Of a stretch of 35,154 nucleotides of DNA, positions 1-35,154 are shown piece after piece. Origin of the DNA: Mariprofundaceae bacterium (GTDB taxonomy: Bacteria; Pseudomonadota; Zetaproteobacteria; Mariprofundales; Mariprofundaceae); the NCBI GenBank assembly GCA_030950905.1, contig JAUZQQ010000075.1:1-35154 (forward strand), read 5' to 3'. Every line of letters begins with the position of its first letter. Within the stretch, counting starts at the first letter, position 1. The translations under genes and the position numbers were made by a program. The notes under the pieces are model-generated. The model saw nothing but the letters and a program-made list of their open reading frames with translations. It ran no database searches and was not told the origin of the DNA.

Positions 1-306
1 GAAGGTTATGTAGAATCTGCCGCCAGTGGATTGATGGCAGGGCGGTTTTTGGCGGCAACAGTTGCTGGCAAAGCACCAAATTTCCCACCTGCAACAACGG
101 CGCATGGTGGTCTGTTGGGTTATGTATCAGGCTGCCGAAAAGATGACTTTCAACCCATGAATATTAATTTTGGTTTGTTGCCCCTTGGCCCGAAGCGTGA
201 TGGTAAACGTCGCTTGGGGAAAATGGAACGGCGCTTGGCGGTATCGCAACGCGCATTGAATGATTTACAAAAATGGTTGGATAATCTCAATCAAGAGGAA
301 AAATGA
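1..306 (+). CDS. trmFO: TrmFO, folate-dependent tRNA (uracil-5-)-methyltransferase, C-terminal fragment
   Basis: This is the 3' end of a gene cut by the window edge; the frame is open from base 1 to the TGA at 304-306. The roughly 101 visible residues begin EGYVESAASGLMAGR and include PPATTAHGGLLGYVSG and PMNINFGLLP, which match the C-terminal FAD-binding part of TrmFO/Gid (usual forms EGYvESaa.GllAg and PMNvNFGLlP). The family forms m5U54 in the T-loop of tRNA using methylenetetrahydrofolate and reduced flavin. The stop overlaps the ATG of ybaB (ATGA), so the two are probably translationally coupled at the head of a plus-strand operon. The N-terminal nucleotide-binding part lies outside the window. 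Confidence 0.9.
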   Translation, partial: EGYVESAASGLMAGRFLAATVAGKAPNFPPATTAHGGLLGYVSGCRKDDFQPMNINFGLLPLGPKRDGKRRLGKMERRLAVSQRALNDLQKWLDNLNQEEK

Positions 307-626
307 TACCCATGAATATCGGGAAAATGATGAAACAAGCGCAAGAAATGCAGTCGCGCATGAAAGATATGCAGGCAGAGTTGGCAACGTTGGAAGTAAC
401 GGGTGAAGCTGGCGGAGGCATGGTAAAAGTCACCATGAATGGTGAACATCATATCAGCCGTGTGGATATTGAAGATGCGTTATGGGCAGACCAAGACAAA
501 GATATGATTGAAGATTTGGTTGCTGCAGCTTGCAACCATGCGACACAAACAATCAATCAAAAAAGCAAAGAAAAACAAAAAGATATGATGGCTGGTATGC
601 CACTACCACCTGGCTTTAGCTTATAA
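303..626 (+). CDS. ybaB: YbaB/EbfC family nucleoid-associated DNA-binding protein
   Basis: A 107-residue protein of typical YbaB/EbfC size, with the family N-terminus GKMMKQAQEMQSRMKDMQAE (a helix forming the dimer tweezer) and a C-terminal segment ending GMPLPPGF, as in many homologues. Family members bind DNA with little sequence specificity and are thought to help organise the nucleoid. The start at 303 overlaps the trmFO stop and has an AGAGG ribosome site at 294-298; an in-frame ATG at 312 is a weaker choice. In many bacteria ybaB lies next to dnaX and recR. Here dnaX is elsewhere in the window (19150-20778) and ybaB sits between trmFO and a YggS gene. Confidence 0.93.
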   Translation: MIPMNIGKMMKQAQEMQSRMKDMQAELATLEVTGEAGGGMVKVTMNGEHHISRVDIEDALWADQDKDMIEDLVAAACNHATQTINQKSKEKQKDMMAGMPLPPGFSL

Positions 627-663
627 TGATCGCTTTCCCGAGGATGCTTCGGCGATTGCGCCC

Positions 664-1266
664 TTGGTAAAGGCGGCGCAGTTACGCCATGATTTGGCAC
701 AGCAACATGTCCGTTTGATTGCTGTTAGCAAGTATGCCGATGATGATGCAGTGGAAGCATTGATCCAAACAGGGCAGCGTGATTTTGCCGAGTCACGCCC
801 GCAGCAATTGCGCGATAGGGCAGTGCGCTGGCCGCAGTGTCAATGGCATATGATTGGCCCTGTGCAAAAAAACAAAGCCAAATACATTGGCCGTCATGCT
901 CACACATGGCATTCATTGTATGATTTAACGACGGCTCTTGCTGTTGCCCGTCATGTTCAAGGGCGCGTATTACCAGTCTTGATTCAAGTTAACATCTCAG
1001 GTGAGCCACAAAAGCAAGGGCTTGATCCAACACAACTTGTTGATTTTTATACCCATGCTTGTGCTATTAAACCCTTGCATATTGTGGGTTTGATGGGCAT
1101 GGCAGCGCATGAAGGTGATGCAAGCAAGGCTTTTCAGCGTTTGCGTCAATGCCGAGATAGCTTACCCCAGACATTATCAGAACTCAGCATGGGTATGAGT
1201 GGTGATTGGCCGCAGGCCGTGGAAGAAGGTGCGACGATGGTGCGGTTGGGACGTATATTATTTTAA
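664..1266 (+). CDS. yggS: YggS/PLPBP family pyridoxal-phosphate homeostasis protein
   Basis: The 200-residue product carries the PLP-binding signature VRLIAVSKYADDD near residue 17 (the Lys is the Schiff-base residue), then DFAESRPQQL, WHMIGPVQKNKAKYI, VLIQVNISGEPQKQG, LMGMAAH and the terminal LSMGMSGDWPQAVEEGATMVRLG. All are hallmarks of the single-domain alanine-racemase-fold YggS/PROSC family, which buffers free PLP and has no known catalytic activity. The familiar LSMGMS..F.AI motif is well preserved. The start is unclear: there is no ATG or GTG in frame after the ybaB stop, and this TTG gives a somewhat short N-terminus. The open frame extends back to about 592, so an ATT at 655 (GAGG at 640) or a CTG at 610 could be used. 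It is immediately upstream of proC, a common pairing. Confidence 0.9.
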   Translation: MVKAAQLRHDLAQQHVRLIAVSKYADDDAVEALIQTGQRDFAESRPQQLRDRAVRWPQCQWHMIGPVQKNKAKYIGRHAHTWHSLYDLTTALAVARHVQGRVLPVLIQVNISGEPQKQGLDPTQLVDFYTHACAIKPLHIVGLMGMAAHEGDASKAFQRLRQCRDSLPQTLSELSMGMSGDWPQAVEEGATMVRLGRILF

Positions 1267-1270
1267 TTTC

Positions 1271-1306
1271 TGTTCATTAAGGAATGTGCACGTTCCTTAA
1301 TGAACA
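1271..1306. repeat. Perfect 14-bp inverted repeat between yggS and proC
   Basis: TGTTCATTAAGGAA (1271-1284) and its exact reverse complement (1293-1306) flank the 8-base centre TGTGCACG, itself containing the palindrome GTGCAC. It starts 4 bases after the yggS stop and ends 17 bases before the preferred proC start. There is no T-run after it on the plus strand, so it does not look like a standard terminator. It may be an operator, an mRNA-stability hairpin or a small repeat element. Confidence 0.75.
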
Positions 1307-1323
1307 GAACAAAGAGAATACCT

Positions 1324-2124
1324 ATGAAAGACTTGAAAATAACGTTTATTGGTGCAGGCAATATGGCAGAAGCCTTGGTCGCGGGCTTGATCAACCATGG
1401 TCATATTGCAAAAAACATTACCCTAAGTGATGTTAGTGCCGAACGATTGCACACCATGGTACAAAAGTTTGATGTTCAAACAACAAGCAATAACACAGAA
1501 GCCATCGCTGGTGCTGATACCGTGGTCTTGGCTGTTAAACCCCAACAAATAGAAGCCATTCTAACAAGCTTAGGGGCATTGGTTGAAACAACGACGTTCA
1601 TCAGTATTGCCGCTGGAAAATCTATTGCATCGCTGCAAGAGAAGGTCATGCAAGACCACATTGCATGGGTGCGAGCAATGCCCAATACGCCAGCCTTGCT
1701 GGGGGCTGGAATGTCGGTGTTGTTTAGCCAAGCAGCCACCACCCATTGTGATCGGGCTACTTATATCTTTAACTGTGCAGGCGAAACAGCTTGGGTTAAA
1801 AAAGAACACATGATGAATGCCGTGACTGCTATTTCTGGCAGTGGCCCTGCTTATTTCTTTTTGCTTGCCGAGCTGATGCAAGGTGCGGGTGAAACACTTG
1901 GCTTACCTGCCGAACTTGCTGGCAAGTTGGCTGCGCAAACGGCCTTGGGCGCAGGGAAAATGTTAAAAGAAAGTGGCCGTTCGGCTGCGGTACTGCGTGA
2001 ACAAGTCAGCAGTCCAGGCGGCACAACCTTGGCGGCGCTTGATTGCATGTTTGAAAAAGGCATCGCCGATGCCGTGCGTTCGGGTGTTCGTGCCGCAGAC
2101 CGCCGTTCGCGTGAGTTAAGCTGA
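1324..2124 (+). CDS. proC: Pyrroline-5-carboxylate reductase
   Basis: This enzyme reduces 1-pyrroline-5-carboxylate to L-proline with NAD(P)H, the last step of proline synthesis, in the cytoplasm. From the ATG at 1324 the protein has 266 residues (family about 270). It shows the Rossmann motif ITFIGAGNMAEALVAGL at the N-terminus, VVLAVKPQQ, RAMPNTPALLGAGM, and the C-terminal signature SGSGPAYFFLLAELM followed by QVSSPGGTTLAAL. The 1324 start is preferred because the N-terminus then matches the family and AAAGAGAA lies just upstream. An upstream in-frame ATG at 1300 falls inside the inverted repeat at 1271-1306. The stop overlaps the yggT start by one base. Confidence 0.96.
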   Translation: MKDLKITFIGAGNMAEALVAGLINHGHIAKNITLSDVSAERLHTMVQKFDVQTTSNNTEAIAGADTVVLAVKPQQIEAILTSLGALVETTTFISIAAGKSIASLQEKVMQDHIAWVRAMPNTPALLGAGMSVLFSQAATTHCDRATYIFNCAGETAWVKKEHMMNAVTAISGSGPAYFFLLAELMQGAGETLGLPAELAGKLAAQTALGAGKMLKESGRSAAVLREQVSSPGGTTLAALDCMFEKGIADAVRSGVRAADRRSRELS

Positions 2125-2420
2125 TGTACATGATTGGTTATTTGCTGCAAGCGATAGCTGCCATGTTGAGCATGGTTATTAACATCGCGATTTTTGCTAT
2201 TGTAGCGCGGGCAGTATTATCGTTTGTTTCGCCTGATCCTTCCAACCCTATTGTAAAGTTAATTTACCAAATAACCGACCCCATGTTGCGTCCATTCCAC
2301 CGTTGGATCCCACCATTCTACGGCGTGGACTGGACTCCTATGGTTCTTTTATTGATCTTGTATTTTATTGATATTTTTGCAGTGCAAACCATCAGCCGCT
2401 TTGCACTTGCTTTTTTGTGA
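2124..2420 (+). CDS. yggT: YggT family integral membrane protein
   Basis: A 98-residue hydrophobic protein with two membrane-spanning stretches (about residues 4-34 and 69-95) separated by the family motif SPDPSNPIVKLIYQITDPMLRPFHRWIP split around residues 36-63. This matches YggT (CcmB/YlmG-like), an inner-membrane protein often found beside yggS, proC and yggU. It has been linked to osmotic or envelope stress and, in plastids, to thylakoid or nucleoid organisation, but the bacterial role is not settled. The ATG overlaps the proC stop and the 3' end overlaps the next gene, so it belongs to one tightly coupled operon. Confidence 0.92.
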   Translation: MYMIGYLLQAIAAMLSMVINIAIFAIVARAVLSFVSPDPSNPIVKLIYQITDPMLRPFHRWIPPFYGVDWTPMVLLLILYFIDIFAVQTISRFALAFL

Positions 2421-2737
2421 GTGCCAGCCTTTCTTATGTAACCCTTGCAAAAAAAGGAATTTATCTCCGTATTCATGCCCAACCTTCGGCACGAAAAGAA
2501 GGTGTTCGTGGCATCCACGGCGAAGCCATAAAATTAGCCATTCGTGCAGCACCAGAAGACGGCAAAGCCAACACTGCCATTGCAACTTTTTTAGCCAAAC
2601 AGCTTGGCGTTGCCAAATCGGACGTTACCATTGTTGCTGGACACCAATCACGGCGCAAACGTTTTTTTATCAACGGGCAGACTGATGCTTTGATAGAAGC
2701 CGTGCATGCAATGGTTAATCTAACATTGAAGCAATAG
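2417..2737 (+). CDS. yggU: DUF167 family protein (YggU)
   Basis: A 106-residue protein starting at a GTG that overlaps the yggT stop (GTGA). It has the DUF167 pattern GIYLRIHAQPSARKEGVRGI, then IKLAIRAAPEDGKANTAIATFLA and VTIVAGHQSRRKRFFING, close to the usual YggU layout (length about 100). The family is small, soluble and of unknown biochemical role. It ends the plus-strand operon. Its TAG stop at 2735-2737 touches the first base of a large inverted-repeat element (2737-2902), so that repeat may have been inserted immediately downstream. Confidence 0.92.
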   Translation: MSASLSYVTLAKKGIYLRIHAQPSARKEGVRGIHGEAIKLAIRAAPEDGKANTAIATFLAKQLGVAKSDVTIVAGHQSRRKRFFINGQTDALIEAVHAMVNLTLKQ

Positions 2738-2902
2738 GCTTCCCTTTTAAGGCGGGACAAAGCAAACACGAGTCATTCTCGCGAAGGCGGGAATCCATCT
2801 TCTACCACGCATGGAAAACCAAGTGGATTCCCGCCTTCGCGAGAATGACGGAATTTTTTTGTGATTCCACACATGGGCTTGTCCCGTCTTAAAAGGGAAG
2901 CC
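2737..2902. repeat. Nested inverted-repeat element, MITE-like
   Basis: An outer pair of 24-base arms (2737-2760 and 2879-2902) matches at 23 of 24 positions. An inner pair of 26-base arms (2772-2797 and 2824-2849) is perfect, centred on about 26 bases. The inner arm reads GTCATTCTCGCGAAGG then CGGGAATCCA, a type of palindrome seen as dispersed repeats in many proteobacteria. The outer arm contains TCCCGTCTTAAAAGGGA. A related copy of the outer arm recurs at 4548-4571. No coding sequence lies inside, so this looks like a non-autonomous mobile or extragenic palindromic element. The remainder of the 2738-3043 gap holds the hairpin at 2995-3027 and nothing else recognisable. Confidence 0.85.
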
Positions 2903-2994
2903 CAGTTGTCTGATGCATGATGTTTATCATGTCTAGATGCTCTTGTGGTAGTGGTCTGGCTACCCTAGTTCCAAATGGGAGAATTTATTCTTTA

Positions 2995-3027
2995 TTGAAA
3001 ACTCGGGGTTTAACTCCGAGTTTTCAA
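2995..3027 (+). terminator. Hairpin upstream of the DUF4143 ATPase, terminator-like
   Basis: Perfect 12-base arms TTGAAAACTCGG (2995-3006) and CCGAGTTTTCAA (3016-3027) enclose a 9-base loop. The right arm includes TTTT, so it could act as a weak intrinsic terminator for the upstream operon or, given its position 16 bases before the ATPase start, as a 5' UTR hairpin or operator controlling that gene. The sequence alone does not decide between these. Confidence 0.5.
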
Positions 3028-3043
3028 TGATAGTATAGCCGCT

Positions 3044-4165
3044 ATGATCAACCGCGCTGACTACCTCCTTCGCCTTAAGAGAGCAATTGCACGCTCTCCA
3101 GTTACTGCTTTGCTGGGGCCGCGTCAGTGTGGAAAAACTACGTTGTCCCGATTACTTCCAACGACTGATTCCGCCCACTTTTTTGATTTGGAGTCTCCAT
3201 CCGACCAGCAGCGGCTGCAAAACCCGGAGATGATGCTTGGCAGTTTGCGAGGGTTGATTGTTCTTGATGAGATTCAATTCAAGCCCGAGCTGTTTAATGT
3301 GTTGCGGGTGTTGGTGGATCGGGTTGATGCAGAGCAGAAGTTTTTGATTCTAGGCAGTGCTTCTCCCCATATCATTAAAAATGTGTCGGAGACATTGGCA
3401 GGACGGGTTGAGTTTATTGAACTATCGGGTTTCAGTATTCAGGAGGCACCCGATATTCAGCAGCTTTGGCTAAGGGGCGGATTCCCTCGTTCACTTCTGG
3501 CTAATTCGGATGGGGATAGTGATGCGTGGCGGGATGGTTTTATTCGCACATTCCTGGAGCGAGATATTCCTTCGTTGGGCATTGGCGTTGCTGCCACAGC
3601 CATGCGACGCTTCTGGAGCATGCTAGCGCATTTTCACGGGCAGACGTGGAATGCTTCCGAACTTGGCCGATCCATGGGTTTGAGTGATAAAACTGTTCGA
3701 TCATATCTGGATATACTTTCCGCCACATTTATGGTTCGGCAGCTTCAACCATGGCATGAGAATCTACGTAAACGGCAGGTGAAAGCGCCGAAGATATACT
3801 TCAGAGATTCAGGTCTATTGCACTCCTTATTGAACATTCCTGATTACCATAGCCTTACCGGAAACCCCAGGTTGGGAGCGTCATGGGAGGGTTTTGCCTT
3901 GGAGCAGATTATCCAGACGCAGCACCTTTCCGAGGTCTATTTTTGGTCTACCCATAGCGGAGCTGAGGTGGATCTGTTGTATTTCAAGGATGGAAAACGC
4001 TATGGCGTTGAATTTAAGTTCAATGAAGCGCCAAAGGTGACAAAGTCCATGCATATTGCGGTTGAAGATCTCGCGCTTGATTATTTGTGGGTCGTCTATC
4101 CGGGCGAAGAGGCCTATCCTATTACCGAAAAGATCAGCGTGCGCCCTCTGAAATCTTTTGTTTGA
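3044..4165 (+). CDS. AAA family ATPase with DUF4143 C-terminal domain
   Basis: The 373-residue protein matches the widespread AAA_14/DUF4143 family. The Walker A is GPRQCGKTT (residues 25-33) and the Walker B is LIVLDEIQF (71-79). A sensor-like ILGSASP follows, then LSGFS, a winged-helix-like stretch (about 195-230, SMGLSDKTVRSYLDIL) and a DUF4143 C-terminus with YFRDSGLLHSLL, GASWEGFALEQII and SGAEVDLLYFKDGKRYGVEFKF. The last has the E..D..xxE.K layout of a PD-(D/E)XK nuclease-like fold. Function in the family is poorly known; members are often horizontally acquired and occur in mobile or defence-rich DNA. It stands alone, with a hairpin just upstream, no clear ribosome site, and related repeats on both sides (2737-2902 and 4548-4571). 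Confidence 0.88.
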   Translation: MINRADYLLRLKRAIARSPVTALLGPRQCGKTTLSRLLPTTDSAHFFDLESPSDQQRLQNPEMMLGSLRGLIVLDEIQFKPELFNVLRVLVDRVDAEQKFLILGSASPHIIKNVSETLAGRVEFIELSGFSIQEAPDIQQLWLRGGFPRSLLANSDGDSDAWRDGFIRTFLERDIPSLGIGVAATAMRRFWSMLAHFHGQTWNASELGRSMGLSDKTVRSYLDILSATFMVRQLQPWHENLRKRQVKAPKIYFRDSGLLHSLLNIPDYHSLTGNPRLGASWEGFALEQIIQTQHLSEVYFWSTHSGAEVDLLYFKDGKRYGVEFKFNEAPKVTKSMHIAVEDLALDYLWVVYPGEEAYPITEKISVRPLKSFV

Positions 4166-4607
4166 ATGATTACCCACGCGCAAATCTTTGTGTTGGGTAA
4201 ATAAAATCGCATCTGTTTGTTACCTGACGTTGTCCAAGTATAGTGGACGCCAAGTCAAGGACAATTAATGTTTTTCCTTTTACCCTCTTACCCTTTGTCT
4301 GCTTGCTGGCCTCTAGGTTTTCTTGATTTTCCAGCAAAAAATACCTGATCACTACGCTGGGTATCCTTTTTCGACTTTTTGCTCTCGCATCTGAGCTTGT
4401 TCTTTGGCAGCCCGAAATGCTGCGATAAGCTTTTTGTTTCGCTCGACAGCGCGAGCGTGCTGTAGTTTATATTACATATTGCCTATGTGTAGAACGAATG
4501 TTTACGGCAACACTTTTCAACCATGGCGCAACCTATTGTAATCATTGCTGTCCCGTCTTAAACGGGAAGCTGAAAAATTTAAACCGTATTTATGCAAGGG
4601 GCGATTG
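4166..4607. other. Long intergenic stretch with no convincing gene
   Basis: About 440 bases separate the ATPase from the next membrane-protein gene. A minus-strand frame at 4352-4471 has the coding-like composition HARAVERNKKLIAAFRAAKE but no start codon, and may be a decayed gene tail. TTGTCC and GGACAA near 4230-4263 form a short inverted pair. The only clear structured element is the repeat at 4548-4571. No tRNA or intact ORF is seen. Confidence 0.5.
4548..4571 (+). repeat. Solo copy of the outer arm of the 2737-2902 repeat
   Basis: The segment CTGTCCCGTCTTAAACGGGA with AGCT following closely resembles the right outer arm at 2879-2902 (TTGTCCCGTCTTAAAAGGGA then AGCC), with one base missing and a few changes. 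It is also internally palindromic (TCCCGT / ACGGGA). With the first element it brackets the DUF4143 ATPase gene in about 1.8 kb. Confidence 0.65.
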
Positions 4608-5816
4608 GTGAAACAACAGCAATTTTCAATTTGTTTATCAGGAAGGGTTCTCGACGGTTTTGATGCCAGCGCAACACATCAATCTTTTGCGAAGTTATTT
4701 CACATTGAAAACAACAAAGCCAAGCGCATGTTGAGTGGTACACCTGTTTGCTTAAAGAAAAAATTTGATCGCAAAAACATTGCCCTGATTAAAAATAAAT
4801 TAACCAGTATCGGGGTTGAATGCCGAATAGAAGCCATTAAAGAAAATACTGATGTTGGTGAAAAACCTAAGCTGTCAGTGGTCGAATCTAAAAAGAGTGA
4901 TGTGAAATATTGTGAGCAGTGCCATGGCAAACTTGATTCACTCGCAATATGCCCTGACTGCGCCCCGCCAGAAGAGCAAGACCTAGCTGAAACTCAAGAT
5001 CAACCAGCCATGCTACTTGGTCTTTCCAAGCGCCCTGTTTCCATACTTATTACCATAGGGTGCTTTGCTGTCGCGGCGTTATTTACAGGTGTTATTCACC
5101 TCATGAATATAAAGCTTGATGGCGTGATCTATTCCTTGTTGATCAATGAGCTGATTTATTTTGCCATTGTATGGGCTATACTTAAAGCATTTCGAATCGG
5201 TTGGTTTGCCGCAATACTATTTTTTACTACGAATATCTATGACGCACTGGGTTATAGTCTTGCTATCAATAGCGTGACCCTTGAATATTTTATTCCACTG
5301 CTGACTTCGCTTATTGGTTTTATCAGTCTTTTGATGCCATCAACCTTACGCATACTTGAGTTTGATCGAATAGATAACTTTCTTAACAAAACGGGTCGCC
5401 CTGTTCATGTGGCGATGCCCATGATCTTTCTGCTCATCCTCTCATTTTCAGTCGACAGTTCAAAAAACGAATCGTTTGTACTTCAAGCCTCTCAATTTAT
5501 CAGTTTTGGGATATGGGAGGTGCAAACAAGCGTACCGCCCTATCTATATGATCAAATTCGTAACGATTGGCCAAATGAGAAGGCGCTTCCAGTTTCTGAT
5601 AGCAAGTTTATTAAAAGTGCCACGTTCAAAGAGGGAAATATGCTTGATGTACACTATTTAGATAACCCGTATCTAAAAAATGCTTCAATACAGCTGAAAT
5701 TTTCTGATGATGGCACTTTATTACAATGTTTTACCGATAATATCCCAGGAAATTTGATCAACCCGACATGTATTAACTGCCAATGTGATGCCTCATCCTC
5801 CTCTATGCTGAGGTAA
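4608..5816 (+). CDS. Polytopic membrane protein with zinc-ribbon-like motif and possible pilin-like C-terminus
   Basis: Unnamed protein of 402 residues from the GTG at 4608. Residues 1-75 form a soluble domain (FSICLSGRVLDGFDASATHQ, then TPVCLKKKFDR and IGVECRIE) of a kind found at the N-terminus of other proteobacterial membrane proteins. Cys pairs CEQC (102-105) and CPDC (115-118) suggest a zinc ribbon. About four to five hydrophobic segments lie between 143 and 281. The C-terminal 120 residues follow the last segment and contain SATFKEGNMLDVHYLD, LKFSDDGTLLQCF and NIPGNLINPTC; the spacing Cys374 to Cys388 recalls the C-terminal disulphide loop of type IV pilins. GTG 4608 is preferred because AAGGGG precedes it by six bases. 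A longer TTG start at 4545 would read through the repeat. Function unknown. Confidence 0.7.
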   Translation: MKQQQFSICLSGRVLDGFDASATHQSFAKLFHIENNKAKRMLSGTPVCLKKKFDRKNIALIKNKLTSIGVECRIEAIKENTDVGEKPKLSVVESKKSDVKYCEQCHGKLDSLAICPDCAPPEEQDLAETQDQPAMLLGLSKRPVSILITIGCFAVAALFTGVIHLMNIKLDGVIYSLLINELIYFAIVWAILKAFRIGWFAAILFFTTNIYDALGYSLAINSVTLEYFIPLLTSLIGFISLLMPSTLRILEFDRIDNFLNKTGRPVHVAMPMIFLLILSFSVDSSKNESFVLQASQFISFGIWEVQTSVPPYLYDQIRNDWPNEKALPVSDSKFIKSATFKEGNMLDVHYLDNPYLKNASIQLKFSDDGTLLQCFTDNIPGNLINPTCINCQCDASSSSMLR

Positions 5817-6139
5817 GGTAACTCACAATAAATAACTCTATTCACCACTCACCAATCGGAAATTGCCACTTTACAAACATAGGCGAATAATAATATTCGT
5901 CCAAGTCACCACCAATACGAAGATTGATGACAGCAACGTGCGGCTTCTCTGAAGCGGCAACAGCAGTTGCACGCATGCATGCTACATTTTATCGCAAAGT
6001 GATGAAGTCATGCACCTTTGCCGTGGTGGCAGTGGATTTTGAGCGCTTGCTTTGGCAAAAACTCGAAGCATAATCAGGGTTAATATATAGGGGTGAAGTT
6101 GTCCTACTAAAGCATAAAACTTTCTAAAAAGGTGATTCA
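5817..6139. other. Intergenic stretch with a possible small ORF or gene remnant
   Basis: About 320 bases between two accessory genes. A plus-strand frame from ATG 5927 to TAA 6071-6073 encodes 48 residues with a protein-like composition (ARMHATFYRKVMKSCTFAVV, then DFERLLWQKLEA) but no clear ribosome site. It could be the tail of a decayed gene. The bases just before 6140 carry AAAAAGGTGATTCA, the ribosome site of the next gene. No RNA gene is recognised. Confidence 0.4.
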
Positions 6140-8857
6140 ATGCCACACATTTTACTTAAAACAGTTGCTCTGGTTCTGCTAACCATCATGGCGTATATGT
6201 TTTTTTCAGATGAAGATGCACCCAAACCTCGCCACGAACTAAAAAGTCTGACACCCCATGCAAAAGAGACAAGTGATTTGATGCAAATCAAGTCGCCAAT
6301 ACCTGTCGATGCTGCAAAAGAAACGCCAATAAAACCAGCTTCATCCGCCGATAGCGTAAAAGCTACAGCTTCCACAAAAGCCGCAAATACAGGTATAGAT
6401 CAGACGGAAAATGCGAATGAAATCGGTGTGTTGGAGTTTTTTCCAAAATCTTCGCTGGTATGTAATATTGGCATGAACTTGACGGTGCATGTGTTCAGCT
6501 TTCAAAAGGAAACAATGAAAATCAAAGACCTGAGCAAGAAAGCTTCATGGTTGATTGAAAAACCCAAGGTTGCACGCATTCAAAATGGTTTACTGCATTG
6601 CTTGACAGTAGGGAAGAGCAAGGTCGAGGCCGTTATTGGCGGCCGTAAAAAAACAGGGAGTATTGAGGTTTTTGATAGCCCTATCCGTTCGCTTTCGCTA
6701 TCAGCTTCTAAAAAAATCACCCTTGGCTCATTAATTAATAATGAAGTGAAAGTATACCTCAACCTTCGTAATAAAAGACGTATAATAGTAACTGATGCAA
6801 AATTTGAACTCTCTGATTCTTCGAAGGCAGAATTCCAACATCCCTTTTCAGGCTTCACGCTATTACGGGGTCAAGGTTTGGGAACCGTTCGCTTATATGC
6901 CAAATGGCAAGGTTTCTCTGCCTATCAAGATGTATCCATTGTCGCCCAACCTCGGTATTCATCGATTCACATTCAAGCAATTGACGAACATTTTAAGGCT
7001 CAAAAGTCAGCTGATCTTATGATGGGAGACGAACCAAGCATGCTCATGGTTATTTCCAATAAGGGAAGAAATAATAAAGATTTTCCATCAGACCGACTTC
7101 AATCACATGTATCCAACCCTGAGGTATTACGCCTTGAGCAAATAGAAATAATGGGCATGCCTATGCCTTTTTACAAGGTGATTGGACTACAACCAGGGGA
7201 AACTGAAGTAACCATATCGTTAGATTCACTTGAAGATCATCAGCATATCAAAGTGATACCAGCCGAAGATTACAGCTTAAAACTGCAAATTGATCGCTCT
7301 TCTGTTCGTGTTGGTGATCTTGTCAAAGCTAATGTGGTTCGTTTTTTTGCAAAGGAGGTGAAGTATCAAAATAGAAAGCTGCAATGGTACTCATCCAACC
7401 CTGCCGTTTTGGCAATAGAAAAAAACACAAAGACTGGAAAAACAGAGTTTACAGCACGCGCCATGGGCGAGGCTATGATTCACGTTAGCTACAAACAACA
7501 TCAAGCCTCGGCACAAGTTCAGGTGATAGCCGAGCCAACTTCTCTTTACTTTGATCCTGCTTTTAAACAAATTAACATAAAAAGTAAATATTCCCCGAAA
7601 CTATACACTGTATACTCTGATGGTTATCAGCATCGTTACAATGCGTACAGGAGCTCCTCTACGCCGATCACCTTTTCTAGCAGTGATTTGAATGTATTGA
7701 AAGTAGATGAATCAATGACCATAAAAGTTGTTACCGAGGGTGAAGCCCTGCTTCAAGCGCATGGTTATGGCCTTGAAGCAGGGCTTCGTATTCAGGTGTT
7801 GCCTGAACAAACTGCGCAAGCAACGGGCATCAGCATCACATCCACGCCCAGTGAATTGTACCCTGGCGTGGATTTTTATTTGAATACAAAAATTCACTAT
7901 TACAACAACATAAAGCCATCCCGCAGCAGGCAAAGGCTGGAATGGCGCTCGTCAAACAGTGCTGTATTGCAGGTAAACAATGGACGCATTAAAGCTTTGA
8001 CAGCAGGTGATGCCGTGGTGACGGTGCAGATTGCAAACACCAATATTTCTAGCAGTCAGCGCATCCACGTCTCTGGTACGGCACCAAAACGATTGGAACT
8101 TGAGCAATTGGAATTCAACATTCCTCTTCATGCCACCCTCCCTCGCCCCCGTGTCTGGGCAATTTTTAGCGATGGAATGCGCAAAGATGTAAGTAAACTT
8201 GCACGTTTTAGCGTCAAAGATAATACGATTACGATCAACAATAGGCGTATATGGGCAAGAAAACTTGGAAGAAGTGAAGTTCAAATAAAGTATGCAGGCA
8301 TCAAGACCACCATGGTGGTGCATGTTCGCGACGATATAGCCCCCAACAGACTGGACTGCAATTTTCAACAATTGTTGCAACTTATGGTGAATGAAAAACG
8401 CAGATTAATATGTAGCTACCGCTATGCCAATGTCCAAATTAAGCATTGGGTAGACTTACAAAAGGTAAGAGTAAGCAACAGCGATCCCGCAGTGATTGGC
8501 ATTGTTGCTGGCGAGTCATTATTGGCACGTGCTGTTGGAACTTCATATATTGAAATATGGGCAGGTTCATTGCATGATAGTGGGCAGATCACCGTCAGTC
8601 AGCCGCAGCTATTGCGGCGAACACTGGACGTTCCCAACCAGTTGAAAATAGGAAAAAGAGAATCGTGGGTGCTGCGTGAACACTACAGCAATGGTTTACA
8701 GCGACTTTGTAGTGCTCAGGCAAACAGCTCTGATAACAATATATTTCGTGCTTACGGTGGGAATGCATACCTCATCCCAAAAAGTACTGGGGCGGCTACG
8801 CTGCATGTATATTGCAAGGGTATACATTATCAAAAACTTATTTCTGTAGTACCGTAA
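6140..8857 (+). CDS. Large membrane-anchored or exported protein with multiple Ig-like (BIG2-type) domains
   Basis: A 905-residue protein. Residues 5-22 form one hydrophobic helix (LLKTVALVLLTIMAYMFF) after a short basic start, followed by a Pro/Ala/Lys/Thr-rich linker to about residue 95. This suggests a signal anchor with the rest in the periplasm or outside; no lipobox is seen. The remainder is a series of about eight beta-rich repeats of some 80-100 residues with the bacterial Ig-like group 2 pattern, for example LQWYSSNPAVLAIEKNTKTG then FTARAMGEAMIHVSY, and LEWRSSNSAVLQVNNGRIKA then LTAGDAVVTVQI. Such proteins act in adhesion or surface architecture, but no adhesin motif or anchor for sortase or type I/V secretion is visible. 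The start is supported by AAGGTG. A 16-bp perfect inverted repeat lies inside the coding region (7742-7787). Confidence 0.82.
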   Translation: MPHILLKTVALVLLTIMAYMFFSDEDAPKPRHELKSLTPHAKETSDLMQIKSPIPVDAAKETPIKPASSADSVKATASTKAANTGIDQTENANEIGVLEFFPKSSLVCNIGMNLTVHVFSFQKETMKIKDLSKKASWLIEKPKVARIQNGLLHCLTVGKSKVEAVIGGRKKTGSIEVFDSPIRSLSLSASKKITLGSLINNEVKVYLNLRNKRRIIVTDAKFELSDSSKAEFQHPFSGFTLLRGQGLGTVRLYAKWQGFSAYQDVSIVAQPRYSSIHIQAIDEHFKAQKSADLMMGDEPSMLMVISNKGRNNKDFPSDRLQSHVSNPEVLRLEQIEIMGMPMPFYKVIGLQPGETEVTISLDSLEDHQHIKVIPAEDYSLKLQIDRSSVRVGDLVKANVVRFFAKEVKYQNRKLQWYSSNPAVLAIEKNTKTGKTEFTARAMGEAMIHVSYKQHQASAQVQVIAEPTSLYFDPAFKQINIKSKYSPKLYTVYSDGYQHRYNAYRSSSTPITFSSSDLNVLKVDESMTIKVVTEGEALLQAHGYGLEAGLRIQVLPEQTAQATGISITSTPSELYPGVDFYLNTKIHYYNNIKPSRSRQRLEWRSSNSAVLQVNNGRIKALTAGDAVVTVQIANTNISSSQRIHVSGTAPKRLELEQLEFNIPLHATLPRPRVWAIFSDGMRKDVSKLARFSVKDNTITINNRRIWARKLGRSEVQIKYAGIKTTMVVHVRDDIAPNRLDCNFQQLLQLMVNEKRRLICSYRYANVQIKHWVDLQKVRVSNSDPAVIGIVAGESLLARAVGTSYIEIWAGSLHDSGQITVSQPQLLRRTLDVPNQLKIGKRESWVLREHYSNGLQRLCSAQANSSDNNIFRAYGGNAYLIPKSTGAATLHVYCKGIHYQKLISVVP
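7742..7787. repeat. Perfect 16-bp inverted repeat inside the Ig-like gene
   Basis: GAAGCCCTGCTTCAAG (7742-7757) is repeated exactly in inverse at 7772-7787 with a 14-base spacer. It encodes GEALLQAHGYGLEAGL. Such a GC-rich stem in the middle of a coding region could form a strong mRNA hairpin. Confidence 0.8.
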
Positions 8858-8929
8858 TTACCCTGTTTCTATAGGCATCATTAGAGATCTAAAATTTAGC
8901 GTTTAATGGATTAAAATTGGAGTAAAATA

Positions 8930-9271
8930 ATGATAAGAATTATGGCTGTACTATTGTTGATATTTTCAACAGGTGCCAATGCCAACCAAGAAGATGAAAT
9001 TAAACATCTATTGATGTTTGTGGCTACTACTTCATGTACGTATGAGCGCAATGGAAGCTTTCATAATGGTGGTGAAGCAAGAAATCATATTAACAAGAAG
9101 TACCAGTACTATAAAAATAAGGTGAAGTCTACCGAAGATTTTATTAAATATGCGGCGACAAAAAGTTCAATTTCAGGGCGTAAGTATAAGATTCACTGTG
9201 CCCAATCTGCTACTATAAACAGTAGCGATTGGTTGCTTGAAGAGCTAAAGATTTATCGCAAATTACGGTGA
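8930..9271 (+). CDS. Small exported DUF5329-like protein
   Basis: A 113-residue protein with an N-terminal signal peptide (MIRIMAVLLLIFSTGANA, likely cleaved after the NANA-type end near residue 18-19). The mature part contains EIKHLLMFVATTSCTYERNG, GGEARNHINKKYQYYKNK, STEDFIKYAATKSSISG and SSDWLLEELKIYR, which agrees with the DUF5329 family of small periplasmic proteins of unknown function. Two cysteines (in TTSCTY and KIHCAQ) could form a disulphide. It follows the Ig-like gene by 72 bases in the same direction and may be co-transcribed, though no functional link is known. GGAGTAAAATA precedes the ATG. Confidence 0.75.
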   Translation: MIRIMAVLLLIFSTGANANQEDEIKHLLMFVATTSCTYERNGSFHNGGEARNHINKKYQYYKNKVKSTEDFIKYAATKSSISGRKYKIHCAQSATINSSDWLLEELKIYRKLR

Positions 9272-9661
9272 TAGTTTACTAAATATACTTATCATGCCAT
9301 TAAAGTGCGGGTAAACGTTGACTTTTTGGTGTTTTAAATCAGATCGGCTGGTGAGATAAACTAATTCCATAAAAAACTTTCCACTCACTTTTTTCTGACA
9401 GCTTCATCATTCTAAATTTTGAAAATTAGGCATCCTTCATGTCTTGGTTTACACTTTAGTTCACTTGCCCCTCGTTCCCACGCTCCTGCGTGGGAATGCA
9501 TACACAGTGGCAGAATGATAGGCTGGTACGGATTCCCACGCAGAGTACAGAGCATGAGAACCAGAAGATGTTGGGATTCGCTTCCCTCACCATCAACCTA
9601 CAAGGTGGTAAAGTGTCAACTACTTTTGGTCGAATATGAAGGATGCCCGTCATTGCCTGTT
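9272..9661. other. Convergent intergenic region filled mostly by a repeat element
   Basis: The 390-base gap between the DUF5329 gene (+) and acnA (-). Its second half is the MITE-like element at 9429-9647. The first part (9272-9428) is AT-rich with no clear gene or terminator. An apparent plus-strand frame at 9419-9682 is made of the repeat and is not considered a gene. Confidence 0.6.
9429..9647. repeat. MITE-like palindromic repeat element
   Basis: Ends are the 12-base inverted repeat GGCATCCTTCAT (9429-9440) and ATGAAGGATGCC (9636-9647). A second inverted pair, ACACTTTA (9451-9458) and TAAAGTGT (9609-9616), lies inside. The core has the short hairpin TTCCCACGC (9475-9483) / GCGTGGGAA (9488-9496) and a further GATTCCCACGC at 9531-9541. 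The motif CGTTCCCACGCTCCTGCGTG is of a kind found as dispersed repeats in many proteobacterial genomes. No transposase is encoded. Confidence 0.7.
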
Positions 9662-12316
9662 TTATTTTGCCAATTGCCGTAAGACATAATGCAAAATGCC
9701 GCCGTGGCGGTAATAGTCAGCCTCTTTGGGGGTGTCGATGCGCACTTCGGCAGTAAACACTACGCGGTCACCATTTTTGGCGATGGCACTTACTTCAATG
9801 GTATCACAGGCTGTTAGATTTAAGGGTGCAATATCAAATGTTTCAGCGCCTGTTAAACCCAGTGTCTGGGGTGTTTCACCAGCCAAGAACTGCAAGGGCA
9901 AAATCCCCATGCCAACCAAGTTGGAGCGATGAATCCGTTCGTATGATTGGGCAATCACCACTGCCACGCCCAACAAAAGCGGACCTTTGGCTGCCCAGTC
10001 CCTAGAAGAACCTGAACCGTATTCTTTACCTGCCAAAATCAACGAGGCAATACCTGCATCTTGGTAACGCATCGCGGCATCATAAATACTCATCAATTCA
10101 CCACTGCCTTGATGAATGGTTACACCACCTTCCGTACCGGGTGCCAAATGATTGCGCAAACGAATATTGGCAAACGTACCACGCATCATGACTTCGTGGT
10201 TGCCACGGCGTGAACCATAAGAGTTAAAATCGCTCGCTATAACACCATGTTCGCGTAAATACTGACCCGCAGGCGAATCAACACTGATGCCACCAGCAGG
10301 CGAGATGTGGTCTGTGGTTACCGAGTCGCCCAACATCGCCAATATCCGCGCCCCTGTGATTGACCCTACAATAGCTGCGGCTTCTTTGGGCATGTTATGA
10401 AAATACGGTGGGTTTTGAATATAAGTAGAATCATCTGCCCATGCAAAAAGTTCGCCACTTGGCGCATTCAATGCCTGCCAATGATCATCACCATCAAAAA
10501 CACCACGGTATGCGGCATCAAATTGCGCTGATGTAACACATGACTGCAACGTGGCAGCCACCTCTGCTTGGCTTGGCCAAATGTCTTTTAAGTATACTGG
10601 CTGGCCATTCGTTCCTTTACCCAAAGGCTCGTTGTAGGGATCAATATTCATCGTGCCAGCTAGGGCATAGGCAACAACAAGGGGTGGACTGGCCAGATAA
10701 TTCATGCGTACTTCAGCATGAATACGCCCTTCAAAATTACGATTGCCCGACAATACCGCACACACGGCCAAATCACCCGCCGCAATCGCAGCAGATACTT
10801 CAGGCAGCAATGGACCTGAGTTACCAATGCAGGTGGTGCAGCCATAACCCACCACATGAAACCCCAAAGATTCTAGTGCAGGCATCAAGCCTGCTTTCGT
10901 TAAATAACCAGTCACAGCTTTTGAGCCAGGGCCTAACGATGTTTTCACCCAAGGTTGAACCTTGATACCCAATTTCTCAGCCTTTTGTGCCACCAACCCT
11001 GCGGCAATCAATACCGATGGATTGGATGTATTGGTGCAAGAGGTGATAGCAGCAATCACCACAGCACCATCTTCCATACGGATTTGCTGACCATCAATGC
11101 TACAATCTACGGCGTGGCTGTTTAAACCCGCTTCAGCTTTAATGTTTTCAAGGGCATGGTTGAAACTTTTTTTGGATTGTTGCAGTGGCACACGGTCTTG
11201 TGGGCGTTTTGGCCCCGCCAAAGAAGCGACAGTAGAAGAAACATCCAACGATAAATGCTCACTGTAATTCGCTTGCTGGCTATCATCACGGAACATTCCC
11301 TGTGCCTTCGCATACGCCTCCACCAACGGCACATCAGCACCACGTCCTGTTAAACGCAGGTAATTCAGCGTTTCATCATCAATGGGGAAAATACCACAGG
11401 TTGCACCGTATTCAGGTGCCATATTGGCAATCGTTGCGCGGTCAGCCAAGGGTAAATAGTGTAAACCTTCACCATAAAATTCAACGAACTTACCCACCAC
11501 GCCGTGCGCACGCAGCATTTCAACGATGGTTAATACCAAGTCGGTTGCCGTTGTTCCTTCGGGCAATTGCCCCGTCAGTTCAACCCCAACCACACGTGGA
11601 ATTAACATCGAAATAGGCTGGCCCAGCATGGCAGCTTCAGCCTCAATACCACCAACCCCCCAACCCAATACACCCAGCGCATTGACCATGGTGGTGTGCG
11701 AATCAGTACCCACCAATGTGTCAGGGTAAGCCACGCCTGCATCGTCAACAAATACCGTGCGCGCCAAAAACTCAAGATTTACTTGATGCACAATGCCTGT
11801 GTCTGGTGGCACAACTTTAAAATTATCAAAGGCTGCCTGCCCCCATTTTAAAAAGGCGTAGCGTTCTTGATTGCGTGAAAATTCTAATGCCACATTGCGA
11901 GAAAAAGCATCATGGCTACCCGCAACATCCACCTGTACCGAATGATCAATGACCAATTCAGCAGGAACCAAAGGGTTGATGGCACTTGCATCACCACCAA
12001 GGGCAACCACGGCATCACGCATCGCAGCCAAATCAACCACCGCAGGCACACCTGTAAAATCTTGCATCAGCACCCTTGCTGGCATGTAGGCTATTTCAGT
12101 AGAAGGTTCAGCAGAAGCATCCCAACGCGCAACGGCCCATACATCATCTGCTGTTACTGTTTCGCCATCTTCACGGCGAAGCATGTTTTCCAGTAATATT
12201 TTCATCGAAAAAGGCAGTCGCTGAACATCACCCACTGCATCCAAGCGGTAATAATCAAACGATTGATCGCCAACTTTCAAGGTGCTGCGTGCGTCAAAAG
12301 TATTAAATGTGCCCAA
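9662..12316 (-). CDS. acnA: Aconitate hydratase A
   Basis: An 884-residue enzyme (AcnA/IRP-type, about 890) that interconverts citrate and isocitrate in the TCA cycle. Visible motifs include [10 protein letters not shown] near residue 40, [20 protein letters not shown], the iron-sulphur ligands in [13 protein letters not shown] and [14 protein letters not shown], and the C-terminal swivel domain with [31 protein letters not shown] and [17 protein letters not shown]. All three 4Fe-4S cysteines and the substrate-binding Ser/Arg residues appear intact. The start ATG is preceded by GGGGGGTCAC. Transcribed leftward and separate from the next minus-strand gene by 87 bases with no obvious terminator, so it may be read together with the pcm-like gene upstream. 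Confidence 0.97.
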
Positions 12317-12403
12317 TGTGACCCCCCAATGGTAGAGAAATAGAGTAGAAACGGTAATTATTCAGGGTAGAATCAAAAAAATCAAACGACGGTGTATTGA
12401 CGC

Positions 12404-13090
12404 TTAAAAGTCCAGTACTCTTGTCTTTTTAATGCCCTCGATGCTCAACAAGGATGTTTCTAACAACGGCGTTGTAATACAGGCTGATCCTTGGATCTGC
12501 TTGTGTTGTAGGGTAACCACGGGGTTGCTGCCTAAAAAGGCCATGATTTGTCCGTTTTCTGTTACCCGAGAGCGCAAATGCAAGGGAATATCAGCCAATG
12601 CTGCTGCAATCACAAGCACATCAAATTTCTTCTTTTTTAACATCATCTGCATGGCATCCGCGTCCATGGCATTAACAAGCAGCACATCGGCGTTGGTGAT
12701 ACCATGATTGCTTAAATTATTTTTTGCCATGCTTGCCAGGTCGGCGTGGTATTCACAGGCCGTAACATGGGCAGAACGCAAGGCCAAAAGCATGGTCATG
12801 AAGCCAGTACCTGCCCCAATCAATAAAACAGATTCATGCCCTTGCAATTGCAAGTGTTGCAAAAAAGTTGCCTCTTGCAATGGTGTTAGCATTTCTTGAC
12901 CACACGGCAAAGGAGCATGACCTTCCATGTAGGCAAGGCTGCGAATGTTTTCGGGTAAAAACTCATCTCTTGGCATGGTTTCAAGCATATCCAACAGATC
13001 AGCATCCAATACTTTACAGCAACGAATTTGATGCGCCACCATGTTTTTTCTTGCTGCTTCAAAGCCTGTGGTATAATCGGTTTCAATCAT
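12404..13090 (-). CDS. pcm: Protein-L-isoaspartate O-methyltransferase-like protein
   Basis: A 228-residue SAM-dependent methyltransferase of the PCMT family, which repairs isoaspartyl residues in damaged proteins. Motifs seen are RKNMVAHQIR near the N-terminus, MPRDEFLPENIRSLAYMEGH, CGQEMLTPLQEATFLQHLQL (family: G.g.tisqp.i.a.m), and the SAM motif VLLIGAGTGFMTMLLAL. The G.GtGY motif reads GAGTGF and the usual SqP is altered to LTP, so it belongs to the divergent Pcm-like branch often found upstream of tolC in other proteobacteria, whose catalytic role is less certain. The ATG at 13090 is chosen because GGGGGAG lies eight bases upstream; a longer frame from 13135 is possible but lacks this signal. 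Confidence 0.82.
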   Translation of the reverse strand: MIETDYTTGFEAARKNMVAHQIRCCKVLDADLLDMLETMPRDEFLPENIRSLAYMEGHAPLPCGQEMLTPLQEATFLQHLQLQGHESVLLIGAGTGFMTMLLALRSAHVTACEYHADLASMAKNNLSNHGITNADVLLVNAMDADAMQMMLKKKKFDVLVIAAALADIPLHLRSRVTENGQIMAFLGSNPVVTLQHKQIQGSACITTPLLETSLLSIEGIKKTRVLDF

Positions 13091-13149
13091 TAATGGCTCC
13101 CCCCATTGTTGTTTAGGCAGCGTAGATTGTTCCATTCACGTTACCATTT

Positions 13150-13209
13150 AAAGCCGTTATCATGCAGCAGCTTGGACGCAAACTCAAGCTGCTGCATGAT
13201 AACGGCTTT
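13150..13209. terminator. Perfect 24-bp palindrome, hairpin or terminator
   Basis: Arms at 13150-13173 and 13186-13209 are exact reverse complements (left arm begins AAAGCCGTTATCATGCAGCA), with a 12-base loop. On the plus strand the stem runs into TTTTAAG, which is terminator-like. However, no plus-strand gene ends just before it, and the pcm-like gene on the minus strand starts beyond it. It may insulate the divergent units, act as an operator, or be a remnant repeat. Confidence 0.7.
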
Positions 13210-13298
13210 TAAGAAAAAAGAACAAACAGTAAAAATATTGCCTAACAATGGATGAGTCGCTACCATGCGCGCTCGCTGCAAAAGCGTCACTTTAAACA

Positions 13299-13386
13299 GG
13301 AAGGGTGGCAGAGTGGCCGAATGCACCGGTCTTGAAAACCGGCGAAGGTAATACTTCCGTGGGTTCAAATCCCACCCCTTCCGCCA
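13299..13386 (+). tRNA. tRNA-Ser (anticodon UGA)
   Basis: The cloverleaf has acceptor stem GGAAGGG pairing with CCCTTCC, discriminator G and an encoded CCA at 13384-13386. The anticodon stem CCGGT/ACCGG holds the loop CTTGAAA with anticodon TGA at 13333-13335, reading UCA and related serine codons. The long variable arm (CGAAGGTAATACTTCCG region) is the class II feature of tRNA-Ser. The T-loop is GGGTTCAAATCCC. Confidence 0.97.
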
Positions 13387-13511
13387 TCTTAGCGTGCTCA
13401 GGCAATCCCTGCCTATTCAGCCTCTGGCTGGCACGTATTTTTCTTTTTTCTTAACAGCGATCAATAATTGCGCGTTAGCTCAGTCACCCACACATAAAAA
13501 CCAGGAATCCC

Positions 13512-14681
13512 ATGATTAAAAAATTTATGCAACAAGAATCTGCCAGTGGTATCTTATTGATTGTTGCAACAATATTGGCTCTTGTTTTAAACAATACTTT
13601 TATGTCGCCTTTGTATGAATACTTTTTGCATATTCCCGTAGAAATACGGGTGGGTGCATTGCAGCTTGATAAATCCTTATACCATTGGGTAAACGATGGT
13701 TTGATGGCAATCTTTTTTTTATTCATCGGCCTGGAAGTCAAAAGAGAAATGTTAGAGGGGCATTTGTCATCATTGAATCAAATAGCCTTGCCTGGTATCG
13801 CAGCCATTGGTGGCATGCTCGTTCCTGCAATTATTTATTTGGCATTCAATATGCACGATCCAATTGCGATCAAGGGGTGGGCGATTCCCACTGCAACCGA
13901 TATTGCTTTTGCACTGGGGGTTCTGTCCCTGCTTGGCAAGGGGGTTCCACCTTCACTTAAAATATTTTTAATGGCGTTGGCCATCATTGATGACTTGGGA
14001 GCGATTGTTATTATTGCGCTTTTTTACACCACCGATTTGTCCACTTTATCCATTAGCATTGCTTTGAGTGCGCTGATGGTATTGCTTGCATTAAATATAC
14101 TGGGCGTTACAAAAAAAGCGGCGTATTTTATTGTTGGCATTATACTGTGGGTCAGCGTGCTAAAGTCGGGTGTTCATGCAACCTTGGCAGGTGTTGCCCT
14201 TGCTTTCACCATTCCCCTGCATGGACTTGATGAAGATAAAAAACCTACTTCGCCGCTTAAAGATATTGAACAAGGCCTTCATTTTTGGGTTGCCTTTTTC
14301 ATATTGCCTTTGTTTGCTTTTGTAAATGCTGGGGTAAACATCACCGATATATCCCTCAATGAAATGTCTGGTGCCGTGCCACTTGGTATTATACTGGGCT
14401 TGTTTGTAGGCAAGCAACTGGGCGTATTTGGCTTTAGCTGGCTAGCAATCAAGCTTAATTTTGCTACCTTGCCCAAAGGCGCGAATTGGGTGCAATTGTA
14501 TGGAGTTTCAGTACTAACAGGTATCGGCTTCACCATGAGCCTGTTTATTGTATCCTTGGCCTTTGATAACGACCAAATATTTCAATACACTGATAAGCTG
14601 GGGATACTCATTGGCTCTTTGCTATCAGGCATCCTTGGTTATTGGGTTCTTAGGCGCGGTAGACAAAAACCCTCGTTTTGA
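13512..14681 (+). CDS. nhaA: Na+/H+ antiporter NhaA
   Basis: A 389-residue inner-membrane antiporter that exports Na+ in exchange for protons, giving pH and sodium tolerance. The sequence is a polytopic membrane protein of family-typical length with the NhaA signatures FFLFIGLEVKREM (about 68-80), PTATDIAFALGVLSLLG (126-142, Asp130 equals the conserved Asp133 of E. coli) and ALAIIDDLGAIVIIALFYT (155-173) with the ion-binding pair Asp160/Asp161. The C-terminal half has GVHATLAGVALAF and LTGIGFTMSLFI. The ATG is preceded by AGGAA. It appears to have its own transcription unit after tRNA-Ser. No nhaR-type regulator is in the window. Confidence 0.97.
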   Translation: MIKKFMQQESASGILLIVATILALVLNNTFMSPLYEYFLHIPVEIRVGALQLDKSLYHWVNDGLMAIFFLFIGLEVKREMLEGHLSSLNQIALPGIAAIGGMLVPAIIYLAFNMHDPIAIKGWAIPTATDIAFALGVLSLLGKGVPPSLKIFLMALAIIDDLGAIVIIALFYTTDLSTLSISIALSALMVLLALNILGVTKKAAYFIVGIILWVSVLKSGVHATLAGVALAFTIPLHGLDEDKKPTSPLKDIEQGLHFWVAFFILPLFAFVNAGVNITDISLNEMSGAVPLGIILGLFVGKQLGVFGFSWLAIKLNFATLPKGANWVQLYGVSVLTGIGFTMSLFIVSLAFDNDQIFQYTDKLGILIGSLLSGILGYWVLRRGRQKPSF

Positions 14682-14765
14682 TTTTATCATTTTACCGTGC
14701 TAATACAGTGATAATGTCTCCTTTGATATTTATTTGGAGAAAATAAAATACCTTATTTTAAACCA

Positions 14766-15632
14766 GTGTCTATTCTCATTGTCAACTTTAATGGTGGCGA
14801 ATTATTAACAGCGTGTGTTCGCTCAGTATTGTCTTCCACCGTACCGGTTGAAGTCTTTTTGTCGGACAATGGCAGTTCAGATGGCAGCATCTATTTTCTT
14901 AAAAAGAGCATTCAAGATGAACGTTTGCATATTGTTTTAAATGGTAAAAACCTTGGTTTTGCAAAAGCGAACAACCGTGTGATTCCGATGACTTCGGGTG
15001 AGTATTTACTTGTTCTTAATCCTGATTGCCTTATTCAAGCCAATACCATCGCGCTTTTACTGGAGCAGATGCAGCTTCATCCAAAAGCAGGAATGGCGGG
15101 TTGTTTGATTCGTAATTTAGATGGCACTGAGCAAGCAGGTTGTCGCAGGCGCGTGCCAACACCATGGCGAACATTGGTGCGAATACTGTGCTTGGATAAG
15201 CTCTTTCCCAATCACCCTAAATTTGAAAGTGTTGCCATGCATCAAAAACCATTGCCGAAAAAACCAGTATACAAAGAGGCCATATCGGGGGCTTTTATGT
15301 TGGTTCGTCGAGCAGCAATGAAAGATGTTGGTACGATGGATGAAGCTTATTTTTTGCACTGTGAAGATTTGGATTGGTGCATGCGTTTTAGGCAAAAGGG
15401 ATGGCATATTTTGTTTGTTCCCCATGTTGAAATCATCCATGCCAAAGGTGTGTGCAGTACGGGTCGCCCGATTCGTGTTGAATGGCACAAACACATGGGT
15501 ATGGTTCGCTTTTATAAGAAGTTTTTCCGTCATCAATACCCACTCCCACTGATGTGGTGTGTTGTTGCCATGGTATGGCTGCGTTTTGTGATCATTGCCA
15601 TGCTTGAAATATTTAAAAGGTTCACATCCTAA
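14766..15632 (+). CDS. Family 2 glycosyltransferase, rhamnosyltransferase-like
   Basis: A 288-residue GT-A glycosyltransferase (WbbL-like). The N-terminus VSILIVNFNGGELL is the nucleotide-binding strand, LSDNGSSDGS holds the sugar-nucleotide Asp, and LVLNPDC carries the metal-binding motif as NPD. Then come AISGAFMLVRRAAM, DEAYFLHCEDLDWCMR (ED..W acceptor-side motif) and GWHILFVPHVEIIHAKG. The C-terminus is a hydrophobic, basic helix (about 255-280) that may bind the membrane. It probably transfers a deoxyhexose or hexose in envelope polysaccharide assembly; substrate unknown. The GTG at 14766 is the first usual start, but the only good ribosome site (GGAGA, 14736-14740) is 25 bases upstream and would better suit an in-frame ATA at 14748. 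Confidence 0.88.
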   Translation: MSILIVNFNGGELLTACVRSVLSSTVPVEVFLSDNGSSDGSIYFLKKSIQDERLHIVLNGKNLGFAKANNRVIPMTSGEYLLVLNPDCLIQANTIALLLEQMQLHPKAGMAGCLIRNLDGTEQAGCRRRVPTPWRTLVRILCLDKLFPNHPKFESVAMHQKPLPKKPVYKEAISGAFMLVRRAAMKDVGTMDEAYFLHCEDLDWCMRFRQKGWHILFVPHVEIIHAKGVCSTGRPIRVEWHKHMGMVRFYKKFFRHQYPLPLMWCVVAMVWLRFVIIAMLEIFKRFTS

Positions 15633-15633
15633 T

Positions 15634-16494
15634 ATGCGCAAAAAAATTATTATTACGGGTGCAAGCAGTCAAATTGGCGACTTTCTTTTGCCATTGCTTA
15701 AGCAAAAACAGCATGAGGTATTGCCCCTTAGCCGTGCCAAGCAACAAAACATCCACGCAACATGGATACAAACAGATATTGCGCAGCCACATACGGTATG
15801 CCAACAATTGCCGGATGCCGATGTATTGATTCACATCGCGCCGCTTCCTTTGTTGCCACCCTTGTTAAGTACCATCAAAGAAAAAGGGATTAAACGTCTT
15901 ATTGTTTTTGGCTCAACGAGCATGTTTGGCAAACAAACATCGCATAGCCCCAAAGAGCAAGCGATGGTTGCAGAATTTCAACAAGCTGAGCGTGATATTG
16001 CAAATTATTGCCAACGAGAAGGGATTGATTGGACGATTTTTCGCCCCACGCTTATTTATGGTTGTGGCAAAGATAAAAACGTGACGTTTATTGCCAAAAA
16101 AATGAAACAGTATCATTTTTTTCCCCTTGTAGGTAAAGCTTCTGGCCTTCGTCAGCCCGTGCACAGTGAGGACTTGGCTCTTGCTTGTGTCCAAGCATTG
16201 ACTAACCCACGCAGTTACAACAAGGCTTACAACCTTAGTGGTGGTGAAACCATGACCTACAAGCGAATATTGCAACGCATTATAGAAATAGAACAGGTGC
16301 ATGTTGTGCTTTTTTCTATTCCGCTGTTGTTATTTCGTGTTTTGATCAGGGTGGCCAATACCCTGCCAGCTTACCGTTACTTAACCCCAGACATGGCAAA
16401 CCGTATGAATCAAGACCTGTGTTTTGATCACCAAAAAGCCACCGATGATTTTTCTTATAACCCCAAGGCTTTTCAGCCACCAAAGATACAGTAA
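15634..16494 (+). CDS. NAD-dependent epimerase/dehydratase (extended SDR) family protein
   Basis: A 286-residue Rossmann protein beginning MRKKIIITGASSQIGDFLLP, the SDR dinucleotide motif G..S.IG. It continues with DVLIHIAPLP, RLIVFGSTSMFG and IFRPTLIYG, the order seen in nucleoside-diphosphate-sugar epimerases. The catalytic YxxxK is not present: the aligned segment reads FQQAE (115-119). It is therefore more like the atypical SDR group (NDUFA9 or NAD(P)H-binding) and may not be a true sugar epimerase. It lies 1 base after the glycosyltransferase and directly before folK, so it is likely co-transcribed with both. The start at 15634 matches the family N-terminus; a longer frame in the glycosyltransferase tail is rejected. 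Confidence 0.82.
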   Translation: MRKKIIITGASSQIGDFLLPLLKQKQHEVLPLSRAKQQNIHATWIQTDIAQPHTVCQQLPDADVLIHIAPLPLLPPLLSTIKEKGIKRLIVFGSTSMFGKQTSHSPKEQAMVAEFQQAERDIANYCQREGIDWTIFRPTLIYGCGKDKNVTFIAKKMKQYHFFPLVGKASGLRQPVHSEDLALACVQALTNPRSYNKAYNLSGGETMTYKRILQRIIEIEQVHVVLFSIPLLLFRVLIRVANTLPAYRYLTPDMANRMNQDLCFDHQKATDDFSYNPKAFQPPKIQ

Positions 16495-16992
16495 ATGGTC
16501 AAGTCTACTGTTTTTATTGCCCTCGGTGGAAATATCGGTTCAGTATTGGCGCATTTTAGGTACGCCCGTTCAGCATTGGGTGCCATGAATGATTGCGTGC
16601 TTACAAAAAGTTCATCGCTTTATCAAACCTTGGCTCTTGGTGTAAAAGGGCAAGATGATTATTTAAATGCTATGATCGCTGTTGATACCCCATGCCCACA
16701 GCATGCATTGCTTGGCCGCCTGCATGGTATTGAAGATGCTTGTGGGCGCACCCGTAGCACGCGTTGGGCTGCGCGCACGCTTGATTTGGATATCATTGAT
16801 TATGCCAGCAAAATCGAGGTCACCGAAACATTAACCCTTCCCCACCCTCAAGCACACCGTCGCGCTTTTGTATTGTTGCCGCTGGCGGATATTATGCCTG
16901 CTTGGCAGCATCCTGTTTTAAAAGAAAATATTCAACAGCTTCTTCTTTCTTGTGATTGCCAAGGCATACAACGCCTGTCCGATATTTGGTAA
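16495..16992 (+). CDS. folK: HPPK, 2-amino-4-hydroxy-6-hydroxymethyldihydropteridine pyrophosphokinase
   Basis: A 165-residue enzyme that transfers pyrophosphate from ATP to 6-hydroxymethyl-7,8-dihydropterin in folate synthesis. It begins VFIALGGNIG, then SSLYQTLALGVKGQDDYLNAM (pterin-binding loop), LHGIEDACGRTRSTRWAART and LDLDIIDY (the DxD metal-binding pair), and PHPQAHRRAFVLLPLADI. Length fits the family (about 160). The ATG follows the SDR stop with no gap. It is uncoupled from folB or folP, which are not in the window; the neighbours pdxJ and thiL also make cofactors. Confidence 0.96.
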   Translation: MVKSTVFIALGGNIGSVLAHFRYARSALGAMNDCVLTKSSSLYQTLALGVKGQDDYLNAMIAVDTPCPQHALLGRLHGIEDACGRTRSTRWAARTLDLDIIDYASKIEVTETLTLPHPQAHRRAFVLLPLADIMPAWQHPVLKENIQQLLLSCDCQGIQRLSDIW

Positions 16993-17022
16993 ATGAATAC
17001 AATATAACAAAGGATTTTTTCT

Positions 17023-17730
17023 ATGCTTCTAGGTGTTAATATCGACCATATTGCAACATTACGTCAAGCTCGTTTAACCCCATACCCTGACCCGATTGCT
17101 GCTGCTAAATTATGTATGGCTGCTGGCGCACATGGCATCACCGCGCATTTACGAGAAGATCGTCGCCACATTCAAGACCTTGATATGGAACAATTGGCAA
17201 GCATGGATTTGTATTTAAACATGGAAATGGCAGCGCAACCCGCCATGGTTGCGATTGCTTGCCGTTTAAAACCACAAGCCGTGTGCTTGGTACCTGAAAA
17301 ACGTCAAGAATTAACCACTGAAGGTGGTTTAAATGTTGCAGCTCAACAAGATCGCTTGCGGGATGTGGTGCGTACATTGCAGGATGCGGGCTGTCGTGTA
17401 TCACTGTTTATTGACCCTAGCATCCAGCAAATTGATGCAAGCGTCGCTGTTGGTGCATCTGTTATTGAATTACACACAGGGCATTATGCCAATATAAATG
17501 GCGATGCACGGCAACAAGAATGCGCAGCCATTGCAACGGCTGCCGCTTATGCAACATCGGCTGGTCTGGAAGTACATGCGGGCCATGGTCTGACCCTAGA
17601 AAACACCCCTGCCATTGCAGCCATTAAAGAAATTACGACTTTAAATATTGGCCATGCTATTGTTGCTGATGCTGTATTTAAAGGCTTGCAACAAGCAGTC
17701 GCTGATTTTAAAACCTGCATGCAACGATAA
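17023..17730 (+). CDS. pdxJ: Pyridoxine 5'-phosphate synthase
   Basis: A 235-residue TIM-barrel enzyme that condenses 3-amino-2-oxopropyl phosphate with 1-deoxyxylulose 5-phosphate to give pyridoxine 5'-phosphate, in the DXP-dependent vitamin B6 pathway. Signatures are LGVNIDHIATLRQAR, GAHGITAHLREDRRHIQD (catalytic His and phosphate-binding Arg), NMEMAA, VCLVPEKRQELTTEGGL (catalytic Glu), SLFIDPS, VIELHTGHYA, VHAGHGLTLEN and NIGHAIVADAVF. An AAAGGA ribosome site precedes the ATG. Its DXP substrate is shared with the MEP pathway, of which IspE is encoded at 31380-32282. Confidence 0.98.
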   Translation: MLLGVNIDHIATLRQARLTPYPDPIAAAKLCMAAGAHGITAHLREDRRHIQDLDMEQLASMDLYLNMEMAAQPAMVAIACRLKPQAVCLVPEKRQELTTEGGLNVAAQQDRLRDVVRTLQDAGCRVSLFIDPSIQQIDASVAVGASVIELHTGHYANINGDARQQECAAIATAAAYATSAGLEVHAGHGLTLENTPAIAAIKEITTLNIGHAIVADAVFKGLQQAVADFKTCMQR

Positions 17731-17733
17731 TGC

Positions 17734-18669
17734 ATGTCTGAATTTGATTTGATTGCCGGGCATTTTTTGCGTGGCGCAATACGCCAGCCCGAAACCCGTG
17801 TGGCAAACGGTGATGATGCATCTATTCATGCGCTTGCTGATGGTCATGAACTGGTGGTTAGCACTGATACAGCATGGTTGGGGATACATTGGCCCAAAGA
17901 CTTTCCCTTAGATGATGCGATGGATCGTGCGGTATGTGCTGCATTATCGGACTTGGCAGCAATGGGAGCAAAAGCACGTTGGATCTGGACTGCCATCACA
18001 TTGCAGCATCAAGACCAAGCATTGCTGATGGGGCAAGGGATTGTACGGGCAGCAGATCGTCATGGTGTGGAAATCGCAGGCGGTGATACCACCTCTGGTC
18101 AACAATGTGGTATCACCGTTACTGTTGCAGGCATAATCCCAGAAAAAACTGCGATGTGCAGGCATCAAGCCCATGTGGGTGATCATGTTTTCGTGCTTGG
18201 TTCGTTAGGGCGGTCTGCATTGGGGCTGGCAGAATGGCAAAAGGGAAAACATGACGGAGACTATGTGCCATATTTCACCCATATAACCCCCCAGTTGTTT
18301 GCGGGCGAGCTGCTGGCCAAGGCTGGTATACGTTGCTGTATTGATGTAAGCGATGGTTTATTGCAAGATGCCAACCATATTTGCGAAGCTTCCCATTGTG
18401 CCATGCGCTTGGATTTAAACTGTTTGCTTGATGCTTTCCCATCACCAAAACATCGGGAAAAAGATGTGTTGATTCAGGCGGTACTTACGGGGGGTGATGA
18501 TTATGCATTGTTGTTTACTGCCGCACCCTCCATGGTTATTCCTGAAGTGGCTGCACTACGCATTGGTCAATGTGTTGCAGCAAAGCATGGTGTTTATACA
18601 AGCACGCCATTTCTTGACAATCGCCCCTACCTTATGGACTACCCAAGGGGGTTTGATCATTTTACATAA
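17734..18669 (+). CDS. thiL: Thiamine-monophosphate kinase
   Basis: A 311-residue kinase converting thiamine monophosphate to thiamine diphosphate, the last step to the active cofactor. It begins MSEFDLIAGHFLRG, followed by NGDDAS (Mg-binding aspartates), LVVSTDTAWLGIHWP, ALSDLAAMGAKARW (PurM-fold motif), GGDTTSG, LGRSALGLAEW, GIRCCIDVSDGLLQDANHI and LTGGDDYALLFTA. All belong to the AIR synthetase-like fold of ThiL. It starts 3 bases after pdxJ and its 3' end overlaps pgpA by about 17 bases. The thiL-pgpA pairing is common in proteobacteria. Confidence 0.96.
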   Translation: MSEFDLIAGHFLRGAIRQPETRVANGDDASIHALADGHELVVSTDTAWLGIHWPKDFPLDDAMDRAVCAALSDLAAMGAKARWIWTAITLQHQDQALLMGQGIVRAADRHGVEIAGGDTTSGQQCGITVTVAGIIPEKTAMCRHQAHVGDHVFVLGSLGRSALGLAEWQKGKHDGDYVPYFTHITPQLFAGELLAKAGIRCCIDVSDGLLQDANHICEASHCAMRLDLNCLLDAFPSPKHREKDVLIQAVLTGGDDYALLFTAAPSMVIPEVAALRIGQCVAAKHGVYTSTPFLDNRPYLMDYPRGFDHFT

Positions 18670-19153
18670 AACGTGGGAATATTGGATTTTGTCAGGTTTG
18701 GGATCTGGCTGGGCAAAAAATGCCCCTGGTACTTGGGGTACATTGGCCAGCTTGCCTGTTTTTTATGGTATTTATGCAGCCAGCGGAGAAAATCCTGCCA
18801 TCATGGCAGTGGCTATTGTCTTGGTAACTGCCTTGGGTTGCATGCTCTGCGCCCGTATACTGCCGCCATTAAAAGTTCAAGACCCTGGCTGGATTGTGAT
18901 TGATGAATGGGCAGGTCAATGGTTGTGTTTAACACTGTGTTTGATGATATACCATAACATACAGCCTGCATGGCATGAATATTGGGTTTGGCTGATGGCT
19001 TTTTTATTATTTCGTATGTTTGATATTTTCAAACCTTACCCCATCAATGCCTGTGAACATATAGGCCCTGCTTGGTGGAGCATTATGGCGGACGATTTAA
19101 TGGCGGGCGCAATGGGGGCTGGTGTTTTTTTCGTGGTGCTTGTTGTGATTTAA
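18653..19153 (+). CDS. pgpA: Phosphatidylglycerophosphatase A
   Basis: An inner-membrane enzyme that removes phosphate from phosphatidylglycerophosphate to make phosphatidylglycerol. From the TTG at 18653 it has 166 residues (family about 165). It shows the PgpA motifs SGLGSGWAKNAPGTWGTLAS, DPGWIVIDEWAGQWLCL, FLLFRMFDIFKPYPI and WWSIMADDLMAGAMGAGV, with four hydrophobic segments. AAGGGGG lies just before the TTG. No ATG or GTG start in frame gives a better fit, and the longer frame back to 18494 runs inside thiL. Its stop overlaps the dnaX stop on the other strand (convergent), leaving no room for a terminator. Confidence 0.93.
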   Translation: MIILHKTWEYWILSGLGSGWAKNAPGTWGTLASLPVFYGIYAASGENPAIMAVAIVLVTALGCMLCARILPPLKVQDPGWIVIDEWAGQWLCLTLCLMIYHNIQPAWHEYWVWLMAFLLFRMFDIFKPYPINACEHIGPAWWSIMADDLMAGAMGAGVFFVVLVVI

Positions 19154-20778
19154 TTTTGGCTTGGAATTGCTGCCACGCTAACATCCACCAAACTTGCATC
19201 CATGGCTTTGATTAAGCCTTGGATGTGAGGATCTTGACGGGCGTATTGCCAACGTTCTTGGATGGCCTGTTTCGTGGCTTTTTGACGTTGCTCAGAAATA
19301 CTTTCTACATCATCGTTGTGGTGACGCGTGTCCCAAATAACTTTTCTTCCTAACCAGCGTTCAAATTCTACACGTTCATGCAGGGGGATAGCCCGTTGAT
19401 GGTGTGTGTCTAAACTTAACCGCACAGTGTCTGAAAAGCTGGTGCATACCACATGCTCGAGCATGGCCGTGAAAGCAGGACTGATCTTGGTATAAGCGGT
19501 TACAACTTGTTGCCAATTTTCATATGTTTTCCCAAATGTCTCAGCAGGCGGAAGTGCTTTTATGGTTAGCGTTGGCGTAATATTTACTGTGGTGCTATCA
19601 CGTTCATCATCGATGGCTTGCTGTGTTTTCTTTTTTTTTTCAGGTGGTATTTCAACTTCTTGACTGTCGGCCTGACCCACAAGCGTATGCAAATGACAGA
19701 GGCGAATGATAATCATTTCGGCACCACATTGTTCATCAACCAACGATAAATCACGCAAACCATGCAACAAAACCTGATAATGCATATCAAGTACGGCATG
19801 AGACCAATAATCAATGGCTTTGCTGATCCATTCTCTTTGAATTTGATCGTCAATACCATCAAGCAAGCTGGGGCAGGCACGGCAACACGATACACGATGC
19901 CACAATTCAGCCAGTGCCAGCAGCATGGGGCGGGCGCTGTACCCTTGTTCTGCTGCTTGTTGCATCAATGCCAGTCCTGCACTGCCATCCCCTGCAATCA
20001 CGGTATCGGTTAACTGCCTCGGCAAAGTGGGTGCTAAAAGCCCCAATGCCTCTTGAACATCAATGGCTTGCACATTTTTTGGCGTGTACGCCAGCACCCG
20101 TTCAGCCAACGATAAGGCATCACGCATACTACCATCGGCTGCCATGGCAATGGTTCGCAGAGCCGCCTCTTCGCTGGTGATCGCTTCTGCAGTAAAAATA
20201 TGTTGCAATTGTTTGCTTATTTCTACCACTGACAAACGCCGAAGATCAAAACGCTGGCAACGTGAACGCACCGTGAGCGGTAATTTTTCAACGTCGGTGG
20301 TGGCCAAAATAAACATCACCTGTGCAGGCGGTTCTTCCAGTGTTTTTAGCAAGGCATTGAAGGCATTGCGCGATAACATGTGTACTTCATCAATAATATA
20401 AACACGGTAGGCCAATGCATTCGGTGGGTAACGCACACTGTCTAAAATATCACGCATATCATCCACGCCCGTATGGCTGGCAGCATCGATCTCCAACACG
20501 TCCATGTGTGAACCTTGGGCAATGGCCGTGCAAGCAGCACAATGATTGCACGGCTCCCCATCATTATCGCGTGCCATACAATTGATGGCCATCGCCATCA
20601 AGCGGGCAATGCTTGTTTTGCCAACACCTCGGATGCCAGTAAGCACATAAGCATGCGCTAGCGTGTTTGATTGCAATGCATTTTTAAGCGTTCGAGCGAC
20701 AACATCCTGACCAACAAGTTCAGAAAATCGTTGTGGTCGCCAACGTCTGGCTAAAACTTGGTAGCTTGATTTAGTCAT
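19150..20778 (-). CDS. dnaX: DNA polymerase III clamp-loader subunit gamma/tau
   Basis: A 542-residue AAA+ ATPase of the clamp loader. It opens with YQVLARRWRPQRFSELVGQD, has the P-loop GIRGVGKTS, a four-Cys zinc module (CMARDNDGEPCNHCAAC), VLEIDAASHTGVDDMRD, Walker B VYIIDEVHML, sensor 1 ATTDVEKLP and LTVRSRCQRFDL (arginine finger SRC). The C-terminal part (after about 375) is a linker and tau-specific domain. An A10-G tract in the frame GAA AAA AAA AAG (19641-19630) resembles the slippery A AAA AAG of E. coli dnaX. A -1 slip would add 7 residues and stop at 19607-19609, giving a 390-residue gamma form. The ATG lies 2 bases after the copper-ATPase stop. Confidence 0.97.
   Translation of the reverse strand: MTKSSYQVLARRWRPQRFSELVGQDVVARTLKNALQSNTLAHAYVLTGIRGVGKTSIARLMAMAINCMARDNDGEPCNHCAACTAIAQGSHMDVLEIDAASHTGVDDMRDILDSVRYPPNALAYRVYIIDEVHMLSRNAFNALLKTLEEPPAQVMFILATTDVEKLPLTVRSRCQRFDLRRLSVVEISKQLQHIFTAEAITSEEAALRTIAMAADGSMRDALSLAERVLAYTPKNVQAIDVQEALGLLAPTLPRQLTDTVIAGDGSAGLALMQQAAEQGYSARPMLLALAELWHRVSCCRACPSLLDGIDDQIQREWISKAIDYWSHAVLDMHYQVLLHGLRDLSLVDEQCGAEMIIIRLCHLHTLVGQADSQEVEIPPEKKKKTQQAIDDERDSTTVNITPTLTIKALPPAETFGKTYENWQQVVTAYTKISPAFTAMLEHVVCTSFSDTVRLSLDTHHQRAIPLHERVEFERWLGRKVIWDTRHHNDDVESISEQRQKATKQAIQERWQYARQDPHIQGLIKAMDASLVDVSVAAIPSQN
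19630..19640 (-). promoter_or_regulatory. Putative -1 programmed frameshift (or transcriptional slippage) site in dnaX
   Basis: On the coding strand ten A residues followed by G contain A AAA AAG in the zero frame, at codons 381-383. A -1 shift meets TGA after seven codons. The position just after domain III matches where tau and gamma diverge in other bacteria. No strong upstream ribosome-like stimulator is seen. Confidence 0.6.
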
Positions 20779-20780
20779 GG

Positions 20781-23201
20781 TCAAAGTTTTGTGTTACGCA
20801 AGCGAAGTGCATTGGTGATCACCGAAACAGAACTAAGGCTCATTGCTGCTGCGGCAATCATGGGCGAGAGCAACAAACCGAAAAAGGGGTACAATACCCC
20901 GGCTGCAATAGGCACACCCGCAGCGTTATAAACAAAAGCAAAAACAAGGTTTTGACGAATGTTTTTCATCGTTGCCCGCGACAGCCTTCGCGCACGAACA
21001 ATCGCCGTTAAATCACCTTGGATCAAAGTAACCCCCGCTGATTCAATCGCTATATCCGTTCCTGTTCCCATGGCAATACCAACATGTGCTTGGGCTAAGG
21101 CTGGGGCATCGTTGATGCCATCACCTGCCATGGCAACAATATGACCTTCTTGTTGCAAACGTTTGACCACATCGGCCTTTTGCTCAGGCAAAACCTCTGC
21201 TTCAAAGCGGACAATACCGAGTGTCTTGGCTACGGCCTCGGCTGTATGTGCATTATCCCCTGTAACCATAATCACTTCCATGCCTTCATCGTGCAATGTG
21301 GCGATGGCCTCAGCCGAAGATGGTTTGATCGGGTCTGATACGCCAATCAACCCCAGCAACTGTCCATCAACGGCGATCAACATCACTGTTTCACCCGATT
21401 GTTGGTGTTTGCTCAACAGGTTTGATACATGATCAATATCAACCCCTTCCTCTTTCATAAAACGTGTATTGCCGAGTATCACCCGTGCATTGTTGATGCT
21501 AGCACATACCCCTCTACCCGTCACCGCAGAAAAATCTTCCATCTCAAAGGCCGTTAAATCCCGGTCTTTTGCTGCTGCCACAATGGCCGTGGCCAAGGGG
21601 TGTTCGCTGGAGCGTTCCAGCGTAGCAGCCCATTGCAATAACGCTTCTTCATCATGACCCGGTTGTGGCAAGATACTGGTTACCGTGGGTTTTCCTGCTG
21701 TTAATGTTCCTGTTTTATCCACCAACAAGATATTTACTTTTTCAAGCATCTCCAATGCTTCGGCATTTTTAATCAATACCCCTGCGCTTGCACCACGGCC
21801 CGTACCAACCATAATAGAAATGGGCGTGGCAAGCCCCAAAGCACAGGGACAAGCAATAATCAATACTGCCACCGCATTGATCATTGCATAAGCAAAGCGA
21901 GAATCAGCAGGGGCAAGAAACCACCAGAGTACAAACGTTAAAGCAGAAATAGCCACCACAATCGGGACAAAATAAGCGGCAACGGTATCCGCCATTTGTT
22001 GAATCGGAGCACGCGAACGCTGCGCTTCGGCAACCATGGTCACGATTTGCGCCAATAATGTGTCCGCTCCAACCTTTTTCGCGCGCATTAACAATGCACC
22101 ATTGCCATTCACTGTGCCACCAATCAACGCATCATCTGTTGTTTTATCTACAGGTATAGATTCCCCCGTAATCATCGACTCATCAACGTGACTGTGACCT
22201 TCGATAACACAACCATCAACGGGAACCTTTTCACCAGGGCGAATACGCAATACATCACCTGTAACGACTTGATCCAATGGCACATCCATCTCGCTGCCAT
22301 TATCATGCACCTTGCGGGCTGTTTTAGGGGCCATACCCAACAACAGTTTGATGGCATCATTGGTGCGAGAACGGGCGCGCAGCTCCAGCACTTGCCCCAA
22401 TAAAACCAAGGTGACAATCACAGCAGCGGCTTCAAAATACACGGCCACCACACCATCTTTTTGCATCAGCGCAGGAAACAAGCCAGGGAACAGCAATGCC
22501 ACCATGCTGTAAAACCATGCCATGCCAACACCTAACCCCACCAAGGTAAACATATTGAGGTTCCACGTTTTTAGCGACAGCCAAAAGCGTTCAAAAAATG
22601 GCCAGCCAGCCCACAGTACCACAGGCGTTGCCAGCCCACATTCAATCCATTGCACCATCGCCATGCTCATGCTTGCAGGCAGCCATGATGGAGCAAGATC
22701 AGCAACCATGGCCAACAAAAACAAGGGGACGGCTAAAAAGACTGCCACAGTAAAACGGTGGCTCATATCATCCAGTTCAGGGTTTTTTTCTGCTATTTCT
22801 ACGGTGCGCGCTTCTAAGACCATACCACATTTGGGGCAAGTCCCCGGTAGGTCTTGAACCACATCGCTGTGCATGGGACAAATATACGTTGTTTTTTGCG
22901 CCAATGTGGGGGAAGCCATGGCATCCAAGGCCATACCACAAACTTGGCAAGTGCCAGCGCCTTGTTGCTCTTGACCGGGGCACATGGGGCAGAAGTACAT
23001 GGCATCGGGGTTATCAGGAACACTGCTTTTTTTAGCATGAATATGGGCAGATGTTTGGTCTTTGCCTTCATAGTCAGCGGGCGCGGCTAAAAATTTATCA
23101 ACGCAATGTGCCGAGCAAAAGTGGTAATCTACACCCCCGAAGCTTTCTTGATGTGGGCTGGTTTTGTCTACCGTCATACCACATACAGGGTCAATATTCA
23201 T
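20781..23201 (-). CDS. copA: Copper/silver-type P1B ATPase (CopA/SilP-like) with YHS and heavy-metal-binding N-terminus
   Basis: An 806-residue inner-membrane metal exporter. The N-terminus has a YHS domain (residues 3-44, DPVCGMTV...YHFCSAHC), then two heavy-metal-binding modules: YFCPMCPG...CQVCGM (69-90) and YICPMHSD...CPKCGM (106-127). The usual CPMHP is CPMCP in the first. After the TM segments come [11 protein letters not shown] (actuator), [14 protein letters not shown] (CPC metal-transport motif), [13 protein letters not shown] (phosphorylated Asp), [10 protein letters not shown] (HP) and MVTGDN / [16 protein letters not shown]. The CPC motif points to Cu+ or Ag+. No HMA domain is present. 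A GGAG ribosome site is just upstream. The stop is 2 bases before the dnaX ATG, so they are read on one transcript. Confidence 0.95.
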
Positions 23202-23242
23202 GGCTTACTCCTTGGCATTCGCTAGTCCGATAATAAAACCAA

Positions 23243-24904
23243 TTACGATTCTGATTCATAATTTAATCGTGATAAGGTGGATCGTATGGGCAATATAAAC
23301 TCGGCTGTCATCGATAATGTATGCACACCCATGTTCAAAAAGAATTTTGTCCAAGCACTGTTGCTTGCCAACTCGCCACAAATTGAAACTGGGATGGCTG
23401 CATTTTTTGCCGCTTGAATGGTCAACGCTATCATCTTTTTAATGGCTGGGTTATCGGCCGTGTAGTAGGCCTTGCATGCTTCATTATTGCGGTCAGCAGC
23501 CATGGTATATTGGATTAAATCATTGCTACCAATAGAGAAAAAATCTGAAACTTGGCTTAATTTATCGGCAATCATCACGGCAGCGGGGACTTCGATCATA
23601 CACCCCAACAAAGGAAGTGTAGTTATTTCCAAATCGATGGCGAAGCGCTGCAATAATTTACGCACTGCTTCCATTTCAATCTCAGAACTGACCATGGGAA
23701 CCATGATGCTGATCGCGCCATGGCGGGAAGCTCGCAACAGTGCGCGCAATTGGGTTTTCAATACTTGAGGCCAAGTAAGCAGCAAACGTATGCCACGCAG
23801 ACCCAGCGCAGGATTTTCATGGCTCGGGCTATTGCCCGTTAATTGTTCAAACAAAAGGGGCTTATCTGCGCCAATATCCAACAAGCGAAAAACGCAGGGG
23901 CGACCTTGCATTAAATCAATAATTTTACTGTATTGCGCATACTGTTCATCTTCATCAGGGGGCGTACCTTTACGAAGGTAAATGAATTCGGTACGAAACA
24001 AACCGATACCATCTGCCCCCACAGCTTCAACAGCACTAATTTCTTCTTCAAACTCGACATTGGCCATCAACAACAAGGGGTGATTATTTTTACTGAGTGA
24101 TCGGCGATTTGAAAAACACTGTAAATCATCACGAATTACCGCCAAAGCACTGCGAAACAATGCACTATCGGACAAGTCTGATTGATTGGGGTGCAACACA
24201 TAACAGCAACGTTCAGCATCAAGGATAATATGATCGCCATCGTCTGTTTTACCAAGCAAGTCTTTGCTTCCCACCAACATGGGTAGCCCCACCCCTCTGG
24301 CAATAATCATTGCATGGGCATTGATGCCACCTTGGTCTACAATCAGCCCTGCGGCCTTCATGCGCCATAACATTACGACATGGGCGGGGCTAATATTATC
24401 CGTCACAAAGACAGTAGGTTCCACAGAAGTATTGATTACGGCAAGTGAAATACCGTCATTTTTCGGCGCGAGTTTTTGCAATACACGTTGCCCAATATGC
24501 CAAATGTCTTGAAATCGATCCCGAAAATATTGTTCTTGCATCGCTGTAAATAATTTTTTTACACCCATTAAATGCTTGCGCATCGCCCACTCAGCATTGA
24601 TGCATTCATTTTTAATGCATTGCCGCACGCGCCCAATAAATTCAGGGTCTTGCAGAATCAGGCGATGGGTTTCCAGTATGGCAGCAACTTCATGGTGGCC
24701 ACTGGCGTGGACTTGTTGCGACTCCAGTTGCAAGTCTTGTAGGGACTCGGCAACAGCGGTATCTAGGCGCAGTTGCTCATCGGCAACAGCATCAGGTAAT
24801 AGGTGACGCTCTTCAACAGGAATTTCTCCTGAAGCTAAAATTTGTACGCGGCCAATGACTACCCCAGAACTGGAAGCTGCTGCTGCCCCTTGATAACGAA
24901 GCAT
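23243..24904 (-). CDS. ptsI: PTS enzyme I (phosphoenolpyruvate-protein phosphotransferase)
   Basis: A 553-residue cytoplasmic enzyme that autophosphorylates with phosphoenolpyruvate and passes phosphate to HPr. It begins MLRYQGAAAASSSGVVIGRV. The swivel-domain active site reads QGGINAHAMIIARG (active His in AHA; usually GG.tsHtaI.AR), followed by DGIGLFRTEFIYL, RLLDIGADKPL, NPALGLRGIR, GCMIEVPAA, FFSIGSNDLIQYTMAADR and VSICGELASNS (catalytic Cys). Lys in DKP, Arg in FRTE and the PEP-binding residues are visible. ATG 24904 is chosen to match the family N-terminus; it is 4 bases past the HPr stop. It forms one operon with HPr and the EIIA gene. Confidence 0.96.
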   Translation of the reverse strand: MLRYQGAAAASSSGVVIGRVQILASGEIPVEERHLLPDAVADEQLRLDTAVAESLQDLQLESQQVHASGHHEVAAILETHRLILQDPEFIGRVRQCIKNECINAEWAMRKHLMGVKKLFTAMQEQYFRDRFQDIWHIGQRVLQKLAPKNDGISLAVINTSVEPTVFVTDNISPAHVVMLWRMKAAGLIVDQGGINAHAMIIARGVGLPMLVGSKDLLGKTDDGDHIILDAERCCYVLHPNQSDLSDSALFRSALAVIRDDLQCFSNRRSLSKNNHPLLLMANVEFEEEISAVEAVGADGIGLFRTEFIYLRKGTPPDEDEQYAQYSKIIDLMQGRPCVFRLLDIGADKPLLFEQLTGNSPSHENPALGLRGIRLLLTWPQVLKTQLRALLRASRHGAISIMVPMVSSEIEMEAVRKLLQRFAIDLEITTLPLLGCMIEVPAAVMIADKLSQVSDFFSIGSNDLIQYTMAADRNNEACKAYYTADNPAIKKMIALTIQAAKNAAIPVSICGELASNSAWTKFFLNMGVHTLSMTAEFILPIRSTLSRLNYESES

Positions 24905-24908
24905 GCAA

Positions 24909-25178
24909 TTAACCACCTTCGCCAAAACAATCGTCAACCAAGGCGATCAAGGCGATCAAGGCACGGTCAGCATCAATGCCCTCGGTGCGCAATAGCAGTA
25001 CAGTACCTTGTGAGGCTGCAAGCAACAAAACCCCCATAATGCTTTTACCGTTTACTTCCATATCATCCCTGCGGACAAAAACCTCGCTGCGAAAGCTTGC
25101 TGCTGTTTTAACAAACAATGCAGAAGCCCGCGCATGCAAGCCCAAACGATTTTGAATGGCTATTTCTTGTTCAGCCAT
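24909..25178 (-). CDS. ptsH: HPr-like phosphocarrier protein
   Basis: An 89-residue HPr. It has NRLGLHARASALFVK with the phosphorylated His15 and MEVNGKSIMGVLLLAAS with Ser46, the site used by HprK in regulatory systems. The C-terminus repeats ALIALIALV, encoded by a 9-base tandem (GGCGATCAA near 24942-24962). It takes phosphate from enzyme I and gives it to the EIIA encoded next door; no sugar-specific EIIB/EIIC genes are in the window, which suggests a regulatory PTS. Its start overlaps the EIIA stop by a few bases. Confidence 0.95.
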   Translation of the reverse strand: MAEQEIAIQNRLGLHARASALFVKTAASFRSEVFVRRDDMEVNGKSIMGVLLLAASQGTVLLLRTEGIDADRALIALIALVDDCFGEGG

Positions 25179-25596
25179 GAACAGAACCGTCTGGGGTGGC
25201 TGTCATAAATTCAGATGTTACACACATGTACTGCTTGCCCGTGGCGACCACATCTTTTGCAAATACTTTCACATCTTTTGCTGTTGCACGTTCGGATACT
25301 GCTTTGATCAATGTTGGAATATTAAAACCAGAGATAACCTCACAACGATCATCCGTCGCTGAGGACTGTGCGATATTACACGGTGTGCCGCCCAGCATAT
25401 CAGCAAAAACCAGCACCCCAACATCAGTCGTGCATTGTTTAATAGCCAATTTCATTCGTGCCAAAGAGTTGTCAATATCATCAGAGTTCTCAACATCAAT
25501 AGCAATTAAAAAAGATTGTTCGCCAAGTACATGCTCAACGGTCTTTTTTGACTCACTGGCAACCCTTGCATGCGCAATCAACACAATACCAATCAT
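25171..25596 (-). CDS. PTS EIIA component, mannose-family type
   Basis: A 141-residue EIIA of the mannose/fructose-sorbose fold. IGIVLIAHARVASES contains the phosphorylated His (AHARV, usually SHG), VGVLVFADMLGGTPCNIAQS is the conserved D.fGgTP.N motif, and EVISGFNIPTLIKAVS matches VISGvNLPML. ATG 25596 is favoured because GGAGTGGGT precedes it; a GTG at 25602 is two codons upstream. In alpha-, beta- and deltaproteobacteria this EIIA-HPr-EI trio usually follows hprK and rapZ. Here a restriction-modification gene lies upstream instead. It probably acts as a regulatory phosphorylation sink. Confidence 0.92.
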   Translation of the reverse strand: MIGIVLIAHARVASESKKTVEHVLGEQSFLIAIDVENSDDIDNSLARMKLAIKQCTTDVGVLVFADMLGGTPCNIAQSSATDDRCEVISGFNIPTLIKAVSERATAKDVKVFAKDVVATGKQYMCVTSEFMTATPDGSVHG

Positions 25597-25645
25597 ACCC
25601 ACTCCAGAAAACTACAATTAATTCGATTCCAATTTCTATGTGTTT

Positions 25646-27217
25646 TTAAAACCTGAGCTGCATATTAAGTTTAAAATAAATTTTCCCATCATTTTCTAAA
25701 ATTAGATTCCCAAATCTGTGCCTGCTTGTTGAGGGGGTATCAAATTTAATATTTTCAAACAAATAATTTTCTAATGACTTCTTATCTATAATATGAAACC
25801 CTACTTGTTCTCCTGTTTCTTTAACGACTATAACCCCATTTGACACATAACCTCCATCCCATTTTTTACCCGCGAAAAAGCCCAACAATATTGCAATTAA
25901 TAAGCGTTTTACTTTTACTTTCAATGTGATTAAATCAGTGTCAAAGGTGTTTATATTGTTAAAAACATTTTCTAAATTATCACTTATAGCGTTGGTTCTG
26001 TTTAGGTAAAACTCCAGCAACATGGTAGATATTATTTTTGGAATCAAACTATCCACCATGGAAAGGTTGTATTCCATTGATTCAGTTTCAATTTTACTAA
26101 ATTTAAAATCACCGCCTAGACTATGGATTTTTTCTATTCTATCTTTTAATTTTGTTCTGGTGTTAATTGAATTTACAAGGTCTATTGCATGGGGGCTTAA
26201 ATGTAAAATCTCAAAAATAAAATTGGTATTTCCTGATGCATTAAGCAAAGTAGGTTTGCTGCCTAAATATGATTTTATTCCAAACCCTTCATCTTCTTTT
26301 GATATTTGATTGTTGTTTATACTTAAAGAAATATCTGGTTTTAGTGTTTTTAAATGGGCAATCATAACCTTGGCACACGCTTTAACCGCATCAATCGCAA
26401 CACTATTGCCCAATTGTTTCATTGCTTGTGTATTTGCAACAGGAAATTCAAAACTTTCAGGGAAGCCTTGCATTTTTCTTGCTTGCTCTGGCATTATTTT
26501 TTTAACTTCGCCATCAACGAGGTAGGAATCCCAGTTTCGGCGGTCATTGATATTTGAACCTCGCCCGCCAACCCTCAACGTGAATCCAACTTCTCTGGAA
26601 CACTCGCCGTTCCAAACATCAGACATATTAAATTTCAATGGGATTTTAGGAGGAAAAGAGAAATTAGATAGTATACTCTCATTTTTAAATCCTATCATAA
26701 ATATTCGTGGTCTTAGTTGTGGCAAGCCATAATCAATCGCTTTCACTACTTTATAATGAAAACTGTAACCCAATTCGTTTTCAATAATCTCCCGAATCAC
26801 TTTGAAGGTTTTACCATTATCGTGATTGATGATACCTCTTACATTTTCTAGGAAAAAAGCTTTAGGCTTCTTTGCTTCTAATATATCAACAATATTAAAA
26901 AATAAATTACCTCTTTCTGATTTATGTGTATCATCAAATCCCCTTTTGTGACCTGCTTGACTGAATGGTTGGCACGGAAAACCTGCGCACAAAACATCAA
27001 AATCAGGCAAGTCTATAGGGTTTATTTTTCTTATATCATCATTAAACATGCCACCATTAAACAAGTTAGCATTGGATGCTTTAAAATTATGTTCGTATGT
27101 TTTTCTGGCAAAAGGATCTATTTCGGAAGCAAAAACACATTGCCCACCCAATGATTCCATTGCAATGTGGAATCCACCAATACCCGCAAATAAATCTATA
27201 AAGTTAAAATCACTCAC
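25646..27217 (-). CDS. Fused C5-cytosine methyltransferase and HpaII-family restriction endonuclease
   Basis: A single 523-residue frame. Residues 1-285 are a complete C5 methyltransferase: motif I FIDLFAGIGGF (6-16), motif IV GFPCQPFSQ with catalytic Cys (79-87), motif VI ENVRG (124-128), motif VIII QLRPR (167-171), a short target-recognition segment with TLRVGGRGS and DRRNWDSYL (213-232), motif IX around MQGFPESF (249-256) and motif X QLGNSV (268-273). From about 290 the sequence matches the HpaII endonuclease family: PD at 294-295, GFGIKSYLGSKPTLLNAS (311-328), RTKLKDRIEKI, KKWDGGYVSNGVIVV and the tail STSRHRFGNL with YFKLNMQLRF. The PD...IK spacing suits a PD-(D/E)XK nuclease site. Together they would protect and cut the same site, probably CCGG by analogy. 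Start is GTG 27217 with a weak ribosome site. The gene looks AT-richer than its neighbours. Confidence 0.88.
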   Translation of the reverse strand: MSDFNFIDLFAGIGGFHIAMESLGGQCVFASEIDPFARKTYEHNFKASNANLFNGGMFNDDIRKINPIDLPDFDVLCAGFPCQPFSQAGHKRGFDDTHKSERGNLFFNIVDILEAKKPKAFFLENVRGIINHDNGKTFKVIREIIENELGYSFHYKVVKAIDYGLPQLRPRIFMIGFKNESILSNFSFPPKIPLKFNMSDVWNGECSREVGFTLRVGGRGSNINDRRNWDSYLVDGEVKKIMPEQARKMQGFPESFEFPVANTQAMKQLGNSVAIDAVKACAKVMIAHLKTLKPDISLSINNNQISKEDEGFGIKSYLGSKPTLLNASGNTNFIFEILHLSPHAIDLVNSINTRTKLKDRIEKIHSLGGDFKFSKIETESMEYNLSMVDSLIPKIISTMLLEFYLNRTNAISDNLENVFNNINTFDTDLITLKVKVKRLLIAILLGFFAGKKWDGGYVSNGVIVVKETGEQVGFHIIDKKSLENYLFENIKFDTPSTSRHRFGNLILENDGKIYFKLNMQLRF

Positions 27218-27248
27218 GTTTTAATAGCAGCATGTTCAACTCGATTAT

Positions 27249-27479
27249 TTATTGATTCATTCCTGCTGTCCAATGGTCTAATATTTTAGAAAATGGCCGA
27301 AACAGCAATGGTGAAAGTATCAGCAGTAGCAATGGCACGCCCCATGCAATTTCTTTCTCGCCCTTGCTAAACATTGCGATATTATTAACACCAAAACCAG
27401 TCTGGATAAGCGCCATCCAAAGAAAGAACAAACCAAGAAAACAAAACCCAAACAAAGCAACTTTAACAAATGTAGGCAT
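27249..27479 (-). CDS. Small hypothetical membrane protein
   Basis: A 76-residue protein from ATG 27479 (AAAGGAG placed six bases upstream; another ATG at 27485 abuts that site). Two hydrophobic segments (about 4-27 and 47-61) flank a short polar loop GVNNIAMFSKGEKEIAWG, so it is probably an inner-membrane hairpin protein. I do not recognise a family. It lies between recQ and the restriction-modification gene, in the same direction, and could be part of either unit. Confidence 0.55.
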   Translation of the reverse strand: MPTFVKVALFGFCFLGLFFLWMALIQTGFGVNNIAMFSKGEKEIAWGVPLLLLILSPLLFRPFSKILDHWTAGMNQ

Positions 27480-27508
27480 CAACATCTCCTTTAAATATAC
27501 AAGATTAT

Positions 27509-29359
27509 TTAACCACTGGCTGGATCTTCTTGCATAGAATCAGACACTCTATGGTATGCTTGAATTTCATCAATAAACACCTGCCCATAGCGTTCTAACT
27601 TTTGCTCGCCAACGCCTGATATTTTTCGCATATCGAGCAGATTATCAGGCAATGCAGCAACAATTAATTTAAGAGTACGGTCATGAAAGATAAAAAATGG
27701 CGGGACTTCTTGTTCTTTGGCAAGATGCAAGCGAAGGTGGCGCAGACGTTCAAACAGCGTTTGATCAATTGGGGTTGTATCCACCGTTGATGATCGTGTT
27801 TGTGCTGTTTGTTTGCTTTTCTTGCTCGGTGGTTTTTGTTGCTTGCTTAGCGCGATACTCGTCTCGCCACGCAATAAGGCACGACTATTTCCTGCCAATT
27901 TAAGTGCGCCACCCGCGTCCATATCCACACGTAAATAACCTTCTGCAAGCAATTGGCGAAAAATCGTGCGCCATTCGCTTGCAGCGTATTCACAGCCAAT
28001 GCCAAAGGTGGAAATGGTATCGTGGTGATTGCGCATCATGCGCGCGTCATGTTTGCCCAGCAATACTTGGGTGATATATTGTACGCCAAAATTTTGCCCC
28101 GTGCGGTAAACGCAGGCCAATGCCTTTTGTGCGGCCTCTGTACCATTCCATGTTTGGGGTGGGTTTAAGCAATTATCACAGTTTCCGCATGCTTGTTTTT
28201 GTTGTTCACCAAAATAATCCAACAAGGCTTGGCGACGACAACCGGGCATCTCACACAAACCAATCATGGCTTGAAGTTTTTGATGCATGACCCGTTTGTG
28301 GGATTCTTCAGCATCGGACTGTTCCAACATATTCCGTTGCAATACCACATCGCGCATGGTGTAAGCGAGCCATGCATTGGCAGGCTCGCCATCACGCCCA
28401 GCACGGCCTGTTTCTTGGTAATAGGCCTCGATGTTTTTGGGCAAGCTAAGGTGCGCCACAAAACGTACGTTGGGTTTATCAATGCCCATGCCAAAAGCGA
28501 TGGTTGCCACAATAACCACACCTTCTTCACGTAAAAAACGCTGCTGGTGTAACTGCCGCTGCTTGGTGGGTAAACCTGCATGGTAAGGCAGGGCTTGTTT
28601 AGCGCGCCCTTGCAACCAAATTGCTGTTTCTTCGACTTGCTTGCGTGACAAACAATAAATGATGCCAGCATCATGGGCATGATGCTCTTTAATAAAACGC
28701 CATAATTGTTCGCGGTTGTTGCCACCTTGATGAATAATATAACGAATATTAGGGCGATCAAAACTATTGATAAATACTTTGGCATCATCCAATGCCAATT
28801 GTGCAATAATTTCTTGTCGCGTACGCAAATCTGCGGTAGCCGTTAAGGCAATACGCGGCACATCGGGATAGCGTTGATGCAATACCGCCAATTGCTGGTA
28901 TTCAGGGCGAAAATCGTGGCCCCATTGCGATACACAGTGCGCTTCATCAATCGCAAACAAAACAGGCAAATGCTCGTCCATCATGGATAACATGCTTTCC
29001 ATCAATAAACGCTCTGGTGCAACATAGAGTAAATCCAATTGCCCTTGACGGTATTGTTGCATTACTTGGTTACGCGCATAGTTTGGTAATGAAGAATTTA
29101 AAAAAGCAGCACGAATGCCCAATTGCTGCAAGGCATCGACCTGATTTTGCATCAAGGCAATCAAAGGTGAGACAACAATCCCTGTGCCTTTACACAATAG
29201 CGGAGGAATCTGATAACACAATGATTTTCCACCACCCGTTGGCATCAATACCAATGCATCCTTGCCATTTAATAATGTGGCAATAATTTCATCTTGTTGA
29301 TGGCGGAATGTGGCGTAACCAAATGTGCGTTGCAATACCGCTGTGGCTTCTTCCAACAT
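27509..29359 (-). CDS. recQ: ATP-dependent DNA helicase RecQ
   Basis: A 616-residue 3'-5' helicase of the RecF pathway. The helicase core has [15 protein letters not shown], Walker [35 protein letters not shown] (DEAH and aromatic-rich loop), [35 protein letters not shown] and [13 protein letters not shown]. It continues with the RQC zinc cysteines ([24 protein letters not shown]), a winged helix and a C-terminal HRDC domain (about 525-600, [36 protein letters not shown]). ATG 29359 overlaps the TatD stop; the longer frame to 29401 is not needed. Full-length and intact. Confidence 0.96.
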
Positions 29360-30141
29360 TAATCGTTTAATCCAAAGCGTTGCATGGCATTGGCTGTGCA
29401 CTGCGTTGCCAATTCCGTCAGCGAAACACCACGAAGCTTGGCCAAGCAGACTGCCACATCACGCACAAAAGCTGGCTCGTTGCGCGCGCCACGGTGCGGC
29501 ACAGGTGCTAAAAAGGGTGCATCCGTTTCCACCAACAACCGCTCAGCAGGAACGCTTGATGCCACGGCACGCAAAGCATCATTGCGTTTGTACGTTACGT
29601 TGCCAGAAAAAGATATATCCATCCCCAAAGCAAGTGCCCGCTCAGCATAGGTCAAGGTAGAAGAGAAACAATGCATAATGCCATCAATTTTGCCATTTTT
29701 AGCCATACTTTCAAGCATATGCATGCATGGTTCATCGGCATCCCGCATATGAATAATAAGCGGCAAGTCCAAATCTTGAGCCACTTGAATATGCAGTTTG
29801 AAACGTGCACGTTGCACGTCAGGGGCAACATGATGACGAAAAAAATCCATGCCTGTTTCACCTATCGCACGGCATCGAGGGTGATCAGCGTATTGCATTA
29901 ACAGTGCGGCATCAGGCTCTGTATCGGGTGCATGGTTGGGATGAACACCGACCGAAAAACAAAAACCAGCATCAGACTCAGCCAAGGCACGAATCCTTGG
30001 CACATGGGATAATTCTGTGGATACCAGCATGGCACGGTTCACACCTGCTTGCTGCATCCGCTGCCGTACAGCATCACGATCTTGATCAAAATGAGGGAAA
30101 TCTAAATGACAATGAGAGTCAAACAATGCAATGGCAGGCAT
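29359..30141 (-). CDS. tatD: TatD family metal-dependent hydrolase
   Basis: A 260-residue TIM-barrel hydrolase. Metal and catalytic residues are seen in [49 protein letters not shown]-type segment ([13 protein letters not shown]), [35 protein letters not shown] and [10 protein letters not shown]. The canonical GLD of the second motif is GMD here. TatD/YcfH enzymes act as DNases or on D-aminoacyl-tRNA; the substrate of this one is not evident. It is translationally coupled to recQ. Upstream is a 61-base gap from prs. Confidence 0.94.
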
Positions 30142-30202
30142 TTGATATATCCTAAATTATAGTCGTTGACTTATAACGCCTAATAAACAAAAACTAAAAA
30201 AG

Positions 30203-31162
30203 CTAAATAGTATAAAGACTGCTGATCGAACGATCATCAGAGATTCGACTTATGGCATCGGCAAACATCGGCGCAATAGAAAGTTGGCGTATTTTTTGAC
30301 AATCTTGCGCGGACTTCGATTGTTGAATGCTGTCAGTAATAACCAACTCATGCAATACAGATAAATTAATATTTTCCACAGCCGCGCCAGAAAGAACACC
30401 ATGGGTAACATAAGCACTAACCTTGGATGCACCATGATCCATCAACGCTTCTGCTGCATTGCATAGTGTTCCTGCGGTATCAACAATATCATCGACCATG
30501 ATGCAATGACGATCACGCACGTCACCCACGATATTCATGACCTTGGCAACATTTGGTGCTGGGCGACGTTTGTCGACAATGGCAATTTCAACACCCAATG
30601 GTTTTGCCAATGCACGCGAACGAACCACACCACCAACATCAGGTGAGACCACCATCACCTCACGTTGCACATCTTGATTGATGCGCCGAATATCTTCAAC
30701 AAACAAGGATGTCGCAAAAATATTATCCACAGGAATATCAAAAAACCCTTGAATTTGCGTAGCATGCAAATCCATCGTTAGCACCCGTGTTGCACCCGCC
30801 ACTTGCAACAAATCAGCCACCAATTTGGCCGAGATAGGCGTGCGACTGGCAGATTTTCGGTCTTGTCTGGCATAACCAAAATAGGGAATAACAGCGCAAA
30901 TATGACGCGCTGACGCACGTTTTGCCGCATCCATGGCAATTAAAACTTCCATCAGGTTTGCATTGGCTGGTTTGCATGTGCTTTGTATAAAAAAAACATC
31001 CAAACCACGAATAGATTCCATGTATTGCAGATAAATCTCACCATCAGCAAAGCGTTGAATATTCATCTCACCCATCGGCATACCCGTGTTTTTAATGATT
31101 GACTCAGTCAGCGGGAGATTGGACGTGCCAGAAAACAAACGCATTTTCGGGTTAAGGGTCAT
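30203..31162 (-). CDS. prs: Ribose-phosphate pyrophosphokinase
   Basis: A 319-residue synthetase making PRPP from ribose 5-phosphate and ATP, the precursor for purines, pyrimidines, histidine, tryptophan and NAD. Sequence shows MRLFSGTSNLPL, RFADGEIYLQYMESIRG, FIQSTCKPAN, PYFGYARQDRKSASRTPISAKLVADLL, TMDLHATQIQGFFDIPVDNI, VSPDVGGVVRSRALA, IVDKRRPAPN, and the PRPP-binding CIMVDDIVDTAGT. AAAGGAACACCC precedes the ATG. It lies about 140 bases downstream of tRNA-Gln, and no terminator is seen between them. Confidence 0.97.
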   Translation of the reverse strand: MTLNPKMRLFSGTSNLPLTESIIKNTGMPMGEMNIQRFADGEIYLQYMESIRGLDVFFIQSTCKPANANLMEVLIAMDAAKRASARHICAVIPYFGYARQDRKSASRTPISAKLVADLLQVAGATRVLTMDLHATQIQGFFDIPVDNIFATSLFVEDIRRINQDVQREVMVVSPDVGGVVRSRALAKPLGVEIAIVDKRRPAPNVAKVMNIVGDVRDRHCIMVDDIVDTAGTLCNAAEALMDHGASKVSAYVTHGVLSGAAVENINLSVLHELVITDSIQQSKSAQDCQKIRQLSIAPMFADAISRISDDRSISSLYTI

Positions 31163-31301
31163 GGGTGTTCCTTTGGGAAGGCATTATGCTTCCTGAACTG
31201 TTTAAACGGATTGAAAAAAATAGAGATGTATGGTGCAATACGATGAATAAATGGAGGTGAAAAAGTGTTGATCGAACGACAAACTCACCCCAAGAGAATT
31301 T

Positions 31302-31376
31302 TGGCTGGGGCGGCAGGGTTCGAACCTGCGCATGACGGGATCAAAACCCGTTGCCTTACCACTTGGCTACGCCCCA
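31302..31376 (-). tRNA. tRNA-Gln (anticodon UUG)
   Basis: Read on the minus strand: acceptor TGGGGCG with CGCCCCA, discriminator G and encoded CCA (31302-31304). Anticodon stem ACGGG/CCCGT encloses loop TTTTGAT with anticodon TTG (plus strand 31342-31344). T-loop is AGGTTCGAACCCT. The 5' end lies only 3 bases after the ispE stop on the same strand, so it may be processed from the ispE transcript. Confidence 0.97.
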
Positions 31377-31379
31377 TTG

Positions 31380-32282
31380 TTAAATATGATCTAAGTGTTC
31401 ATGTTTTGTGATTAGATAATGCAAGGGATGCTCATCCAATAAACGTCCAACATGTGTCCAGCATGGGTTATCAAGTGTTTTCATTTGATTTGCCAATCGT
31501 TTTGCTTCGTTTTTATGATTGCACAATGCAATACAACAAGAGCCACTACCACTCATCCATACCGTATCAGAAACACGTCGCAGATGGCGCAGCAATTGCC
31601 CAACTTCTGGCAACAAAGAACATGCAGACGATTCTAACATATTTGTCCCAAAAAACGCGCCCTGTAACGAAGCGGCGCGCAAGCTAGCGAGCATTGTTTG
31701 AGCCGTCAATCCATCATGGCGATCAAAGTATTCAAACACGATTTTTGTAGAAAGTCCCATGCTAGGACGTACAAGGCATAATGCTTTATCTGGCAAGGGG
31801 TTGGGGTTCATTTGAAGTTGCTCTCCCACCCCACTTGCATAACTACTTTTTCCAAATAAAAAACAAGGAATATCTGCGCCCCAAGGCGTTGCAAAGGCAA
31901 TAAGATCTCCCAAACTGATACTTAGGTTCCATATTTTACAGGCTGCCAGCAAGGCTGTTGCTGCATCAGAAGAGCCACCACCCAAACCCGCTTGCTCTGG
32001 AATCTTTTTATCAATGTACACATCCAAACCTGTTGCAATACCACAGTGTTGGCGCAAAGCCTGCAATACACGGTAAACAATATTATACTCACCATTCAAT
32101 GCAGTATTGGAGCAGTGTACGCGCAATGCATGGCAAGGTAGCACATGAACAGTGTCATAAACATCAACGTAAGCAAAACTCGTATCCAATGTATGGCGAC
32201 CATCATCAAGGACACCCGTCACCCATAAGTGCATGTTTATTTTTGCTGGTGCAGGCAACAACCAAGCATTTTTTTTATTCAT
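31380..32282 (-). CDS. ispE: 4-diphosphocytidyl-2-C-methyl-D-erythritol kinase
   Basis: A 300-residue GHMP kinase of the MEP isoprenoid pathway, which phosphorylates CDP-methylerythritol. It begins LLPAPAKINMHLWVTGVLDDGRH (PaKINL.L.v.g.r.DGyH, here a slight variant), has the ATP motif PEQAGLGGGSSDAATAL (95-111), WGADIPCFLFGKSSYASGVGEQL, and MSGSGSCCIAL near the C-terminus (GSG.CvfA). Complete. It ends 3 bases before tRNA-Gln; this order, ispE then tRNA-Gln then prs, is familiar from other proteobacteria. It starts 16 bases after gloB. Confidence 0.95.
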   Translation of the reverse strand: MNKKNAWLLPAPAKINMHLWVTGVLDDGRHTLDTSFAYVDVYDTVHVLPCHALRVHCSNTALNGEYNIVYRVLQALRQHCGIATGLDVYIDKKIPEQAGLGGGSSDAATALLAACKIWNLSISLGDLIAFATPWGADIPCFLFGKSSYASGVGEQLQMNPNPLPDKALCLVRPSMGLSTKIVFEYFDRHDGLTAQTMLASLRAASLQGAFFGTNMLESSACSLLPEVGQLLRHLRRVSDTVWMSGSGSCCIALCNHKNEAKRLANQMKTLDNPCWTHVGRLLDEHPLHYLITKHEHLDHI

Positions 32283-32298
32283 CAGAAAGGTTTATCCA

Positions 32299-33120
32299 TC
32301 AACAAAGAAAATTATTGCGCCACTGACGCATGTGGGTAAAGACAGCCAGTGGTGAATGCCCCGTGCCATGTATTTGGGCATAGTTTGCACAAAATCTCTC
32401 GTGCCAGACTTGCAAAAAAGGATTGAACAGACGTTCTTCTTTTAACAATACGGGAACACTCGGTTGACCATCATGACGCATTGCCGTGACCACAGATTGC
32501 CGCTTTAAACAATGCCGATGGTATGTGCGATCAGCCAATGAATCGGCCACTGCCCGTGCAAACTGTAAATTCATTAGCGTGTATTCATGGGCACAATAAA
32601 CAAGGGTTGCATCAGGAAGTGACATCAAACGTTGCAAAGAACCCAACATTTGTGCAGGTGTACCTTCAAACAAACGCCCGCAGCCCGCAGAAAACAAGGC
32701 ATCGCCACAAAAGAGTGCATTACCCACCAAAAAAGCCAAATGCCCATCAGTATGCCCAGGCACAGCCAACACTTCAATAGTTAAACCATCAATATTCCAT
32801 GACTCATGATCAGATAATTCATGGGTCATGCTTGGAATACGTAAGCGCTCAATTTTTGCAGCATGAACAACGCAGTCATATTTTTCTCGAAGCACATCAT
32901 TGCCATCCGTATGATCCCAATGGTGATGCGTGTTCCAAATATGGTTAATCCAGCGTTTTTTAAGCTGGCAAGATTGTACAACAAGCCCAGCATCAGCAGG
33001 GTCAATCACCCAAGCCGATGGCAGATCATCAGGCAATACCATGTAAGTATAATTGTCACGCAGGGTCGGTATTTGCAATACCTGAAACCCAGTATGACTG
33101 TATTGCCACATATTATTCAT
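32299..33120 (-). CDS. gloB: Hydroxyacylglutathione hydrolase (glyoxalase II)
   Basis: A 273-residue metallo-beta-lactamase-fold enzyme that hydrolyses S-lactoylglutathione in methylglyoxal detoxification. Features are IPTLRDNYTYMV (11-28 region), the metal motif THHHWDHTDG (64-73), VLAVPGHTDGHLAFLV, ALFCGDALFSAGCGRLFEG (bridging Asp), YCAHEYTLMNLQFA and the C-terminal alpha-helical glutathione-binding domain ending with the LFNPFLQ-type segment. N-terminal MNNM allows two starts three codons apart. It lies between pyk and ispE in the same direction. Confidence 0.95.
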   Translation of the reverse strand: MNNMWQYSHTGFQVLQIPTLRDNYTYMVLPDDLPSAWVIDPADAGLVVQSCQLKKRWINHIWNTHHHWDHTDGNDVLREKYDCVVHAAKIERLRIPSMTHELSDHESWNIDGLTIEVLAVPGHTDGHLAFLVGNALFCGDALFSAGCGRLFEGTPAQMLGSLQRLMSLPDATLVYCAHEYTLMNLQFARAVADSLADRTYHRHCLKRQSVVTAMRHDGQPSVPVLLKEERLFNPFLQVWHERFCANYAQIHGTGHSPLAVFTHMRQWRNNFLC

Positions 33121-33180
33121 GGAAAAATCGCTTTTTAATAGCGTGCACTGTTGACCACCACAGCCTTCTAAAAAGAAACA

Positions 33181-34659
33181 TCACACGCAAATAACCGTAA
33201 TAGATGGATGATTTAAGGCGTGATCTTTATGAAACCCTTGCACCAATAAAATGCTTTCGCCTTGCATTGCCAAACCAAAGCGCAGCGCCAACTTGCCAGC
33301 CAAAACGCAGGGCTCAGTCATTTCATCGGCATCCACCAACACTGGAATTACGCCCCAAAGCAAATTCAATCGGCGACAAATATTGGGTGATGTTGATACA
33401 ACCAACATGGGGGCTTCAGGTCTCGCTGCAGCCATGGCTTTGGCTGTTACCCCCGTGGGAGAAAAAACCACAATAGCACGCACCATCAAATCGCACGATA
33501 AGCCTGCCATGGCACGGGCAACGGCATCGCCAAAAGTTAATGGCGGCAGGGGATTCTTTCGTGTAGATAAACCACGAAATGCTGATTGTTGCCACAAACA
33601 GGTTTCAGCATAGCGTACAATACGATCCATCGTGGATGCAGCTTCAAGGGGGTATTGGCCTGCTGCCGTTTCAGCAGAGAGCATTACAGCATCAGTACCA
33701 TCGGTAACAGAATGAAACACATCGGTTACTTCAGCACGGGTGGCACGGGCATGTTCGATCATCGATTCTAACATTTGGGTGGCAACAATCACGGGTTTAT
33801 CCATGCTTCGGGCTGTATCAATCAGCATCTGCTGCGCCAGTGGGACTTGTTCGGCAGGAATCTCAACCCCTAAATCCCCCCGTGCAACCATGATTCCATC
33901 AGCCACACGTACAATATCAGCAGCATTTTCTACAGCCTCTGGGCGTTCGATTTTAGCGATAATGCCAACATCACGTTGGTTGAGGTAGCGACGAAGCTCA
34001 AGCACATCATCTGCTGTACGAACAAAGGATAAGGCGAGAAAATCCACCCCCAATGCCGCAGAAAAATCTGCATCCAACAAATCTTTTTTTGTCAATGCAG
34101 GTGCAGACACTGTAGAGTCGGGTAAATTAATACCTTTATGGTTGGTTAATACGCCACCTGCTTCAATGCGGCATAACACATCGTACCCATCACACTCAAG
34201 CACCCGAAGCTGCATCACACCATCAGCAAGCAAAATCCGTTGCCCAACGGAAACATCTTTGTGCAAAGCAGTGTACTGCGATGCAATCAAACCAGCACGC
34301 CCTTCAACATTACGGGTGGTTATGGTTATGGTTTTCCCTTTGGTCAGCGTGATCCCACCATCTTGAAACATACCGCAACGAATTTTAGGCCCACATAAGT
34401 CAGCCATAATAGTGGTATGGCATTCTCGACAATACGCCTGATTGCGGATCATTTGGTAATAACGCTCGTGGGTTTTATGATCCCCATGGGACATGTTTAA
34501 GCGGAAAACATTAACCCCAATACGCAATAACGATTGGATTGCTTCAACACTATCAATGGCTGGACCCATCGTGACAATGATTTTTGTTCTGCGTTTTTTT
34601 AATGGTGAATTATTTTCAGCATCATGGTGGGTATGCTTAAGATTGTTTGCGTGATTCAT
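33181..34659 (-). CDS. pyk: Pyruvate kinase
   Basis: A 492-residue glycolytic enzyme producing pyruvate and ATP from phosphoenolpyruvate and ADP. Motifs: RRTKIIVTMGPAIDS (25-39), LLRIGVNVFRLNMSHGDH, IMADLCGPKIRCG, the active-site IIAKIERPEAVENAADIV, MVARGDLGVEIPAEQVPLAQ, VIVATQMLESMIEHARATRAEVTDV and DGTDAVMLSAETAAGQYPLE, followed by the C-terminal regulatory domain. The N-terminal 22 residues (with HTHHDAENN) are a polar extension. In the second motif Met replaces the usual Gln in LDLQGPKIR (here ADLCGPKIR). AAGGTGAAAAC precedes the ATG. Confidence 0.96.
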   Translation of the reverse strand: MNHANNLKHTHHDAENNSPLKKRRTKIIVTMGPAIDSVEAIQSLLRIGVNVFRLNMSHGDHKTHERYYQMIRNQAYCRECHTTIMADLCGPKIRCGMFQDGGITLTKGKTITITTRNVEGRAGLIASQYTALHKDVSVGQRILLADGVMQLRVLECDGYDVLCRIEAGGVLTNHKGINLPDSTVSAPALTKKDLLDADFSAALGVDFLALSFVRTADDVLELRRYLNQRDVGIIAKIERPEAVENAADIVRVADGIMVARGDLGVEIPAEQVPLAQQMLIDTARSMDKPVIVATQMLESMIEHARATRAEVTDVFHSVTDGTDAVMLSAETAAGQYPLEAASTMDRIVRYAETCLWQQSAFRGLSTRKNPLPPLTFGDAVARAMAGLSCDLMVRAIVVFSPTGVTAKAMAAARPEAPMLVVSTSPNICRRLNLLWGVIPVLVDADEMTEPCVLAGKLALRFGLAMQGESILLVQGFHKDHALNHPSITVICV

Positions 34660-34737
34660 GTTTTCACCTTAAAAGCGTTCTAGCATGAAATTCTGGATGG
34701 AAGAAAAACTTTAATTGTTATTTATAGTGCAGGGATT

Positions 34738-34782
34738 TAAAAAAAGAAAAGCCTGCAACGCTAAAAAATAACGCACAGGCTT
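34738..34782 (-). terminator. Intrinsic terminator after tRNA-fMet
   Basis: On the minus strand arms AAGCCTG (34776-34782) and CAGGCTT (34749-34755), with extra pairing inside, are followed by the U-rich stretch TTCTTTTTTT at 34738-34748. It lies 6 bases past the tRNA 3' end, and before pyk. Confidence 0.8.
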
Positions 34783-34788
34783 GATGTT

Positions 34789-34863
<75 letters not shown>

Positions 34864-35013
34864 TTATGTGTGACGACCTTGCCAGTATTGCAACTAATAT
34901 TTAGGCCAATGATCAATATACAAATAATTGTAAACATTACCCTGTTGGTCGGAACGGCGCGAATAGTAAGGCGGCCTTAACACCTTGTCAAATTTTTTCT
35001 TGGTGCGATCAAT

Positions 35014-35065
35014 ATTAAACAAAGAAAGCCCCCAATCTTGCGATTGGGGGCTTTCTTTGTTTAAT
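35014..35065 (-). terminator. Strong bidirectional terminator after 5S rRNA
   Basis: Perfect 24-base arms (35014-35037 and 35042-35065) with the 4-base loop TTGC. The stem contains AAAGCCCCCAATC paired to GATTGGGGGCTTT, flanked by T/A-rich ends, and starts 3 bases after the 5S 3' end. Classic intrinsic terminator form, in either direction. Confidence 0.92.
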
Positions 35066-35068
35066 TTC

Positions 35069-35154
35069 TGGCATTGACCTACTCTCCCACAGGGAACCCT
35101 GCAGTACCATCGGCGCTAAAGGTCTTAGCTTCTGAGTTCGGAATGGGATCAGGC
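35069..35154 (-). rRNA. rrf: 5S ribosomal RNA, 3' portion (truncated by window edge)
   Basis: On the minus strand the sequence reads GCCTGATCCCATTCCGAACT, continues with CAGAAGCTAAGACCTTTAGC, GCCGATGGTACTGC and ends with GTGGGAGAGTAGGTCAATGC near 35069. These are the conserved loop and 3' parts of bacterial 5S rRNA. The 5' part and the rest of the operon (23S, 16S) lie outside the window. Confidence 0.95.

What the first reader, a model, noticed from the sequence alone, without database searches (positions are those of the whole stretch)
25646..27217. One-gene restriction-modification protein: C5 methyltransferase fused to an HpaII-type endonuclease domain
Directly visible: one uninterrupted 523-codon frame with all C5-methyltransferase motifs (I, IV with PCQ, VI ENV, VIII, X) in residues 1-285, continuing into a domain with GFGIKSYLGSKPTLLNAS, RTKLKDRIEKI, KKWDGG and the STSRHRF...FKLNMQLRF tail. 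From memory these belong to the HpaII endonuclease family. HpaII and its methyltransferase are normally separate genes, as in most C5 type II systems. Here the endonuclease part lacks the N-terminal ~100+ residues I would expect from the free-standing enzyme and begins near the PD of a PD-(D/E)XK site. This suggests a compact methyltransferase-endonuclease fusion with target recognition shared between the two halves. I infer CCGG as the target by analogy only.
Basis: partly seen in the sequence, partly recalled or inferred. Interest (0 to 1): 0.85.

Follow-up and report, generated by a model that had tools for sequence, protein, structure and literature searches.

The report
Methylase-HpaII nuclease fusion with deleted core
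The gene belongs to a widespread, apparently undescribed family in which a DNA methylase and the HpaII restriction enzyme are made as one protein, but this copy has lost about 130 amino acids of the cutting half and most likely only methylates DNA.

Summary
Window 25646-27217 (-) is one open frame of 523 codons: a C5-methyltransferase (Pfam E=3.5e-76) followed by an HpaII endonuclease part (PF09561, 252 bits), which matches only profile positions 109-359 of 359.

The fusion is real. About 30 related loci encode one-gene fusions of ~655-690 aa with a complete HpaII, in Pseudomonadota, Bacteroidota, Cyanobacteriota and Campylobacterota. The fused nucleases form one clade (100/100). Unfused tandem versions exist.

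The window copy is not a compact design. It sits among full-length genes and lacks ~130 codons by an in-frame deletion, which removes the nearly invariant GEWxE segment. AlphaFold2 leaves residues 293-322, with the remaining D and GFGIK, unfolded, although the same segment is confident in the full-length nuclease. Other members have independent lesions in the nuclease half. Most likely this copy is modification-only; CCGG is the inferred target.

The novelty lies in the family: proven one-chain R-M enzymes listed in 2011 were all m6A, and the only m5C one was engineered (PMC3039593). REBASE could not be searched.

The parts
25646..27217 (-). Whole fused gene, 523 aa, GTG start
26348..27217 (-). 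C5-cytosine methyltransferase half, residues 1-290, motifs intact
   Evidence: PF00145 and TIGR00675; alignment with relatives
26498..26680 (-). Short target-recognition region (about residues 180-240, GFTLRVGGRGSNINDRRNWDSYLVDG), unlike that of classical HpaII methyltransferases
   Evidence: alignment; same region in unfused L079, L080, L291
26339..26347 (-). Approximate junction of the ~130-codon in-frame deletion (A-tract) relative to full-length fusions
   Evidence: lengths 523 against 653 aa in L017 and L022
25646..26341 (-). Remnant of the HpaII endonuclease, residues 293-523 plus stop; D295 and GFGIK (K315) kept, N-terminal GEWxE segment missing
   Evidence: PF09561 profile 109-359; conservation; models

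Best explanation
The gene descends from a one-gene R-M system in which a C5-methyltransferase with a short recognition region was fused once to a complete HpaII-type nuclease, probably by loss of the stop codon between tandem M and R genes, and then spread between phyla. In the window's lineage an in-frame deletion of ~130 codons, probably recent, removed the linker, the former HpaII start and the first third of the nuclease. The methyltransferase is intact and should still methylate its site (CCGG inferred). The nuclease is most likely dead, so this copy acts as a solitary, modification-only methyltransferase with a nuclease tail. Shown: fusion, family, single fused clade, deletion and its derived position. 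Inferred: loss of cutting, retained methylation, CCGG, recent age.
For: PF00145 and PF09561 matches. About 30 full-length fusions. Fused clade 100/100; window nested with full-length L022 and L011 at 98/90. Unfused pairs with the same methyltransferase type. The deletion removes columns N6, G8, E9, W10, E12, at least 90% conserved across fused and separate HpaII. AlphaFold2: residues 293-322 below 50 with no strand in the window protein, but confident strands 129-134 and 139-149 in the full nuclease. Other nuclease-half lesions: L026 and L044 deletions, IS insertion in G269, frameshift in L047, D to N in L011. The remnant shows no excess of changes and CCGG is still depleted (0.26), as expected for a recent loss.
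Against: No activity data. The remnant is as conserved as in intact members, which also fits continued use. D295 and GFGIK are kept. AlphaFold2 on a deletion form is weak evidence, and the window alignment was shallow (24 rows). The sequence is from a fragmented genome, so the short junction has not been checked against reads.
Confidence: 0.78

Rival explanations
1. A compact, still active bifunctional R-M enzyme: the shortened HpaII half cuts DNA, with the methyltransferase supplying the missing structure or target recognition.
For: Frame kept; D295 and K315 kept; remnant not accelerated; CCGG depleted in the genome.
Against: Nearly invariant GEWxE segment and adjoining core missing; D/GFGIK strands not predicted to fold; short forms L026 and L044 lost even the aspartate; all other fused relatives keep a whole HpaII.
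Confidence: 0.07
2. The nuclease tail is retained for a purpose: its C-terminal domain helps the methyltransferase bind DNA or regulates it, and only the cutting core was shed.
For: Three short forms (window, L026, L044) with different breakpoints are all in frame and keep the C-terminal ~215-230 aa; remnant conserved in the window; C-terminal helical part still modelled with confidence.
Against: Unfused methyltransferases of the same type exist without a tail (L079, L080, L291); the search was seeded with the C-terminal domain, so forms that lost it would be missed; L026 has 9 private changes in the remnant against 2 in the methyltransferase; G269 and L047 have separated the tail from the methyltransferase.
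Confidence: 0.1
3. The ~130-codon gap is an assembly or sequencing artefact and the organism carries a normal full-length fusion.
For: Fragmented genome of 114 contigs; remnant shows no sign of decay; CCGG depletion fits an active system.
Against: The gap is exactly in frame with only a short A-tract at the junction, too short to mislead a k-mer assembler (inference); similar in-frame gaps occur in two unrelated genomes.
Confidence: 0.05

Closest known systems
Classical two-gene HpaII R-M systems (HpaII and M.HpaII; [quoted passage not shown]
   Same: C5-methyltransferase plus HpaII-family nuclease; probably the same target CCGG
   Different: One gene instead of two; methyltransferase with a different, shorter recognition region; fused nucleases form their own clade; the window copy lacks the nuclease N-terminus
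RM.Eco29kI, an engineered fusion of an m5C methyltransferase and its nuclease (PMC3039593)
   Same: One chain with an m5C methyltransferase and a palindrome-cutting type IIP nuclease; shown active in both functions when engineered
   Different: Artificial; GIY-YIG nuclease; nuclease placed before the methyltransferase; target CCGCGG
Natural type IIC/IIB/IIG enzymes (BcgI, Eco57I, MmeI)
   Same: Restriction and modification in one polypeptide
   Different: m6A methyltransferases in all 12 proven ones listed in 2011 (PMC3039593 Table 2); here m5C with an orthodox HpaII-type nuclease
Solitary (orphan) C5-methyltransferases left after nuclease loss
   Same: Intact methyltransferase, defective nuclease, as inferred for the window copy
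   Different: The nuclease remnant is still translated as a tail of the methyltransferase

Membership tests
C5-cytosine DNA methyltransferase (PF00145) | Profile match with catalytic PCQ, ENV and the other conserved motifs | tested here: met
   257 bits, cut-off 22; motifs present
HpaII endonuclease family (PF09561) | Profile match above the curated cut-off | tested here: met
   252 bits, cut-off 25, but positions 109-359 only
HpaII endonuclease family (PF09561) | Complete nuclease including the N-terminal GEWxE segment | tested here: not met
   Segment absent in the window; 90% or more conserved in the other members
HpaII endonuclease family (PF09561) | PD-(D/E)XK fold | tested here: inconclusive
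   D...GFxIK motif conserved, but no Foldseek match of the full model in PDB or BFVD at E<=0.001
Fused C5-methyltransferase-HpaII family (defined here) | Both domains in one frame, fused-type recognition region, nuclease inside the fused clade | tested here: met
Type IIC R-M enzyme | Both activities shown in one polypeptide | not testable with these tools
   Sequence only; for the window copy nuclease activity is unlikely
CCGG-specific R-M system | Site recognised is CCGG | tested here: inconclusive
   Partner nucleases of the HpaII type (L079, L291) and a weak BsaWI match in L080; CCGG o/e 0.26 and 0.34 in congeners with a fusion against 1.13 and 1.18 without, but other genera are depleted without a detected HpaII

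The most novel reading that the evidence does not exclude
Repeated in-frame excision of the nuclease core turns this fused R-M family into methyltransferases that keep the HpaII C-terminal domain as a DNA-binding or regulatory module: a recurrent route from a restriction system to an epigenetic enzyme within one gene.
Probability: 0.1. Interest if true: 0.6.

Novelty: new variant of a known kind. Interest (0 to 1): 0.45.

Why it matters
The full-length relatives would be natural one-gene m5C type II R-M systems with an orthodox HpaII-type nuclease, a layout that the literature searched here describes only as an engineered Eco29kI fusion. Cutter and protector are then made at a fixed ratio, so how a newly invaded cell survives first expression becomes a clear question; one review suggests for type IIC enzymes that monomers methylate first and dimers cut later (PMC12707154). 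The window copy and other damaged members show that the nuclease half is lost repeatedly while methylation is kept.

Tried and rejected
1) Foldseek of the full HpaII model against PDB and BFVD: no match at E<=0.001, so the PD-(D/E)XK fold is not confirmed by structure. 2) PDB sequence search of the nuclease part: nothing meaningful. 3) CCGG depletion as proof of the target: first looked decisive, but further genomes of genera g2 and g4 without a detected HpaII are depleted too (both scripts stopped before their last rows), so it is supportive only. 4) Internal translation start making a free nuclease: a Met at the former HpaII start is kept in most fused genes, but the upstream Shine-Dalgarno scores are only slightly better than elsewhere in the genes. 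5) Empty-site comparison: congeners keep the PTS genes but not the other neighbours, so there is no clean empty site. 6) Nuclease query in viral contigs: no relative confirmed. 7) Literature: no natural C5-methyltransferase-HpaII fusion found in eight searches; REBASE not available. 8) Classical M.HpaII recognition region in the exceptional genomes G033 and G005: none found.

Full report
What is there. Window 25646-27217 on the minus strand is one stop-free frame of 523 codons starting with GTG. Residues 4-191 and a second stretch match C5-cytosine methyltransferases (PF00145 E=3.5e-76; TIGR00675 5e-77). Residues 285-523 match the HpaII restriction endonuclease family (PF09561, 252 bits, cut-off 25), but only profile positions 109-359 of 359. 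The genome (1.6 Mb, 114 contigs, 82% complete; a family whose named loci are Mariprofundaceae) has one HpaII-family gene and two other C5-methyltransferases of other types. The gene stands between a PTS EI-HPr-EIIA cluster and a 78-aa gene plus a recQ-like gene (recQ by eye).

The fusion is natural and widespread. A scan with the nuclease part gave 35 loci; in most, one frame of ~655-690 aa holds the methyltransferase and a complete HpaII. More were found in the window's own family, in the family of Aureispira and in the phylum of the Sulfurovum locus. They include named strains (Flavivirga rizhaonensis RZ03, Aureispira sp. CCB-QB1) and a 2.2-Mb genome in which the gene lies at ~1.92 Mb of contig 1 (L287). 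This rules out an assembly error as the source of the fusion. Classical separate HpaII genes with a separate methyltransferase occur in the same family (L005-L007) and elsewhere (L050, L051, L274-L279).

Origin. In the nuclease tree all fused members form one group (100/100), apart from five free-standing enzymes. Two unfused relatives have the same methyltransferase type with a separate HpaII gene 8-16 nt downstream: a viral contig (L079) and a Campylobacterota genome (L291). The nuclease of L079 groups with the classical ones, and its methyltransferase lies next to the fused ones (long branches, so the exact place is unsure). The former HpaII start codon is still a Met in most fused genes. 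This fits one read-through fusion of a tandem pair and later spread between lineages (inference).

The window copy is a deletion derivative. Against L017, L022, L021, L011 and L008 the window gene lacks one block of ~130 codons, in frame, with short A-tracts at the breakpoints. The block holds the linker, the former HpaII start and the first third of the nuclease. Its N6, G8, E9, W10 and E12 are at least 90% conserved over 30 fused and separate HpaII rows. The tree nests the window among full-length genes (98/90), so the short form is derived. L026 (517 aa) and L044 (571 aa) have different deletions in the same region and also lose the aspartate. G269 carries a transposase gene inside the nuclease half, and L047 has a frameshift there. 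L011 has D to N at the aspartate and L029 has E to K in GEWxE. Lesions of the methyltransferase half were seen in L030 and L045.

Consequence for the nuclease. AlphaFold2 models the full nuclease of L022 well (mean pLDDT 89.4), with strands at residues 129-134 and 139-149 that carry or follow the D and carry GFGIK. In the window protein the same stretch (residues 293-322) is below 50 with no strand before residue 323, while the C-terminal helical part and most of the methyltransferase are confident. This is a prediction on a deletion form, not proof. The PD-(D/E)XK assignment is plausible from the D...GFxIK spacing and the glutamates of the first helix, but no solved structure matched.

Age of the loss. 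Pairwise dN of the remnant relative to the methyltransferase is 0.97-1.92 for the window, against 1.06-2.39 between full-length members. The window has 2 private changes at 123 conserved remnant sites, against 1-6 in the close full-length members. CCGG is the most depleted palindromic tetramer in 178 kb of the genome (86 seen, 327 expected, 0.26). Both fit a recent loss, or continued use.

Target. The recognition region (GFTLRVGGRGSNINDRRNWDSYLVDG) is unlike that of the classical HpaII methyltransferases. The same region still sits next to HpaII nucleases in unfused pairs and, in viral contig L080, next to a nuclease with a weak match to BsaWI (E=5.5e-5, below its cut-off); BsaWI recognises WCCGGW (own knowledge). 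In the window's genus the two genomes with a fusion have CCGG ratios of 0.26 and 0.34, the two without 1.13 and 1.18. In genera g2 and g4, however, genomes without a detected HpaII are depleted too, so the association is confounded. CCGG is likely, not shown. A tandem HpaII pair of bacterial origin was shown to act at CCGG (PMC8099122).

Novelty. In 2011 all 12 proven single-chain R-M enzymes had m6A methyltransferases, and the only m5C one was the engineered RM.Eco29kI (PMC3039593). Eight full-text searches found no description of a natural C5-methyltransferase-HpaII fusion. REBASE and subscription papers could not be searched, so prior listing is possible. The family is rated a new variant of a known kind; the window's own copy is a damaged member and modest by itself.

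Noticed in passing
L149:1519-2580 (G269 contig 42); likewise L148 (G269 contig 14): An IS-type transposase gene lies inside the nuclease half of a fused gene (between HpaII profile positions 83 and 86), leaving the methyltransferase intact.
   Followed up: partly
L079:2002-4873 and 4882-5682: A viral contig carries a reverse transcriptase-like gene near an unfused fused-type methyltransferase and a separate HpaII gene.
   Followed up: partly
L080:3731-5181: A viral contig pairs the same methyltransferase type with a 206-aa protein weakly like BsaWI/EcoRII-C nucleases, suggesting exchange of nucleases between methyltransferases of one target.
   Followed up: partly
genera g2 and g4 of the window's family (for example G005, G152, G033): Strong depletion of CCGG, GGCC and GATC in genomes without a detected HpaII gene; cause not found.
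   Followed up: partly
window 23243-25602 (-): PTS EI, HPr and a mannose-type EIIA in a row next to the fusion; no EIIB/EIIC seen in the window, as in regulatory PTS.
   Followed up: no
window 6140-8857 (+): 905-aa protein with only weak Ig-like (Big_2) and hyaluronate-lyase beta-domain matches; otherwise unassigned.
   Followed up: no
window 4545-5816 (+): 423-aa frame without any Pfam match.
   Followed up: no
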